Assembly: GCA_011389745.1 (NCBI GenBank)
Contig: JAABTQ010000011.1
Coordinates: 1 to 64,000 of the forward strand
Source of the DNA: Desulfobacteraceae bacterium
GTDB taxonomy: Bacteria; Desulfobacterota; Desulfobacteria; Desulfobacterales; SKZT01
Length of the DNA: 64,000 nt
Direction: 5' to 3'
The position numbers and the translations under genes are program-made. A model generated the notes under the pieces. That model was not told the DNA's origin and searched no databases. It saw only the letters and a program-made list of their open reading frames with translations. Below are positions 1 to 64,000 of this stretch, in pieces. Position 1 is the stretch's first letter, and each line of letters opens with the position of its first letter.

Positions 1-124
1 GGCAATTATCTGTAAGAAGAAGGGCGAGTCAGTTTTATCATTACCGATTGAATTGTGCTTGAGATATGCCCGGATAAAATGTCGTGTCCATATTCCCGGA
101 ATCAGGGCCACTGGCGGCATAAGG

Positions 125-832
125 TTAGGACAACGCCTTGTCCACTCGCAGAGCCTTGAGTATGGCCGGTATTGAACCTATTAAGTAAAACAGGGCCCAG
201 ATCGCAGCGAGTATTGCGATAATAAGGGCGCCGATACCATCGGTGATACTGACCAGGAAGCGGGGCACAATACCGTGCAGAAAACTCAGAATAATGGTTG
301 CCAGAAACGAGGTGAGAATAATCAGAACCAGGCCCTTGTTTTCCAGAAAGTGCTGATGGGCCAATATCAAAAAAACGGCGAAGCCTAGTTTAAAGCCCAT
401 AATGACACTGAGTGTTATGGCCGCGGCCGTCTTATCGAAAGCAGCATATTTTGCCATGTAGACGGCGGTGCCGAAAGGGATGGCAAGAAGCAATGAGACC
501 ATCAGCAGCAGCAGGCCGAATGCTGCAAAAATCATAACCACAGATCCCAATAAGGTGAGCAGCGCAACGATAAAAGTGATAATGCCCTGAATGCGCCCGT
601 GCACCCGGTCGGTAATGATAAGCGGTGCTCCGATCAGCATAATGGTAAACAGCAAGAGACCGTCCAGTATAGCTAAGTAGGGAATGCCTAGTCCCGGGGT
701 AGCGATATCGTAGTGGGGCACATTTTGGGCAGCGGCATCAATATAAAGCCCTGATCCAAGTTCAGCAAGAACCGCCAGAGCCAGAAGTATCAGTGCGACA
801 ATAAAAAACGGCTTGCGAAGCGTATCAACCAT
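125..832 (-). CDS. multi-pass inner-membrane protein, function unknown
   Basis: I do not recognise this family. The protein (235 residues from the chosen start) is mostly hydrophobic, with about six predicted membrane spans and a hydrophobic N-terminus right after MVDTLRKPFF. The frame stays open to an ATG at 907, but that start has no ribosome binding site (its upstream bases are the complement of the neighbour's Shine-Dalgarno), so the ATG at 832, with a weak GAGAG upstream, is preferred. It is divergent from the caspase-like gene with only about 90 bases between starts, so the two may share control and perhaps function; that link is inference. Confidence 0.6.
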   Translation of the reverse strand: MVDTLRKPFFIVALILLALAVLAELGSGLYIDAAAQNVPHYDIATPGLGIPYLAILDGLLLFTIMLIGAPLIITDRVHGRIQGIITFIVALLTLLGSVVMIFAAFGLLLLMVSLLLAIPFGTAVYMAKYAAFDKTAAAITLSVIMGFKLGFAVFLILAHQHFLENKGLVLIILTSFLATIILSFLHGIVPRFLVSITDGIGALIIAILAAIWALFYLIGSIPAILKALRVDKALS

Positions 833-922
833 GGGTGCACTCTCACTGTTTGCTTTAAGATATGAATGGTTCGACAGCAAATTACTGATAATCGTTAACA
901 TGAACATAGGAGGAAATCAACC

Positions 923-3079
923 ATGTTTTCGTTTAAAGGGTTTTTTGACCGAGCAGTTATGAAGGCATACTCCGGAGCAAAGTTTTCAAAAAAAATGCTT
1001 CTTTTTCTGGTAATATTTTTATTTTTGCAACCAGCGGGATGTGAGGTTAGTAATTCTGAAAAGAGCAGTGTGACGGTTTCGGCGGCCAATACCTCTGCTA
1101 TGTGCAGTTTTGATGAGGCGGTTGAAACCAATGGATATCGCCGTCTGGCTTTGGTGGTTGGGGTGGGTCAATACAAAAACGAAAATGTGCCGGACCTTGT
1201 AGGTCCTCCCAACGATGCCAACCGCTTTTACAATCTTCTTACAGGAGATAACGGATATGGGTTTCCGGCTGAAAATGTTTGCCTGCTGCTAAACGAAGAG
1301 GCGACAACGGCCAATTTCAAGGAGTCCTTCGACAAGGCATTGGTTGAACGGGCTCGCGCAGATGATGTGGCCGTCATCTTTTTTGCCGGGCACGGCTCCC
1401 AGGCCCCTGATAAAGACGGTGACGAGGTGGACGGTTTCGATGAAACCCTCATGTTCCACGATGCACGCACAGGAAAAGTGCTTGACCTGCTGGATGATGA
1501 ATTTAACCGGATGCTGGTGCGCTTGCACAAAAAGACCGAACGTATCACCGTAATCCTTGACTCCTGCAATTCCGGAACAGCCATTCGAGGACCCGAGGCA
1601 GGCACCGTCAAAGCCCGATATTTTAAACCGCTGTCCGATGCAATCGGGACCGAAGATGCCGGCAAAGCTGTCGGGGAAAGTACGGAGGGAATGGTCAATG
1701 AATCATTTCCGGGCCTGGTGCTCTTTTCAGCCGCAACGGATAACAATCCAGCCCTTGAGAAGAACGGTCGTGGTATTTTTACGGATTCTTTGTTGCGGGT
1801 GATGATGGGGGTCGAAGAGCAACCACTGACCTATGCACAGGTTGCCCGGATGACGCCGCCGCTGGTCTCGGCCGAAAGTCCTCAGATACCCTATTTCCAC
1901 GGCGATTTGGACAAAGCTGTGTTTGACAATCGGAGCCGGACGCGCCCAATCTCCTGGGAAGTTATAAATATAGGGCCGCCCATCGAAATTGCCGGACCGC
2001 CTTTGGCCGGAGTCGGAAAGGGCGCTGAATTTCGCATCTATGATGGGTCCGTCACAGGTGCCGACACCCGCGATCCAAATAAAGCCAAGGCCACCGTGGT
2101 GGCTACCGAAAGCACCGAGCTGAATGCCAAGGCTGTCGTTTCATCATCCAATCCGGAAATGCCGCAAATCAAACCGGGTGACCTGGCTGTACTGGTCCGG
2201 CCGGCTGATGCTTTTATTAAGATTAAGGTAAGGTTACGTCCTTCCGACGAAACGGATGGAATTCCGCAAGATCGGGCAGGCGAGTTAAGAAAACTCATCC
2301 AACAAAATTCAGAGGCCGACATGCTTGTGGAACTGACCGAAGGTGCAGGAGATTTTGAGCTGAGCGTGGGTCCCGACAATCTGTTAATTCTGAGAGGTCC
2401 TGAGAACCTTCCCCGCAATACCTACGCATCGGATAATCAGGTGCCCGGAAGCCTCTGGCAGCATGCGCGTCAGCGGGCCCTGCTGCATCTGCGGGGAGAA
2501 GGTGGCCGGGATTTCAGGGATAACGAGACTCTGCGGGTGTCGCTGAAACCGGCTCCAGCTGCCAAGCAAGGCAAATGTTCACAAGAAGCTGTCTGGCAAC
2601 AGGCTGTACCCAACTCGCAGCAGGTGATACCCCTCTGCTATGCCTGGAATGTGCAGGTGACCCTGTCAGAGGAGTCCCCCATCCCACTTCTGATCGGTGC
2701 ATTGATCCTTTCCACCGATGGGAGCATATTTGCTTTGCCTCGCGATGACCGCAAGATACGACTCCAGCCTGGAGAATCTTATACGTTTGATGCCGGTGGG
2801 GAAACCTTTGTGGGAACTCCGCCCCTGGATGTGCAGGATCGGGTTATTGTTTTCGGAACCAATGAAAAAAACCCGGTTTCCTGGGGTCTATTTACCGAGA
2901 CCGCGGCAGTCCGTGCTACCCGTGGCCCCAGCCTCAGCGGATTGGGACGCGCGCTCGACCGCTATCTGAAACCGGGTACTCGCGGTGTAGGTGTGGTCGA
3001 AGAAGAAGTGGTGGAAGAATTCACCTGGACAATGAGTTCGGTAACCATGAGGGTGGCAGCAAATAAAGAGGGGCCTTGA
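923..3079 (+). CDS. caspase-like (peptidase C14 / metacaspase-type) putative lipoprotein
   Basis: The region from about residue 74 to 240 has the caspase fold pattern: LALVVGVGQY at its start, the catalytic His in FFAGHGSQ (His157) and the catalytic Cys in ILDSCNSG (Cys215). The N-terminus has a basic stretch, a strong hydrophobic segment and then PAGC (Cys40), suggesting export and possibly lipidation; Pro at -3 makes the lipobox atypical. The remaining roughly 470 residues are not recognised; near the C-terminus they look like the beta-rich DUF4384-type regions often joined to such peptidases. AGGAGG lies 9 bases before the ATG and fixes the start. Known prokaryotic caspase homologues cleave after Arg/Lys or act in stress and defence; the substrate here is unknown. 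Confidence 0.8.
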   Translation: MFSFKGFFDRAVMKAYSGAKFSKKMLLFLVIFLFLQPAGCEVSNSEKSSVTVSAANTSAMCSFDEAVETNGYRRLALVVGVGQYKNENVPDLVGPPNDANRFYNLLTGDNGYGFPAENVCLLLNEEATTANFKESFDKALVERARADDVAVIFFAGHGSQAPDKDGDEVDGFDETLMFHDARTGKVLDLLDDEFNRMLVRLHKKTERITVILDSCNSGTAIRGPEAGTVKARYFKPLSDAIGTEDAGKAVGESTEGMVNESFPGLVLFSAATDNNPALEKNGRGIFTDSLLRVMMGVEEQPLTYAQVARMTPPLVSAESPQIPYFHGDLDKAVFDNRSRTRPISWEVINIGPPIEIAGPPLAGVGKGAEFRIYDGSVTGADTRDPNKAKATVVATESTELNAKAVVSSSNPEMPQIKPGDLAVLVRPADAFIKIKVRLRPSDETDGIPQDRAGELRKLIQQNSEADMLVELTEGAGDFELSVGPDNLLILRGPENLPRNTYASDNQVPGSLWQHARQRALLHLRGEGGRDFRDNETLRVSLKPAPAAKQGKCSQEAVWQQAVPNSQQVIPLCYAWNVQVTLSEESPIPLLIGALILSTDGSIFALPRDDRKIRLQPGESYTFDAGGETFVGTPPLDVQDRVIVFGTNEKNPVSWGLFTETAAVRATRGPSLSGLGRALDRYLKPGTRGVGVVEEEVVEEFTWTMSSVTMRVAANKEGP

Positions 3080-3245
3080 AAAAACATCATGGCAAAGCCG
3101 CTCATAAGGCAATTGCTCCATGAAATATAATATCATGGAATTTTGTCTCATCGGAACAGTTTTTTATTCAACAGTCTGATGAAACCATATGATCTGAATG
3201 ATCTCATTTCTGAGGCGGAACAAGCAGCTTCCAGAAAAAAAGATT

Positions 3246-3530
3246 GTGAGGGCAAAATCCTCGATGCGAGGGTGAAACCCTATATCTGGTTACGTGAAAG
3301 GTGATTCGATCAGATGAGAGCAAAGAAAGCAAATGACGTTCTCTTTTAGTGAGATGGTGCAACTCTTCATGCCTTTGGCTATTTTGACGATCATGAGGTA
3401 ATGTGAAGTCATTCAAATTGCGGGAATCCCAACAAGGGAAACTTTATCGGAGGCTTGAGCGGTATGACGGGAGACTGTCACGCACCTCTCAGGGGGCTTG
3501 GGCATGGCGACATCCCCCGGCTACCCGGCC
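3246..3530 (+). other. degenerate ORF-less group II intron relic (3' domains V-VI)
   Basis: A 34-base stretch at 3457-3490 has the length and layout of a group II intron domain V: it opens GAGC, has a GGGAGACUG-type hairpin, and its terminal arms pair apart from one mismatch. It is followed by a domain VI-like hairpin (about 3491-3520) and an end reading CTACCCGGC. Upstream, GAGGGTGAAACCCT (about 3269-3282) resembles domain I. The whole is only about 285 bases and has no reverse transcriptase, so it is a remnant or miniature intron. The 5' boundary near 3246 (GTGAGGGC) is a guess. This stretch otherwise holds no gene. Confidence 0.45.
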
Positions 3531-3553
3531 CCCACAAATATTGTTCCGGCTGA

Positions 3554-3582
3554 TTGACCTCACACATTGCACGTGTTATTAT
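3554..3582 (+). promoter_or_regulatory. sigma-70-type promoter of the mazEF pair
   Basis: TTGACC (3554-3559) and TATTAT (3577-3582) are separated by 17 bases, a near-consensus -35/-10 pair ending 27 bases before the antitoxin start. The imperfect palindrome TGCACGTG...CATGCA overlaps the -10 box and is a plausible operator for the antitoxin, as usual for autoregulated toxin-antitoxin operons (inference). Confidence 0.6.
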
Positions 3583-3609
3583 ACATGCACCGTAAAGGAG
3601 GTGCTTGCA

Positions 3610-3840
3610 ATGCAAAAGAAACTTACAGTGACCATAGACGAAGAGGTCTACGAAGCTTTACGAACAGTCATTGGGCCGCGAAAAATCAGCCGTTTTATCG
3701 AAGAATTAGTCCGCCCCCATGTTGTAAAAAAAGATATGTATACTGCCTATAAAGAGATGGCTGCTGATCAGATAAGGGAATCTGAAGCCCTTGAATGGGC
3801 CGAAGGAACCATTGGAGATTTTGGTGATGAAGAGAGGTGA
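3610..3840 (+). CDS. MazE-like ribbon-helix-helix antitoxin
   Basis: This is a 76-residue protein. Its N-terminus, MQKKLTVTIDEEVYEAL, is the beta strand plus helix of a ribbon-helix-helix DNA-binding domain; the acidic C-terminal half (ESEALEWAEGTIGDFGDEE) would bind and neutralise the toxin. The frame is open further upstream, but AAAGGAGG sits just before the ATG at 3610 and upstream codons run into promoter and intron-like sequence. It overlaps the toxin gene by 14 bases, giving translational coupling. It probably represses its own promoter together with the toxin. Confidence 0.85.
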   Translation: MQKKLTVTIDEEVYEALRTVIGPRKISRFIEELVRPHVVKKDMYTAYKEMAADQIRESEALEWAEGTIGDFGDEER

Positions 3841-4147
3841 AGTATGGTGGATTAATTTCGATTCTTCCATCGGAGGTGAAATCCGCAAACAGAGACCAGC
3901 CGTCATCGTAAGCAATGATGCCGCCAATTATTATCTGAACAGAGTTCAGGTTGTGCCTTTAACGAGCAGCGTTGATAAACTTTACCCAAGCGAAGCCTAC
4001 GTGACGTTTCGGGGTAAAAAGGCTAAGGCGATGGCAGATCAGCTCACTACGGTGAGCAAAAAGCGTCTAATCAAATCAGCCGGGTCGATATCTTCTACCG
4101 AGATGGAAGGTATCGGCAAAGCCATTACTACCCAACTCGACCTTTAA
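3827..4147 (+). CDS. mazF: MazF-family mRNA interferase toxin
   Basis: This 106-residue protein has the MazF/PemK signature: MKRGEVWWINFDSSIGGEI at the N-terminus, then RPAVIVSND and VVPLTSS. These form the SH3-like barrel with the conserved Arg and Thr/Ser of the ribonuclease active site. The start at 3827 lies inside the antitoxin gene in another frame; an upstream in-frame start would add residues foreign to the family. MazF toxins cleave mRNA at short single-stranded motifs when the antitoxin is degraded; the motif recognised here cannot be read from sequence. Confidence 0.9.
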   Translation: MKRGEVWWINFDSSIGGEIRKQRPAVIVSNDAANYYLNRVQVVPLTSSVDKLYPSEAYVTFRGKKAKAMADQLTTVSKKRLIKSAGSISSTEMEGIGKAITTQLDL

Positions 4148-4154
4148 GGCAGAA

Positions 4155-4235
4155 ATCGGATAGCCGGGGGTTTTTCTCCCCCAGCCCCCATAAACACCCG
4201 GCATGCGGGTCCGCACAGGCGTTTCACTTAAATTA
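4155..4235 (-). other. second degenerate group II intron 3' end (domains V-VI)
   Basis: Read on the minus strand, this stretch goes AACGCC, CCCGCATGCCGGGTG, then a GGGGG...CCCCC hairpin, and ends GGCTATCCGATT. That order closely follows the domain V-VI end of a bacterial group II intron class that I recall downstream of intron reverse transcriptases (AACCGCC...GGACCCGCATGC...GGGTGGTGTG, ending CTACCCGATT). No reverse transcriptase follows on either strand, so it is a fragment. It starts about 8 bases after the mazF stop codon. The match is from memory, not from a covariance-model search. Confidence 0.45.
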
Positions 4236-4263
4236 CCGGACCGTAGTCGGGTAATGAATTTTC

Positions 4264-4303
4264 ACCCTGTTGAATTCCTAAAGGGAACCCTATTCAACAG
4301 GGT
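4264..4303. repeat. perfect 12-bp inverted repeat
   Basis: ACCCTGTTGAAT (4264-4275) and ATTCAACAGGGT (4292-4303) are exact reverse complements separated by 16 bases, and the loop can pair further through TTCC/GGAA. There is no T-run, so it is not a classical terminator. It could be an end of a decayed mobile element or a transcript-stabilising hairpin. Nothing else recognisable lies between here and the end of rfbB at 4453. Confidence 0.6.
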
Positions 4304-4452
4304 AACCCCACAGTCCTTTGAAGACAGCGACCTGATCCTTAAGCCATTTAATGCTCATGCCGGTTTGAAAATCATCCCCACGGCAAGTTATTACGATGAA
4401 TCTCAAAAATGACATCCTTCATCGGTATATTACTGATATCGATCTTCTTTGA

Positions 4453-5541
4453 TCATGTGCAACACCTGGGGGGTTCTTCCCCTTTATAGTGCCTGCGCAA
4501 CCACTCGCCGCACTTTTTTTGCACAAGGCTCACCCACTTTGGATGGTCAAGGTACCATTGGATGGTTTTTTCCAATCCTGTTTCAAAGCTTTCTTCAGGA
4601 GCCCATCCCAGTTCCACCTGGATTTTTGAAAAGTCGATGGCATACCTGAAATCATGACCCGGTCTCAGTTTTTTGTCATCCACAAATTCAATCAGCTCTC
4701 TTCTGGGCCGATCGCTTTTTAAAGGCTCCATCTTATCCAGGATATCGCAAATCATGCAAACCACATCGATGTTCTGTTTTTCGCAATCCCCTCCAATATT
4801 ATAGGTTTCTCCTCGTATTCCCCGGTTCATAATCTCCCAGATACCCCGGCAGTGGTCTTTGACATAAAGCCAGTCTCTGATGTTGAGACCTTTCCCGTAA
4901 ACCGGAAGATTCTTTCCTTCAAATGCATTCAAAATCATCAGGGGGATAAGCTTTTCAGGGTATTGATAAGGCCCATAATTATTGGAACAGTTGGAAATGG
5001 TTGCAGGTATTGCATAGGTGTGGATAAAAGCCCTGACCAGATGATCCGATGAGGCCTTGGAGGCCGAATAGGGACTGCTGGGGTTGTAAGGGGTAGTTTC
5101 CGAAAAATGGCCGTATTTGCCCAGCGAACCGAAAACTTCATCGGTGCTGACATGATGGAATAGAAACATCCTGTCTTTTCTTGCCCTGAAAAGATTTAGA
5201 AGGTTAAAGGTCCCCATGATGTTGGTTTGCACAAAGGCGTCAGGCTCGACAATGGATCGGTCCACATGAGATTCGGCGGCAAAATGACATACCGTATCTA
5301 TCTCGAATTTATCAAATATGGTTTCCATGGATTGCCTGTCACAGATGTCTGCATGAACAAAAATATATTGCCCGTTAAATGCCCCGGAAACATCGTCCAG
5401 ACTCTCCTGGTTGCCCGCATAGGTCAGTTTGTCTACATTGATAATGCGCATATCCTGCTTAAACTCAGGCGCTGTTAAAAGATACCGTATAAAATTGGAT
5501 CCGATAAATCCGCATCCTCCCGTGATCATTATATTTTTCAT
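4453..5541 (-). CDS. rfbB: dTDP-glucose 4,6-dehydratase
   Basis: This enzyme makes dTDP-4-keto-6-deoxyglucose from dTDP-glucose, the second step toward dTDP-rhamnose for O-antigen and other surface glycans. The 362-residue length is standard. It is an extended short-chain dehydrogenase: NAD-binding GGCGFIG at residues 8-14, VSTDEVFG with the catalytic Thr-Asp-Glu (133-135), and YSASK with the Tyr/Lys pair (158, 162). AGGAGG lies 6 bases before the ATG. No other rhamnose gene (rfbA, C, D) is adjacent, so here it stands alone. The 250 bases between it and selA hold no gene. Confidence 0.95.
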   Translation of the reverse strand: MKNIMITGGCGFIGSNFIRYLLTAPEFKQDMRIINVDKLTYAGNQESLDDVSGAFNGQYIFVHADICDRQSMETIFDKFEIDTVCHFAAESHVDRSIVEPDAFVQTNIMGTFNLLNLFRARKDRMFLFHHVSTDEVFGSLGKYGHFSETTPYNPSSPYSASKASSDHLVRAFIHTYAIPATISNCSNNYGPYQYPEKLIPLMILNAFEGKNLPVYGKGLNIRDWLYVKDHCRGIWEIMNRGIRGETYNIGGDCEKQNIDVVCMICDILDKMEPLKSDRPRRELIEFVDDKKLRPGHDFRYAIDFSKIQVELGWAPEESFETGLEKTIQWYLDHPKWVSLVQKKCGEWLRRHYKGEEPPRCCT

Positions 5542-5790
5542 GCATATCCTCCTGAACCGAATATTTTAAGGATTTTCATAATTAATCTCATAGCCCAAAA
5601 GATCTTGTTTTTAAAGAAAATTCTTCCTGCCATTCGTGGAAAAGATGTGAAATCCAATGCCGGTAGTTTGGTATCATAGCTAACAGTTAAATGCTAATTG
5701 CTTCTTTCAGGAATAAATAGATTGAAATCAGTAAGTTTCTCATGTTATGAGTTTTATTTTTAATAATGGTTTTTTCAAACGAGATCGTTG

Positions 5791-7212
5791 ATGGCGGTAT
5801 CTGAAAAACAACAACAGCTTCTTCGGATGATTCCCGGGGTGGATCGAATTATAGAGATCCTTGGAAACGAAAGAGACCTTGACACGGTTCCGAAAGATAT
5901 TCTGACACGATGTGTTCGCAAAGTTACCGAGCAAATCCGCAAGGACATATTTTCAGATGGGGCTAAAGTTTCCGAAAAACATCTCGGCATTGAACAGATA
6001 TTAAAAAAAATTCGCACACATATTCAAAAGTCTATGGCCCCCAGGCTTGTTCCGGTGGTCAATGCCACCGGAGTAGTGGTTCATACTAATCTTGGACGTT
6101 CACTTCTTCCGTCAGATGCTCTCAAAAACCTTTTGAAAATCAACAGCCGTTATTCCAATCTGGAGTTTGATATTGAAAAAGGAAAACGCGGGTCCAGGTA
6201 TGCGATTGTTGAGGATATTCTTTGTGAAATCTGCGGTGCCGACTCCGCGATAGTGGTCAATAACAATGCCGCTGCCGTCCTGATCTGCCTGGACACCCTC
6301 GCTAAGGGAATGGAAGTCATTGTTTCAAGAGGCGAACTGGTGGAAATCGGAGGATCATTCAGGATACCCGATGTTATGGCCAAAAGCGGCGCCATTTTAA
6401 AAGAGGTGGGCACTACCAACCGGACCCATCCACGAGATTACGAAAACGCCATTTCCGAAAGAACCGTTTTACTGCTCAAAGTTCATACCTCCAATTACCA
6501 CATTATCGGGTTTACCTCGGAAGTCACCCTCGGGGAACTTGTAGGGATCGGGGCTTCATACGGACTTGCTGTCATGGAAGATCTGGGAAGCGGAACATTT
6601 ATCGATTTTTCCAGATTCGGACTGGCAAAAGAGCCGACTGTGCAGGAATCCGTATCCACCGGAGCCGACATCGTGACTTTCAGTGGTGACAAACTTCTTG
6701 GAGGACCTCAGGCAGGCATTATTGTCGGGAAAACCGCCACGATCGAAAAAATCAAAAAAAACCCCCTGAATCGAGCCCTGCGTATTGACAAAATGACCCT
6801 GGCCGCCCTTGAAAGCACACTTCGACTTTATCGTCAACCGGAAAATGCTGTGGAACTGATTCCAACCCTGAATATGATACTGATGCCTGTTGCCCGAATA
6901 GAGGAAAAAGCCTCAAGACTTTTATATAGTCTGGAAAATCTTAAAATACCCGAACTTTCCGCTCATATCATGGATTTGACCTCGCGGGCCGGGGGTGGGT
7001 CTCTTCCGATGTTAAAAATCCCCAGCAAAGGAATCGGAGTCAGTGTTAAAACCATGACTGTCAACGCAGTGGAGCGATTCATGAGAAACCATATTCCACC
7101 AATTATTGGAAGGATCGAAGATGATTTGTTCATTATGGACCTCAGAACGATCCAGGTCGATGAAATGGCAATAATCGATTCGGCTTTTAAAACCATGCTG
7201 AACAAGGAATGA
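5791..7212 (+). CDS. selA: L-seryl-tRNA(Sec) selenium transferase (selenocysteine synthase)
   Basis: SelA converts Ser-tRNA(Sec) to Sec-tRNA(Sec) using selenophosphate, with pyridoxal phosphate as cofactor. The 473-residue protein is full length: an N-terminal helical tRNA-binding region (IPGVDRIIEI), then the SelA core with VVNATGVVVHTNLGRS, and the PLP lysine in TFSGDKLLGGPQAG (Lys301). The ATG at 5791 follows an in-frame TTG directly; I use the ATG. It shows that the organism decodes UGA as selenocysteine, which matters for the interrupted hdrA at 50 kb. selB, selC and selD are not in this window. The downstream TPR gene overlaps its stop by 4 bases. Confidence 0.95.
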   Translation: MAVSEKQQQLLRMIPGVDRIIEILGNERDLDTVPKDILTRCVRKVTEQIRKDIFSDGAKVSEKHLGIEQILKKIRTHIQKSMAPRLVPVVNATGVVVHTNLGRSLLPSDALKNLLKINSRYSNLEFDIEKGKRGSRYAIVEDILCEICGADSAIVVNNNAAAVLICLDTLAKGMEVIVSRGELVEIGGSFRIPDVMAKSGAILKEVGTTNRTHPRDYENAISERTVLLLKVHTSNYHIIGFTSEVTLGELVGIGASYGLAVMEDLGSGTFIDFSRFGLAKEPTVQESVSTGADIVTFSGDKLLGGPQAGIIVGKTATIEKIKKNPLNRALRIDKMTLAALESTLRLYRQPENAVELIPTLNMILMPVARIEEKASRLLYSLENLKIPELSAHIMDLTSRAGGGSLPMLKIPSKGIGVSVKTMTVNAVERFMRNHIPPIIGRIEDDLFIMDLRTIQVDEMAIIDSAFKTMLNKE

Positions 7213-8585
7213 GCATGACACAAATAGAGATTGACCCTTATCCCGGCCAGGGCGGAAAGTACCTTTACCAAAAAACCGACGTAAAACCCGATAAGGACAA
7301 AGGAACCGGTCTGTTTCCGGGTCAGGATGAATCCAGGGACAGCGTTCGAATGAACATAAAAAGTTCATTAACCAACGCGTTTCCGGATATGCTTTCGGGC
7401 AAGCCGTTTTTCGAATTCGCTTCAAAAAAAATTGAATCCTGGGATCATTTTGATGTCATGGTGATTCGAATAGACCCGGTCGAAGATAGCGGTTTAGAAA
7501 ACAGCTTAAAATACCCCTCACTTGTGTCTGTACTTGCCGAGACCATAAATGAAGCATGCAAGAACCACTCTGGTTTTTGGGGAATGTGTTACACCGATTG
7601 TATAGCTTGTTTTGTCGAGATAAAAAACAACGACGAAGCTTCAGGGATTGCCGAAACTATTCGGAAAGAGTTGAAAAACCGGACTGAAACCACATTTTCA
7701 GCAGGTATCGCCACTTTTCCTCAGCTTTCATATCAAAAAAACGATACGCTTGAAAACGCCTATAAGGCACTTCAGCACGCAGGTTTTTTAGGCCGCAACA
7801 GTACGGCCCGATTTGATGCTGTCAGTTTAAACATCAGCGGAGATAAGCTCTATCAGGAAGGGGATGTGGACAACGCCATCGCTGAATTTGAAAAAGCCCT
7901 TCTGATCGATCCGCAAAATGTTAACGTGAGCAACAGTTTAGGGGTTTGTTTCAGCAGCAAAGGTGAACACCAAAAGGCATTAAATGAATTCAACAAGGCT
8001 ATGGTCCTTGCTCCCGATGACGTGATGGCTCCATACAACGCCGGACTGGCCTATCTGATGATGGGTGAAAAGCAAAATGCCATGGATATGTTTCTTAAAG
8101 CACATGCCCTTGATGAAAACCAATTTGAAGTAGTCATACAGACCGGGCGGTTATACCTGGAAATCAAAAATCTGGAATTGGCCCGGAAATACCTTGAAAA
8201 AGCAGTTGAAATGGATGAAGAATCCGGACCTGCCCATCGTTTTCTCGGAGAATGCTACAGTGAACTGAATATGCTCACCGAGGCCGTCCAGGCCTATTCA
8301 AAAGCAGTCAAACTCAATGCCAATGACGCTTATTCCCTCTCAGCACTGGCTTGCTTATATGCACGGCAGAAAATAAACCAGGAAATCGCCATTGTGTTTG
8401 CCAGACAAAGTGTGGATCTTTCACCATTGACCGCACTGTTTCATCACCGCCTGGGCGAGGTCTATTATCTGCTCGAACACTTTGATGAGGCTTTGAAAGA
8501 GTTCAAATCCGCATCCGAACTGGGCCATGACTGCCAGTCATTTATTCTTGAAATTGAAAACCGGCTTTTGGCCGACGCATCTTAA
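7209..8585 (+). CDS. TPR protein with a degenerate GGDEF-like N-terminal domain
   Basis: Residues from about 225 onward contain six or more tetratricopeptide repeats (for example GDVDNAIAEFEKALLIDPQN and SKGEHQKALNEFNKAMVLAP). Residues of roughly 55-200 resemble a nucleotidyl-cyclase/GGDEF fold (SAGIATFP near its end, the usual SxGxA pattern) but no GGDEF signature is visible, so it is unlikely to make cyclic di-GMP. The start overlaps the selA stop, so the two are translationally coupled. The protein is predicted cytoplasmic, as no signal or membrane segment is seen. It probably scaffolds or senses; a role in selenoprotein synthesis is suggested only by position. Confidence 0.75.
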   Translation: MSMTQIEIDPYPGQGGKYLYQKTDVKPDKDKGTGLFPGQDESRDSVRMNIKSSLTNAFPDMLSGKPFFEFASKKIESWDHFDVMVIRIDPVEDSGLENSLKYPSLVSVLAETINEACKNHSGFWGMCYTDCIACFVEIKNNDEASGIAETIRKELKNRTETTFSAGIATFPQLSYQKNDTLENAYKALQHAGFLGRNSTARFDAVSLNISGDKLYQEGDVDNAIAEFEKALLIDPQNVNVSNSLGVCFSSKGEHQKALNEFNKAMVLAPDDVMAPYNAGLAYLMMGEKQNAMDMFLKAHALDENQFEVVIQTGRLYLEIKNLELARKYLEKAVEMDEESGPAHRFLGECYSELNMLTEAVQAYSKAVKLNANDAYSLSALACLYARQKINQEIAIVFARQSVDLSPLTALFHHRLGEVYYLLEHFDEALKEFKSASELGHDCQSFILEIENRLLADAS

Positions 8586-8598
8586 TAAAAAAGCAATT

Positions 8599-9174
8599 AT
8601 GAAAAAAATCATAGACAACATTGTTTGCGAGAGCCTTCTGGTGAAGGAGGCATTTTTTAAAAAGAATTTGGAACAGATTTTACAAGGCGCTGAACAACTG
8701 GCCACATGTCTTGCATCCGGGCATAAAATCCTTATATTCGGAAACGGTGGAAGTGCCGCTGACGCTCAGCATATGGCAGCTGAATTTATCAACCGGTTTA
8801 AAATCGAACGAACGCCTCTTCCAGCTTTGTCTCTAACCACGGACTCATCTGTTTTGACCAGTATCGGAAACGACTATTCCTTTGATGACATTTTCTTCAA
8901 ACAGGTTAAGGCCCTGGGACAAAAGCATGATACTGCTATTGGAATCAGCACCAGCGGAAACTCACCCAATGTGATCAAGGCCATGGATGCCGCCCGCAAT
9001 GCGGAAATGTTCACCATGGGCTTTTCAGGCCGGGGTGGGGCACTTGTTGATTCTTCCGACATGGTTTTTTGTGTGGAATCCGATGTTACCGGGCGTATTC
9101 AGGAAGTCCACATCACCCTGATCCATGTGCTGTGCGAACTGGTGGAACGAATTCTTTTTCCGGAGGCCTTTTAA
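8599..9174 (+). CDS. gmhA: phosphoheptose isomerase (sedoheptulose 7-phosphate isomerase)
   Basis: GmhA makes D-glycero-D-manno-heptose 7-phosphate, the first step to the ADP-heptose of the lipopolysaccharide inner core. The 191-residue protein has a SIS fold: IFGNGGSAADAQHMAAEF near residue 50 and GISTSGNSPNV in the second half, with the family zinc-site residues (His in AQHMAAEF, and IQEVHITLIH near the C-terminus). The open frame extends 24 codons upstream into the TPR gene; the ATG at 8599 gives the normal N-terminus. It lies 13 bases after the TPR gene and 22 bases before the next. Confidence 0.93.
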   Translation: MKKIIDNIVCESLLVKEAFFKKNLEQILQGAEQLATCLASGHKILIFGNGGSAADAQHMAAEFINRFKIERTPLPALSLTTDSSVLTSIGNDYSFDDIFFKQVKALGQKHDTAIGISTSGNSPNVIKAMDAARNAEMFTMGFSGRGGALVDSSDMVFCVESDVTGRIQEVHITLIHVLCELVERILFPEAF

Positions 9175-9196
9175 CCCTTTCTTATAAGATCAGTCC

Positions 9197-10156
9197 ATGT
9201 CTGAAAAAAACAAATTTAAACCCATCGACTTAAGCCCCCTGAAAACTTATTCCATTGCGGAACGAAAGAGCAAGGTATCTTTTGGGGATTTGGCAAAACC
9301 CTGGCATAAGGGAGATACTTTTTCATCCTTTCTGAAAAGTCTTCCCGATATTCTGGCCGCTCAGCAACTCCAGCAGGTTATTGACGCACTGGTATCCGCC
9401 TGCCGGGCACAAAAAACGATTATGGTTGGGATGGGTGCACATGTTATCAAGGTGGGATTGGCACCGGTAATCATCGACCTGATAAAAAGAGGAGTCATCA
9501 AGGCTGTGGCTCTAAACGGAGCCGGGATTATTCATGATTTTGAAATGGCTTATGCGGGAAAAACTTCCGAAGACGTTGCTGCCGGACTTGACTCGGGTGA
9601 GTTCGGCATGGCCCGGGAGACCGGCCAATTTCTGAACCAGGCGATCAAGCAATCAGACAATGATACCGTCGGGTTAGGATTTGCCGTGGGAAGCCTGATA
9701 CTTAAAAACCACCTTCCTTTTGCCGATATGAGTATCCTTGCGGCGGGTGTAAAGTATGGTATTCCGATTACTGTGCATGTGGCTTTCGGGACGGATATCA
9801 TCCACATGCATCCGGGGTTTGATCCCGCTAAAGCCGGTGCCGCCACTCACCGGGACTTTCGGATCTTCGCATCGGTTGTCTCAACGCTGGAAAACGGTGT
9901 ATACATGAACGTGGGATCAGCAGTGCTGCTTCCCGAAGTCTTTTTAAAGGCGATCACACTTGTGCGAAATCTGGGTCATCAGGTTAAAAATTTCACAACA
10001 GTGAATATGGATTTTATCACCCACTACCGACCATTAACCAACGTGGTACACCGACCGACCCTGAGCGGCGGAAAAGGCTACAACCTTGTGGGCTGTCATG
10101 AAATCATGTTCCCTCTGATCGCGGCAGGAGTTATTGAAAAGTTGGATTTAAGTTGA
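9197..10156 (+). CDS. deoxyhypusine-synthase-like family protein
   Basis: The 319-residue protein resembles bacterial members of the deoxyhypusine synthase family: VGMGAHVIKVGL and ALNGAGIIHDFEMA for the NAD-binding Rossmann-like core, HMHPGFD in the middle, and GSAVLLPEVFLKA near the C-terminus. True deoxyhypusine synthase transfers an aminobutyl group from spermidine to a lysine of eIF5A, which bacteria lack. Some bacterial relatives act on polyamines instead, so a polyamine or NAD-dependent small-molecule reaction is possible but not shown. I do not see the active-site WGK motif of the eukaryotic enzyme. It follows gmhA closely and is probably cotranscribed. Confidence 0.7.
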   Translation: MSEKNKFKPIDLSPLKTYSIAERKSKVSFGDLAKPWHKGDTFSSFLKSLPDILAAQQLQQVIDALVSACRAQKTIMVGMGAHVIKVGLAPVIIDLIKRGVIKAVALNGAGIIHDFEMAYAGKTSEDVAAGLDSGEFGMARETGQFLNQAIKQSDNDTVGLGFAVGSLILKNHLPFADMSILAAGVKYGIPITVHVAFGTDIIHMHPGFDPAKAGAATHRDFRIFASVVSTLENGVYMNVGSAVLLPEVFLKAITLVRNLGHQVKNFTTVNMDFITHYRPLTNVVHRPTLSGGKGYNLVGCHEIMFPLIAAGVIEKLDLS

Positions 10157-10233
10157 TTTTATGAATCAAGTGATTAAAATTTTTATTTCTGTTGTATTTG
10201 AAATAAATAAAATAATATTTTGAGGTAAAGAAA

Positions 10234-10464
10234 ATGCCAATTTATGAGTATCATTGTTCAAGTTGCGGAAAAGATTTCGAGTGTCTTGTGTTCGGTTCTG
10301 AAAAGCCTGATTGTCCTGAGTGCAAGAGCACCGAAGTGTGTAAGCAGATGTCTATATGCGGCTTTATGTCCAAAGGGAAGGGCGGGGAAACCGTGAGTAG
10401 TTCAGCGGGTGCATCAGCCTGCAGCGGATGCGCAGCCACAAGCTGCTCAACATGCGGCCACTGA
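10234..10464 (+). CDS. FmdB-type zinc-ribbon protein
   Basis: This is a 76-residue protein. It begins MPIYEYHCSSCGKDFE and has a second pair in CPEC, the classic FmdB (putative regulatory protein) zinc ribbon. The C-terminal tail is Ser/Ala-rich with six more cysteines (CSGCAATSCSTCGH), common in members from sulfate reducers and able to bind another metal. GAGGT lies about 8 bases before the ATG. Its stop codon overlaps the ATG at 10464 used for hemC. The molecular function of FmdB proteins is unsettled. Confidence 0.88.
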   Translation: MPIYEYHCSSCGKDFECLVFGSEKPDCPECKSTEVCKQMSICGFMSKGKGGETVSSSAGASACSGCAATSCSTCGH

Positions 10465-11417
10465 TGGCATCTGTTATGAAATCCGAAAACAGAAAAATAG
10501 TTATCGGCACCCGTGGAAGCCAGCTGGCTCTGTGGCAAGCCAACCATATCAAGACTGCTCTGGAAATATCTTTTTCCAACTATTCGGTAGAACTTTCCAT
10601 CATTAAAACCAAGGGGGATATTATCCTGGATGTTCCCCTCGCCAAAGTGGGAGGAAAGGGTTTATTTGTCAAGGAAATCGAAGAGGCTCTTCTGGATGGC
10701 CGGATCGATGTCGCGGTTCACAGCATGAAGGATATGCCGTCCGAGGTTCCCGGGGGACTGCGTATCGGTGCAATACCTGAACGTGAAAATCCCACGGATG
10801 TGCTAATCACAAACAGCGGCAAAACATTTTTTCAGCTAAAAACCGGAGCAAAGATCGGTACCAGCAGTCTCAGACGGGCCGCCCAGCTTTTAAATGCGAG
10901 GTCCGATATTGAGATTGTTCCATTGCGCGGAAATCTGGACACACGCATTAAAAAATTGAGGTCCGAACATCTGGATGCCATTGTTCTGGCTGCAGCCGGT
11001 GTCAAAAGGCTGGGGCTTGAATACCGTATCACCGAGTATCTGGATCAATCGCTCATGCTTCCGGCAGTAGGCCAGGGTGCTTTGTGCATTGAGATTCGTG
11101 ATCAGGATCCTGTTATCGGCCCGTTAATTGCCTCACTGGATCATGACCGCACACGCAAAGTGGTCACGGCTGAGCGTGCCTTTCTAAAGCGTCTGGAAGG
11201 CGGCTGCCAAACACCCATTGCAGCGTATGGAGAATTAAACGCCGGAACTTTAAGCCTGACCGGTCTGGTGGCCGATACCGATGGCTCCGCCATGATCCGG
11301 GAAACCTTGGCAGGTCCGGAACATCAATCCGAAAAACTTGGCCGGGAACTTGCCGAATTGCTACTTTCCATGGGTGCAAAACAGATCCTGGACAAACTAA
11401 GAACGGAAAATGAATAA
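10464..11417 (+). CDS. hemC: hydroxymethylbilane synthase (porphobilinogen deaminase)
   Basis: HemC joins four porphobilinogen molecules into hydroxymethylbilane. Key motifs are IVIGTRGSQLALWQ at the N-terminus, VHSMKDMP with an active-site acidic region, GTSSLRRAAQL, LRGNLDTRI, and EGGCQTPIA, whose Cys carries the dipyrromethane cofactor. The 317-residue length is normal. The start is uncertain: ATG codons at 10464 and 10476 both give good N-termini and neither has a clear Shine-Dalgarno; the first overlaps the fmdB-like stop, suggesting coupling. The next gene begins right after its stop codon and encodes the following steps of tetrapyrrole synthesis. Confidence 0.95.
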   Translation: MASVMKSENRKIVIGTRGSQLALWQANHIKTALEISFSNYSVELSIIKTKGDIILDVPLAKVGGKGLFVKEIEEALLDGRIDVAVHSMKDMPSEVPGGLRIGAIPERENPTDVLITNSGKTFFQLKTGAKIGTSSLRRAAQLLNARSDIEIVPLRGNLDTRIKKLRSEHLDAIVLAAAGVKRLGLEYRITEYLDQSLMLPAVGQGALCIEIRDQDPVIGPLIASLDHDRTRKVVTAERAFLKRLEGGCQTPIAAYGELNAGTLSLTGLVADTDGSAMIRETLAGPEHQSEKLGRELAELLLSMGAKQILDKLRTENE

Positions 11418-12932
11418 ATGAGTGGAATAGTTTATCTGGTGGGAGCAGGCCCCGGAGATCCCGGGTTAATTACCGTTAAGGGTAGAGAGTGTATTCAAAA
11501 AGCCGACGTTCTGATCTACGATTATCTGGCATCACCAATCCTTTTGAGGCATGCAAATACGAAAGCCGAAATGATCTATGTGGGCAAAAAAGGCGGAGAC
11601 CATACCCTGTCCCAGGAGGGAATAAACAATCTGATCGTTGAGAAAGCCAAAACAGGCGCTATTGTCACGAGATTGAAAGGCGGAGATCCGTTTATTTTCG
11701 GCAGAGGCGGTGAAGAAGCCGAGGTATTGATCGAATCAGGTATTCCATTTGAGGTGGTCCCGGGAGTTACCTCGGCCATTGCAGCACCTGCTTATGCCGG
11801 CATACCCCTGACCCATCGCAAATTCACCTCTACCGTAGCCTTTATCACAGGCCATGAAGATCCCAATAAAAACAATTCGAACATTGATTGGGCATCCCTG
11901 GCCCGGGGTATTGGAACCCTTGTCTTTCTTATGGGGGTTAAAAATCTTCCCGATATTGTGGATCAGCTGATTAAAAACGGTAAATCACCGGAAACACCCG
12001 TAGCTTTGGTGAGGTGGGGAACCACTTCACGGCAGAAAACAGTATCCGGTACCCTTTCTGATATTGTGGAGGGGGTCCGGGCAGCAAATTTAAAAGCCCC
12101 GTCCATTATTGTCATCGGCGATGTGGTCAGGTTGCGTAATCAGATGAAATGGTTTGAAAACCGTCCGTTGCTGGGTAAAAAGATTGTTGTTACCCGGGCC
12201 AGGGAACAATCCAGCGATCTTGTGGCCAAACTTTCGGAAATGGGTGCGGATGTGCTCGAATGCCCTACCATCAAAGTGGTCCCATCCGAGGATTTATTAC
12301 CGCTTGATTCCGCTATTTCCAGTCTAAAGTCCTATGACTGGATTATTTTCACCAGTGTCAACGGTGTCAAACATTTCTTTGAACATCTTTTTGTAAAAGG
12401 CTCGGATTCCAGAGCTCTGGGGCATTTGCGTACTGCAGCCATCGGTCCGGCTACCGCCGATATGCTTCTTAAGTTCGGACTTAGAACCGATATTATCCCG
12501 GAAAGCTTTCGTGCCGAATCCGTGGTGGAGGCCTTTTTAAAAGAAAACATTGCGGGAAAGAAAATCCTTTTGCCCAGGGCACAGGAAGCACGTCCTGTAT
12601 TACCTGTGGAGCTCAGAAAAATGGGTGCCGTTGTCGATGAAATCAATACTTATCGTACGATTCAGGATCGCCAAAATGTGGGTATTCTTTTGGAGGACCT
12701 TCAAAAGAATGGAATCGATATGGTCACCTTTACAAGCTCATCAACCGTGAAAAATTTCAAGGCATTGATTCCTAACGACATGTTTTTTTCACTATTGAAT
12801 GAAGTCACGGTCGCCTGTATCGGTCCCATCACAGCGGATACCGCAAAAGAGTTAGGGTTCAATGTCGATGTGATAGCTGAAGAATATACCATACCGGGAC
12901 TTTGCAAAGCCATTGTTCGGCATTACGCGTAG
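11418..12932 (+). CDS. cobA-hemD: fused uroporphyrinogen-III C-methyltransferase / uroporphyrinogen-III synthase
   Basis: The N-terminal half (residues 1 to about 245) is CobA/SUMT: VYLVGAGPGDPGLITVKG, VTRLKGGDPFIFGRGGEEA and GVTSAIAAPAYAGIPLTHR bind S-adenosylmethionine and make precorrin-2. The C-terminal half (about 255-504) is HemD: VTRAREQSSDLVAKL, then DWIIFTSVNGVKHF and FTSSSTVKNF, which close the tetrapyrrole ring. The fusion makes uroporphyrinogen III and drains it toward siroheme, B12 and, in sulfate reducers, heme via siroheme. It starts immediately after the hemC stop. Together hemC and this gene form a compact tetrapyrrole operon. Confidence 0.95.
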   Translation: MSGIVYLVGAGPGDPGLITVKGRECIQKADVLIYDYLASPILLRHANTKAEMIYVGKKGGDHTLSQEGINNLIVEKAKTGAIVTRLKGGDPFIFGRGGEEAEVLIESGIPFEVVPGVTSAIAAPAYAGIPLTHRKFTSTVAFITGHEDPNKNNSNIDWASLARGIGTLVFLMGVKNLPDIVDQLIKNGKSPETPVALVRWGTTSRQKTVSGTLSDIVEGVRAANLKAPSIIVIGDVVRLRNQMKWFENRPLLGKKIVVTRAREQSSDLVAKLSEMGADVLECPTIKVVPSEDLLPLDSAISSLKSYDWIIFTSVNGVKHFFEHLFVKGSDSRALGHLRTAAIGPATADMLLKFGLRTDIIPESFRAESVVEAFLKENIAGKKILLPRAQEARPVLPVELRKMGAVVDEINTYRTIQDRQNVGILLEDLQKNGIDMVTFTSSSTVKNFKALIPNDMFFSLLNEVTVACIGPITADTAKELGFNVDVIAEEYTIPGLCKAIVRHYA

Positions 12933-12946
12933 GGTATCAGGGTTAT

Positions 12947-14947
12947 TTATCCCAGATATACGGCAAGAATATCTTTGCGGGCATTCACATGTTGAATGGT
13001 CACTTGAACCAGGTCCTCGGGTTTTAAGTTAACACCACCCGAAACCGGGAGCATACACTCGATCATATACTCAGTAAGCAGAATCTGGTAACCATTGCGA
13101 CGTTTTGACAGCATGATGGCTTCTTCCTTCTTGCCTATATGACTTTCCAGGTACTTAAGCAGCCAATAACGATTTCTTCTGAATTGAAGCCTGGCGACAC
13201 AGCCCATGGGGTTTTCCAGTTTCTGAATTATCTGCGAAACATCCTGCTCGGTATAGGGCTTTTCAAGCCCCATGGCTGCTCTAAGCTGGCGCTGGGTTAA
13301 CAGGTCGAAATATTTGCGTATGGGAGAGGTGGCAGTGATGTAAGCATCAAGACCCAGCCCGGAATGCGGATCCGGCCTTGTGCTTAACACAAAACGGCTA
13401 AGTAGTTTGCGCTGCATCCAGTTTTGAAAAACGCTCCCTTCATTTCTCCGATATAGACGATCTTTTGGTCCCGGCTGCGACCTGAAAATGGCTGGAAGGC
13501 CATGCTGGGCTAAAAATTTGGCTTTTAGCCAATTGGTCAAAATCATAATCTCGGAAACCAGCATTCTTCCGGGACTTTCACGGTTGGTGCGGGTGACAAC
13601 CGGTTCGCCCTCCTCATTAAGCCAGACATTCACTTCGGGAAGTGTAATCTGGACCGCCCCGTGATCCAGACGATATTGCTGAAAATTTTGAGCAAGATGA
13701 TAAAGGGTCTTAATTTCTTCATCGGTTTCCGCGATCATATTGGCTTCAAAATAAGTCAATTGACGTTTGACCCGGATCATGCTGGGAAATATCTCGAAAC
13801 CGCGTATTTCCGCCTGAGGTGTCAGCATAACCATCAGGCTTATTGCAGGACGAAGCATCCCCTCTTTTAAACTGCAAAGATCTTCCGCCAATGGCGCCGG
13901 AATCATGGGAATTTTCAAATCAGGCATGTAAATCGAGCTTCCCCTGCTCAGGGCTTCCTGGTCAATATCACTATCTCTTTTGATGTAGTTGCCCACATCC
14001 GCAATGTGAACACCCAAACGAAAATTAGAACCCGCCCTTTCGATACTCAGGGCGTCATCGTAATCAAGCGTGGATTGTCCATCGATTGTGATCAGCTTCA
14101 GGTCCGTCAAATCCTGACGGTAATTTTCCAAAAATGAAGGTGACCTATGGATTAATTCCGCCACACTTTTCATGACATCATAATCAAAGGTTATGGGCAC
14201 TTCCAAACGATGCAGCTCGATATTTTCAGTAGGCTCCCAAACTCCCTGCCGAACCAGAAAATCAAACAGCATATCCATGTCATCGATTTCGGCTCTTGCC
14301 ATCATGGCCTTTCCAAGACCCGAGTGAGGACTGTCCTTTTCGAAAATATAATAGGATTTAAAAATCTCAATAAATTCTTCTTTCTGTTGATCGGATAATC
14401 TTTCGGATTCCAAGCTTTCATTCTGATCTTTTAAAGTGGCTTTAAGCCAGTCTCCACCAACTTCGATAATGCGATTTCGATTTTCTTCCACTTGTACCTG
14501 GGTAATGACACGCTCGACTTGCTCCTGGGTGTTCGGGAAAAAGCCATCCGGTTTAAACCTGAAGTAGAATCTATCCTCGAAAAATGCACGGACCACTGCG
14601 GATTCATGGTCTCCGTCAACATGCCGGGGAAAGCAAAATTCCGTCATGGTGGGAAGATCAATCCATTCCTGTTCAGAATTGAGCACCTCCCACAATTCCA
14701 GGATATTGATTTGCCTTAACAGTTCATTTCTTCGAAGGGATGTTTCCCTGAGGTGTCCGACAACCTTGTCTCTTCCCATTGAAATGTCAAGGTTTTTTTT
14801 GCTGCTGTGCAAAAGACGGCCTTCGGAAAGACTGATCTCGCGGTTATTTTCATTGAGAAGGCGAAGCCTCTGTTGCTTGACTTCTATCACTACCGCACAT
14901 ATTATTTTCTGTCGATCAATATATTCGACGATTTTACCTGTTTCCAT
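12947..14947 (-). CDS. RNB-domain exoribonuclease (RNase II/R family)
   Basis: This 666-residue enzyme would degrade RNA processively 3' to 5'. The RNB catalytic domain starts near residue 285 with ITIDGQSTLDYDDALSIE, which holds the conserved metal-binding aspartates, and ends with ITATSPIRKYFDLLTQRQL. The C-terminus (about 595-666) is an S1-like RNA-binding region ending VTIQHVNARKDILAVYLG. The N-terminal 230 residues are divergent and I do not see the classical cold-shock domains, so I give no rnb/rnr symbol. It converges with cobA-hemD (14 bases between stops). Between its start and the ABC exporter is an AT-rich 217-base gap. Confidence 0.88.
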   Translation of the reverse strand: METGKIVEYIDRQKIICAVVIEVKQQRLRLLNENNREISLSEGRLLHSSKKNLDISMGRDKVVGHLRETSLRRNELLRQINILELWEVLNSEQEWIDLPTMTEFCFPRHVDGDHESAVVRAFFEDRFYFRFKPDGFFPNTQEQVERVITQVQVEENRNRIIEVGGDWLKATLKDQNESLESERLSDQQKEEFIEIFKSYYIFEKDSPHSGLGKAMMARAEIDDMDMLFDFLVRQGVWEPTENIELHRLEVPITFDYDVMKSVAELIHRSPSFLENYRQDLTDLKLITIDGQSTLDYDDALSIERAGSNFRLGVHIADVGNYIKRDSDIDQEALSRGSSIYMPDLKIPMIPAPLAEDLCSLKEGMLRPAISLMVMLTPQAEIRGFEIFPSMIRVKRQLTYFEANMIAETDEEIKTLYHLAQNFQQYRLDHGAVQITLPEVNVWLNEEGEPVVTRTNRESPGRMLVSEIMILTNWLKAKFLAQHGLPAIFRSQPGPKDRLYRRNEGSVFQNWMQRKLLSRFVLSTRPDPHSGLGLDAYITATSPIRKYFDLLTQRQLRAAMGLEKPYTEQDVSQIIQKLENPMGCVARLQFRRNRYWLLKYLESHIGKKEEAIMLSKRRNGYQILLTEYMIECMLPVSGGVNLKPEDLVQVTIQHVNARKDILAVYLG

Positions 14948-15164
14948 AATTTTGCAATAATAGCAACCACCCGGTTTAAAGTCAACGTAGTAGATTACCG
15001 GCCCTTGCTATAAACTTAAAATGTGTTTGTTTAAACTTATGAAAATTACAAACAGTTAAATTAATTATCAAAATTTATATTTTTTTTAAACAGTTTAATT
15101 TTAATTTAAGGCCGAATAACATGGTAAACAACAATCTTTTCGATATAATTTTAAAAATGATCTC

Positions 15165-16940
15165 ATGAAATCAATCGGGTTAATAAAGCCGTATCTTATT
15201 GAAAATCGGCTTTTTATTTTTCTGGGGCTGCTCTCTTTAATCGCAGTGGATATTCTTCAACTGATTATTCCCCGAATCATCAAGTGGGCTGTGGATGACT
15301 TGACGGCTCTCAGGATCGATGGTTCCAGGCTCTTGATTTACGCTTTTTATATCGCGGCAATCGCATTATTTATAGGTATTTTCCGGTATTTCTGGCGGCT
15401 ATTTCTTCTGGGTGTATCCCGTCGGGTGGAGGAAGGCCTGCGAAATGAGCTATTTCAACATATTCAAACTCTTTCTCCTTCCTATTTTGACCATACGAAA
15501 ACCGGGGATCTGATGGCACATGCAACCAACGATATCATGCATATTCGCTTGGCAATCGGAATGGGCATTGTGGCGATTACTGATGCGATTCTTTTAGGGG
15601 CTGCGGCCATTGGATTTATGGCATACATAAATGTGAAATTAACTCTTTTTGTCCTGATTCCAATGCCGCTGATTGCATTCGGAACGAGGTTTTTCAGCAA
15701 AAAGATCCACCGTCGTTACGGACAAGTTCAGGCCTCCTTTTCTGAATTGACTGAGGCAGTTCGGGAGCGATTTTCCGGCATCCGGATAATCAAAGCATTC
15801 ACAAGAGAGCACGAATCCAATATTTATCTGGATAAAAAATCCAGGGAATACGTTGAAAAAAACCTTCGGCTGGTGCGTATTATCGGAGCATTTTTTCCTT
15901 TGATGATGCTTTTTTCAAATCTCAGTATGGCCCTGGTGCTTTTTTTGGGTGGTCGCCTTACCATTTTCGGAACCATCACTCCCGGGGATTTTGTTGCTTT
16001 CATTGCTTATATAGGTATCATCACATGGCCAATGATGGCTTTGGGTTGGGTGGTCAACCTGATCCAACGGGGTAAGGCATCTTTGGACAGAATCAATCAA
16101 ATTTTAGAGACCAGACCCCAAATATATGACGGCAAAGATGCCGTCACTTTGCCGGAGTTGACCGGCCACATTGAATTTCGAAACGTATCTTTTGATTACG
16201 AATCCCCGGCAGAAGATACAAACGAGCATATTCAACAAGCATCGCATGTGCTTTCGGATATCAGCCTTCATCTGACACAAGGCCGGACCCTTGGAATTGT
16301 CGGGCCTCCGGGAGGCGGCAAATCAACAATTCTTTCCCTTATTCCCAGATTATACGATGTTTGTTCCGGACAAATCCTTATCGACAGCACGGATATTCGC
16401 AAGGTTCCCCTTGCGCAACTTCGATCCTGGATATCTTTTGTGCCCCAGGAACCTTTTTTGTTCGCAGGCACAATCCGTGAAAACATTCTGTTTGAAAACG
16501 AGGCCGTTGATGAACAGCAACTAATCCGGGCAGTGTCAGCCGCTTCGATTCATGAGACTATCCGGGATTTCCCCAAAGGATTTGACACCATCGTGGGAGA
16601 AAGAGGAGTCATTCTTTCCGGTGGGCAAAAACAGCGTATTGCACTTGCCAGGGCCTTCCTGCACGATAAACCCATTTTACTTCTGGATGATCCTATCAGC
16701 CAGGTGGATATGGAAACAGGGGCAAACATTGTAAGGGCAATCCGGGAAATGTCCCGCACAAAAACCACAATCATTGTATCCCATCGCCTCTCCGCATTGA
16801 GTTTTGCCGATAACATTATTGTGCTGGACAACGGAAAAATCATTGCGTCCGGCACTCACGCCCGGTTGATGGAACAAAATGCCTACTATACCGGTACCTA
16901 CCAGTTGCAGGAGATCGAAGAGGCCTATTATGCAGAGTGA
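15165..16940 (+). CDS. ABC exporter half-transporter, subunit with degenerate catalytic site (MdlA/LmrC type)
   Basis: The 591-residue protein has six membrane segments (to about residue 310) and a C-terminal ATPase domain with Walker A GPPGGGKST, signature LSGGQKQR and H-loop SHRLSALSF. Walker B reads LLLDDPISQVD: Asp replaces the catalytic Glu, as in the degenerate partner of heterodimeric exporters such as TM287 or MdlA. It overlaps the next gene by 11 bases, and that partner keeps the Glu, so the two should form one heterodimer with a single fully active ATP site. The substrate (drug, lipid or peptide) cannot be told from sequence. Confidence 0.92.
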   Translation: MKSIGLIKPYLIENRLFIFLGLLSLIAVDILQLIIPRIIKWAVDDLTALRIDGSRLLIYAFYIAAIALFIGIFRYFWRLFLLGVSRRVEEGLRNELFQHIQTLSPSYFDHTKTGDLMAHATNDIMHIRLAIGMGIVAITDAILLGAAAIGFMAYINVKLTLFVLIPMPLIAFGTRFFSKKIHRRYGQVQASFSELTEAVRERFSGIRIIKAFTREHESNIYLDKKSREYVEKNLRLVRIIGAFFPLMMLFSNLSMALVLFLGGRLTIFGTITPGDFVAFIAYIGIITWPMMALGWVVNLIQRGKASLDRINQILETRPQIYDGKDAVTLPELTGHIEFRNVSFDYESPAEDTNEHIQQASHVLSDISLHLTQGRTLGIVGPPGGGKSTILSLIPRLYDVCSGQILIDSTDIRKVPLAQLRSWISFVPQEPFLFAGTIRENILFENEAVDEQQLIRAVSAASIHETIRDFPKGFDTIVGERGVILSGGQKQRIALARAFLHDKPILLLDDPISQVDMETGANIVRAIREMSRTKTTIIVSHRLSALSFADNIIVLDNGKIIASGTHARLMEQNAYYTGTYQLQEIEEAYYAE

Positions 16941-18957
16941 TTTCGGGTATTTTGAAGAAGATAAACTGGGAAAGCCTTATGACATAAAGCTTCTTAAACG
17001 GCTTTACCCATTTTCAAAACCGTATCGGCATCTGCTTTTTGCCTCGGTGCTTCTGGTTGTTTTTATTACTCTGATGGATCTAGCCATCCCCTATGTGACT
17101 AAGGTTGCCATCGATCGTTATATCGTACCGGCATTCAAAAATGAAAATCCGGTAGTGGGTTTTTTAGAGACTGATTCGAAATCGGAACAAGGTTTGGATC
17201 GAATCTTTCAGGCTGATCTTTCCGACCCCGCTGTTGCATTAATTGTTAAAAAAAATCAAACACTTTTCACCCTTCATGAAAATACAGCGATCATAACTTT
17301 CGAAAATCTCGAAAAGATTGAAAAAGACGACCTGAAAGTGCTTCGCCGGAATGACTTGTCGGGAGTGAAACTCATTGCCGGGGTATTTTTAATCATCGTG
17401 CTGATCAATTTTGTACTGAATTTTTTCCAGGTGGTGATCATGGAATATACCGGACAGATGATCATGCACGATCTGAGAATGACCCTTTTTCAACACATTC
17501 AGCAAAGGTCTTTGTCATTTTTTACAAAAAATCCAGTTGGAAGACTTGTCACCCGTGTCACCAACGATGTCCAAAACATGAATGAACTTTTCACCTCAGT
17601 CATCACGTTTGTTTTTAAGGACTTATTTTTGCTGTTCGGAATTGCATTCGTACTACTGCTACTTAACTGGAAGCTGGCTTTGATATCCTTTGCCGTGCTT
17701 CCTTTTGTGGTGATCGGGTCTCTTCATTTTTCCAAAAACGCCAGGGAAGCCTTTCGGGTATTGAGACTCAAAGTTGCGGAAATCAACACCCGTATTTCGG
17801 AAACCATCGGAGGCATTCGTGTCATACAACTTTTTGGACGTGAATTAGAAAATTTCAAAGTTTTTGCGCGGATCAATCATGAAAATTATCAAGCTGGTAT
17901 GCGCCAGATTCATGTGTTGGGAATTTTTTTGCCCTTTATTGAATTTACGGGGGTACTTGCTGTTGCACTGGTGATTTATTTTGGCGGCCAAGGTGTATTG
18001 GGCGATACAATCAGCCTTGGCTCCCTGGTTGCCTTCATCTCCTATATGAAAATGTTTTTCAGACCTATCAGAGACATCGCGGACAAATATAACCTGCTTC
18101 AAAATGCCATGGCATCAGCGGAAAGGATTTTTCTCATTCTGGATAACAAAGATCAGGATGCTTCCGTAATGGTTTCCAAACCTGACCTTCAATCGCCTTC
18201 ATCCGAAACTCAGGCAATGGATAACTTGCAACAGATCGATAATATTCAGTTTAAGAATGTCACCTTCGACTATATTCCGGGTGAGACAGTGCTTCACCGG
18301 ATCTCATTGACAATCCATGCGGGACAGATGGTGGCTGTGGTCGGCCCTACAGGGTCCGGAAAGACCACCTTGATTCAGTTGATTCCCCGTTTTTATGACC
18401 CGGTCTCTGGAAATATTTTAGTGAACCGGAAAGATATTCGCCAAATCCCGACAAAGCTTTTGAGATCCAAAATGGCCATAGTCACCCAGGACCCCTTTTT
18501 ATTTTCCCAGAGCATTCGGGAAAACATCTTTTCCAACAACAACCATTTATCCGAAAAAGAAAGGGACCAAATCCTCGAGGCTTCCAACTGTAAAAGGGTA
18601 ATAGAAAGACTGCCCAAAGGAATTGAAACGGTCCTTTCCGAAGGGGGATTATCGATTTCAAGCGGTGAACGTCAATTGATTTCCATTGCCAGAGCATTTG
18701 CCCGTGACCCGGAACTTATTATATTCGATGAAGCCACGTCTTATATTGATTCGAATACCGAGGCACAAATCCAGGATGCCATGGCCAATCTCATGAAAAA
18801 CCGCACATCCATCGTGGTGGCTCATCGTCTTAGCACTGCCCGAAATGCTGATCAAATCATCGTAATCAACCACGGTCGAATTATCGAATCAGGCACTCAT
18901 AATGAACTCATGAGTAAACAGGGATTTTATTACCGTTTAAATCTACTTAAAATTTAA
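16930..18957 (+). CDS. ABC exporter half-transporter, catalytically complete partner (MdlB/LmrD type)
   Basis: The 675-residue protein has six membrane segments and a C-terminal ATPase with Walker A GPTGSGKTT, a variant signature SISSGERQLIS, and Walker B IIFDEATSYIDS with the catalytic Glu. An extra hydrophilic stretch of about 90 residues lies between membrane segments 1 and 2 (about residues 45-140), a periplasmic insertion typical of this subunit type. The ATG at 16930 overlaps the upstream stop; the longer frame starting at 16879 would run inside the first gene. It pairs with the preceding subunit. Confidence 0.92.
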   Translation: MQSDFGYFEEDKLGKPYDIKLLKRLYPFSKPYRHLLFASVLLVVFITLMDLAIPYVTKVAIDRYIVPAFKNENPVVGFLETDSKSEQGLDRIFQADLSDPAVALIVKKNQTLFTLHENTAIITFENLEKIEKDDLKVLRRNDLSGVKLIAGVFLIIVLINFVLNFFQVVIMEYTGQMIMHDLRMTLFQHIQQRSLSFFTKNPVGRLVTRVTNDVQNMNELFTSVITFVFKDLFLLFGIAFVLLLLNWKLALISFAVLPFVVIGSLHFSKNAREAFRVLRLKVAEINTRISETIGGIRVIQLFGRELENFKVFARINHENYQAGMRQIHVLGIFLPFIEFTGVLAVALVIYFGGQGVLGDTISLGSLVAFISYMKMFFRPIRDIADKYNLLQNAMASAERIFLILDNKDQDASVMVSKPDLQSPSSETQAMDNLQQIDNIQFKNVTFDYIPGETVLHRISLTIHAGQMVAVVGPTGSGKTTLIQLIPRFYDPVSGNILVNRKDIRQIPTKLLRSKMAIVTQDPFLFSQSIRENIFSNNNHLSEKERDQILEASNCKRVIERLPKGIETVLSEGGLSISSGERQLISIARAFARDPELIIFDEATSYIDSNTEAQIQDAMANLMKNRTSIVVAHRLSTARNADQIIVINHGRIIESGTHNELMSKQGFYYRLNLLKI

Positions 18958-19146
18958 GTAACCCTGCCATTTATAATGTTGAAAAATCGTCTTTAAAAAT
19001 ACACATTGCTCTTGATAATTTTGAAAACCCATGATAGGAATCACTCTTTATAAATGAAATATCAGATTAATCACTAAGGGCTGAAAAGTTATTTTATCGA
19101 ATTTACTGATATATCTGCAGTTTTTAAAATTTCTTGATAGCAGAGA

Positions 19147-19168
19147 TTCCGGCAAATAAATGCCGGAA
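19147..19168 (+). terminator. hairpin in the fhs leader (terminator or attenuator)
   Basis: TTCCGGCA and TGCCGGAA form a perfect 8-bp stem with a 6-base loop, followed by CTCATTTTTT. It sits 190 bases after the ABC exporter and 45 bases before fhs. It may end the exporter transcript or attenuate fhs; sequence alone does not decide. Confidence 0.5.
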
Positions 19169-19212
19169 CTCATTTTTTGCTAACTTTTTTAAAGTAGAGG
19201 AGGAATGGATCA

Positions 19213-20976
19213 ATGCCTTACGATGCGGTAAACATGCCTGACTGGCAGATTTCCGAAGAAGCGGAAAAAAACATGCCCACACCTGACGAATGGCAGGAAA
19301 AACTGGGTCTGACAAAAGATGAGCTCTTGCCTATGGGCAGACTGGCCAAATTGGATTTTCTCAAAATCATTGAACGTCTTAAGAATAAGCCTGATGGAAA
19401 ATATGTCGAGGTCACCGCTATTACCCCGACTCCGCTGGGTGAAGGAAAAAGCACCACTTCCTGCGGCTTGATGGAAGGTCTCGGGAAACGTGGTAAAAAT
19501 GTAGGTGGAGCCCTGAGACAGCCTTCCGGTGGACCGACCATGAACGTAAAAGGTACGGCAGCCGGCGGCGGAAACTCCTTGTTGATTCCCATGACCGAAT
19601 TTTCACTGGGGTTGACCGGTGATATCAACGACATCATGAACGCTCACAACCTGGCCATGGTCGCATTGACCTCCCGTATGCAGCATGAGCGCAACTACAA
19701 TGATGAGCAGCTTTCACGCCTGACCGGTATGCGCCGTCTCGAAATTGATCCCACCCGTGTAGAAATGGGCTGGATCATCGACTATTGTGCCCAGGCGCTC
19801 AGAAATATCGTTATTGGTCTTGGCGGGCGAACTGATGGTTTCACCATGCAATCCAAATTCGGTATCGCCGTTGGATCTGAATGTATGGCGATTCTGGCGG
19901 TTATTCGTGACCTTGCAGACCTGAAAGAAAGACTCAATAACATTACCGTGGCATTTGACAAGAGCGGCAAACCAGTGACCACCGGTGATCTGGAAGTCGG
20001 CAATGCCATGACCGCATTTATGCGCAACACCATCAACCCCACCCTCATGTGCACCGCAGAATATAACCCTTGCCTGGTTCATGCAGGCCCGTTTGCTAAC
20101 ATCGCTGTTGGTCAATCCTCGATCATTGCCGACCGCGTTGGTTTGAAACTGTTCGATTACCAGGTTACCGAGAGTGGATTTGCCGCCGATATCGGTTTTG
20201 AAAAATTCTGGAACGTCAAATGTCGTTTCAGCGGACTCAAACCCCACGTGTCCGTGTTGACCACTACTATCCGCGCCCTTAAGATGCACGGCGGCGGACC
20301 CAAGGTTGTCCCCGGCATTAAAATGCCTGAGGAATACACCAAGGAGAATCTGGGATTGGTCGAAAAGGGTTGTGCAAACATGATCCACATGATCGGCGTT
20401 ATCCGAAAAGCCGGTATCAACCCTGTGGTATGTATTAACCGCTTCTACACCGACACCGATGCCGAATGCGCCGTAGTGAAAAAGGCTGCCGAAGCTGCCG
20501 GTGCCCGATGCGCCGAGTCCAAGCATTGGGAACTGGGTGGTGAAGGCGCACTGGAATTTGCCGATGCCGTTATCGATGCCTGTAACGAAGAAAACGATTT
20601 CAAATTCCTGTATCCCACAGAGATGAAACTGCGTGACCGTGTCGCAACCATTGCCAAAGAAGTTTACGGTGCCGATGGTGTTGACTGGAGTCCCGAAGCC
20701 GAAACCAAGGCCAAAATGCTGGAAGCTGATCCCAAATACGCGGATTTTGCCACCATGATGGTCAAAACCCATCTGAGCTTGTCTCACGATCCGACAATCA
20801 AGGGCGTACCCAAGGGCTGGAGACTCCCGATCCGCGACGTTTTGATTTATTCAGGTGCCAAGTTCCTGTGCCCGTGTGCCGGAACCATCAGCTTGATGCC
20901 CGGAACCGGTTCCAACCCGGCTTTCCGAAGAATCGACGTGGATGTCAAAACCGGAAAGGTATCCGGCTTGTTCTAG
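19213..20976 (+). CDS. fhs: formate-tetrahydrofolate ligase
   Basis: Fhs makes 10-formyltetrahydrofolate from formate, tetrahydrofolate and ATP, in the methyl branch of the Wood-Ljungdahl pathway. The 587 residues are full length, with the P-loop-like [15 protein letters not shown], the family motif [12 protein letters not shown] and [26 protein letters not shown] lies 9 bases before the ATG. Codon choice here is richer in G/C at third positions than in neighbouring genes, fitting high expression. The gene stands alone between a hairpin and a strong terminator. It supports CO2 fixation or complete acetate oxidation through C1 folates, common in Desulfobacteraceae. Confidence 0.97.
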
Positions 20977-21010
20977 TCAATTTTAATCAATTAAGTTGTA
21001 CTATATAAGT

Positions 21011-21045
21011 AAAAAAAGCCCGGGAATATTTTCCGGGCTTTTTGT
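21011..21045 (+). terminator. intrinsic terminator of fhs
   Basis: GCCCGGGAA (21018-21026) pairs with TTTCCGGGC (21030-21038) around a 3-base loop, with seven A before and a T-run after. It is near-symmetric, so it could work from both strands; it lies 35 bases after the fhs stop. Confidence 0.9.
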
Positions 21046-21176
21046 TTTTGACATTATCCTCGACCTTTCATTCAGCAGGAATAATTGCCATCCATGTCCT
21101 TTGCTTCTTGTTTGGTGCTGTTTATTATTTACCTCCTTGCGGGTCAGTTGATATCATCGTGCCCTCATGAAACCGG

Positions 21177-21264
21177 AGATTCTTCGGTCGCCTCGATTTT
21201 TAGCGGCAGTTAATCAAGGTATTGTCCATCAAGGCATTGTCTTTGTGCGAGTCTCAGAATGACA
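21177..21264. repeat. dispersed intergenic repeat fragments (GATTCTTCGGTCGCC / CTCAGAATGACA)
   Basis: AGATTCTTCGGTCGCC (21177-21192) and CTCAGAATGACA (21253-21264) are the two halves of a short element that recurs near 46161, 58640, 59074, 59294, 59420, 61793 and 61937, always outside intact genes. The rest of the 20977-21304 gap holds the fhs terminator and nothing else recognised. Confidence 0.6.
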
Positions 21265-21304
21265 TATTTTGAGACTGACAAAAAAGGGGGGGGATAAACC
21301 GGCT

Positions 21305-22180
21305 CTAAGGATTAATGCAATAAACAATAATTTTTGACGCCAATTTCGCTGCAGTATACTCAGACACCTGGCTACCTTTAATTTTGCATAGTTCGTTAAT
21401 ATCCGCCGCTACAACTTTTCGCTTTCTCCCCACCTGCTTGATAAGATTAACCACCTGCCGATATGAAAGCCCTCCCGGCTCCGGCGTACCTGTGCCGGGA
21501 ATCACTGAAGGATCAAGACCATCCAAATCAAGCGTTATGTAAACCACCTCAGGCAAATTTACCACCACATGATCGATCCATGAATCATCAAAGGGATCAA
21601 TCTTATGGGCATAAAAGGGAGTATAATCTCTTTCCCGGATCAATTGCGCTTCCTCGGGAGAAAAAGACCTTATCCCCACCTGAACAAAGGGCGTTTTGAC
21701 ATCATCGGCCAATCGCCGCATTACACAAGCGTGATTATAGGAACTCCCGTTCCACTCTTGCCTGAGATCGGTGTGTGCATCGATCTGAAGCACTCCTATC
21801 TGCGGATAAATTTCCTTTGCCGCCATAACAGGGCCGATGGTTATGGCATGGTCTCCTCCGAGGGACAATAGGAATTTACCAGCCTTGAGAACCCTCTCCG
21901 AGGATGATTTCATTTCAATTACAGCCTCTTCCGGAGTTCCCTCCGGAAATACCGGAGCCAGCGTATGGATGGGAATATTACTCCAATTAATGAAGGTTTC
22001 TTCATCCATGCTTTCCAATTGCTCGGATGCTTGCAGGATATAATAAGGTCCCTCATGGCTTCCTGAGCCATAGGAAGGAGCCTGTTCGTAGCATAGAGGC
22101 AAAACAACAACCCTGGCTTCATCAAAATCCGGAGGGTCGACTTCAATGCCCCCAAAATGGATAAAATCCAAATCGCGCAT
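21305..22180 (-). CDS. speB: agmatinase (agmatine ureohydrolase)
   Basis: The enzyme hydrolyses agmatine to putrescine and urea. The 291-residue protein has all ureohydrolase metal motifs: GGDHAITIG, DAHTDLR and DLDGLDPSVIPGTGTPEPGG, giving the His and Asp ligands of a binuclear manganese site. The frame extends 16 codons upstream, but the ATG at 22180 gives the usual N-terminus and lies 22 bases after the arginine decarboxylase stop. With that gene it makes a two-step route from arginine to putrescine. Family members acting on other guanidino compounds exist, but the neighbour favours agmatine. Confidence 0.92.
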   Translation of the reverse strand: MRDLDFIHFGGIEVDPPDFDEARVVVLPLCYEQAPSYGSGSHEGPYYILQASEQLESMDEETFINWSNIPIHTLAPVFPEGTPEEAVIEMKSSSERVLKAGKFLLSLGGDHAITIGPVMAAKEIYPQIGVLQIDAHTDLRQEWNGSSYNHACVMRRLADDVKTPFVQVGIRSFSPEEAQLIRERDYTPFYAHKIDPFDDSWIDHVVVNLPEVVYITLDLDGLDPSVIPGTGTPEPGGLSYRQVVNLIKQVGRKRKVVAADINELCKIKGSQVSEYTAAKLASKIIVYCINP

Positions 22181-22202
22181 GGGTATCACGTTACATTCAC
22201 AC

Positions 22203-22748
22203 TTATTTGACAAACAAAGCGGCTGCAAGGACCGTTGTCCACAGGTTTCCTTCAGCCCCTAAAGCTGCCTGGCTGGTATGCCAGGATTCAACAATTTTTC
22301 CTGACATTTGGTAAATATCCCTTCTTTCATCATAATCTTTGTCCGGATCAAATTCGATACCTAATGTATTGGCCAGCATGGATGCCGCCAGATCTTCGGC
22401 ATACTCCCCGGCCTCTTTCTCGGTCTGACCGAATCCATGATGTTCTGAAAGGTATCCGTATTTTCCGCTTTCAGCCGGAAGCGCCAACCCGATACTAGCC
22501 ACTATTCTTCTTCCGGGCTCATTGATCTCCTGCCTTGCCATAACACAATGGGTAATTTCTCCGGGCTCCAACCTGGGCAATCCTGTATCAATATCGACAA
22601 CCCTGCAGTGCGGCGGAAATATCGATGACACCGTTACAAGGTTCAGATGCGCAATTTTTGCATCGCGAAGGGCATTTTCAAATGATGCAAGTTTTTCCTT
22701 ATGAACACCGACCCCTTTTGTGAAAAACATATACCTCGGAACATACAT
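22203..22748 (-). CDS. pdaD: pyruvoyl-dependent arginine decarboxylase proenzyme
   Basis: It decarboxylates arginine to agmatine. The 181-residue proenzyme has the pattern of the archaeal/bacterial PdaD family, with [12 protein letters not shown] holding the self-cleavage site; by family knowledge the chain breaks between Ser41 and Ser42, and Ser42 becomes the pyruvoyl group. The second conserved stretch [21 protein letters not shown] lies in the alpha chain. AGGAGGAG is placed about 6 bases before the ATG. A good promoter lies upstream and agmatinase downstream on the same strand. Confidence 0.92.
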
Positions 22749-22817
22749 GATCGGCTCCTCCTGAAATTTCTTAAAATTAATGAATTCAAAACTTTCCCAA
22801 AATATAACCGAGCGAAT

Positions 22818-22846
22818 TGATTATGTGCAATACTCTTTTTTGTCAA
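22818..22846 (-). promoter_or_regulatory. sigma-70-type promoter of pdaD-speB
   Basis: On the minus strand TTGACA (22846-22841) and TAATCA (22823-22818) are 17 bases apart, leaving a leader of about 60 bases before pdaD. The rest of the 22749-23112 gap is AT-rich and shows no gene; it must also hold the divergent promoter of the CDF gene, which I could not place. Confidence 0.55.
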
Positions 22847-23112
22847 TTAAAATTATAGATTCTCAGAATGCCTGCCACGGCTTTTTCCAATTTCTCGATA
22901 ATTTTCCATGGATTCAAGTTTCCCGGAAAAACAAGTCACGATTGAAATTTAAACATTTCCAGGCTTATAGTAAAAAGCAGCATGATCTTTCTCCCTGGCT
23001 GACCTCAGAGTTTCCTTTATAACTTGCGAAAAACCTGTAATTGTATATATTCTTAATTTCTAAAAATAAACTATGAATAATAACTCATTTAAGAGGTTTT
23101 ACATAGCAAATC

Positions 23113-24123
23113 ATGATCATTAACTCAGATTCAAAACAGCTTTTCAAAACCAATTTTGCAACCATTTCTTTCTCCCTTTTGGTGGGCATCATTTTAATGT
23201 TTGTCAAATTTTATGCCTACAAAATTACGGGGAGTACAGCCATTCTCTCCGACGCCCTGGAATCAATCATCAATGTGGTTGCCGGAGCTTTTGCCATGTT
23301 CAGCGTTGTGGTGGCGGCAAAACCGCCTGATGAAGGCCACCCTTATGGTCACGGAAAAATCGAGTATTTTTCCGCTGGTTTTGAAGGCGCACTCATCATC
23401 CTTGCCGCTATCGGAATATTCAAAACCGGTATTTCATACATTCTTAATCCCCATCCCCTGGAATATCTTCAGCAAGGTATTTTTCTTCTGGTCGGAGCTT
23501 CGGCGGTGAATTTACTTCTGGCTCTTCTGCTGCTTCGTGTGGGAAAACAAAACCAATCCCTGGTATTAACTGCGGACGGAAAACATATTCTGACCGATGT
23601 TTATACCTCCCTGGGTGTATTGGCGGGCCTTTTTCTGGTCAATTATACAGGATGGTTCTGGCTTGATGGTGTTCTCGCCATCATTGTAGGCATCAACATT
23701 TTAATTACAGGAGCCAAACTGGTGCGACAATCTTTTGCCGGGCTCATGAACAGGGCCGAACCCGGTCTTTTGCAGGAAATTGCCGAACTTCTTATCTCGA
23801 GTCGGAAAGACATCTATATCGATGTTCATCAGCTTCGGGCATGGCGATCAGGAAACTTTGTTTATATTGATTTTCACCTGATTTTACCCCGGGATTTTGC
23901 CCTGGAATGCGCCCACCGTGAAAACAAAGCCCTCGAAAAAACTATTCAGGAATATTTCGGTGGTCAGGCGTCGGTCATGATCCATCTGGACCCGTGCGTT
24001 GATCGGGAATGTCCTCTTTGCGGCCAATCCTTATGCACTCTCAGGAATGCGCACCAAAATCTGATAGTCCAATGGACGCTGGTTTCCATGACTGCGGATT
24101 ATAACAATCAAGAAGCACTATAA
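23113..24123 (+). CDS. cation diffusion facilitator (CDF) family metal transporter
   Basis: This 336-residue inner-membrane protein should export a divalent metal such as zinc, iron or manganese in exchange for protons. It has about six spans; metal-site motifs are LSDALES in segment 2, HPYGHGKIEYF in the following loop, and HILTDVYTS in segment 5. The C-terminal cytoplasmic domain (about 210-300) is the ACT-like CDF dimerisation domain. An extra tail with DPCVDRECPLCGQSLC carries four closely spaced cysteines that may bind metal or sense it. The gene stands alone. Confidence 0.92.
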   Translation: MIINSDSKQLFKTNFATISFSLLVGIILMFVKFYAYKITGSTAILSDALESIINVVAGAFAMFSVVVAAKPPDEGHPYGHGKIEYFSAGFEGALIILAAIGIFKTGISYILNPHPLEYLQQGIFLLVGASAVNLLLALLLLRVGKQNQSLVLTADGKHILTDVYTSLGVLAGLFLVNYTGWFWLDGVLAIIVGINILITGAKLVRQSFAGLMNRAEPGLLQEIAELLISSRKDIYIDVHQLRAWRSGNFVYIDFHLILPRDFALECAHRENKALEKTIQEYFGGQASVMIHLDPCVDRECPLCGQSLCTLRNAHQNLIVQWTLVSMTADYNNQEAL

Positions 24124-24496
24124 AACCATAAGCGATAATGGGCATTAAATCGCACTCGATATGGTCACTAATTCGGACCATATAGATATTGACCTAACCC
24201 ACCATTCAGGATCTTATCAATTCCGACATCATCAAAGAAAATTTTTGCTGTCTGTAAATCACCCTTACCTTCAAATATCCTCAGGCAATCTTTCTGTTTT
24301 GTCAAAACCTGTTGACATATTGGCTCGGTATTGATTATCAAAGAGTTTAAGCATCTTGTCTTTATGTTTAAAAAATATTTCCGATGATCATCGTGTGTGA
24401 AGGGAAACACTGCGACCGGGGGGCGGCCTGACATGACGTCAGAGAGCCTTCTGTGTGGTGGTGTTGTCTGCGATAAATCTCTTTCAAAAGGCTTTG
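24124..24496. other. intergenic stretch without a recognised gene
   Basis: I see no supported gene. A minus-strand frame (24168-24524) is open but matches no family I know, has no Shine-Dalgarno and overlaps the start of the next gene. GACATGACGTCAGAG near 24429 contains the small palindrome TGACGTCA. Confidence 0.5.
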
Positions 24497-26371
24497 ATGA
24501 TGAAAACCGCATTATCAAAATCATGGGAAAAGCGTATAGTAAAACCTGAGGAAATGTTGCGTAAAATTAAGCCTGGTATGAACATTTTTCTCGGCACGGG
24601 CGCAGCCGAACCCAGGACATTGGTTCGCCGCCTTCTGGACAGCACCAATTATGATCTTCAGGACCTTGAATTAACCCAGCTGGTCAGTTTCGGTGATGCC
24701 ATATGCGTGGAAGAAATTTGTTATCTGAATTATCGTCTGAAGACATTTTTCGCAGGATGGGTCACCAGTGAGGCGATAACGGCGGGCCGTATCGATTTGA
24801 TTCCCAGCCGATTTTCAATGGTTCCCCGCCTGATCGATTCGGGTCTGATCCATATTGATGTCGCCTTTGTGCAGGTAACGCCGCCAAATGACGCAGGCTA
24901 TTGCAGTCTTGGGGTAGCGGTTGATGTGGCACGACTGGCCATGGAAAAAGCCGGTCTGGTCGTGGGAGAAATAAATGACAAGATGCCGTTCACATATGGG
25001 GACACCTTTGTGCCGTTGTCAGAATTTGATTTCCTGGTTCGTGCGGAATATCCACCTCATTATTTTGAACGCTGGCCTGTAACCGATGTTTTTGATAAAG
25101 CCGCCCAGCATGTCGCTTCACTGATTGATCACCGCAGTTGTATCGGTTTTTCCATCGGCCCGCTGTTTGACGCTCTCGCACCTTACCTGACCGAAAAAAA
25201 ACATCTGGGTATCCACTCCCCGTTTTTCACTGATGCACTCATGGATTTAGTCAACAGTGGAGCGGTGACTAATCGATACAAAGAACTCTACCGGGGAAAA
25301 TCCCTGGCTTCCTATGCACTGGGCACCAAAGAGCTATTCGATTGGCTGGACCATAATCCTCTGGTGGAATTTCAGGGAATCGATAAGGTGTACAATCCAC
25401 TTCAAATCGGACGAAACCCTCAATTCATCGCCATATTATCGGCCAGAAAAGTGGATCTGTCCGGTAAAATCGCTCTTCATATCGGAAAAGGAAACGTAGC
25501 AACCGGACCGGCCGAAGTGATGGATTTTTTTAGCGGTGCCCAGATTTCCCCCGGAGGGCGCTGCATATTCGCACTTTCTTCCAGAAATATAGAAGGCGAA
25601 CCCAATATTGTTTTTTCGATAAACCAATTCCCGAATCGGTTCAGCCTTCATGAATCCGTCGATATGATCGTCACGGAATACGGCTTTGCCAGTCTTACGG
25701 GACATTCTCTTCGTGAACGCGCCCAGGCACTTATTGATATCGCCCATCCGGATGACCGTCCCGAACTGATGGAGCAAGCTAAAAAAGCCAGGATTATCTA
25801 TGCGGATCAGATTTTTATCCCCGGGAGCGCCAGTTTGTATCCTGAGGACATCACCACAGAGCAAACGTTCAAGGGTGGAGTCAATGTCCGTTTCAGGGCA
25901 ACCAAGCCATCGGATGAAGAAGAAATGCGCCGGCTGTTTTACCGGTTTTCCGAAAAAGGCATGTATGAGCGCTTTTTCGGACGAATTCGCACTATGCCAC
26001 ATTCCAAAATGCAGGTATACACCAATTTGGACTGGAATCAGGTTATGTCTATTGTGGGGATTGCGGGAGTGCGGGGAAAAGGCAGAATCATTGCCGAGGC
26101 AAGATACATCAGGGAAAAACATCGCCCTTATGCTGAAGTTGCCTTTCTGGTGGATGAGGCATATCAGGGAATCGGTATCGGAAGCTATATGTATAAACTT
26201 CTCATGAAACATGCAAAGGAAAAGGGAATTCAGGGTTTTTCGGCCGATGTTCTTTTTTCCAACACCAGCATGATGAAGGTATTCAAAAAAAGCGCCGACC
26301 GCGTAAACGCCAGGCTTGAAAACGGAGTTTATGAACTGACGATACCCTTTGAACCCTCAACTATACCATGA
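24497..26371 (+). CDS. CoA-transferase/acetyl-CoA hydrolase-family protein fused to a GNAT acetyltransferase domain
   Basis: Residues 1 to about 455 resemble 4-hydroxybutyrate CoA-transferase and acetyl-CoA hydrolases (FLGTGAAEPRTLVRRLL, FVQVTPPNDAGYCSLG, VTEYGFASLTGHSLRERA). The C-terminal region (about 465-624) is a GNAT domain with VAFLVDEAYQGIGIGSYMYK, the acetyl-CoA-binding Q/R-x-x-G-x-G/A motif. In the transferase half, the position I align with the catalytic Glu of 4-hydroxybutyrate CoA-transferase (LGIHSE) reads LGIHSP (Pro242), so classical CoA transfer may be lost. The ATG at 24497 (or the adjacent one at 24500) is chosen over an upstream GTG. It may be a regulatory or protein-acetylating enzyme; the substrate is unknown. 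Confidence 0.85.
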   Translation: MMKTALSKSWEKRIVKPEEMLRKIKPGMNIFLGTGAAEPRTLVRRLLDSTNYDLQDLELTQLVSFGDAICVEEICYLNYRLKTFFAGWVTSEAITAGRIDLIPSRFSMVPRLIDSGLIHIDVAFVQVTPPNDAGYCSLGVAVDVARLAMEKAGLVVGEINDKMPFTYGDTFVPLSEFDFLVRAEYPPHYFERWPVTDVFDKAAQHVASLIDHRSCIGFSIGPLFDALAPYLTEKKHLGIHSPFFTDALMDLVNSGAVTNRYKELYRGKSLASYALGTKELFDWLDHNPLVEFQGIDKVYNPLQIGRNPQFIAILSARKVDLSGKIALHIGKGNVATGPAEVMDFFSGAQISPGGRCIFALSSRNIEGEPNIVFSINQFPNRFSLHESVDMIVTEYGFASLTGHSLRERAQALIDIAHPDDRPELMEQAKKARIIYADQIFIPGSASLYPEDITTEQTFKGGVNVRFRATKPSDEEEMRRLFYRFSEKGMYERFFGRIRTMPHSKMQVYTNLDWNQVMSIVGIAGVRGKGRIIAEARYIREKHRPYAEVAFLVDEAYQGIGIGSYMYKLLMKHAKEKGIQGFSADVLFSNTSMMKVFKKSADRVNARLENGVYELTIPFEPSTIP

Positions 26372-26413
26372 TTTATTTACGACTTGGGCACTGATCCGGC
26401 CAGGTGAAGCATT

Positions 26414-27022
26414 ATGAAGATACTAACAGTATCAGATATTGTAAGTCCCATGCTTTATCCTCGCTTTCAACAGGGACGTTTCCCAAATGTTGACCTGATT
26501 ATATCATGCGGAGATTTGCCACCGGAATATCTGACATTTCTTGTTTCCGTTTTTGATGCACCCATGTATTATGTGCGTGGTAATCATGATTTACGCTATC
26601 GGAACAAACCGCCCTCAGGCGGCATTAACCTGCATGGAAACCTTTTACATTTCAAGGGCCTTAGGATTATTGGGTTCGAAGGCTCCAGGTGGTACAACGG
26701 TGGTCCCATGCAATATACTGAACAACAAATGAAACGCATGACTGGAAAAATTCGCCCGTTGTTGTGGTGGAACCGGGGAGTCGACATTGTCGTCACCCAC
26801 GCTCCTCCCAGACATATCCACGATGCTGAAGACCTCTGTCACATGGGGTTTCAAATATTCCGTCAACTTATCGACCGATACCAACCCAAGTATTTTTTTC
26901 ATGGACATGTCCATGCAGTTTTTGACAATCCATCGGAACGTATCACAATTGTCAACAAAACCAATGTGGTGAATTGCTGTGGGTATTATTTCCTGGATAT
27001 TGAATCACATCAAAAATTCTAA
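26414..27022 (+). CDS. calcineurin-like metallophosphoesterase
   Basis: The 202-residue cytoplasmic protein has most motifs of the metallophosphoesterase fold: VSDIVSP at the N-terminus, CGDLPPEYL, GNHDLRY, VTHAPP and GHVH. The first motif is D-I-V rather than the usual D-x-H, so one metal ligand is missing or replaced. The family includes phosphodiesterases and nucleotide phosphatases; the substrate is not predictable. The next gene probably begins inside its 3' end, so the two are likely coupled. Confidence 0.85.
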   Translation: MKILTVSDIVSPMLYPRFQQGRFPNVDLIISCGDLPPEYLTFLVSVFDAPMYYVRGNHDLRYRNKPPSGGINLHGNLLHFKGLRIIGFEGSRWYNGGPMQYTEQQMKRMTGKIRPLLWWNRGVDIVVTHAPPRHIHDAEDLCHMGFQIFRQLIDRYQPKYFFHGHVHAVFDNPSERITIVNKTNVVNCCGYYFLDIESHQKF

Positions 27023-28064
27023 CTCCCAGAACACAAGCACTTCGGAAAAAATTTGTAATTTTGATCAAAGGCAGGAAAAAGAAGCCGCTTATGATTATCG
27101 GGAAAGAGGAATTCGTTGCGTATTGTTGGATCAAATTGTCGGAAGTGTCGGACGATATCAAGATTTTGACAGGCAGTTCAAACTTAAACCCCACCTGCCA
27201 TCAGAGCGGTTTGAACAGGTCAAAAAAGCAATGCTTGAAGGCAAACCCATGCCACCCGTAAAACTTTATCAGATCAAGGATGACTACTATGTCCTGGATG
27301 GAAACCACAGGGTTGCCGCTACAAGGGCTCTGGGAAGAAAAGATATCAACGCCAAAATCGTCGAACTGATACCCTCCAAAAATTCCCTGGAAAACATTCT
27401 CTATCTGGAACGTTCTGAATTTGAAGATAAGACAGGGATTTCCCCCAGGATCGAATTGACCGAAATCGGTCAGTACAAGTACCTGATCAAACAGATCGAA
27501 TCCCATCGTATTTATTTGCAAGACCAGGGCTCCGAGGCATCTACCTTTAATCAAGCTGCACAAGACTGGTATAACACCATCTATTGTCCCATGATCACCA
27601 TTATTGAAAAAGCGCGGTTAATGGAATCTTTTCCGGACCGCACCTATGCCGACCTTTTTACCTACATTGCCTGTCACCAATGGGAATTGGGCAGGACCAG
27701 AAAATACGGTTTCGGAATCGATGATCTGATCCCCAACAACATGGAGGTATTTCGAACCAAAATGGCAAATATGACAGCCGGCGATTACCCGGATATGCAG
27801 CGATGGATCACCACTTTTGTGCTGATGAATGTCACCGCCAAACATGAAAGAAAAATTATGGAAAAGCTTTTTGCTATCCAAGAAATCAAAGAAGTTCACT
27901 CGGTTCACGGTGCATTTGATCTGATTGTCAAGATTGTTCTCAGCCGGGACCTTCTTTGTTCTGATGCCGAAGTCATCGGTGATTTTGTTCAAAACAAAAT
28001 CCGGATGATCAATGGCGTTAATGCTACTCAGACGCTGATACCCGGGTTATCCAAAATAAAGTGA
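26979..28064 (+). CDS. ParB/sulfiredoxin-like domain protein with C-terminal Lrp/AsnC-type ligand-binding domain
   Basis: Residues of about 45-130 resemble a ParB N-terminal-like fold (VLLDQIVGSVGRYQDFDR, then KLYQIKDDYYVLDGNHRVAATRALG). The middle is helical and unassigned. The last 80 residues (MEKLFAIQEIKEVHSVHGAFDLIVKI...) match the RAM/ACT-like effector domain of Lrp/AsnC regulators. No DNA-binding helix-turn-helix is visible. A GTG at 26979, inside the phosphoesterase gene, gives the longest frame; a TTG at 27000 is an alternative. It may sense an amino acid, but its output is unknown. Confidence 0.7.
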   Translation: MGIISWILNHIKNSNSQNTSTSEKICNFDQRQEKEAAYDYRERGIRCVLLDQIVGSVGRYQDFDRQFKLKPHLPSERFEQVKKAMLEGKPMPPVKLYQIKDDYYVLDGNHRVAATRALGRKDINAKIVELIPSKNSLENILYLERSEFEDKTGISPRIELTEIGQYKYLIKQIESHRIYLQDQGSEASTFNQAAQDWYNTIYCPMITIIEKARLMESFPDRTYADLFTYIACHQWELGRTRKYGFGIDDLIPNNMEVFRTKMANMTAGDYPDMQRWITTFVLMNVTAKHERKIMEKLFAIQEIKEVHSVHGAFDLIVKIVLSRDLLCSDAEVIGDFVQNKIRMINGVNATQTLIPGLSKIK

Positions 28065-28211
28065 CATTGTGAGGTAGCGGTAAAGCTCTTCCGTATTCAA
28101 CGGGGTTGATAGCACAGGACCAATGATTATTATGTTTATATAGCCGTAAACAATGCGGCATTTAAATTGATTATATTTTAACACATTAAAAATATTGTTT
28201 ATAGGTGTATC

Positions 28212-28361
28212 ATGAGTGATTCAAGTAAAAATTTCGACAGCAATTGCTATATGGAGTGTGATTCTTCATACAGGGACTGTATGAACAGCCGCGAGGACGA
28301 ATCTGTCTGCAAGATGAAACATGCACAGTGTTCATGCGGCTGCATCATAGAATCATCATAA
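28212..28361 (+). CDS. 49-residue cysteine-rich small protein
   Basis: ATG at 28212 follows TAGGTG by about 5 bases and opens a 49-codon frame with seven cysteines (12, 16, 23, 33, 40, 42, 44), including a CSCGC cluster near the C-terminus (residues 40-44). The protein is hydrophilic, acidic in the middle and without a signal peptide. A strong terminator begins 14 bases after its stop, which supports a real transcription unit. I know no family for it; metal or Fe-S binding is a reasonable inference from the cysteine spacing. Confidence 0.6.
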   Translation: MSDSSKNFDSNCYMECDSSYRDCMNSREDESVCKMKHAQCSCGCIIESS

Positions 28362-28374
28362 AGATGAAACTCAT

Positions 28375-28409
28375 ACGGAGTGACGGTTGTTTTTGTCACT
28401 CCGTTTTTT
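28375..28409 (+). terminator. intrinsic terminator after the Cys-rich gene
   Basis: ACGGAGTGAC (28375-28384) and GTCACTCCGT (28395-28404) form a perfect 10-bp stem with a 10-base loop, followed by TTTTT. Confidence 0.9.
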
Positions 28410-28475
28410 ATTGAAAAATTCTTGTATTCAGTCAAAATAACACATTTATCCACTGAAACTGAGCACCGAATACCA

Positions 28476-29582
28476 TTATACTTTAATGAAAAACTTTGTC
28501 TTATAAAGAACGTAACTTATCAACCAGAATACGACTAAATGTGAAAGCGCAAAAAACAGCGAGCCGTTCATGTTACCGGCAATGGGCTGAAAAACATTCT
28601 GGAACAACCAGTCATATCCGGTCAACCCATTCTCACCGTCATTAATCTTAACTATCCTTGTCAATACCCTGGCCCATACCCCGGAAAAGGCAAAGATAAA
28701 GAGTGGGTTCATGCCGAACACCACGAAAATTGTCGACCACTTCTTAAAACTTTTAAGGTCTATCAGCCAGATAAGAACGGCCAAGAAAACCGCCGCCCAT
28801 CCGGCAGTATAAAGCACATACGAACTTGTCCACAACGGTTTATTTATCGGAAATACGAGACCCCACAGAAATCCGGTACCGATTCCGACCGCACCAAATA
28901 ACAGGAACTTCAACGGTACTTTCTTTTTTTCTGTTCCGGATATTAAACTACCTGCCAGATAACCGATTATCACTGTTACAACTGACGGAATAGTGCTTAG
29001 GAGTCCTTCCGGATCGAACGGTATTTCGAATCCCTGATACAGGTGACTCTCACCAAACATAAACCTGTCAACCGTTGTTACAGCGTTGCCATGAAGGGTG
29101 TAGGGCTCGGTTCCACCGACAAAATACATTATGCCCCAGTATACCAGCAAAATTACCATTGATATATAGGGAAGCAGGTTCCTGCGCATCGAAAGCACTA
29201 TCAGAGAACCCAGTCCATAGGCCAGGGCGATTCGCTGCAAGACTCCCATGATCCGGAGTTGTGAAAAATCCTGCTGCCATTGCGGGAATGAGTTGAGAAA
29301 CAGGCCTATAACAAAAATACTAGCCGTTCGCTTAAAAATCTTCAATAATGACTTGCTGTCAAGCCTGTACTCATAATTCGAAAAGGAGAAAAACATCGAA
29401 ACACCGACAATAAAAAGAAAGAACGGAAACACAAGATCGGTGGGCGTACAACCATGCCAGGCGGCGTGCCTTAGCGGAGCATAAACATAGGACCAGCTTC
29501 CTATTGTATTCACGGTTATCATGCTCGCAATGACAATACCTCTAAAAACATCAATGGGTAGGTAGCGTTGGGTTGTTGCCAT
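28476..29582 (-). CDS. HGSNAT/DUF5009-like multi-pass membrane acyltransferase
   Basis: The 368-residue protein has about ten membrane segments. The N-terminal motifs LPIDVFRGIVIASMITVN, HAAWHGCTPTDLVFPFFLF and the later GMNPLFIFAFSGV are those of the heparan-alpha-glucosaminide N-acetyltransferase-like family. The conserved His in HAAWHGCTP is thought to carry the acetyl group. Bacterial members are believed to move acetyl groups across the membrane to amino sugars of cell-envelope glycans; the acceptor here is unknown. It lies 12 bases after the stop of the TolC-like gene on the same strand, so it may be the last gene of that operon. Confidence 0.85.
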   Translation of the reverse strand: MATTQRYLPIDVFRGIVIASMITVNTIGSWSYVYAPLRHAAWHGCTPTDLVFPFFLFIVGVSMFFSFSNYEYRLDSKSLLKIFKRTASIFVIGLFLNSFPQWQQDFSQLRIMGVLQRIALAYGLGSLIVLSMRRNLLPYISMVILLVYWGIMYFVGGTEPYTLHGNAVTTVDRFMFGESHLYQGFEIPFDPEGLLSTIPSVVTVIIGYLAGSLISGTEKKKVPLKFLLFGAVGIGTGFLWGLVFPINKPLWTSSYVLYTAGWAAVFLAVLIWLIDLKSFKKWSTIFVVFGMNPLFIFAFSGVWARVLTRIVKINDGENGLTGYDWLFQNVFQPIAGNMNGSLFFALSHLVVFWLISYVLYKTKFFIKV

Positions 29583-29594
29583 TGGTGGTTATGT

Positions 29595-30893
29595 TTAAGG
29601 AATATTGCGTTTATTTTCCAGAAGTGCTTCGGATTCAACCATGAGTTGACGTTGAAGAAAATATATTTGAATCAGATTAAACCGGGCCTCAGCAAACCTG
29701 AGATTGAAAACGCCAAGGTCGGTCAGTGTGATAGTGCCGGCTCTGTATTGTTCGCGGGCATCCTCGTAGTTTTCTTCAGCCAGCTTTACAGCCTCTATCT
29801 GGAGCAATTTTCGTTGCTTTAAGGATTCATATTCTACGGAGATCTTTTCCACAAGGCCGGCCAGATCTTTTTTGGTTCTTTCCAGATTTTCCCGGGCACT
29901 GCGAAGCTGTGCACCGGCCTCCGCCGATCGGGCACGCGCCAAACCTCCGTCTAAAAGGTTCCATCGCATTTGCAACCCCACACTCCAGAACTCATCCATA
30001 TCGGTCCTGGATTCACCCTGAGTTGTTGCTGCCGATAAAAATCTCAGTTCAGGATAATATTCCCCACGAATAATCTGGTGATTGAGCCGCGCGGCTTCCG
30101 CCTCGGTTTTTCGAAGGTCGATATCAAGAAGGTCTTGTTTATCGATGGCCCCATATAAAGAATGTATCTTTTCATTAAGTGTGTCAGTATCCCCCAACGT
30201 GCCTTCGGGAACCAGAAGTTGTTCATTACCGGACCTTCCCATGGCAACATTGAAATCGATCAGGGCTTGCTTATGTGATGCCTCACTATCCTTTAAGCTG
30301 TCATCGGCAAAATTTAGGTTCAATTGGGCCTGGCGAACGTCCAAAAGTATCACCACACCGGCTTCCCATAAATTCCGGGCATCTTCCAATTCTCTCTGAC
30401 GCTGCACAAAACGATCCTGGAGAATGTCCACCACAGCCTTTTGAAACAAAACTGCATCAAAGGTCGATTTGACGACTTTAACAATTTCCCGGATACCTGA
30501 AATTTCCTGCTGTTCGGCCTGCTTGTATAAGTTCTTTTCAAGCGCCAGACTGCTCATGATGCGACCTCCCGCATACAGGATCTGGCTGAGTTCCGCTTGT
30601 GCCAGTATATCTTTTTCCGGATAATCCAGCTCGGGAATTGGTATTTCCGGAGCATTGGTTCCAAGTCTCGCATAGGCACTGACCAGATTGACCTGGGGCT
30701 TTAAAAAGGCAACACTCTGGCGACCGACCTCGCGAGTCTGTTTTGCGGATTGTCTGACAATACGGATACTTTCAGAATTGTCTATGGCATATTGAACCGC
30801 CTCATGACGGGTAATGGCATAAGCGGTAACACTATAAAAAATCAGAATCACTGCTCCAAAAACGATTGATATGGTGAATACCTTTTTTTTCAT
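29595..30893 (-). CDS. TolC-family outer-membrane efflux protein
   Basis: The 432-residue protein starts with a signal peptide (MKKKVFTISIVFGAVILIF, cleavage likely after AYA) and has two repeats of the outer-membrane efflux protein fold with long coiled-coil helices (QAEQQEISGIREIVKVVKST and its counterpart near the C-terminus). It would form the trimeric exit duct. It is the third gene of the MFP-RND-OMF operon, 22 bases after the pump gene. Confidence 0.9.
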   Translation of the reverse strand: MKKKVFTISIVFGAVILIFYSVTAYAITRHEAVQYAIDNSESIRIVRQSAKQTREVGRQSVAFLKPQVNLVSAYARLGTNAPEIPIPELDYPEKDILAQAELSQILYAGGRIMSSLALEKNLYKQAEQQEISGIREIVKVVKSTFDAVLFQKAVVDILQDRFVQRQRELEDARNLWEAGVVILLDVRQAQLNLNFADDSLKDSEASHKQALIDFNVAMGRSGNEQLLVPEGTLGDTDTLNEKIHSLYGAIDKQDLLDIDLRKTEAEAARLNHQIIRGEYYPELRFLSAATTQGESRTDMDEFWSVGLQMRWNLLDGGLARARSAEAGAQLRSARENLERTKKDLAGLVEKISVEYESLKQRKLLQIEAVKLAEENYEDAREQYRAGTITLTDLGVFNLRFAEARFNLIQIYFLQRQLMVESEALLENKRNIP

Positions 30894-30915
30894 ATGGATT
30901 TGCCCTGAAGTTTTT

Positions 30916-33900
30916 TTATTGATTATGAGTTTTTTTAAATTTAGATTTTATTATTTCAAGGGCTTCATACTCCACGGGTACGATCAGAAGTGTTAAAATT
31001 GTTGAACTGGCCAGGCCTGAGATAAACGCCATGGCCATGGGGGCCCACGAGATGGACTTGCTGGGTATTCCGATGGCCATGGGCAGCAGTCCTAAAAGTG
31101 TTGTGATCGTGGTGATCACCACTGGGCGCATTCTTGCCGCGCAAGATTCAATAATTGCATCCCGGATGGCCAGACCCGATTTTTTTCGCGTATTGATAAA
31201 ATCAATGAGTAACAGCGAGTTATTGACCGAAACACCCGCCAGCCCAATGATTGCCAGAAAACTTCCAATGGTAAATGTGGTTCTTGTTAAAAAAAGACCC
31301 ATCACCACGCCTATCAATGCAAAGGGTACGGCGGATATGATAATGCCGGGTTGGAAATAATCGTTAAATTGAGAGGCCAACACCATATAAATCCCCATCA
31401 AGGTAATAAAAAAGGCAATAGTAAGTGACATATAGGACTTGCTTGTTGTCTCGAATTCACCTCCAAAGGATAAGGATACACTGTCAAATTTGTCCCTGTT
31501 TTTTTCGAAAAAGTCCGATACCAGAAACTCCACACGGACCGGGGAGAGTTTGGATCCGGGTTTAATGTCTGCCATGAGCGTTACGGTGGGCTGTCCTTTG
31601 TATCTTGCCCTGACATTGGGTTCGCGATCGAAATGCACATCCACCAGGTCACGAAGCATGATCGGTGAGGCAGAATGCTCCACTACAGGTATCTCCAGAA
31701 CATCCAGAGGGTCAGAGAATCCCTTACCTTCGGGATTTGCCTGGTCATATTTACGGGCAACCCGCACCATCAGATCGATTTCTTCGTCTATGGTTCTGAA
31801 ATCGCCTGCTTTTTGGCCATTTAATGCTCCTGCTGCCATTGCGGTAACATGTCCTGGTGACAATCCAAATTCAAATACAGCTTCCTGTCGCGGAACGAAT
31901 TTGACATTTTTCTGAAAACCGGGGCGGTCATCATCCAGATCTGCAAGATCAAAAAGCTCCTGAGTGTCTCTCATATATGCCAAAAGAGTATCTGCGGCCT
32001 CCATAGCCCTATCCATGCTTAATGCCGTCACGCGGATATTGACAGCCTTACCTGTGGGCGGACCATCACTTTCTTCAAATATTTTTACCGTCGGCTTCAG
32101 TTCACTGTCTTTATAAGTTTCAGCTACATAGTCCGCAACCTTTTCTTTCATATATGCCAGGTATTTCATGGGGTCATTGGAAGGATTGTCGGGAAAGTTG
32201 CGGTCTTTTTCTTCCGGAAGCGTCACCACCACCTCTCCATGATTGTTTCCGTTTCTGCGAACATAATCTTCATCTTCGTAGTATCCGGCAGTACCTGACG
32301 CGCTTTGGGCCTGGCCCGGCCCCAGAGACATGATAAATCGGGACATATCCCGCACCACGAGGTCGGTATTTTCAATGGCTGTACCTGTGGGAAGCGCAAT
32401 GGTCACATGATATCTGAAATAGTTTCCCGGAAAAAATTTTACCTTGATCAGGGGCATTATTCCGGTGATGGAAAGAACCAAAACAATCATTGCCAAAATT
32501 AAAAGCGCTGAAACACTTAAAAAGGCGATAATTTTACGATTCAGAAGCCTTTCAATCAAAAAGCGGTAAATTTTCCATAAATATGCAAAAATGCCGGATT
32601 GAAGGTGCCTGAACGGATCATGCTTGTTCTTGTCATAGCTGTTCATAACGACTTCGGGTTTTGGCCCCCAGTCAAAAATGTGAATGGGCAAAATAAAGAG
32701 TGCCTCAATCACGGAAACAAAAAGTGCATAGGAGACTGTTTGGGGAATAACTGCAAAAAAATCACCGGTAGAACCGGTCATTATGAGCATGGGCAAGAAG
32801 GCCAGGATTGTGGTTAGGGCCGATGCAACCACCGGTAGAAAAACTTCGGCGGTGCCATCCACAATGGCTTCAATTCTGTTTTTTCCCAACTGAACATGCC
32901 GGAAAATGTTTTCAATAATAATCACGGCATCATCCACAATGATACCTGTCACCAGGACAAAAGCAAAAAGACTGATGGTATTTAAAGTCACCCCGGTGAT
33001 ATACATGATTGTGATCGTGGTCAGAAAAGAAAAAGGGATTCCCACGGCCGCCAGCATGGCGTTTCGAAAACCCATGGTGAACCATAAGACAATGATGACA
33101 AGAGTCATTCCCATTATCAGGTTGCCACCCAGTGTCTTTACCGACATATTGATTTCGAATGTGGAATCCTTGGTAAAGGCAACAGCGATACCATCTTTTT
33201 CATGGCGTTTTTCAAATTGACGGGCAACGGATTTGACTTTTTCTGAAATTACAACCGCGTTGCCCTTGTTTTCCTTGATAACCACCAGACGAAGCGAATT
33301 ATTACCATTGACGGATACGATTTCGGTGGGATCGCGATGGCTTAAATGGGCACTGGTCACCAGGTCGCGTACGCGGATAAAATTGCCGTCACCATCACGA
33401 CGAACTATAACGCTGAGAACGTCTTCCTGGGAACTCAGACGCTTTCCGGCATCCAGCATATACTCGGTCCGGTCCGCCCTGAATCGCCCGGTAGGGATTT
33501 TGGTGTTGGCGGATCGGATCGCATTGGCTACCTGATCAAAGGTGATTCCGAATCGTCTGAGTTTAGAAGGGTCGACAGACACATGAAACTCCCTGTCAAA
33601 CTCACCGGATATTTCGACACTTCTGACATTGGGTATATTCAGGATTTGGGTTTTGAGCTCATCAGAATAAATCTTCAGACTTTTCTGAGGAATATCACCG
33701 ATGACATTGACCACGATCACCGGCAGCCATACATGGGTATCAATATAGATAAACCTGGGTTCATCAGCGCCCGCGGGAATTTCATCTTTAATGTTTAACG
33801 TACGAAATCTAAGCTCATCATAGAGACGTCTGTAATCGGTATCATCAATAAATTTTACTTGTATTGAGGAGAAGTTTCGGTATGATTGAGCCTGAATGAA

Positions 33901-34137
33901 TTCCACGGACTCCATATCGTCCAGGGCGTCTTCTATTTTGGTGGTCACAAGCTGTTCGACATCTTCAGCAGAAGCACCATAATAGACGGTATAAATAAAT
34001 GCCTTGCCGATATCGACCATGGGCATGTTCTCTACAGGAATGGCAACAATACTGAAAGCCCCTGCAACCACAAGGATAACAAAGGCAACGTTCAGAAAAA
34101 CTCTTTGACTAATCGAAAACCTTACGACCGGTTTCAT
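30916..34137 (-). CDS. RND-family (AcrB-type) efflux pump
   Basis: The 1073-residue inner-membrane pump has the AcrB layout: a first membrane helix (VFLNVAFVILVVAGAFSIV), a large periplasmic porter domain, helices 2-6 with the proton-relay VTGIIVDDAVIIIENI (Asp-Asp pair), then a second porter domain and helices 8-12. It uses the proton gradient to expel substrates through the partner TolC protein. Residue patterns do not tell drugs from metals; the HME-type metal motif is not evident. Its start overlaps the stop of the adaptor gene by 4 bases. Confidence 0.93.
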   Translation of the reverse strand: MKPVVRFSISQRVFLNVAFVILVVAGAFSIVAIPVENMPMVDIGKAFIYTVYYGASAEDVEQLVTTKIEDALDDMESVEFIQAQSYRNFSSIQVKFIDDTDYRRLYDELRFRTLNIKDEIPAGADEPRFIYIDTHVWLPVIVVNVIGDIPQKSLKIYSDELKTQILNIPNVRSVEISGEFDREFHVSVDPSKLRRFGITFDQVANAIRSANTKIPTGRFRADRTEYMLDAGKRLSSQEDVLSVIVRRDGDGNFIRVRDLVTSAHLSHRDPTEIVSVNGNNSLRLVVIKENKGNAVVISEKVKSVARQFEKRHEKDGIAVAFTKDSTFEINMSVKTLGGNLIMGMTLVIIVLWFTMGFRNAMLAAVGIPFSFLTTITIMYITGVTLNTISLFAFVLVTGIIVDDAVIIIENIFRHVQLGKNRIEAIVDGTAEVFLPVVASALTTILAFLPMLIMTGSTGDFFAVIPQTVSYALFVSVIEALFILPIHIFDWGPKPEVVMNSYDKNKHDPFRHLQSGIFAYLWKIYRFLIERLLNRKIIAFLSVSALLILAMIVLVLSITGIMPLIKVKFFPGNYFRYHVTIALPTGTAIENTDLVVRDMSRFIMSLGPGQAQSASGTAGYYEDEDYVRRNGNNHGEVVVTLPEEKDRNFPDNPSNDPMKYLAYMKEKVADYVAETYKDSELKPTVKIFEESDGPPTGKAVNIRVTALSMDRAMEAADTLLAYMRDTQELFDLADLDDDRPGFQKNVKFVPRQEAVFEFGLSPGHVTAMAAGALNGQKAGDFRTIDEEIDLMVRVARKYDQANPEGKGFSDPLDVLEIPVVEHSASPIMLRDLVDVHFDREPNVRARYKGQPTVTLMADIKPGSKLSPVRVEFLVSDFFEKNRDKFDSVSLSFGGEFETTSKSYMSLTIAFFITLMGIYMVLASQFNDYFQPGIIISAVPFALIGVVMGLFLTRTTFTIGSFLAIIGLAGVSVNNSLLLIDFINTRKKSGLAIRDAIIESCAARMRPVVITTITTLLGLLPMAIGIPSKSISWAPMAMAFISGLASSTILTLLIVPVEYEALEIIKSKFKKTHNQ

Positions 34138-35192
34138 CGGGTTTCCCGGCCTAAAAGTTCGGCTCCCGGTAAAAGCCTGGGATCTTCGGCAATAAACAGA
34201 TAACCATCGGTTTCGTCCAGTACCATTACGTTGATGAACTCACCGGTAGCTTTAAGTGTTACTCTTGGATTTTCATACCGGTCAATGACACAAGCTTTAG
34301 GGATCTGAATCCCCTGGACGGGTATTTTTATCGGAAGGATAAAACGAAGGCCTCCCCTTTTTTCGCCTGTATATTGGGTAATCAAAAACTCAATTCCGAG
34401 TTTTCGGGTTTTTTCATCAAATTCAGGGTTGATCCATCGGATGGCTGCTTTTACAAGCTCTTGTTCCAGGTATGCTGAAAATTCCGAATTCAGCTTATGA
34501 ATAGCCTCAAGCTCTTCTCCGGATACCGACAGAGGAACCACCAGTGTCCGAAAATCAGATAACCGGGCTAAAGGCGTGCCCTGGACTACGTGCTCTCCAG
34601 TTTCCACCATCTTACCGACAATATTCCATTCGGCTGGTGCAAAAACCCGATGGCGTTTTTTCCGTTCTAGTAATTCATTTAAAGATATTTCCAGTTTGTG
34701 TTTTTCTATGGATACGGAGTCATATGCAAGTTTCGCCTGGACAACCTCCTGCTCCGTAGCATCCCGTTTAACTTCGGTAGCCCTGTCTTCCTTATGGAGC
34801 GTATCTATTCGAATAAACTCTTTGTTAAGAAATTTTACCCGCTCATCGGCTTTTTTCAAATTATTTTCCAATAGCCGAAGCGACTGGCGTAACCCTTGAA
34901 TTTGAAAATCAATGAAGGTAGGATCCACCTCAACAACAGGTTTTTCAGCAACGAAATCTCCCACATCATAATTAACGGAAATGACCTTTCCGGAGACTTC
35001 CGAGGAAATCATCATCGTAGCCATGCTTCTGGTATAGCCTATCAGGGTGATTTCTTTGTTTGCATCCTCCACCAGACAAATTTTTCCATCTGAGGCTTCA
35101 GTAAAGGATTGCCCGTTCAACAAATAAAAAGATAATAGCAGAGCAAGAGTCAATTGCACGACTATGTTATTTGATATATTTTTGACTTTCAT
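34134..35192 (-). CDS. RND efflux periplasmic adaptor (membrane fusion protein)
   Basis: The 352-residue protein has an N-terminal membrane or signal segment (VVQLTLALLLSFYLLNGQSF), a lipoyl-like barrel half (VSGKVISVNYDVGDFVAEKP), a central coiled-coil hairpin (about residues 115-200), and the second half-lipoyl motif (VFAPAEWNIVGKMVETGEHV). It links the RND pump to the TolC duct. It is the first gene of the operon, with the promoter presumably in the 35193-35379 gap. Confidence 0.9.
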   Translation of the reverse strand: MKVKNISNNIVVQLTLALLLSFYLLNGQSFTEASDGKICLVEDANKEITLIGYTRSMATMMISSEVSGKVISVNYDVGDFVAEKPVVEVDPTFIDFQIQGLRQSLRLLENNLKKADERVKFLNKEFIRIDTLHKEDRATEVKRDATEQEVVQAKLAYDSVSIEKHKLEISLNELLERKKRHRVFAPAEWNIVGKMVETGEHVVQGTPLARLSDFRTLVVPLSVSGEELEAIHKLNSEFSAYLEQELVKAAIRWINPEFDEKTRKLGIEFLITQYTGEKRGGLRFILPIKIPVQGIQIPKACVIDRYENPRVTLKATGEFINVMVLDETDGYLFIAEDPRLLPGAELLGRETR

Positions 35193-35379
35193 AAAAAATT
35201 GTGGAAAGGGGTAAAAGAAGCATCATTTTTTGAAGGCTCATATCATTGACAGCAATATTGGTCAAGTCTGATCAGTAGCGGGAGCATCTGAAAAATTCCT
35301 GCGCTGATGGTGCATAGGTTTCATCTGCGCAGGAAAATTTCAAATTTATACCTAATGAGCGATTAAGTCGGCAACTACC

Positions 35380-35452
35380 CGTCATTCGGGCGAAAGCCGG
35401 AATCCATAGGGTGAAACCATCAGACTGGATACCGGCCTTCGCCGGTATGACG
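35380..35452. repeat. extragenic palindromic repeat (GTCATTCGGGCGAAAGCC ... GCCTTCGCCGGTATGACG)
   Basis: CGTCATTC-GGCGAAAGCCGG at one end and CCGGCCTTCGCCGGTATGACG at the other are near reverse complements around a 30-base centre. This is the widespread proteobacterial type whose translation reads NVIPAKAGIQ in spurious ORFs. It lies between the efflux operon and the next gene; the remaining 35193-35526 gap shows no gene. Confidence 0.8.
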
Positions 35453-35526
35453 TTAAGAGATTTCCGCAATTGAAATCGATCATCTTAGATTATAATATGC
35501 TTGGTATGGGCAGGTCTCGAATTATT

Positions 35527-35886
35527 TTAGGCATGCACGTATATGCCACGACTTTTTGGTTTGATTTTTCCTAATTTGTTTAGCCTAAAGACAATATTGC
35601 GCAGTTTTTTTTCATTAAAACCAGTCTGGTCCTGTAATTCCGAAAATCGGATGCCATCGCCGGCTTCTTTAATGACTTCAAGCACCACACCCGAAGCTGT
35701 GTTTCCGAAACGACTCCGATAGCCCCCCGAAGATCTTCTGCAGTTAGCATTGGAAATCAGCGTTTCCAAACGGTCCATTTTGGCATTCAGCCTGTCCATA
35801 TCTTTTTTCGTAGGTATTTTGTAATACCTGAGAAAATATTTCACCATCGTATCAAAACTTTTGGGCCTTTCAGTATTGGCAACCAT
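35527..35886 (-). CDS. small winged-helix-like hypothetical protein with N-terminal coiled coil
   Basis: The 119-residue protein is not recognised at family level. Residues of about 28-48 form a coiled coil (MDRLNAKMDRLETLIS); the C-terminal half (VVLEVIKEAGDGIRFSELQ, GFNEKKLRNIVFRLNKLGKI) has the helix pattern and beta wing of a winged helix-turn-helix. AGGAGGT lies 8 bases before the ATG, so it is very probably expressed. It may bind DNA as an oligomer; no target is suggested by the neighbours. Confidence 0.7.
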   Translation of the reverse strand: MVANTERPKSFDTMVKYFLRYYKIPTKKDMDRLNAKMDRLETLISNANCRRSSGGYRSRFGNTASGVVLEVIKEAGDGIRFSELQDQTGFNEKKLRNIVFRLNKLGKIKPKSRGIYVHA

Positions 35887-36099
35887 ACACAGGTACCTCC
35901 TAAATTAACCTGAACAAATCCAACTAAGAAAATTAAACGACTTTAAATAGATGATTATCATACTTATTTTTACCCTTACATTTCAAAATAATGAGTCATT
36001 TTGGAAAGTCAAGGACAGTTCAATTTTAAGTTGCCGTTACCCGGTGGTTGTGCTAGAGAATCAAAATATATATATAACTTAAAAAACCTGAACAATCAC

Positions 36100-37614
36100 A
36101 TGGATAATCATAATAATTCAAAAACCGACGGCCTAACAGGAACCTGGCACAAGTTCAGTCTGCGAACAAGAATTTACATAATTCTTGCGGCTTTGGTGAT
36201 GATTCCCCTCATGGAGGGGATGATAATGATCTGGTATACACTCAAAATGGAAAAAATGCTCACCGAAATTGTCGAAAAAGACATTGTAGCCCTTCAGGTA
36301 GCCGAAGGACTTGAAACGGCGATGGTAAACCAGAGAGGATTTGTGACGTATTATTTTCTTGACGGCAATACGGACTGGCTTCGGCAGCTTGGAGAATACC
36401 GTCGAATTTTTAAAGAAAAGCTTGAACAGGCTGCACTTTTGGCTGACACACCTGAACTGATAAATGCCATATCCCTGATCGATACGGAATATAAACTCTA
36501 TCTGGAGTCAAAAGACAAGGTGATTTCCCTTTATGAAAAAGGAGAAAGAGATGAGGGATCTGAACTTCACAATCAGGTAAGACAGCATTTTTTTAAAATT
36601 TTACAGCTTTGCCAGGATTATAAGAATATTCATCCTTTAAGAATTTTGTCTGCAAGACAGGAGTTCAAGGATGAAGTGGCTCATCTTCGAATCATGGCTG
36701 TTATAGCCATGTTTGGCAATTTTATCATGGTGCTGCTTTTGATATATGTGCTGATCAACCAGGTATTGGGGCCAGTGAGGCAATTGAGCCTGGAAGCCGA
36801 CCGTGAAGGTGGACTTTACCTTCCTGACAATGAGATCAAAGCGTTGAGTCTCAGTGTAAGAGGGTTGATTGAAGATGTGGATATGACCCATTCTGAATTG
36901 GAAAAAAGCCGGGAACACCTTTTTCATTCAGAAAAAATGGCTATGGTCGGCAAGTTGGCCGCCGGAATGGCCCACAGTATCAGAAACCCATTTACCTCGG
37001 TTAAAATGCGGCTTTTTTCCCTGAACAGAAGCTTAAATTTGTCAGATACCCAAAAAGATGATATCCATGTCATATCCGAAGAAATCCGGCACATTGATAC
37101 GATCGTACAGAATTTTTTGGAATTTTCGAGACCTCCCAGATTAAAAATGCAAAAAATCAGCCCATCCAACGTTGTTGATTCCACAATTCAGCTTCTGGAA
37201 CATCGTCTGAAATCCTACGATGTTGAAGTAAAAATCATAAGGGATAAATTGTTTCCGGAAATTCAGGCTGACCCCGAACAGCTTAAAGAAGCATTGGTCA
37301 ACCTGGTGATTAATGCCTGCGAAGCCATGGGAGAAGGAGGTAAGATCACCATTACGGAAGAAGAAGCTTATGCTGGTACCCAAAAGCATGAAGCCATTAT
37401 TCGAATCGTTGATAATGGCCCCGGAATCCCCAAGGTTGCATGCGGTAAAATTTTTCAACCTTTTTATTCGACCAAAGAGGAAGGCACCGGCCTTGGATTA
37501 AGCATTACTTCCAGAATTATCCATGAGCATGGAGGAAAAATCGACGTCAACTCTTATGAAGGCAAAGGCACCACATTCAATATTACCTTGCCGGTCAAGG
37601 GAGGCAGGTTTTGA
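36100..37614 (+). CDS. membrane sensor histidine kinase (NtrB/AtoS-like) partner of the NtrC-type regulator
   Basis: The 504-residue kinase has two membrane segments (about residues 23-43 and 195-215) flanking a helical periplasmic sensor (VNQRGFVTYYFLDG), a HAMP-like linker, the phosphoacceptor motif AAGMAHSIRNPFTSV, and an ATPase domain with NLVINACEAM, DNGPGIP and GTGLGLSI. No PAS domain is seen. The frame opens at a TTG at 36001, but the ATG at 36100 gives a normal N-terminus; neither has a good Shine-Dalgarno. It overlaps the regulator gene by 4 bases. Given the operon, it probably senses a substrate of the DASS transporters downstream (inference). Confidence 0.9.
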   Translation: MDNHNNSKTDGLTGTWHKFSLRTRIYIILAALVMIPLMEGMIMIWYTLKMEKMLTEIVEKDIVALQVAEGLETAMVNQRGFVTYYFLDGNTDWLRQLGEYRRIFKEKLEQAALLADTPELINAISLIDTEYKLYLESKDKVISLYEKGERDEGSELHNQVRQHFFKILQLCQDYKNIHPLRILSARQEFKDEVAHLRIMAVIAMFGNFIMVLLLIYVLINQVLGPVRQLSLEADREGGLYLPDNEIKALSLSVRGLIEDVDMTHSELEKSREHLFHSEKMAMVGKLAAGMAHSIRNPFTSVKMRLFSLNRSLNLSDTQKDDIHVISEEIRHIDTIVQNFLEFSRPPRLKMQKISPSNVVDSTIQLLEHRLKSYDVEVKIIRDKLFPEIQADPEQLKEALVNLVINACEAMGEGGKITITEEEAYAGTQKHEAIIRIVDNGPGIPKVACGKIFQPFYSTKEEGTGLGLSITSRIIHEHGGKIDVNSYEGKGTTFNITLPVKGGRF

Positions 37615-39044
37615 GCACCATTTTAATAATTGACGATGATGATCAACTTCGAATCAGCTTTGAAAAACTTCTAAAAGAAGAGGGCTACACCATACAATGT
37701 GCGGCATCAGGAGAATTGGGGCTGGAACTGGTTAAAAAAAAAGCTCCGGACCTGGTGATTTTGGATATGCGTCTTCCGGGAATGAACGGTCTTGAGGTTT
37801 TTCAGGCGATTCATAAAATGGAACCTAAGCTGCCGGTAATTATAATGACTGCTTACGGTACTACCGAGACAGCCATAAAAGCCACCAAACTGGGAGCTTT
37901 TGATTATGTTTTAAAACCATTTGATATCCCGGACATGCTGGTGTTCATCCGCCAGGCTTTGGAAGCAGGACGATTCATGAGATCTCCTGTTGACTTAAAT
38001 GTCCCTCCGGACAGTTCATCCCGTGATGCCATTGTCGGTAGAAGCCAGCCCATGCAGGAAGTATATAAATCCATCGGACGGGTCGCTTCCACCGATGCCA
38101 CCGTGCTGATTCGGGGTGATTCCGGAACAGGCAAGGAGTTGGTAGCAAGGGCGATTTATCAACATAGTACCAGAGCTTATAAGCCGTTTCTCATCATCAA
38201 TTGTGTGGCAATTCCTGAAACACTCCTGGAAAGTGAATTGTTCGGTTATGAAAAAGGTGCATTTACCGGAGCCACACACCGGCGAATCGGAAAGATCGAA
38301 CAAGCCCATGGGGGAACTGTTTTTTTGGATGAAATCGGAGATATGCCCTTTACTCTCCAGGCAAAAATTCTTCGCCTGTTACAGGAAAAAAGTATCGAAC
38401 GTATTGGGGGAAGAACTTCCATACCGGTGGATGTTCGCATTATTGCAGCCACCAATCGTAACCTGGAGGAAGACATTACCCAAGGAAAGTTTCGTGAAGA
38501 TTTGTACTACCGACTTAAAGTAGTCACCATATGGCTGCCTCAACTCTCTAAACGACCGGAGGATATCCCTTTATTAACCGAATATTTCCTGTCACGTTAC
38601 GCGGCCGACACCGGAATGGTTAACCCCGGAATAACAGACGAAGCCAAGGACATTCTGGCGGGATATAACTGGCCTGGAAATGTACGGGAACTTTCCAACA
38701 CAATACATAAGGCCCTGATATTTAACCGTGGAGGACCGCTTTCAGGAGAAGATATCTGCAGGAGCATGGATGAAAAGGCTCCCGGCGGGATATCCGTATC
38801 CAATGATGAAAATATGGATGAACTCCTTCGGCATTGGGTCAGGCACTTATTGATTTCTAAGAATGTGGAAAATAAATTTGATACGTCCATAGACCGTTTC
38901 TCCGCCATACTGGTCAGCGAAGCATTGAACCTTTCTAGCGGAAACCGCTCAAGGGCCGCCAAGCTTTTAGGTATTTCCAGACCCACACTGCATGCAAAGA
39001 TCGAAAAATATGAATTGAAACTGGAAACCTCCGTAAAAGAGTAA
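37611..39044 (+). CDS. sigma-54-dependent NtrC-family response regulator
   Basis: The 477-residue protein has a receiver domain (LIIDDDDQLRI, phosphoacceptor in LVILDMRLPG, Lys in VLKPFDIP), an AAA+ domain with Walker A GDSGTGKE, the sigma-54-contacting GAFTGA loop and Walker B GTVFLDEIGDM, and a C-terminal Fis-type helix-turn-helix (NRSRAAKLLGISRPTLHAKI). It would bind upstream enhancers and activate RNA polymerase-sigma-54. Three sigma-54-type promoters occur in the 4 kb downstream, so its likely targets are the CBS-ACT gene and both receiver-transporter modules. Confidence 0.95.
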   Translation: MSTILIIDDDDQLRISFEKLLKEEGYTIQCAASGELGLELVKKKAPDLVILDMRLPGMNGLEVFQAIHKMEPKLPVIIMTAYGTTETAIKATKLGAFDYVLKPFDIPDMLVFIRQALEAGRFMRSPVDLNVPPDSSSRDAIVGRSQPMQEVYKSIGRVASTDATVLIRGDSGTGKELVARAIYQHSTRAYKPFLIINCVAIPETLLESELFGYEKGAFTGATHRRIGKIEQAHGGTVFLDEIGDMPFTLQAKILRLLQEKSIERIGGRTSIPVDVRIIAATNRNLEEDITQGKFREDLYYRLKVVTIWLPQLSKRPEDIPLLTEYFLSRYAADTGMVNPGITDEAKDILAGYNWPGNVRELSNTIHKALIFNRGGPLSGEDICRSMDEKAPGGISVSNDENMDELLRHWVRHLLISKNVENKFDTSIDRFSAILVSEALNLSSGNRSRAAKLLGISRPTLHAKIEKYELKLETSVKE

Positions 39045-39066
39045 TCGGCTCATTACCTGATCTAAA

Positions 39067-39082
39067 TGGCATGCACTTTGCT
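39067..39082 (+). promoter_or_regulatory. sigma-54 promoter of the CBS-ACT gene
   Basis: TGGCATGCACTTTGCT fits the -24/-12 consensus (TGGCAC, then TTGC) with GG at 39068-39069 and GC at 39080-39081, exactly 10 bases apart. Transcription should start about 12 bases later, 48 bases before the gene. Confidence 0.8.
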
Positions 39083-39140
39083 TTTATTAAAAGTAAACAA
39101 ACCGCGTTCTTTATGACATTCAATGCGAGGAGGGATGAGT

Positions 39141-39818
39141 ATGCTAGTTCAAGACTGGATGAGCAAAAATGTTATCACCATTGAAGTGGATAAATCCATG
39201 GAGGATGCTGTCAAGCTGCTGAAAAAACATGATATTAAAATGCTTCCGGTCATGAAAAAAGGCAAACTGACCGGTATTGTCACAGATCGCGATTTAAAAA
39301 GAGCCCAGGCATCGGATGCCACGTCATTGGATATTCACGAACTGCTCTATCTGCTTTCCACAATCAAAATCGGCCAGGTGATGTCCAAAAATCCCATTAC
39401 AATCCCAATTGATTTCACAATAGAAGAAACCGCAGATATTTTACTGAAAAACAAAATATCCGGGGCACCGGTTGTGGATTCAAAAGAAAATATTGTCGGA
39501 GCAATCACCCAGAATGATCTTTTCAGGGCATTGATCTCTCTTTCCGGGTTTGGAAAAAAAGGAATTCAGTTTGCTTTTCTTTTAGAGGATCGTCCTGGTT
39601 CCATTAAGGAAGTCGCCGACATTATCCGAAAATTTAATGGCCGAATGGTCAGTATTTTGAGCACCTACGACAATATTCCCGAAGGATACCGCAAGGTCAT
39701 CATTCGTATCTACGATATTGATCGCCGGAACCTGCCAAAACTCAAAGATGAACTCAAGCACAAAGCAAAACTTCTGTACATGGTCGATCATCGCGACAAC
39801 ATACGAGAAATTTATTAA
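39141..39818 (+). CDS. CBS-pair protein with C-terminal ACT domain
   Basis: The 225-residue protein has two CBS motifs (VQDWMSKNVITIEVDKSM..., IGQVMSKNPITIPIDFTI...) that usually bind adenine nucleotides, and a C-terminal ACT-like domain (FAFLLEDRPGSIKEVADII) typical of amino-acid sensing. The relatives are AcuB-like proteins. ATG codons at 39123, 39135 and 39141 are in frame; GAGGAGGG sits 7 bases before the third, which I choose. It lies behind a sigma-54 promoter right after the NtrC-type regulator and may report energy state to this regulon. Confidence 0.85.
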   Translation: MLVQDWMSKNVITIEVDKSMEDAVKLLKKHDIKMLPVMKKGKLTGIVTDRDLKRAQASDATSLDIHELLYLLSTIKIGQVMSKNPITIPIDFTIEETADILLKNKISGAPVVDSKENIVGAITQNDLFRALISLSGFGKKGIQFAFLLEDRPGSIKEVADIIRKFNGRMVSILSTYDNIPEGYRKVIIRIYDIDRRNLPKLKDELKHKAKLLYMVDHRDNIREIY

Positions 39819-40006
39819 TAACCATAGACATCAAGACAATTTGTTCCTCAAGTCATACCGGTCAAATCCGGTATCCGATGCAGGGGCTCTGCCTCCCGGA
39901 TTTCAGCTATTGTCGTGATGCCGGAGATTTCCAACATACCCGCACCGTTTTTATATATCGGAACATTTTTTTTAAGGAATTTTTTGAAGCTAAGGAAAAT
40001 GTACCG

Positions 40007-40021
40007 ACAATTTGTAAAAAA
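40007..40021 (+). promoter_or_regulatory. candidate enhancer site, module 1
   Basis: GACAATTTGTAAAAA, containing the palindrome ACAA-T-TTGT, lies about 118 bases upstream of the sigma-54 promoter. The same 15 bases occur 143 bases upstream of the module 2 promoter. Position and symmetry suit an NtrC-type binding site. The rest of the 39819-40172 gap shows no gene. Confidence 0.4.
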
Positions 40022-40121
40022 TGCTGACATACTCCCATTATCACCCAAATGGGGTCCCGGCGTATAAATTATATTTTTGGTGAAATATCAGTGGTTTTTG
40101 AAATGAATAACAATATTGACC

Positions 40122-40138
40122 TTGGTATAAAAATTGCT
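40122..40138 (+). promoter_or_regulatory. sigma-54 promoter of module 1
   Basis: TTGGTATAAAAATTGCT has GG at 40124-40125 and GC at 40136-40137 with 10 bases between, matching -24/-12 spacing. The predicted start is near 40149, 24 bases before the receiver-like gene. Confidence 0.75.
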
Positions 40139-40172
40139 TTTATCCCATGACAGCAGTCGATGAGGAAAAACT

Positions 40173-40556
40173 TTGAGCTCGGAATATACAATACTCATAG
40201 CGGATCGAAACTCCCATGTCAGGGAATTTATAAAACGGGAAATGACAAAGGAAGGTTTCAGGGTACTTCAAGCGGAAAAAGGCAAGGATGTTATCAAGAT
40301 GGTTTACCAATGTTTTTCGCTGGACCTTGTGCTTCTTGATCCTGATTTACCCGATATGGAAGAAACCGTATTACTGAAAAAAATCGGCGATCGGTTTCCG
40401 TCCGTTCCGGTAGTTATTCATGCGTTTGATTCTGAAGAAACCAACTATTTCCTTTATTTGAAGCAGGCGGCTTTCGTGGAAAAGGGTGGCCAAAGCATTG
40501 AAGTACTCAAAAAGGTGGTCATCGAAATACTTGAGGCTGCAAAATTAAATTTATGA
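40173..40556 (+). CDS. divergent single-domain receiver protein (module 1)
   Basis: The 127-residue protein follows the receiver fold (ILIADRNSHVREFIKREM, phosphoacceptor-like Asp in LLDPDLPDME) but has only one acidic residue in the first loop and lacks the conserved Lys-Pro near the end (reads VEKGG). It may be phosphorylated poorly or act as a protein-interaction domain. Translation starts at TTG with GAGGA about 9 bases upstream; the module 2 paralogue uses TTG at the same place, which supports the choice. It is the first gene behind a sigma-54 promoter. Confidence 0.75.
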   Translation: MSSEYTILIADRNSHVREFIKREMTKEGFRVLQAEKGKDVIKMVYQCFSLDLVLLDPDLPDMEETVLLKKIGDRFPSVPVVIHAFDSEETNYFLYLKQAAFVEKGGQSIEVLKKVVIEILEAAKLNL

Positions 40557-40569
40557 AAGGAGCACCATG

Positions 40570-41001
40570 ATGGTCACAATGGTTAAAATGAGAATAATGC
40601 TTGTGGATGATGAAGAAAGGTTTTTGCAAACCACCCAGAAAATGATTACAAAAAAGGGCTATGACGCACTGACGGCCACCAGTGGAGCCGAATGCTTAAA
40701 AAAACTCGAGGATGAACTGGTACATGTGGTAATTCTGGATGTCAAAATGCCGGGAATGGACGGCGTGGAAACCCTCAAACATATCAAGCAGAGATTTCCT
40801 CTGGTGGAAATTATTATGCTGACGGGACATGCTACCGCCGAATCCGCTGTGGAGGGATTAAAGCTGGGTGCTACGGATTATCTGACCAAACCCACAAGCA
40901 TTGATGAACTTATCGCCAAGGCAGAGGAAGCGTATAACAAACGCGTTGTTTTGGAACAAAAAATTCAAATGGCGGAGGCAATGAAAAAGTCCCATATTTA
41001 A
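40570..41001 (+). CDS. single-domain response regulator (module 1)
   Basis: The 143-residue protein is one canonical receiver: acidic pair in MLVDDEERF, phosphoacceptor in ILDVKMPGMDGVE, Thr in MLTGHAT and Lys in YLTKP. No output domain follows; a 25-residue amphipathic tail (AEEAYNKRVVLEQKIQM) ends it. The ATG at 40570 (AAAGGAG seven bases before) aligns with the module 2 copy; an adjacent ATG at 40567 is possible. It would be CheY-like, possibly acting on the transporter or on the kinase as a phosphate sink. Confidence 0.9.
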   Translation: MVTMVKMRIMLVDDEERFLQTTQKMITKKGYDALTATSGAECLKKLEDELVHVVILDVKMPGMDGVETLKHIKQRFPLVEIIMLTGHATAESAVEGLKLGATDYLTKPTSIDELIAKAEEAYNKRVVLEQKIQMAEAMKKSHI

Positions 41002-41222
41002 CCCTTACATTCCGGGGTGTTGAGGCAGGATTTTGCATAAATCTCACAAGTATTTTCAAGCACCCGAAATGTCTCATCCTCCAAATCGGTGCCGGCCAAA
41101 TGTACCTGCCGTTATTGGGTAAATAAAATCATCATAAAAAAATTATTTTTTACTGAGTTTGTATTTTTCCCATGTTGTAAATCAAAAACAATTATTTTTG
41201 ATCCTAACTGCGAGGTATATTT

Positions 41223-42632
41223 ATGGCTGAAGTTGAATCCATCAAAAATGATGCTACCGCAAAATCCATTATCATTAAAACGTTAATAGCTCTGGCACTG
41301 GGCATTCTGATAATGATGCTGCCCAGGCCGGAAAATCTTACTCCTGAAGGCCACCGGTTTTTGGCGCTTCTGATAACTGTCGTCGTCTTGTGGGTGAGCG
41401 AGGCGGTACCCATCGGTGTGACCGCGCTTTTAGCAGGCGCAAGTCTGATCCTTTTAAAGATCCAACCCGCCCAGAGTGCCTGGGCACCCTTTGCCAGTCC
41501 TGCGGTCATGTTTGTGCTTATGGTTATCATGTTCGGCGTGGTTTTAAACGAAGTCGGTCTGGCCAATCGCCTTATGTATTATTTGTTGAAATTTGCCGGA
41601 ACCAAGGTCAAGCGGTTGAGCCTTATTCTGGCAGTAGGGTGCACCCTGACTTCAACTGTCTTTCATGACGCAACCATCACGGTCATCATGGTCTTTGCTT
41701 TTGTTCCTGTATTTATGAGTATGGGAATGAAACCGGGCTCAGGGCACAAACTGCCGACCTTTTTCTTTATGCTCATCCCTTTGTCAGCCTCGGCAGGCGG
41801 GTTCGGCACCCTTCTGGGAGGCGGCCGTAACCCCCTGGCCCTGGAAATCCTTCAGAAATTCAGTGAAGGCCGGATCAAAATCGGGTTTCTGGAATATATT
41901 GTTATTATGTTTCCCATCTGTATTCTCACAGCCATCGCCACCTGGGCCATTTTGTGGGTCCTGCTGCGGCCCAAGGAAAAGGAACTCGTGGGTATCGAAA
42001 TGGCGGATCCGGGCCCTATGAGCGGCAAGGAATGGGGGGTGCTGACGATCTTTGTGATCACGTTTATCCTCTGGTTTTGCGGCGATCTGACCGGATGGCA
42101 TTACAGCGTACCAGCGGCATTCGCCATTCTCGGTTTCTGTGCGCCAGGATGGATCAGTTTCAGGACCATTTGCGACAAATTCCCCTGGGAATCCTGGATT
42201 GTATTCGGCGCGGGCGTGTCTCTGGGCGGATCCATGCTGGATAGCGGGGCCGGGCAGTTTCTGGCGGAAACCCTGCTTCCCCTTCTGGACGGAAAACCCC
42301 TGTTTATCGTCTACTACGGAATAGGCTTTTTCGGATCATTTTTGTCCAGCATGATGAGCAACTCGGCGGCCGTGGCGCTGATGCTGCCCATTGTTCTTCC
42401 CATGGCCGAAATGATGAACATGTCGCCTCAGTCGGTTGCAATGATAGCGCCCATGACCACATCATTTATCATGCTGGTCATCGGATGCCCCCCCACCATT
42501 ATTGCCTACAGCACCGGCTATTTCAGCCAGATGGAATTTGTGAAGATCGCCGTACCCTGGGCCCTTATTCTGCTGGTGATCTGCACCCTGAGCATGATAA
42601 TTTATTGGCCTTTGATCGGATTTGTCAAATAA
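41223..42632 (+). CDS. DASS/SLC13-family anion (dicarboxylate-type) transporter, copy 1
   Basis: The 469-residue inner-membrane protein has about twelve hydrophobic segments in two inverted halves, with the paired substrate-site motifs TSTVFHDATITV and SMMSNSAAVALMLPIV (Ser-Asn-Ser/Thr type), as in sodium/dicarboxylate and sulfate symporters. It starts 222 bases after the receiver gene and ends before a strong hairpin. Copy 2 at 44473 is highly similar along the whole length. The substrate might be a C4-dicarboxylate, citrate or sulfate; this cannot be resolved from sequence alone. Confidence 0.9.
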   Translation: MAEVESIKNDATAKSIIIKTLIALALGILIMMLPRPENLTPEGHRFLALLITVVVLWVSEAVPIGVTALLAGASLILLKIQPAQSAWAPFASPAVMFVLMVIMFGVVLNEVGLANRLMYYLLKFAGTKVKRLSLILAVGCTLTSTVFHDATITVIMVFAFVPVFMSMGMKPGSGHKLPTFFFMLIPLSASAGGFGTLLGGGRNPLALEILQKFSEGRIKIGFLEYIVIMFPICILTAIATWAILWVLLRPKEKELVGIEMADPGPMSGKEWGVLTIFVITFILWFCGDLTGWHYSVPAAFAILGFCAPGWISFRTICDKFPWESWIVFGAGVSLGGSMLDSGAGQFLAETLLPLLDGKPLFIVYYGIGFFGSFLSSMMSNSAAVALMLPIVLPMAEMMNMSPQSVAMIAPMTTSFIMLVIGCPPTIIAYSTGYFSQMEFVKIAVPWALILLVICTLSMIIYWPLIGFVK

Positions 42633-42653
42633 AAGGATTCTGCTAACTCAATT

Positions 42654-42689
42654 ATCAGCGGGCCGGTAATGTTTACCCGGCCCGCTGAT
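42654..42689 (+). terminator. strong hairpin after DASS copy 1
   Basis: ATCAGCGGGCCGG (42654-42666) pairs perfectly with CCGGCCCGCTGAT (42677-42689) around a 10-base loop. There is no T-run, so it may stabilise or partly terminate the transcript. Confidence 0.6.
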
Positions 42690-42718
42690 GTTCATGGTCA
42701 TCAACGGTAAATATTTCT

Positions 42719-42733
42719 GACAATTTGTAAAAA
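42719..42733 (+). promoter_or_regulatory. candidate enhancer site, module 2
   Basis: The exact 15-mer GACAATTTGTAAAAA seen upstream of module 1 recurs here, about 143 bases before the sigma-54 promoter. It may be conserved for function or simply retained from the duplication. Confidence 0.4.
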
Positions 42734-42858
42734 ATACCAACAGATTGCAAAATTTCCTGACACTTCTGAATTCAAAATCAGTCTTCTTTTCCGCAACATA
42801 GTACCAAATAACGACATCAAATCAGAGTGTTACAAATAATATCAAAATTTATGCCTGA

Positions 42859-42875
42859 TTGGTATGGTGCTTGCT
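42859..42875 (+). promoter_or_regulatory. sigma-54 promoter of module 2
   Basis: TTGGTATGGTGCTTGCT has GG at 42861-42862 and GC at 42873-42874, 10 bases apart, and shares TTGGTAT with the module 1 promoter. It overlaps the upstream in-frame ATG at 42864, which argues for the TTG start of the next gene at 42912. Confidence 0.75.
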
Positions 42876-42911
42876 GCAAGCCCCCTGTTGGCAGTCGATA
42901 AGGGGAAAATT

Positions 42912-43286
42912 TTGAGATCAGAACTAACAATACTCATAGCAGATCGAAACTCTCGTGTAAGAGAGTTTTTGAAACGGGAATTGACACAGGAAGGTTTCAG
43001 GGTGCTCCAAGCAGAAACAGGCAGGGATGTTATTGAAATGGTTTACCACTGCTTTCCATTGGATCTGATTCTTCTTGATCCTGATTTACCTGACATGGAA
43101 GAAACCGCATTATTAAAAAAAATCGGAAATCGAATTCCGCCGCTTCCGATAGTAATTCACGCATTTGATTTTGAAGAAACAAACTATTTTTTGTATTTGA
43201 GAAAGGCGGAGTTCGTAAAAAAAGGTGGCCGAAGCATTGAAAAACTTAAACAAGTGGTCTTTGAAATGCTTAAGGAAAAAAAATGA
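42912..43286 (+). CDS. divergent single-domain receiver protein (module 2)
   Basis: The 124-residue protein is a clear paralogue of the product at 40173 (ILIADRNSRVREFLKREL, LLDPDLPDMEETALLKKIG, IHAFDFEETNYFLYL). It shares the same deviations from true receivers: a single acidic residue in the first loop and no Lys-Pro near the end. It starts with TTG behind AAGGGGA. The upstream extension to ATG 42864 would place the start inside the sigma-54 promoter and is rejected. Confidence 0.75.
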   Translation: MRSELTILIADRNSRVREFLKRELTQEGFRVLQAETGRDVIEMVYHCFPLDLILLDPDLPDMEETALLKKIGNRIPPLPIVIHAFDFEETNYFLYLRKAEFVKKGGRSIEKLKQVVFEMLKEKK

Positions 43287-43396
43287 TAACCGGTATCCAA
43301 AAGATGTCATATATTTTTCAAAGAGAGTATAAGTAACGTCTGAAAACCTATACCGGTTTCAGTCCCAAACACGATTGAAAAAGAGTGGAGGAGATT

Positions 43397-43945
43397 ATGA
43401 AAACAGTTCAAGTAAAAGATGTGATGGTTGCGCTTGACGATTATGCGACAGTATCGGAAGACGCCACCCTGTATGATGCGGTGCTTGCTCTGGAAAAGGC
43501 TCAGGAGCAATTTGAGAAAAGCCAATATCTTCACCGGGCTATCCTCGTTTATGACAGTAAAAATAAAATCGTCGGCAAGATCAGCCAGTTGGATATACTT
43601 ATGGCCCTTGAGCCCAATTACCGGATCGTAGACCTGGATAAGTTGTCCCGCTTTGGCTACAGCCTTGACTATATTCAGTCATTTGCAAAAACAGCTCTCT
43701 GGGACAAGCCGCTCAGGGATATCTGCAGAAAAGCTGCTACATTTATCGTCAAAGATTTCATGTACACCCCCAGGCAAGGCGAGTACATCAAAGAAGACGC
43801 AAATCTTGATGAGGCCATTCACCAGTTATTAATGGGAAAACAAAACGCTCTCCTGGTCACACGAAACCAGGATATTGTGGGCATTTTGCGTCTGACCGAT
43901 GTATATGCCTTTGTTTGTAAAAATATTAAAGCCTGTAAGATGTAG
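43397..43945 (+). CDS. CBS-pair protein (module 2 only)
   Basis: The 182-residue protein has two CBS units: VKDVMVALDDYATVSEDATL...KISQLDIL and VKDFMYTPRQGEYIKEDANL...GILRLTDVY, separated by a helical linker (about residues 75-110). GGAGGAG lies just before the ATG at 43397. CBS pairs bind AMP, ATP or related ligands and gate enzymes or channels. It sits between the two receiver genes and has no counterpart in module 1, where the CBS-ACT gene upstream may fill the role. Confidence 0.88.
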   Translation: MKTVQVKDVMVALDDYATVSEDATLYDAVLALEKAQEQFEKSQYLHRAILVYDSKNKIVGKISQLDILMALEPNYRIVDLDKLSRFGYSLDYIQSFAKTALWDKPLRDICRKAATFIVKDFMYTPRQGEYIKEDANLDEAIHQLLMGKQNALLVTRNQDIVGILRLTDVYAFVCKNIKACKM

Positions 43946-43965
43946 TATTCGAAAGGAGAGACACG

Positions 43966-44397
43966 ATGGTCACAATGGTAAAAATGAGAATAATGCTTGT
44001 GGATGATGAAGAACGGTTTTTACAGACCACGCAAAAAATGATCGCCAAAAAAGGCTATGACGCTCTGATCGCAACCAGTGGTGAGGAGTGCTTAAAAAAG
44101 CTTGAAGAGGAACTGGTGCATGTGGTGATTCTGGATGTCAAAATGCCGGGTATTGACGGCGTAGAAACCCTCAAACATATCAAACAGAAATTTCCTCTGG
44201 TGGAAGTCATCATGCTGACCGGACATGCCACCGCCGAATCCGCCGTGGAAGGTCTGAAATTAGGTGCGACGGATTATCTTACTAAACCTGCGAATATTGA
44301 GGATCTTATCGCCAAGGCAGAGGAAGCGTACAACAAACGCGTTGTTTTGGAAGAAAAAATTCAAATGGCGGAGGCTTTGAAAAAGTCCCATATTTAG
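43966..44397 (+). CDS. single-domain response regulator (module 2)
   Basis: The 143-residue canonical receiver is nearly the same as the one at 40570 (MRIMLVDDEERFLQTTQKM, ILDVKMPGIDGVETLKHIKQ, ATDYLTKPA), differing in scattered residues only. AAAGGAG lies 7-8 bases before the ATG. It begins 21 bases after the CBS gene and ends 76 bases before the second DASS transporter, so the three are likely cotranscribed from the sigma-54 promoter at 42859. Confidence 0.9.
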   Translation: MVTMVKMRIMLVDDEERFLQTTQKMIAKKGYDALIATSGEECLKKLEEELVHVVILDVKMPGIDGVETLKHIKQKFPLVEVIMLTGHATAESAVEGLKLGATDYLTKPANIEDLIAKAEEAYNKRVVLEEKIQMAEALKKSHI

Positions 44398-44472
44398 TTC
44401 CCGCATCCGGAGTGTTGAAGCAGGTTTTTTCATAATTTTTCATTTTTCAATCAAAACCACGAGGTATAATTT

Positions 44473-45882
44473 ATGGCTGAGGTCGAATCCATTAAAAACG
44501 AAGCAACTGCAAAATCAATTCTTATCAAATCATTAATAGCTCTGGCATTGGGCATTCTGGTATTAATGCTTCCCAGGCCTGAAAACCTTACCCCGGAAGG
44601 GCACAGGCTTCTGGCCTTGTTGACCACCGTGGTCTTTCTCTGGGTGAGCGAGGCCGTACCTATCGGAGTGACAGCTCTGTTGGCGGGCGCCGGTTTGATC
44701 CTTTTGAAAATCCAAAGCGCCCAGAACGCCTGGGCTCCCTTTGCCAGCCCAGCGGTCATGTTCGTGCTCATGATTATCATGTTCGGCGTGGTTTTAAACG
44801 AAGTCGGTCTGGCCAATCGCCTGATGTACTACCTTCTGAAGTTTGCCGGAACCAAAGTTAAGCGGTTGAGCCTTATCCTGGCCGTTGGATGCACCATTAC
44901 TTCGACCGTCTTTCACGATGCAACCATTACGGTCATCATGGTCTTTGCCTTTGTGCCGGTATTTATGAGCATGGGTATGAAACCCGGCATGGGACACAAA
45001 CTGCCGACATTTTTCTTTTTGCTCATTCCCTTGTCTTCTTCGGCTGGTGGGTTCGGAACTCTTTTGGGTGGCGGTCGTAATCCCCTGGCCCTGGAAATCC
45101 TTCAAAAATTCAGTGGCGGCCAGATCAAAATCGGCTTTCTGGAATATATTGTCATTATGTTTCCCGTCTGCATTTTAACCGCCGTTGCCACCTGGGCCAT
45201 CTTGTGGATACTTTTACGTCCCAAGGAAAAAGAACTTGTGGGCATCGAACTGGCGGACCCTGGGCCCATGAGCACAAAGGAATGGGGGGTGCTGATAGTC
45301 TTTGTGATCACCTTTATTCTCTGGTTTTCCGGTGATCTGACCGGATGGCATTACAGTGTCCCTGCAGCATTCGCCATTCTCGGTTTCTGTGCACCTGGCT
45401 GGATCAGTTTCAGGACCATTTGTGACAAATTTCCCTGGGAATCCTGGATTGTGTTCGGTGCCGGTGTATCCCTGGGCGTATCCATGCTGGACAGCGGAGC
45501 AGGGCGTTTTCTGGCCGAAACCCTGCTTCCCCTTCTGGATGGCAAACCCATGTTTATCGTTTACTACGGGATAGGCTTTTTCGGATCATTTTTGTCCAGC
45601 ATGATGAGCAACTCGGCTGCTGTGGCGCTGATGCTGCCCATTGTTCTTCCCATGGCCGAAATGATGAACATGTCGCCTCAATCCGTGGCCATGCTGGCCC
45701 CTATGACCACATCATTTATCATGCTGGTCATCGGATGCCCCCCAACCATTATTGCTTACAGCACCGGTTACTTCAGCCAGGCTGATTTTATCAAAATTGC
45801 CGTACCCTGGTGCTTGATCCTGCTTCTGGTTTGCACCGTGAGCATAATGATTTATTGGCCACTCATCGGCTTTGTCAAATAA
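44473..45882 (+). CDS. DASS/SLC13-family anion transporter, copy 2
   Basis: This 469-residue transporter has the same length and the same motifs as copy 1 (TSTVFHDATITV, SMMSNSAAVALMLPIV), with mostly conservative changes (for example LGGSMLDSGAGQF becomes LGVSMLDSGAGRF). Preservation of both reading frames argues that both copies are used, perhaps with different affinity. A 14-bp terminator follows it and closes the module. Confidence 0.9.
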   Translation: MAEVESIKNEATAKSILIKSLIALALGILVLMLPRPENLTPEGHRLLALLTTVVFLWVSEAVPIGVTALLAGAGLILLKIQSAQNAWAPFASPAVMFVLMIIMFGVVLNEVGLANRLMYYLLKFAGTKVKRLSLILAVGCTITSTVFHDATITVIMVFAFVPVFMSMGMKPGMGHKLPTFFFLLIPLSSSAGGFGTLLGGGRNPLALEILQKFSGGQIKIGFLEYIVIMFPVCILTAVATWAILWILLRPKEKELVGIELADPGPMSTKEWGVLIVFVITFILWFSGDLTGWHYSVPAAFAILGFCAPGWISFRTICDKFPWESWIVFGAGVSLGVSMLDSGAGRFLAETLLPLLDGKPMFIVYYGIGFFGSFLSSMMSNSAAVALMLPIVLPMAEMMNMSPQSVAMLAPMTTSFIMLVIGCPPTIIAYSTGYFSQADFIKIAVPWCLILLLVCTVSIMIYWPLIGFVK

Positions 45883-45906
45883 AATCAAACCGATAGAACC
45901 GCCACT

Positions 45907-45945
45907 AAACAGGCCGGACAGATAATGTCCGGCCTGTTTGGTTTT
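45907..45945 (+). terminator. intrinsic terminator after DASS copy 2
   Basis: AAACAGGCCGGACA (45907-45920) and TGTCCGGCCTGTTT (45926-45939) form a perfect 14-bp stem with a 5-base loop, followed by GGTTTT. The following stretch to about 46204 has no gene and holds a copy of the dispersed GTCATTCTGA repeat at 46161. Confidence 0.85.
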
Positions 45946-46204
45946 ATGCGATATTCAACGGCATTTTCTTGATAAACCTATTAGTGGGTCGCAATGCCTT
46001 GATATCATCGATTACTTCCTAGATAATCTTTACGAATTTGGTGGATTCAGCCGATGATATCCATGAAAAATGCAATCTTCCCGGCTCTATCCCCATATGC
46101 TCCATGAGATTTTTATTAGGATTTTCGGATAGTGTAAGGTTCGGGATTCGTTCTTTGCCTGTCATTCTGAAGGAGCGACTCACAGCCACGTGACGGATGG
46201 TGAG

Positions 46205-46789
46205 ATATTTTTTTTACCACGTTGATTGAAACCAAGATCGGCAGTTTAAATTCACGGCAAATTCCGCCTATAAACGGAAGAAGCTCTGCTTTTCGGGATT
46301 ATCGAGGGATGCCAGGGGTAAATCCATGAGCAGAAGCGACGGACTGGCCAGCAAGGCTCTTCCGATGGCCACACGCTGCTTTTCACCGCCTGAAAGTTTA
46401 GCCGGCCTTCGATCAAGAAGACTTTCTATACCGAGCAAGTTAACGACCTGGTCAAATTGAACAAACCGCTTTGAGCGCGGGATAAGTTTCATGCCATATA
46501 TCAGGTTGGATCGTACGGATAGGTGGGAAAAAGTCGTCCGTCCTGAAAGATGCAGCCTACCCGACGATTTTCAGGAGAAATGTCGATTCTTTTTTCCGAA
46601 TCGAATAACACCCGACCGTTGGCAGCAATATGGCCTTCATCGGGCCGCACAAGTCCGGCGATCATTGATCACCGAGGTTTTTCCCGCCCCGGAATTGCCG
46701 AACACGGCCGTGACACCAGTTTCAGAAGTTGAAAAACGAATATCCAGGGTGAATTCTCCCTGCTTTTTCCTGATAGAGACATCCAGCAT
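46205..46789 (-). pseudogene. modC: modC-like ABC ATPase pseudogene
   Basis: Read in three frames, this encodes a molybdate-type ABC ATPase: Walker A GNSGAGKTS, then (after a frameshift near 46655) [20 protein letters not shown] and [12 protein letters not shown], a second shift near 46527 (one C lost from CCCC), the signature [17 protein letters not shown], and a third shift after DNPEKQ. Walker B reads LLMDLPLAS, with Leu where the catalytic Glu should be. The C-terminal end is missing where repeat-like sequence begins near 46205. ATG at 46789 lies 3 bases after the modB stop. Confidence 0.8.
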
Positions 46790-46792
46790 GGT

Positions 46793-47290
46793 TTAACCTC
46801 GAATGTGCGCAGCAAATTTTTTAGCCAACAACTCAGAGGCCAAGAGAGCTGTCATAGCCAATGCCACCGCAATCAGACATAATCTGAAGGCGGCTGCATC
46901 ACCCCCGGGTGACTGTGTTAATGTATATAACGCCAGGGGTAAGGTCTGGGTCTGTCCTTTGATATTGGATACAAACACAATGGTGGCGCCAAATTCTCCG
47001 ACACTCCTGGCAAAAGCCAATATCGCACCGGTAATGATACCAGGTATGATCAGCGGTAATGTAATGGTAAAAAATATTCTAAATGGGCCGGCGCCAAGGG
47101 TGCGCGCGGCATCTTCGAGACCCAGATCCAAATTTTCTATCGAAAGCCGCACAGCCCGCACCAGAAGGGGAAAAGCCATCACGGCTGCAGCCACCGCGGC
47201 TCCTTTCCAGTTGAAGGCCAGGGATTTCCCAATTTTTCATAAAGAAACGCCCCGACAATGTGGTATTTGTCCCAAGGGGTTACTTTGCAT
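46793..47290 (-). pseudogene. modB: modB-like molybdate permease pseudogene, N-terminally truncated
   Basis: An intact 3' portion (46793-47194, 133 residues) has the permease signature: FPLLVRAVRLSIENLD, DAARTLGAGPFRIFF and SVGEFGATIVF. Upstream, FLYEKLG is in one frame and SLAFNWKGAAVAAAV in another, so there is a frameshift near 47230. The first half of the gene and all of modA are absent. It is presumed non-functional. Confidence 0.75.
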
Positions 47291-47471
47291 ACTTGGATAG
47301 AAACATTTCTCGCAACGGACGCAACGTTTACCCGGATCTACCGGGTCAGAACTAAACCGGGGTATTGAACCCGGCATGATATTTATACCCATGGTAACAA
47401 ACCCGTAGGTTCAGGTCTTTATACACACTTAAAGATTCTTCAAAATGAAATCGCTCAAATCAGTTTGATAT

Positions 47472-47897
47472 TCAGGGTAATTTAAACGGATTAACGATGG
47501 TTATTCCTTCAATTTGCTGACCTTCATTTAAATCTTCGGTTAGAATAACGGCAGCATTTTTGAAGTAAGCTGCAGAAACGATCATGGCATCCCAGAAGGA
47601 GATATGGTAATTTTCTTCGATTTCAATGGCTTGAAGGATAGTCTCACCATTATTTACGGCAACATCCCATGCCAGGTAGTTATTTAGAATCCTACGAACC
47701 AGCGATTTTTTTAATGGAACCGGCACTTTTTTAGTGAGTGTAACATAAAACTCCTGCAAAACCTGGGTGCTGATAACACCTGTTCCCGTATCCCACAAAT
47801 TTATAATGGCTTTTTGGGCAATCTCATGCTTTTTTCCGCTATCAAGATCATGGGCATAAACCAGAATATTTGTATCGACAAAAGTTTTATCGCTCAT
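47472..47897 (-). CDS. PIN-domain toxin (VapC-like ribonuclease)
   Basis: The 141-residue protein begins MSDKTFVDTNILVYAHD, the first acidic PIN motif, followed by the conserved Glu in LQEFYVTL, and FWDAMIVSAAYF and LTEDLN for the remaining acidic residues of the magnesium site. The frame extends 12 codons upstream, inside the antitoxin gene; the ATG at 47897 gives the family N-terminus. It overlaps the antitoxin gene by 11 bases. VapC proteins cut tRNA or rRNA when released from the antitoxin. Confidence 0.88.
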   Translation of the reverse strand: MSDKTFVDTNILVYAHDLDSGKKHEIAQKAIINLWDTGTGVISTQVLQEFYVTLTKKVPVPLKKSLVRRILNNYLAWDVAVNNGETILQAIEIEENYHISFWDAMIVSAAYFKNAAVILTEDLNEGQQIEGITIVNPFKLP

Positions 47898-48120
47898 ATA
47901 AATCCTCGCGCTTCCAAGTGACGCGCCCGCCAAGTTGAAACCCTTTTTTTAGAGTAGAGAGGGCATTTCGCATGGCAGATTCATAACGGTCTTCCTGGTA
48001 GACCATGTCCTTAAGCAAGTTGCTAATCATCTTGCTGACCGATGTATCCTTTCGGGCTGCAATTATTTTCCCCTTTTTTATGAGTTCTTTTTCAATTGAC
48101 AGCGTAATATTTTGTTTCAT
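47887..48120 (-). CDS. ribbon-helix-helix antitoxin partner of the PIN toxin
   Basis: The 77-residue protein starts KQNITLSIEKELIKKGKIIA, the beta strand and first helix of a ribbon-helix-helix domain, continues with TSVSKMISNLLKD, and ends in a charged toxin-binding tail. GGAGGGA precedes the ATG. It probably binds the palindrome 20 bases upstream and represses the operon. Confidence 0.83.
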   Translation of the reverse strand: MKQNITLSIEKELIKKGKIIAARKDTSVSKMISNLLKDMVYQEDRYESAMRNALSTLKKGFQLGGRVTWKREDLYER

Positions 48121-48139
48121 AAGTCCCTCCGATTTAATG

Positions 48140-48154
48140 CACGTAAATTACGTG
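48140..48154. promoter_or_regulatory. palindromic operator of the toxin-antitoxin pair
   Basis: CACGTAA-A-TTACGTG is a perfect palindrome around one central base, 19 bases upstream of the antitoxin start, the expected place for a ribbon-helix-helix operator. Confidence 0.6.
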
Positions 48155-48187
48155 TATCACTCTGTGTAAGGAACGTCAAGCCAAAAT

Positions 48188-48235
48188 CCCCCTCTTTTAA
48201 GGGTTCCTTTTTTCCACATTTATGAAAAAGGGGGG
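48188..48235. repeat. CCCCCTCTTTT ... AAAAAGGGGGG inverted repeat
   Basis: The 11-base arms (48188-48198 and 48225-48235) pair with one mismatch across 26 bases and begin right after the hdrA stop. On the minus strand the second arm is followed by ATTTT, so it may terminate the kor-hdr operon. Confidence 0.5.
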
Positions 48236-48236
48236 C

Positions 48237-50684
48237 TCAAGCATGTCCGGATTCCCGGGTTGTTTTCTGATCTTTCTTTGCCAAAATTTTGGCGGTTTCC
48301 GCGATTTCCTCCGTCGAGACCTTTTGCCGAAGTTTTTCCATATCAGCCATAACATTTGAAAATCGGACACCCTCGGCGGCGCTGATCCATTCCAGTTGGA
48401 GGCGTTCGGGGCGGATACCTTTTTTCGCCATTTTTTTACGGACTTTTTCGATTCGTTTCCGGGTCCAATGGTTGGCGTCGATATAATGGCAGTCTCCGAT
48501 ATGGCAACCGCTGACCAGCACTACCGGGGCACCTTTTTCAAAGGCGTGCCAGATAAATTTTTCATCCACTCGCCCTGAGCACATGGTGCGGATCAAGCGG
48601 GCATTGGGCGGATATTGAAGCCTGGAGACCCCGGCATAGTCGGCACCGGCATACGAACACCAGTTGCAGGCAAATGTCAGAATTTTATCCATTGCATTTT
48701 CTCCCAGCATGGTGTCCACCTGGCTTAAAATCTGCTCATCGGTGAAATGGTTCATGACAATAGACCCGAATTGACATTCGGCCGCACAAGTTCCGCATCC
48801 GGCACAGGCAGCGGTATTGACTTTCGCCGGGATTTTTTTCTTTACATCCACGGAGATGGCATTGTAGGGGCACACCTCGGCGCATATGCCGCAAGATTTG
48901 CACTGGGATTCAATGACCATGGAAGTGATCGGTTCGGAGGTGATGGCACCTTTGTGCATCAGGCGAACAGCACGGGCGGCCGCAGCGGTTCCCTGGGTGA
49001 CGCTCTCTTTGATATCTTTGGGACCTTCGGCGCACCCGGCGTAAAATATACCGCGAGTGGCGGCATCCACCGGTTGCAGTTTGGGATGGGCCTCCAGGTA
49101 AAAACCGTCCGGGTTGAGTTGAAGCCCCAGCATTTCCTGAAGTTTTCTTGTACCATTCGAAGGTTTGATTCCCAGGGCCAGCACCAGCATGTCCAGATCG
49201 TGAAATTCAATCCGGCCGGTGGCCGTATTTTCCACTGCCACGCGCATGCTTCCGTTGTCAAGCTCTTCAACAGATCCCGGAAGACCTCTCAGGTATTGCA
49301 CCCCTGATCTTCGGCTTCGATTGTAAAGTTCCTCGAATCCTTTTCCAAAGGCACGGATATCCATATAAAAGACCTTTACGGATATATCCGGATTGTGTTC
49401 CTTTAACACCAGCGAGCTTTTAATGGTATTCATACAGCAGACATTGGAGCAGTATTCGCCGCCTTTCTTTTTGGACCGGGAGCCCACACACTGGATAAAT
49501 CCCACGGACTCGGGATGTTTTCTATCTTTAGGCCGGATGACATCCCCTTTTGTGGGGCCTCCGGCATTTACCAGTCGCTCGAACTCCAGGCTGGTGACCA
49601 CATTTTCAAAGCGTGTGTAGCCATATTCATCCATTTCCCTGGGATCGTAGGGTTCGAGTCCGGTAGCCACAATAATGGAGCCGGCTTTGACATTGATGGT
49701 TTCATCCGACATATGAAACTGGATGCATTTCTTGTCACATACTTCCAGACATTTTGAACATCCCCGACCCATGCACTCGTTCATGTTGACGACATAGGAA
49801 GACGGCACGGCCTGGGGAAACGGGATATAAACCGCTTTGCGGGATGATAGCCCCATGTTGAATTCATCTGGAAAAACCACCGGGCAGACATTTGAGCACT
49901 CACCGCAGGATGTGCATTGTTTTTCATCCACATACCGGGCTTTTTTCAGGACCCTGACATTAAAATTACCCACATATCCCTTGACATCGACGACTTCACT
50001 GAGTGTGTGAATTGTAATATTTGGATGCCGACCGGCATCCGCCATTTTCGGCCCGAGAATTCAGATGGAGCAGTCCATGGTGGGAAAGGTCTTATCCAAC
50101 TGGGCCATGGTGCCTCCGATGGACGGGCTTTTTTCCACCATTACCACTTCATAACCGCTGTCGGCAAGATCCAGGGCTGCCTGAATACCCGCGACACCCG
50201 CACCGATCACAAGTGTTCGTTTGGTCAGCGGGATCGTTTCCTCATAAAGAGGATACAGAAGTCTGACCCTGGATATGGACATTTTGATCAGGTCTTCGGC
50301 TTTTAAAGTGGCGGCGGCAGGCTCTTTCATATGAACCCAGCTGCACTGTTCCCTCAGGTTGGCCATTTCCAGAAGATAGGGATTCAGGCCGGCCTGGTGC
50401 ATCATCCGGCGAAAGGTGATCTCATGGAGCCTTGGAGAGCATGAACCCACAACGATTCTGTCAAGATCGTGTTCGCGAATGTCTTCCCTGATTTCCATTT
50501 GGCCGGGTTCCGAACAAGCGTAGGCAATATCTTTTGCCATGACCACACCGTCGATGCCCTTTGCAGATTGAGCGACTTTTTCACAATCAACGGTCTGGGC
50601 GATATTGAGTCCACAACGGCATACATAAACACCGATGCGCGCACCGTTTTCACAAGATGTTTCCGGGGCAATGTTTAGAGACAT
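48237..50684 (-). CDS. hdrA: HdrA-MvhD fusion, selenocysteine-containing flavoprotein
   Basis: This is read as one 815-residue protein through an in-frame UGA at 50063-50061, which encodes residue 208. Domains: N-terminal HdrA part (VGSCSPRLHEITF); FAD part TLVIGAGVAGIQAALDLA to GGTMAQLDKTFPTMDCSI-Sec-ILGPKM; Fe-S clusters CTSCGECSNVCP, CMGRGCSKC, CKSCGICAEVCP and CAGCGTCAAEC; C-terminal MvhD (CNWCSYAGADYAG, MCSGRV, GCHIGDCHY). HdrA usually reads DCSxC here, so Sec replaces a conserved Cys. HdrA flavin bifurcates electrons between ferredoxin and a low-energy acceptor. It is the last gene of the kor-hdr operon. The frame after the UGA is fully conserved HdrA, so a pseudogene is unlikely. Confidence 0.9.
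50023..50040 (-). promoter_or_regulatory. candidate bacterial SECIS hairpin
   Basis: On the coding strand GGAUGCC-GGUC-GGCAUCC forms a perfect 7-bp stem with a GGUC loop, starting 20 bases after the in-frame UGA. The E. coli fdhF SECIS also presents GGU in its apical loop for SelB binding. It lies inside the reading frame, as bacterial SECIS elements do. Confidence 0.75.
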
Positions 50685-50698
50685 TTTTCTTAAATCCT

Positions 50699-52285
50699 TT
50701 ATTCCAATCGTATGGTACTGGCGATAATACTTGTCAGGTCAATCATTTCCATTTTGAGTTCATCACCGAGCATGGTGTCTTGCATGGCACAACTCAGATG
50801 GATCTGGCACTTGGGGCATGAGGTGACCATTAGGTCGCTTCCTGTGGCATGTGCCTGGCGAAGACGTTTGACCTGAAGGGCTTTGCTGAATGCATCGCAT
50901 CCGGTCCAGGCACAGTTGCCGCAGCAAAGGGCACTTCGGTCTGAATCTTTCATTTCTTCAAATTTTTCCACTGAAAGACGTTGAATCAGTTTTCTCGGAA
51001 AATCTCGCACACTTTCCATCCGGTTTAAGCGGCAGGAATCCTGGAATGTAATTTTTTTGTTTAAATGATTAAACTCGACCGCTCCTTTGTCGATTTCGGT
51101 TTCCAGAAATTCGTACAGATGAATGACATTGAATCCTAAGTCGATCCCATGCTTTTCATAATCAAGCCGGATCGTTTTGTAACATTCAGGACAGGATGTG
51201 ATGACCGTCTCGATTCCGGCATCCCGAATGGCTTCCACATTGAGTTTTGCCAGCCGGATAAAATTGGCCCGGTCTCCGGACCATAAGAGGTCATGGCCGC
51301 AGCAGCGTTCTTCACCAAAAAGGCGCGGATAGACATCAAAAAAATTCAGCAGCCTCAGCGAGTCATGAAGAATATCTATGGTTTTGACATGGTGGTGGCG
51401 TTTAAAAAAAACATCGAAATAGGGGGCACAGCCTCCAAAAAACATCACTTTGCTGTCCGGATCGATTTGGATTTGTTCCGGGAGATTATTCCATCGGTTT
51501 GGTTTTAATTCAGGAGACACCATGGCGCGCATGAGGGATTGGAAAAAACCGCCGTGGGCCTGACGTCCGCTCCCGTTACCGCCATTTGAGCCGATACTGC
51601 ATCGCATGTCCCTGATAAATTCAGGAAAGTTGACATCTGAAGGGCATCGTTCATGGCAAATCCCACAGGTCAAACAGGCGTCGATATCGTTTTCAATCTT
51701 TTGCGACATGACCTCACCATGGATGATGCCGCTGACAATGTCACGGGGCGAATAGGGTTTCCCGCAGAGTGCCAGGGGACATGAAGATGTGCATTTTCCG
51801 CAGTCCTGACAACTGAAGGCGTCGTGTTTGGCCACAATTGCCCCGACACTTTCATTAAAAAGACTTTCTTCTCGGGTGATGGACGGTGTGATCTGGCTTT
51901 TTCCCATTGCCCGGATATTTTCGCAGAAATCAGCCAGAAATTCTTTTAACGGGAGTGGTTCATGAGGAAGAAAGGTTGCAAGACGCATCCGGTCCTTGCC
52001 CAGACCCAGGAGTTCGATAATATTTCTGGTATCTTCGGTGTTGTTGATGGCTGCCTGGGTTCCCGAACCGTACCTGCAGGTACCGGAGCCGCATCCCACC
52101 AACGCAACACCATCGGCCCCCATTTCAAAAGCTTTGAAAAGAAGGGCCTTGGTAATTCTTCCGGTACAGGGAATCCGTACCATTTTAATCTCGGCCGGTA
52201 TCTGATAGTCACCCTCCTGAAGCTGCTGGTAGGCAGCATGGGGTGACCAGTTGCACAGGAACAAAATGACATTAAAATTTTCCAT
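50699..52285 (-). CDS. MvhD-HdrC-HdrB-like fused Fe-S oxidoreductase subunit
   Basis: The 528-residue protein joins three Hdr parts. Residues 1 to about 130 are MvhD-like (NVILFLCNWSPHAAY, RIPCTGRI, GCGSGTCRYG). Residues of about 165-235 carry two [4Fe-4S] sites as in HdrC (CQDCGKCTSSCP, CLTCGICHERCP). The C-terminal half has two CCG domains as in HdrB (GGCAPYFD...ERCCGHD...SCPECY and DSCRLNR...LCCGNC...SCPKCQ), which bind noncubane clusters. The frame opens 57 codons earlier, inside the upstream gene; the ATG at 52285 gives the domain start. It would take electrons from HdrA and reduce a disulfide or another acceptor. Confidence 0.88.
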   Translation of the reverse strand: MENFNVILFLCNWSPHAAYQQLQEGDYQIPAEIKMVRIPCTGRITKALLFKAFEMGADGVALVGCGSGTCRYGSGTQAAINNTEDTRNIIELLGLGKDRMRLATFLPHEPLPLKEFLADFCENIRAMGKSQITPSITREESLFNESVGAIVAKHDAFSCQDCGKCTSSCPLALCGKPYSPRDIVSGIIHGEVMSQKIENDIDACLTCGICHERCPSDVNFPEFIRDMRCSIGSNGGNGSGRQAHGGFFQSLMRAMVSPELKPNRWNNLPEQIQIDPDSKVMFFGGCAPYFDVFFKRHHHVKTIDILHDSLRLLNFFDVYPRLFGEERCCGHDLLWSGDRANFIRLAKLNVEAIRDAGIETVITSCPECYKTIRLDYEKHGIDLGFNVIHLYEFLETEIDKGAVEFNHLNKKITFQDSCRLNRMESVRDFPRKLIQRLSVEKFEEMKDSDRSALCCGNCAWTGCDAFSKALQVKRLRQAHATGSDLMVTSCPKCQIHLSCAMQDTMLGDELKMEMIDLTSIIASTIRLE

Positions 52286-52295
52286 TATGTGAGTC

Positions 52296-55200
52296 TCATG
52301 CTTGAAGTAATATATTTTCCAGTGTCTGTTCGAAGAACTTTTGGCTTCGATAAGGGCTGTCGGCGGCATTTGACGGGCATACTGAGATACAATTTCCACA
52401 ACCTTTACAAAAAGCCTCATCAACTGATGCGTACCATCCGCCAAAGTCATTTTCATGAAGCGTTATGGCCTGATAAGGGCATGCGGCAAGACATCGCCCG
52501 CAATTCCGGCAAATCTCCTTGTCGATTACCACGGTGTAGCCCTTGCTCTTTCTCGGTCCCCGGGGCATCACGGCAGCGGCCAGAACAGCGGCGGCTTCGC
52601 CTTTTTGCCTTTCGGAAATGCGAATTCCGGGAGGAGAACACAGAAACAATCCTGCAATGCTGGTCATGCCGGGATAGAAAAACGGAATCCCGGCCATGCC
52701 TTTTTCCTGCATGGAACAAATGATGTTGCGGCTTTTCATTCCGTTTTGATGGATATAAGTGATATTTTTTCTTGATTTTTCACCAAGGATAACGGCACCC
52801 GCATGGATGCTTTGGACAAAATCACCGGATTGAATGTCTATCCTGAAATCACCCAGAGTTCCACTGATCTGATTAACAACGGTATTTTCAAAACAGTGAA
52901 TGTTGGGGAATTTTTCTGCAATTTCCGGAGGCTTGTCGCCGTTGGCGAACATAAAAATGTCCATGCCTGCCCTGGCCAGAATCGACGCACTGTGCACGGA
53001 GGCTTCGGAATCGCCTATAACTGCTGCTGCAAAATTATAGTTTCTAGCCGGTGAAGAAAACGGTTCCAGGTTTCGGGCAGCCTTGACCGAGCGTTCCAAG
53101 AGGCCCTCAAACTTGCTCATTGCCTGTGCAGGGTCTTTTTTCAACAATGCCAACGCTTCTCCGCGGATATTGCGGGTCACCACCATGGATGCTGTAATGC
53201 CTGTTGCGTTGAAAAGGCCGTACTTTAGTCGGCTTCTCTGGTCTGTGCAAGCACTGCAGTAAAAATTTAACGAGCAGCAGGCGCAGGACCCGATAACAAG
53301 GCGGGTAAGACCTTTATCCCGAACCGTTTTAACGATGGAAGAAATGCCCATGGGAATACATGCGGCATCCATGACCTCAGTATGTGCCACATGTTCAAGA
53401 TGGTTTAGTTTTTCCACACAAAGATCCATGTCAGGAAGCCAGCCTAAGGATTCGGCACATTTGCAGACAAAAACGCCGACTCTGACTTCTCTGGTGATAG
53501 ATAAATCCGGCTGATAAAAAGACAGTCCTCGACCCTTCTGAACGAGAGATGCTCCCCCGAGCATCACCATGGCCTGGGCCGCAGCCGAATACCCGCGCAT
53601 CATCATGGCGTATACATCGGTTTTGGATGATTTTGGTCCATATGCCCGAATAACATCTTCACCCCCGATTTGGGGAGCCATCTCCGGATCTGCCAAAATA
53701 ATGATTCCGGCATTCTCGACCTGGTGAGTTTCGGTCTCATCATGGTTGATGGCGCCGATTGCCCGGCACACCTCAACGCATTGCATACATTCCGAGCACA
53801 CGCCACATTGAAGACAGCGGCCGGTTTCGTATATTACCTGGGATTCGGACAGACCGAGGGCGACTTCCGAAAAATTGTTTTTCCTGGCGACAGGCTGTTT
53901 TTCAGGCATGGGAACCCGGTTCTGGGTGGGAATGTCCTTGGGGATCTCGGGAAAGTCCTTGTTCTGCTTCCGTTGATGGTGTTTTTTAGATACGGTTATT
54001 TTGCAAAAATCCCTTAAAATACGTTCCGCGGTGGCTTTTCCACGTGCCATGGCATCAACCACCGTTGAGGGCCCGCTTACCGCATCACCTGCGGCAAAAA
54101 TTTTTGCAAAATTGATCAGGCGGTTTTTATTGGTATTGATATATCCGGAATCATTAACCGAAATTTTTCCGTACTCTTTTGGTTGTCCGGTCTGGCCGAT
54201 GGCTACAAAGGCTTTGTCGACTTCCAGAAATCGTTCTTCACTGTCTTTGATGACCATTGGCCATTCAATACCGTTTTGGTCCGGTGGTCCCGGTTTGGTA
54301 AGCTTCATGACCAGTCGGTGCAGTTTGCCGTTTTCACCTTCAAAGGCCATGACCTTTGTTTTGTTGATTAAGGCAATGCCTTCATCCGTGGCCCCTTTAA
54401 TTTCTTCAGGGTCCGCCGGAATATGGTCTTTATCAAACCAGGAAACAATGGTGACATCTGCGCCGGCGCGTATCAGTGTTCGGGCCAGGTCAAAGGCAGC
54501 GTTGCCGTCACCGATTACGGCCGCCTTCTCACCTTTTTTTATGGATAGTTCTTCACGATAAAACCGGGTCAGAAAAGAAAGACAACCGTAAACTCCGTCA
54601 AGGTCTTCACCCCGGGCACCCAGCTTTCGGTCGTTCCATGCACCGGTGGTGATGATTATTGCATCAAAATTATTCTGGATCGGTTCAAGATCTTTTGAAA
54701 AATTGATCTGGTGCCCCAGGACAAATTTAACCCCGAGCTTTTGAATATAGTCCAGTTCGGCATCCAGAATGTTTCTGGGAAGGCGATGGGCACCGATACC
54801 ATAGCGAAGAAGTCCGCCGGCTTGTTTTTCCTTTTCGAATATCGTCACGTTACAGCCGAACCGGGCAAGCTCGGCTGCAGCAGCGAGACCGGCGGGTCCG
54901 GAGCCGATGATGGCGAATTTCTCGGGTCGTTTTTGAACGGGTGCAGGGGTTTTGACTTTTTCCGGGTGTTGTGCGCCATAATCTGCCAGGAAACGTTTGA
55001 TGGCCCGGATAGAAACCGTTTCATCCAGAAGGCCTCGCCGGCAGTCGTTTTCACAGGGATGGGTACAGACTCTTCCGCAAATACCGGGAAGAATATTATT
55101 TTCCCGGATCAAATCCAGGGCCTCGATATACTTCCCTGCTTTGGCCAGTGCGATGTAACCCTGGGCGTTGACTCCCAGAGGACAATTTTCGCCGCATAAG

Positions 55201-55655
55201 GGAGCCCGTCTTTTGTCAATGATTGGTCTACCGGGAATGCTGAAACGACCTTCGAACTGAATGGCATTTTGACCGTTGCCGCCGGATACGGGACACACAT
55301 CCAGGCATCGGCCGCATAAGATACACTGCTGATGGTCTACAAATGTCTGGTCCTGAGTCAAAGCGACACTGAATCCCTGCTGATTATGCTTGATGGAGTT
55401 GATATGGACCGGAAGCAGGCATTTGATTTCACGGTTTCTGAATATTCTCATTATTCCCGGACGGTGGGCATAATTGAGGCTGATTCCGTTTTTGAGACGC
55501 CATTTTTCCCTGGAAAGTTTTTTATTAATGTCGGCATCCTTGTCCAAAAGGGTAACAGGAATGCCCAGCTCTCCCAATTTGTTGGTTGCCGCAATCCCCG
55601 AAGGTGTGGCTCCGATAACAATAACCTTGTGTAATCGCTCTTTGGGGCGTTTCAT
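52296..55655 (-). CDS. large NfnB/GltD-like and HdrA-like iron-sulfur flavoprotein
   Basis: The 1119-residue protein has: an N-terminal nucleotide-binding fold (VIVIGATPSGIAATNKLG); a ferredoxin motif CILCGRCLDVCP; a DPYD/GltD Fe-S region (LCGENCPLGVNAQG, CGRVCTHPCENDCRRG); an FAD/NAD(P) oxidoreductase (FAIIGSGPAGLAAAAELARF, AVIGDGNAAFDLARTL, IFAAGDAVSGPSTVVDAMA) as in NfnB; a CLQCGVCSECMQC cluster; an HdrA-like N-terminal domain (VGVFVCKCAESLG, VIGSCACCSLNF); and a C-terminal two-cluster ferredoxin (CRNCGRCLAACP, CKGCGNCISVCP). It should oxidise or reduce NAD(P)H and pass electrons within the Hdr complex. Its start overlaps the korC stop (ATGA). Confidence 0.85.
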   Translation of the reverse strand: MKRPKERLHKVIVIGATPSGIAATNKLGELGIPVTLLDKDADINKKLSREKWRLKNGISLNYAHRPGIMRIFRNREIKCLLPVHINSIKHNQQGFSVALTQDQTFVDHQQCILCGRCLDVCPVSGGNGQNAIQFEGRFSIPGRPIIDKRRAPLCGENCPLGVNAQGYIALAKAGKYIEALDLIRENNILPGICGRVCTHPCENDCRRGLLDETVSIRAIKRFLADYGAQHPEKVKTPAPVQKRPEKFAIIGSGPAGLAAAAELARFGCNVTIFEKEKQAGGLLRYGIGAHRLPRNILDAELDYIQKLGVKFVLGHQINFSKDLEPIQNNFDAIIITTGAWNDRKLGARGEDLDGVYGCLSFLTRFYREELSIKKGEKAAVIGDGNAAFDLARTLIRAGADVTIVSWFDKDHIPADPEEIKGATDEGIALINKTKVMAFEGENGKLHRLVMKLTKPGPPDQNGIEWPMVIKDSEERFLEVDKAFVAIGQTGQPKEYGKISVNDSGYINTNKNRLINFAKIFAAGDAVSGPSTVVDAMARGKATAERILRDFCKITVSKKHHQRKQNKDFPEIPKDIPTQNRVPMPEKQPVARKNNFSEVALGLSESQVIYETGRCLQCGVCSECMQCVEVCRAIGAINHDETETHQVENAGIIILADPEMAPQIGGEDVIRAYGPKSSKTDVYAMMMRGYSAAAQAMVMLGGASLVQKGRGLSFYQPDLSITREVRVGVFVCKCAESLGWLPDMDLCVEKLNHLEHVAHTEVMDAACIPMGISSIVKTVRDKGLTRLVIGSCACCSLNFYCSACTDQRSRLKYGLFNATGITASMVVTRNIRGEALALLKKDPAQAMSKFEGLLERSVKAARNLEPFSSPARNYNFAAAVIGDSEASVHSASILARAGMDIFMFANGDKPPEIAEKFPNIHCFENTVVNQISGTLGDFRIDIQSGDFVQSIHAGAVILGEKSRKNITYIHQNGMKSRNIICSMQEKGMAGIPFFYPGMTSIAGLFLCSPPGIRISERQKGEAAAVLAAAVMPRGPRKSKGYTVVIDKEICRNCGRCLAACPYQAITLHENDFGGWYASVDEAFCKGCGNCISVCPSNAADSPYRSQKFFEQTLENILLQA

Positions 55656-56242
55656 TGAGATGCTCCTGTATTGGCCGTAGCTTTTTTCCGGCGTGCTTTC
55701 AGTTTGGACAAGCCGTAATCATAGCCTTTTTGAAATGCGTTCATGTTCAGTTTCTCGGTGCCTTTGGGAACCGAAGAAAGAACCGCTTCTTTGGCCGCGT
55801 TTTCGGAAATCAGGCCTGTGACGGATGTGGCAAAGCCGATCATAATGATATTGGCGATCATTTTTCTTCCCAGCTCTTCGGCCATACGGGTTGAAGGAAT
55901 AGCAAAAAACTCCATGTCTCCGTCAGGGGTTACCAGATCTTTGTCTGTCAGCAGAAAACCATCCGGTTTGACCTGCCCCTTGTATTTTTCATAGGCTGAC
56001 TGGGACATGCACGCCAGAACATCCGCCATGTTAACGTAGGGGTACTGGATGGTATTGTCTGATATGATTACCTGAGCACAGCAGGCACCCCCTCTGGATT
56101 CCGGACCATAGGACTGAACCAGCGTGCTTTCCTTTTTATCTCCCAGGGCTGCGGCCATACCGATAATCTTTCCGGCCAGAACGATCCCCTGGCCCCCGAA
56201 CCCGGTAATAATGATTTCTTTTTTATTGATTTGTTTGGACAT
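55652..56242 (-). CDS. korC: 2-oxoacid:ferredoxin oxidoreductase gamma subunit
   Basis: The 196-residue protein starts KEIIITGFGGQGIVLAGKIIG, the hallmark of gamma subunits, followed by VQSYGPESRGGACCAQVIIS, which contacts coenzyme A or the substrate region. It joins KorA, KorB and KorD to convert a 2-oxoacid (2-oxoglutarate or a branched-chain one) and CoA to acyl-CoA, CO2 and reduced ferredoxin. It is the fourth gene of the operon, 6 bases after korB. Sequence alone does not separate 2-oxoglutarate from 2-oxoisovalerate enzymes. Confidence 0.92.
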   Translation of the reverse strand: MSKQINKKEIIITGFGGQGIVLAGKIIGMAAALGDKKESTLVQSYGPESRGGACCAQVIISDNTIQYPYVNMADVLACMSQSAYEKYKGQVKPDGFLLTDKDLVTPDGDMEFFAIPSTRMAEELGRKMIANIIMIGFATSVTGLISENAAKEAVLSSVPKGTEKLNMNAFQKGYDYGLSKLKARRKKATANTGASQ

Positions 56243-56248
56243 AATGTG

Positions 56249-57109
56249 TCATCCGGTTTTAAGCTGTTTGTCGGCTGTTTCTTGTGGTCGATACATTTTT
56301 CGATAACTCTCATCGCAGGTGGCTTTGTCGATGTCGATAAATTTGCCGAGGATGACTCCCTTATCAAAATCAATGTCGGCTTCTGCAGGATTTGCGCCAT
56401 TTTTAACGATGGTGTTTTTCTGATACTTTCTTAATGCGTCCAGGGCTTTTTCCTTGTTTCGCCGTCCGTAATTGATAGGGCAGGGGGAAAGCACCTCGAT
56501 AAATGAAAAACCTTTGCGCAAAATGGATTCCTTGATGGCATCGGCAAGATCTCTGGAATGAAGCATGGTCCAACGGGCCACATAGGTCGCCCCTGCCGCA
56601 TAGGCCAGCAAGGGAAGATTAAAAGGGGATTCCGGGTTTCCGGCTGAAGTGGTGGCGGATTTTGCGCCGAACGGTGTGGTAGCGGCCACTTGTCCTCCGG
56701 TCATTCCATAGGTAAAGTTATTGATGCAAACAACCGTCAGGTCCATGTTTCGCCTGGCCGCATGAATAAAATGGTTTCCACCGATGGCGCAAAGGTCGCC
56801 ATCACCGCTGAAAACAATAACATTGAGATCCGGGTTGGCCATTTTGATTCCGGAGGCAAACGGAATGGCTCTTCCATGGGTGGTATGAAACGAGTCGATG
56901 TTAATATATCCTGCACCTCGACCCGAACATCCGATTCCCGACACCATGGTAAACCGGCGATAATCGATCCCGGTCTGCTTGATGGCGGTCAGGCATGAGG
57001 CAAAAACCGATCCGGTACCGCATCCTGAGCACCAGATATGAGGAATGCGATCCATGCGCACAAGGTCCTCCAGAGGATGAGGCACATCCGGTTTGGATTT
57101 GTTTTTCAT
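56249..57109 (-). CDS. korB: 2-oxoacid:ferredoxin oxidoreductase beta subunit (TPP-binding)
   Basis: The 286-residue protein has the thiamine diphosphate site: IWCSGCGTGSVF, GIGCSGRGAGYIN, HGRAIPFASGIKMA, and FSGDGDLCAIGGNHFIHAARRN followed by NNFTYGMTGGQ, the magnesium-TPP motif. The four-cysteine pattern of archaeal beta subunits is partly visible (CSGC near residue 28, GCSG near 59, and CP later). The start overlaps the korA stop (TGATG), so the subunits are coupled. Confidence 0.93.
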   Translation of the reverse strand: MKNKSKPDVPHPLEDLVRMDRIPHIWCSGCGTGSVFASCLTAIKQTGIDYRRFTMVSGIGCSGRGAGYINIDSFHTTHGRAIPFASGIKMANPDLNVIVFSGDGDLCAIGGNHFIHAARRNMDLTVVCINNFTYGMTGGQVAATTPFGAKSATTSAGNPESPFNLPLLAYAAGATYVARWTMLHSRDLADAIKESILRKGFSFIEVLSPCPINYGRRNKEKALDALRKYQKNTIVKNGANPAEADIDFDKGVILGKFIDIDKATCDESYRKMYRPQETADKQLKTG

Positions 57110-58251
57110 CAGAAAGCCTCCTTTAGCATATTGATGACATCTTCGGGGGGAATGATCGCGCCGCCGGGATGTCCTACCCCGAAAGCAGGAACTGACCCGG
57201 CGCAGCGTTCGACTTCACGGCTGATCTGGCCCATATTGATTTCTACGGTGACAAAGCCCTTGACCCGTTTGGCCAGATTACGGATGATGTTTTCCGGAAA
57301 TGGCCACACGGTAATCAAGCGAAGCAGCCCCGCTTTGATTCGCATGCTTCGGGCCATATCCACGGCGGTATAACTGGTTCTTGCGGAAACCCCGTATGAA
57401 ACGATCACGTATTCGGCATCATCCAAATAATAGTCCTCGGTCATAATAATATCGTCGAGATTGTTTCTTATCTTGTTTAAGAGACGATGCATCATTTCCT
57501 TCTGGGTATCCACCGACATGACCGGATATCCCCGTTCATCATGGGTTAGTCCGGTTACATGGACGTTGTAGCCTTCGCCGATGGATGGCATGGGGCATAC
57601 TCCATTGGGACCCGGACGGTAGGGTTTGAACCCGGCTTTTTTGCCTGAGGGTTTTGGGCGGGAAACCGTTTTAATGGCTTTGGCATCCGGGATGACTACT
57701 TTTTCACTCATATGGCCGACAATTTCATCGGACATGATCAGGACAGGCGTGCGATATTTTTCGCTCAGGTTAAAGGCGATGATGGTCAGGTCAAACATTT
57801 CCTGGGGTGATGAGGGCGCGATGGCAATAATTTCATAGTCGCCGTGGGAACCCCATTTTGCCTGCATCATGTCTCCCTGGGAGCCCTGGGTGGGAAGACC
57901 GGTTGACGGCCCGGCTCTCTGAACATTGACCACCACGCAGGGCGTTTCGGTGACAATGGCAAGGCCCATGGTTTCCATCATCAGGCTGAAACCCGGTCCG
58001 GAAGTGGCGGTCATGGTTTTGACGCCGGTCCACGCCGCCCCAAGGATTGACGTCATCGCAGCGATTTCGTCTTCCATCTGGATATAGGTTCCCCCCACAT
58101 GGGGAAGCCTGATAGACATTTGCTCGGCCACTTCGGTGGCAGGGGTGATGGGATACCCTCCGAAAAACTTGCACCCCGCCGCGATAGCGCCTTCGGCGCA
58201 AGCTTCATCCCCGTTAATAAAATGATCACCTGTAAGGACCTGTGGTTTCAT
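57109..58251 (-). CDS. korA: 2-oxoacid:ferredoxin oxidoreductase alpha subunit
   Basis: The 380-residue protein has the alpha-subunit pattern: FINGDEACAEGAIAAGCKFF, GGYPITPATEVAEQMS, QMEDEIAAMTSILGAAWTG, TATSGPGFSLMMETMG and VQRAGPSTGLPTQGSQGDM. Gene order D-A-B-C and separate subunits are as in 2-oxoglutarate and 2-ketoisovalerate ferredoxin oxidoreductases. In Desulfobacteraceae, such an enzyme works in a reductive or oxidative TCA branch or in amino-acid degradation. Linked Hdr genes suggest that its reduced ferredoxin is used or supplied by bifurcation. Confidence 0.93.
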   Translation of the reverse strand: MKPQVLTGDHFINGDEACAEGAIAAGCKFFGGYPITPATEVAEQMSIRLPHVGGTYIQMEDEIAAMTSILGAAWTGVKTMTATSGPGFSLMMETMGLAIVTETPCVVVNVQRAGPSTGLPTQGSQGDMMQAKWGSHGDYEIIAIAPSSPQEMFDLTIIAFNLSEKYRTPVLIMSDEIVGHMSEKVVIPDAKAIKTVSRPKPSGKKAGFKPYRPGPNGVCPMPSIGEGYNVHVTGLTHDERGYPVMSVDTQKEMMHRLLNKIRNNLDDIIMTEDYYLDDAEYVIVSYGVSARTSYTAVDMARSMRIKAGLLRLITVWPFPENIIRNLAKRVKGFVTVEINMGQISREVERCAGSVPAFGVGHPGGAIIPPEDVINMLKEAF

Positions 58252-58280
58252 TTTTCCTCATGAGATTATGGTTTTGTTAA

Positions 58281-58547
58281 TTAGACACCTTCACCTATTG
58301 CCTCCACGGAAAAAATGGCAAACTCGGGACAAAGCAGTTCACAATAATGGCAGTTCAGACAGTCTTCTGAGCGAACCACCGGAGGATGATACCCTTTGGC
58401 ATTATACGCCTTTGAAAATTCAAGGACTTCCCGCGGACAATATTCAATGCAATACCCGCAACCTTTGCATCGTTCTTCGATAATGTGAACCTTGCCGCGA
58501 GAAACCTGAACTTCGTTCGAATCGAGAGGAACCCGCCAGTATTTCAT
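58281..58547 (-). CDS. korD: 2-oxoacid:ferredoxin oxidoreductase delta subunit (2[4Fe-4S] ferredoxin)
   Basis: The 88-residue protein carries two clusters: CKGCGYCIEYCP and CLNCHYCELLCP. It passes electrons from the TPP subunit to ferredoxin or directly to the Hdr module. The frame stays open to 58592, but GGAAGGG just before the ATG at 58547 gives the normal length. It is the first gene of the kor-hdr operon. Confidence 0.9.
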   Translation of the reverse strand: MKYWRVPLDSNEVQVSRGKVHIIEERCKGCGYCIEYCPREVLEFSKAYNAKGYHPPVVRSEDCLNCHYCELLCPEFAIFSVEAIGEGV

Positions 58548-58639
58548 AAACCCTTCCGAAAAAACTTTGTAAATGCCGAACACTTTCGGCACAGAATTAA
58601 AATTTATAATTGCGTAAAAAGTTGGATAACCAAGATTTT

Positions 58640-58666
58640 GTCATTCTGAGCGAAGCGAAGAATCCC
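58640..58666. repeat. full copy of the dispersed GTCATTCTGAG ... GAAGAATC repeat
   Basis: GTCATTCTGAGCGAAGCGAAGAATCCC is the most complete copy of a short element whose halves occur elsewhere in the window. Between 58667 and 59049 I see no gene and no clear promoter for the kor-hdr operon, though one must lie upstream of 58547. Confidence 0.65.
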
Positions 58667-59049
58667 GTATTTTTAAAGATAATATTATTCTTCAATGAGC
58701 CGGCGTCTCAGATTCAGACTTTTTACCAAAAAATCAGCTTGTATATGTGATTGCTTTAAAAATCAATAGAAAATCTTGAATTGCGGAAAAAAAATTGAGA
58801 CACCCCCTATTTTTTTGCAGGAGTATCTGACTTTTTCGGGCAGGAAGGTATAAAAAAAACACTTAATTTAAATTTTGCAAAATTTCCCTGAAAAAACTTT
58901 TGAGGTCCTTGAGGTTTTTTTGGAGAATACCCACCACCTCCTCCGGATTGGCATGCCCCATGGCTGCGGAGCCGAAAAGATACGCAGATCGGATGACCGG
59001 ATATCCTTCAAAAAGGGGAAGCAGATTTTTTTTTATAGTATTGGCTTAA

Positions 59050-59457
59050 TGGTTCGGAAGTTACCCATTGCATGTCATTATGAGGGAGCGACTCGCAGTC
59101 GCTTGATTTCTGAAAAGAAATGTTTCCCTATAGGTTAATTGAAACCACAGCGACCGAATAATCTCTCTAACCAATTCTGAATCGATCATCAGATCCGGCC
59201 TGGAGCAGAAAAAAAAGACTGTGCCGATGGGAAGGAAAGATTCTTCGTCGGCCATTGAGTGTGTGCCATATTATCCTTTACGATGTTGGCCTCCTCAGAA
59301 TGACAACCGTTTAATACCTGATCAGTACCTTAACTTTACGCCAGTGGGCTTTCGCCTGAATTTCAATCAAAATGCCAAAAAATATTCTCTTTTCAGCCAA
59401 TATGCTGCTACGAGTCGCTCCCTCAGAATGACAAGCAAAGAAAGACTTCCGAACCGT
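59050..59457. mobile_element. MITE-like element with ~54-bp terminal inverted repeats
   Basis: The left end (59050-59103) starts GGTTCGGAAG and contains TGAGGGAGCGACTCG. The right end (59404-59457) is its reverse complement with few mismatches (CGAGTCGCTCCCTCA ... CTTCCGAACC). The 300 bases between have no supported gene and carry another CTCAGAATGACA fragment. No transposase or clear target-site duplication is seen. It may be a non-autonomous element or two inverted copies of one repeat. Confidence 0.5.
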
Positions 59458-59543
59458 GAAAACCTTTATTCGAAAAAATTTTTTAAGTTAGCGCACATGC
59501 TCTCTATGAGCCTTGTTGGTTATGAAAGATAATATGGTTTTTT

Positions 59544-61667
59544 TCAATTCAATTCTAATAATTCCATAATACCGGCTTTGTATTTGGCCCGGAACGCCGG
59601 GTCCGCCTTTTCAACGGGGTTGCTTCCAAGAAAACCGAGACATTCGGAAAGCGCATTCAGCCTCGCATTTTTGTCCGGAATTTCCTTAATTTTAAGAATT
59701 TGAGGTTCCATTTCGAAATATTTTAATTTGTGCTCCAGGGGAAGCTGCCAGAAAAGAAGATATCCTCTTTCTGGAAAATCCACCCCCAGCATCCTGTAGC
59801 AGTAATCCATGAAAATTCTTTCCAGTTTTTGGCGTATGGCCGCGACTTGTTTTTTGTTTTCATCGGCGGTTTCTATGGGAAAAGCTTTTCCGATGACTTC
59901 GTAGTACATCTTGATTTTGGGCTCTGTTCCTGAAGGACGTACCGTCACACGAATGCCCTGGGTCGATGGAAGGTCTTTAAAGGTGAATACCAGGACATTT
60001 CTCGATGTTGTGTCCGTGATCGACAGATGCGGCTGAGGATCGCCCTGCCAACGATCCGTCATTTGCCTGATGGAAAATTCACCGAACCTATCGATGGTTT
60101 CGGATCTGAAATGATCCATAATGCTTGCGATTTGCTCCACACCTTTTGCCCCTAACATCCTGATTTCGGTCAGGTGGTTGTGACAATATCCGTAACGGGA
60201 ATAGATTTCATCGAGAAAATCCACCAGGGTTTTTCCGTTTTTTTTCTGCTCGGATGCCAGTTCTCCTATCCATATGGCGGCTCCCGCCGCATCCTTATCT
60301 CGGCAGTAATCGCCCACCAATATTCCATGGCTTTCTTCGGTTCCCAGGATAAAGCCGCGGATTTTACCGTCCCGCTCAAGCTTGTTTAATTCCTCGGCAA
60401 TGTATTTAAAACCTACCAGAAGATCCCCGATACATTTTATGTTGCTATCTGTTGTGATTTTATCGATCAGGGAAGTGGTGACCTCTGTCTTAATAACCAC
60501 GCTTTCCGGTGTGATCCGCCCCAGGCTTTTGAATTTGGATATGGCATATTCGGTCAGAAGAATAGCGATTTCATTACCGTTCAAAAAACGCCAGTCTCCC
60601 TGATGTTTAACCATGATACCGATTCTGTCCGCGTCAGGATCTGAGTTAATGATAAGCTCAGCGCCTGTTGTTTCGGCTGCCGTTATAGAGGTATCAAAAG
60701 ATTGTTCAACCTCTGGGTTTGGAATGTTGAAAGTGACGTTTTCAAAAGCGCCGCTGAGATTTGAGGTTTTCGGATCAATGTCAACATGAAAACCAGCCGA
60801 TTTAAGCGCAGGATATATTGAGGTCATGGCGGTGCCATGCAAAGGAGAAAATAAAATCCTGATACTTTTTTCATCAGATAAGGAAACATCGCAAATGGAT
60901 TTAATAAAAGCTTTATCCACATCGGCTGAAACATAGTGCACAAGCCCTTTTTTTTCAGCTTCCTCAAAGGGCATGCGCAAAATTTCATTGACGTTTTCGG
61001 TGACTTCATCCACCAGGATCTGATCATGGGGCGGAATAAGCTGACCTCCAAGGTGGTCGTATATTTTTTTACCGTTGTCCGTAGGTAAATTGTGGCTGGC
61101 ACTGAACATATCTCCTGCGGCGGCTTTTAAATACCGGATAGCGAAGGAAAGTGCCGGAGTGCTTCGAACACCGTCGAACATGTAAATTTTGACACCGTTT
61201 GCCGCATACACCTCGGCCGCGGCTTTGGCCAGATCTTTGGCGTCAAGATCCATGATCGGATTTAAAATGTAAGGATCATATACGCCTTTTTCCGTGTACT
61301 TGCGAACATCATAAGTTAAGACGACACCTTTTTTTCGAACCTCATCACCGAACTGCTTAAAAAGGTACTGGCAATGTCCCTGGGCCGAAGCCTGGATGGT
61401 CCAGGGATTGATACGATTGGGTCCGATTCCCACCGTCCCGCGTCGTCCCCCGGTCCCGAAAGGAATGACCTGGTAAAAAGAATCCAGTAAAAAGTTCCAT
61501 TTTTGAGATTCAATCAGATACCGGATCTGGGGAAAATAGTCCTCAAACTGCGGATCTGTCAGCCAGGATTCCAGCCATTTGAGTGCGGAGGATACATAGT
61601 TTTCACCAATGTTTAGAGTGTTAAATCCGTTTTTGGCTTTCTTCAACAAAACGTTGATTTCGTCCAT
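59544..61667 (-). CDS. phosphohexomutase (phosphoglucomutase/phosphomannomutase family)
   Basis: The enzyme interconverts hexose 1- and 6-phosphates for glycogen and surface-sugar synthesis. The four family sites are present: active Ser in MFSASHNLPTDNG, the metal loop in INSDPDADRIGI, sugar-binding GTEESHG and the phosphate-binding TVRPSGTEPKIKMY. At 707 residues it is longer than the usual 450-580; the extra length lies in the N-terminal 80 residues and a C-terminal tail of about 90 residues rich in aromatic and charged residues. The broad-specificity PgcA-type enzyme is the closest type. The gene stands alone. Confidence 0.92.
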   Translation of the reverse strand: MDEINVLLKKAKNGFNTLNIGENYVSSALKWLESWLTDPQFEDYFPQIRYLIESQKWNFLLDSFYQVIPFGTGGRRGTVGIGPNRINPWTIQASAQGHCQYLFKQFGDEVRKKGVVLTYDVRKYTEKGVYDPYILNPIMDLDAKDLAKAAAEVYAANGVKIYMFDGVRSTPALSFAIRYLKAAAGDMFSASHNLPTDNGKKIYDHLGGQLIPPHDQILVDEVTENVNEILRMPFEEAEKKGLVHYVSADVDKAFIKSICDVSLSDEKSIRILFSPLHGTAMTSIYPALKSAGFHVDIDPKTSNLSGAFENVTFNIPNPEVEQSFDTSITAAETTGAELIINSDPDADRIGIMVKHQGDWRFLNGNEIAILLTEYAISKFKSLGRITPESVVIKTEVTTSLIDKITTDSNIKCIGDLLVGFKYIAEELNKLERDGKIRGFILGTEESHGILVGDYCRDKDAAGAAIWIGELASEQKKNGKTLVDFLDEIYSRYGYCHNHLTEIRMLGAKGVEQIASIMDHFRSETIDRFGEFSIRQMTDRWQGDPQPHLSITDTTSRNVLVFTFKDLPSTQGIRVTVRPSGTEPKIKMYYEVIGKAFPIETADENKKQVAAIRQKLERIFMDYCYRMLGVDFPERGYLLFWQLPLEHKLKYFEMEPQILKIKEIPDKNARLNALSECLGFLGSNPVEKADPAFRAKYKAGIMELLELN

Positions 61668-61730
61668 TTGATGCCTCTTGGTATAGAATTATTTGGGTTA
61701 TGACGGTTTAATACTTGTTGCTTGTCAAAT

Positions 61731-61953
61731 AATCATTGCTGATGAAGAATCCTTCGTTCCCACGGGTAATGTTTATCATTTACCTCCGATGTTGTCATTC
61801 TGAGGAGGCCGGCACTTATGTTAGTTATTCAGCACATAATCATTGGCCGATGAAGAATCTTTTGTTTCCGCAAACACGGTGTTTCCATTTGCCGCCTTAC
61901 AGGTCAGATCCCATGATCGGTGCAGGCTTGAGACGAGAGATTCTTCGGTCGCC
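61731..61953. repeat. repeat-rich intergenic stretch
   Basis: Two approximate direct repeats (AATCATTGCTGATGAAGAATCC at 61731 and AATCATTGGCCGATGAAGAATC near 61839) flank GTCATTCTGAGGAGG (61793), and GAGATTCTTCGGTCGCC follows (61937). These are copies of the dispersed element; there is no gene in 61668-62010. Confidence 0.6.
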
Positions 61954-62010
61954 GTGGTGTCGGCAGCATTGAGGACCCAATTGACACCTGGAACCTGACA
62001 CCACTCAATT

Positions 62011-62931
62011 CTATAACTCCTCGGTGGTAAAGGCCACTACGTCATCTATGTTCTGGGTATCGGCAAACAGCATGACCAGACGATCCACTCCCAAAGCACA
62101 TCCTGCGGAAGGAGGCATCTGATCCAGGGAATTTAAAAATTTTTCCGGCATGGGATAAACGGTTTTTCCCATGGCCTTTTGAAAATCCATTTCCTGTTCG
62201 AATCTTTTTCTTTGTTCATTTTTATCGGTCAGTTCGGAAAATGCATTGCATAATTCAAGACCTGAAATGTAAAGTTCGAAACGTTCGGCAATTTCAGGGT
62301 CATCGGTTTTTCGTCGCGCCAGGGCCGCCTTTTGCACAGGATAGTCAAAAAGAAACATGGGTTTTTTTTGCCCCAGCTTTGGTTCGATGGAAAGACCCAT
62401 AATTTCATCGAAACGTTTCTCAGAAAGAGCTTTTTGCGGGGAATTATTGCTGAACCGTTTGAAAGCCTCTTTTACCGAAAGCCTTTCCCATGGGGATGTT
62501 ATATTGATGGTTTGTCCCTGGTAAGCAAGAGTTTCTCCTGACCCGAGGCTTTTTGCAATATGCCGGACAAGATCCTCGGTTTCATCCATAAGGGCATTGT
62601 AATCAGCGCCTTGTCGGTACCACTCCAGAAGAGTCATTTCCGGAAGATGCTTTTGTCCTCGTTCGTATTTTCGAAAGCACCTGCAAATCTGGAATATGCG
62701 TTCATACCCTGCGGAAAGGAGCCTTTTCATGCATAGTTCAGGTGAGGTTTGGAGAAACCATGATCCGGACAGTTCCGGATCAATATGTGATTCAGGAGCC
62801 TGGGTGGGAACACGATAAGGTGTTTCCACTTCAAGGTATTGGTGTGTTTCAAAAAAAGTGCGGATTGCCCTAAGGATACGCGCTCTGAGATAAAGATTTT
62901 TTTTGATGCATGATTGACGAAAGTTTTGCAT
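62011..62931 (-). CDS. epmA: elongation factor P lysine lysyltransferase (EpmA/GenX/PoxA)
   Basis: The 306-residue protein is a lysyl-tRNA-synthetase-like class II enzyme without the anticodon-binding domain. Motif 1 lies near FLEVETP-type YLEVETPYRVPTQAP, motif 2 in RIFQICRCFRKYERGQKHLPE, and motif 3 in CALGVDRLVMLFADTQ. It attaches beta-lysine to EF-P Lys34. The frame extends 64 codons upstream into the neighbouring gene; the ATG at 62931, 10 bases after that gene's stop, matches the family length. EpmB and EF-P genes are not in this window. Confidence 0.9.
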   Translation of the reverse strand: MQNFRQSCIKKNLYLRARILRAIRTFFETHQYLEVETPYRVPTQAPESHIDPELSGSWFLQTSPELCMKRLLSAGYERIFQICRCFRKYERGQKHLPEMTLLEWYRQGADYNALMDETEDLVRHIAKSLGSGETLAYQGQTINITSPWERLSVKEAFKRFSNNSPQKALSEKRFDEIMGLSIEPKLGQKKPMFLFDYPVQKAALARRKTDDPEIAERFELYISGLELCNAFSELTDKNEQRKRFEQEMDFQKAMGKTVYPMPEKFLNSLDQMPPSAGCALGVDRLVMLFADTQNIDDVVAFTTEEL

Positions 62932-62941
62932 GAAATTGTAA

Positions 62942-64000
62942 TTATTCTTTCCCCTTATGATCCTCGAGATACTTGTCCTGGGGGCGGTCTTGTAAGAATT
63001 TGATATCATAACCGTGGGGTTTGACATCATACCATTCATAGCCTCGTTCTTTGCATGCATGGCAAGCATCCCGGGGAATATGCACTGCCAGAATGTGCTT
63101 GTCCCGGCTGGATGTCGAGTCAATTCGAAGAGCCCCGCTGCAGTCCGGACAAACCATCAGAGACTCTTTTTGATTCTCCGTAATATTATCTGTATCATAA
63201 AAAAGCCTTCGGGTCCGTTCGGCGATCTTGTCTTTTCCCCGAACTTTTTCTCCGATAGAGACCCTCTGATCCCATAAACCCAAAACAGTTTCAGCGGTTT
63301 TTTCAATATAACCGGTAATATCCTTGCTTTGACGAATACGGTCCGGATTGTAATCAGGTTCCCTGACCTTGCTATAATCGATTCCTGCCATGGCCAGAAT
63401 GATGCCTACATTCACATAGGGAAGAGCACCTTCAATGGCATAGCCGCCTTCCAGCACCGCGATATCGGGTTTTAGCAGGCTGGTGAGTTTGGCGTATCCC
63501 TGGGCGGAAAAATTCATATTGGTGATCGGGTCTGAATAATGGTTATCTTGCCCGGCTGAGTTTACAATGATGTCGGGTTTAAATTCTTCGAGGATCGGAA
63601 GCACCACATTTTCGGTGATATATAAAAATCCTTCTTCGGATGTTTTAGGCGGCAAAGGTATATTCAAGGTTGTGCCTAAAGCAGTAGGGCCGCCGAATTC
63701 CTGCATGAATCCGGAGCCTGGATAGAGAGTGCGGCCATCCTGATGGATTGAAAGAAAAAGTGTGTCGGGATCATGCCAGTATATGTCCTGGGTCCCATCC
63801 CCATGGTGGCAGTCCGTATCGACAATTGCCACTTTATTGATGCCGTAGGCCCTGCGCAGGTATTCGATCATGATGGCTTCAATGTTGACATTGCAAAAAC
63901 CCCGGGCGCCATGAACCACTCTCATAGCGTGGTGGCCCGGCGGGCGGACCAGTGCGAACCCCCGCTCGATACGTTTATCCATTACAGCCATGCCGATAGT
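62942..64000 (-). CDS. histone-deacetylase-family protein, 5' end beyond the window
   Basis: The visible 352 residues hold the zinc hydrolase core: RPPGHHA, GFCNVNIEAI, VDTDCHHGDGTQDIY, and the later SAGQDNHYSDP and LEGGYAIEG, giving the Asp/His/Asp zinc site. Bacterial relatives deacetylate acetylpolyamines, acetoin-pathway enzymes or other acetyl-lysines. An extra C-terminal region (about 270-352) has CPDCSG and CHACKERGYEWYD, a zinc-ribbon-like pair not common in the family. The frame is open at the window edge, so the true start lies outside. It is followed closely by epmA. Confidence 0.88.
   Translation of the reverse strand, partial: TIGMAVMDKRIERGFALVRPPGHHAMRVVHGARGFCNVNIEAIMIEYLRRAYGINKVAIVDTDCHHGDGTQDIYWHDPDTLFLSIHQDGRTLYPGSGFMQEFGGPTALGTTLNIPLPPKTSEEGFLYITENVVLPILEEFKPDIIVNSAGQDNHYSDPITNMNFSAQGYAKLTSLLKPDIAVLEGGYAIEGALPYVNVGIILAMAGIDYSKVREPDYNPDRIRQSKDITGYIEKTAETVLGLWDQRVSIGEKVRGKDKIAERTRRLFYDTDNITENQKESLMVCPDCSGALRIDSTSSRDKHILAVHIPRDACHACKERGYEWYDVKPHGYDIKFLQDRPQDKYLEDHKGKE

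Follow-up and report, generated by a model that had tools for sequence, protein, structure and literature searches.

A 64,000-nucleotide stretch of DNA (hereafter the window), contig C3 of a 3.6-Mb genome of the order Desulfobacterales, carries two tandem copies of a module made of two single-domain receivers and a DASS transporter. The occurrence of receivers beside such importers, or fused to them, suggests from sequence that, besides gene expression, the transporter itself is a point at which sulfate uptake is switched. The receiver is the domain that accepts phosphate and acts as the switch in signalling systems of bacteria. Dissimilatory sulfate reduction begins with sulfate uptake, which costs energy; work on its regulation has mostly addressed transcripts and protein levels. 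We think it reasonably probable that the window encodes a duplicated sulfate-uptake module under control at two levels, namely sigma-54/NtrC transcription and gating of the transporter mediated by receivers (and CBS).

Organization of the tandem module

The first copy consists of RecA1 (40173..40556, + strand), a divergent single-domain receiver with a Pfam score of 43 bits; RecB1 (40567..41001, +), a canonical single-domain receiver scoring 107 bits; and DASS1 (41223..42632, +), a transporter of the SLC13 family and probable sulfate importer. The second copy consists of RecA2 (42912..43286, +), CBS2 (43385..43945, +), RecB2 (43966..44397, +), and DASS2 (44473..45882, +). The open reading frame list and Pfam thus bear out the original prediction of two receiver-receiver-DASS modules in the same order. 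The three pairs it described as close paralogues share 75% (RecA), 91% (RecB), and 92% (DASS) protein identity. DNA repeats at 80-84% span all three genes of both copies with their order kept; this is far beyond chance and identifies a true tandem duplication, as had been proposed. The translation start of RecA2 is probably the TTG at 42912, where we set it. This start parallels the TTG start of RecA1 and lies downstream of a sigma-54-like promoter; the start given in the open reading frame list is the ATG at 42864.

The RecA proteins (127 and 124 aa) and the RecB proteins (144 and 143 aa) each have one receiver domain and no output domain by Pfam. The division into one divergent and one canonical receiver per module was also correct. 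The active site of RecB is complete (D-D/D/T/K); that of RecA reads D-R/D/A/K, lacking the switch Thr and the second member of the acidic pair, and RecA is therefore a degenerate receiver. The RecA-type residue signature is common to several receivers elsewhere in DASS clusters.

CBS2, a CBS-pair protein, is encoded between RecA2 and RecB2 and has no counterpart in copy 1. Pfam recognizes two CBS stretches in it. Both repeats carry the Gly...Asp nucleotide motif, and the patterns G-K-[IVL]-[ST]-x-x-D and G-[IVL]-L-R-x-x-D are largely conserved among the aligned CBS2 relatives, so a nucleotide is a plausible ligand of CBS2. Since a CBS gene beside RecB-DASS is the usual arrangement among relatives, copy 1 looks like a copy without CBS, rather than copy 2 having gained one.

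Identity and likely substrate of the transporters

On DASS1 and DASS2, PF00939 scored 138-139 bits above its cut-off, and TIGR00785 matched the full length with 190-196 bits, just below its cut-off of 198.6. A DASS2 profile searched against the PDB matched VcINDY, NaCT, and NaS1. The window DASS proteins failed the test for two SNT-type substrate/sodium motifs: relative to VcINDY, the second SNT-type motif is SNS, the first is HDA instead of SNT, and the SPPN loop reads GGRNP. Judged by these motifs, the window DASS clade, which lacks the first SNT substrate motif of VcINDY, is a divergent branch of the DASS family with an uncertain substrate.

Sulfate is likely to be the substrate, considering both the family and the host. 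The host is a dissimilatory sulfate reducer: its genome encodes the dissimilatory sulfite reductase dsrA (613 bits, above cut-off) and about eight to nine DASS-type genes in a profile search, and the best SulP match in it is very weak (24 bits), with none convincing. The relatives matched by the DASS query belong nearly all to Desulfobacterales and Desulfovibrionales. The sole direct support for the assignment is the published expression of related DASS genes of D. autotrophicum at low and high sulfate (PMC5840216).

Upstream genes and sigma-54 signals

Upstream of the modules, a membrane sensor histidine kinase with a 4HB_MCP-like sensor, HisKA, and HATPase (36106..37614, +) is followed by an NtrC-type response regulator with a receiver, a sigma-54 interaction domain, and a Fis helix-turn-helix (37611..39044, +; Pfam and NCBIfam). 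The latter is the sole DNA-binding response regulator of the window cluster. Relatives of the kinase occur with NtrC beside DASS at two surveyed loci, L031 (48%) and L043 (39%), and orthologues of the NtrC-type regulator are found in the DASS clusters of Desulfotignum, Desulfobotulus, and Desulfamplus.

Searched with a strict -24/-12 pattern for sigma-54, the 64 kb gave 3 matches, against 0.44 expected. All three are on the + strand and just before CBS-ACT (TGGCATGCACTTTGCT, 39067..39082), RecA1 (TGGTATAAAAATTGCT, 40123..40138), and RecA2 (TGGTATGGTGCTTGCT, 42860..42875), and there is none elsewhere in the window. The match before RecA1 has a counterpart before the RecA-CBS gene of a sister species (L018:2242). 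In addition, the 17-bp sequence GACAATTTGTAAAAAAT is exactly repeated upstream of RecA1 (40006..40022, +) and RecA2 (42719..42735, +) and is a candidate activator site. Sigma-54 matches at corresponding places occur only in some relatives, namely L018, L031, contig C68 of the window genome, and a few others, and several related loci have none at these places. From these signals, sigma-54 control is likely to be the transcriptional layer of the modules. The NtrC-type activator in the cluster, taken with the three matches, makes it very probable that transcriptional control is also present.

The CBS-CBS-ACT protein that had been noted before copy 1 is encoded at 39123..39818 (+; Pfam). At the related loci, no relative of it was found near DASS, which leaves its membership in the module weak; we rejected it as a conserved part and retained it only for its sigma-54 match.

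Receivers beside DASS genes in other loci

Home-made profiles for five kinds of domain (receiver, DASS, CBS, kinase, and sigma-54) were used to survey 60 DASS-homologue loci from other Desulfobacterales, together with 7 loci within the window genome. The original prediction had proposed conservation of the receiver-DASS neighbourhood as its check, and the neighbourhood proved to be conserved. A receiver lies within 1.5 kb of DASS in 72/84 anchors, and a single-domain receiver in 69/84; among control transporters of Desulfobacterales, read with identical flanks, a receiver occurs within this distance in 0/14 SDF and 0/30 SulP loci (0/44). In 52/84 anchors, a single-domain receiver is directly upstream of DASS on the same strand, with a 4-base ATGA-type overlap in several. 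The host genomes are receiver-rich, often with about 100 receiver candidates each.

The receiver tree places both RecB proteins in a supported group of 19, and 15 of the other members are receivers encoded immediately upstream of DASS. The divergence of RecB is correlated with that of DASS (r = 0.92; 0/2000 permutations), a correlation to which shared species history contributes. Of the 274 receiver ORFs in the surveyed loci, 184 are single-domain (<=200 aa), and 24 are receiver-sigma-54 proteins of the NtrC type. The same loci encode 43 receiver-kinase hybrids and 6 kinase-receiver proteins, and there are often several receivers per cluster.

Within the window genome, contig C11 carries a third close module, CBS-RecB-DASS, whose DASS is 86% identical, and contigs C2, C12, and C68 carry DASS with receivers, kinases, or a receiver-CBS fusion. 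The receiver-DASS link thus recurs in this genome and is no isolated accident. No receiver, kinase, or receiver-CBS fusion lies close to the distant DASS genes of C6, C8, and C41. The pairing is not obligatory, since three surveyed loci (L036, L038, and L039) have CBS-DASS without a receiver, and a sister-species contig has retained RecB1 with no DASS after it.

Receiver-DASS and receiver-CBS fusions

In about 19 genomes, 21 ORFs of about 690 aa encode a receiver and then a DASS domain in one frame. They include L024, L025, L028, and L053, with L025 and L028 ending at contig ends. Among 194 sampled Desulfobacterales, 17 fusion ORFs were found in 16 genomes of 15 genera; the phylum-wide search scored three or four candidates per genome, so that fusions outside the order are undercounted. 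The fusions form one clade. The phosphorylation residues D-D/D/T/K are intact in 20/20 scorable fused receivers. A kinase gene precedes most fusion genes and, with the earliest possible starts taken, overlaps the fusion gene in 8/14. Several of these kinases carry their own Cache sensors, and a single-domain receiver often follows the fusion gene.

A structural model predicted for the L024 fusion (mean pLDDT 79, pTM 0.68), which is informative on each fold and not on the relative placement of the two domains, has a CheY-like receiver fold at residues 10-134 before the DASS fold. Among solved structures, it matches human NaS1 best, followed by NaCT and VcINDY; for the front part, the best matches are the receivers of NtrC1, DctD, and Spo0F. 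Human NaS1 is a sulfate symporter. The fusion DASS clade differs from the window DASS clade, at about 22-28% identity, and transfer of the gating inference to the window is therefore indirect.

Three candidates for fusion were rejected. In G472 (L204), receiver and DASS are separate genes 45 bp apart and represent an unfused counterpart. In G109 (L054), a receiver is likewise followed by DASS as two separate genes. Degenerate receivers were sought in the long N-termini of DASS proteins of 615-620 aa, where hhalign gave a probability of 0.2; this segment resembles a loop joining membrane helices 1 and 2. A test for transporter-histidine kinase fusions of the SLC5/STAC type also failed; the fusions found join a receiver to DASS.

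The receiver is fused to CBS as well. A sister species within the genus has the RecA2 and CBS2 orthologues joined in one 306-aa ORF (L018:2305-3225; L018 and L085 are the same contig). The receiver of this ORF groups with the RecA pair of the window (tree support 99). Many genomes have further receiver-CBS fusions adjoining DASS; the window genome has one on contig C12.

Relation to known systems

DASS clusters with two-component and CBS genes are conserved across sulfate reducers, and a 30.5-kb DASS sulfate-uptake cluster of Desulfosarcina variabilis 3be13 has been described (PMC11887813, 2025). That report labels the response regulators as 'WalR type', treats them as transcriptional, and proposes CBS-linked control of uptake. 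The window agrees with the cluster definition given there, having DASS, kinase, response regulator, and CBS genes in a sulfate reducer. Many two-component genes and Cache-type kinases are likewise common to the published cluster and the loci described here. The cluster and the idea of CBS control are accordingly known, and the earlier statement that no mechanism of this kind had been described was too broad in this respect, even though the response regulators are treated there as transcriptional. In contrast to the WalR type, the DNA-binding regulator of the window is of the NtrC type with sigma-54 promoters, and the receivers of the surveyed loci are mostly single-domain, some of them fused to DASS or CBS. 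The accessible part of PMC11887813 mentions neither the RecA-RecB-DASS tandem nor receiver-DASS fusions. We found no receiver-transporter fusion in a literature search that covered mainly open-access papers. As far as the literature found shows, the receiver part of the DASS clusters is new.

CheY and DivK are single-domain response regulators acting by protein contact. EpsW, another single-domain response regulator, acts on a phosphoglycosyl transferase, a membrane enzyme (PMC12802240). They resemble RecB in being stand-alone receivers with an intact phosphorylation site and a non-DNA partner, the latter being proposed for RecB; the differences are the kind of target, which for RecB would be a secondary transporter, and the existence of fused versions. 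PII on AmtB and SbtB on SbtA are soluble regulators that adjust transport to the energy or nucleotide state. MgtE, OpuA, and CorB are transporters gated by CBS pairs; they are covered in a 2023 review of post-translational transporter modulation, which lists no response regulator, receiver, or two-component case (PMC10710835). In all of these a small cytoplasmic protein or CBS pair tunes transport, as is proposed here, but none involves the phospho-receiver proposed for DASS. In CrbS and CbrA, an SLC5/STAC transporter fold is fused to a histidine kinase (PMC9100948). They share with the receiver-DASS fusions the joining of a transporter fold to a two-component module; however, the transporter family is another one, and the fusion is to the kinase (input), whereas DASS is fused to the receiver.

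Proposed control of sulfate uptake and alternative explanations

As the simplest account of the neighbourhood, the fusions, and the absence of output domains, we propose that the membrane kinase and its NtrC-type partner (36-39 kb) would activate the sigma-54 promoters before CBS-ACT, RecA1, and RecA2, and that NtrC/sigma-54 would thereby set the amount of receiver, CBS, and DASS made. RecB may be phosphorylated by a kinase of the cluster, and RecB~P would bind the cytoplasmic face of DASS and alter the transport rate; the fused receivers would have the same rate-setting role as RecB~P. RecA with the CBS pair may form a second regulatory unit reading adenine-nucleotide (energy or APS) status. 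The more general statement, that in DASS a receiver serves as a dedicated gating subunit driven by phosphorylation, separate as RecB in the window and N-terminal in the sister clade, so that kinases set the sulfate uptake rate directly and the degenerate receiver-CBS unit adds energy status, is one to which we give about even weight. The original prediction had direct control of transport in place of control of transcription. The fusions and the conserved neighbourhood speak for the direct part; the exclusion of transcription does not fit the NtrC-type activator and the three sigma-54 matches.

If receivers gate DASS, a lineage of environmentally dominant bacteria would control uptake via phosphorylation of the transporter complex, and response regulators would have a membrane transporter among their known direct targets. 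Such gating of a secondary transporter, as the output of a two-component system, has no description in the literature found, and it would change the published WalR-type transcriptional model for DASS clusters. The receiver-DASS fusion puts the gating question into one polypeptide and makes it directly testable. A receiver fused to a transporter could also report transport instead of controlling it.

The published alternative (PMC11887813) is that kinase/response-regulator pairs ('WalR type', PhoRB-like) control DASS transcription and that CBS provides a second, energy-linked level. The NtrC-type activator and sigma-54 matches of the window cluster, together with the 24 receiver-sigma-54 proteins of the survey, are consistent with it. 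However, the single-domain majority of the receiver ORFs has no room for a winged-helix output, and no winged-helix (WalR-type) domain was detected in those longer receiver ORFs of the surveyed loci that were scanned with Pfam. DNA binding also cannot explain the receivers fused to DASS. We consider this model unlikely as the full account; for the single receivers, the receiver-DASS and receiver-CBS fusions tip the balance from a purely transcriptional role towards control exerted directly on the transporter. Chance proximity with no functional link could be suspected in genomes that hold so many receivers, but with no receiver within 1.5 kb at the control transporter loci, and with receivers fused to DASS, it is very improbable.

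Direct gating has also to be weighed against roles of the receivers within signalling. DASS may be a transceptor that senses sulfate, the receivers carrying the signal to the kinases as the SLC5 domains do in CrbS/CbrA. Transporter-kinase fusions provide a precedent (PMC9100948, PMC8871633), and kinase genes lie directly upstream of the fusion genes. In the known cases, however, the transporter is fused to the kinase, the input, and the fusion partner of DASS is the receiver, which normally takes up the signal. Moreover, several kinases already have Cache sensors of their own. We therefore hold this role to be doubtful. A further explanation, which we judge to have a small chance of being right, makes RecB a phosphorelay intermediate like Spo0F or DivK, or a phosphate sink, passing phosphate from hybrid kinases to NtrC, with its adjacency to DASS reflecting co-regulation only. 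It would suit the receiver-kinase hybrids and kinase-receiver proteins in the same loci and the frequent presence of several receivers per cluster, but it predicts neither the receiver-DASS fusions nor the link between the RecB clade and a place upstream of DASS.

Results

The divergent receiver RecA of the tandem modules (RecA1, 40173-40556, +; RecA2, 42912-43286, +) belongs to a recurrent subfamily of degenerate receivers with D-R/D/A/K at the key positions, found across DASS clusters, including those of three further loci (L100:1904, L101:4045, and L161:11328). A kinase gene often lies directly after the degenerate receiver in these clusters.

In alignment A1, the first SNT motif of the solved reference VcINDY is replaced by HDA in the clade of the window transporters (DASS1, 41223-42632, +; DASS2, 44473-45882, +), and its loop SPPN by GGRNP, which contains an invariant arginine, R202. 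These differences may point to altered ion coupling.

In a sister species of the same genus (L018:1-3300 / L085, one contig), RecA1, truncated by the contig end, and RecB1 are both kept; no DASS gene is present after them, and the 1.5 kb in between contains a repeated, non-DASS sequence. A different family within the same order also has genomes with DASS genes 90-91% identical to those of the window (L083, G474:C454; L084, G439:C53), which may reflect horizontal transfer or mis-binned contigs.

Immediately downstream of DASS2 lies a degenerate molybdate/sulfate-type ABC transporter (46313-47194, -), comprising a 133-aa permease fragment (PF00528) and an ABC ATPase stretch interrupted by two in-frame TGA codons. 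A solitary PIN-domain gene (47472-47933, -) possibly encodes a toxin without an evident partner. Elsewhere in the window, a caspase-domain protein of 718 aa (PF00656; 923-3079, +) is bacterial and metacaspase-like.
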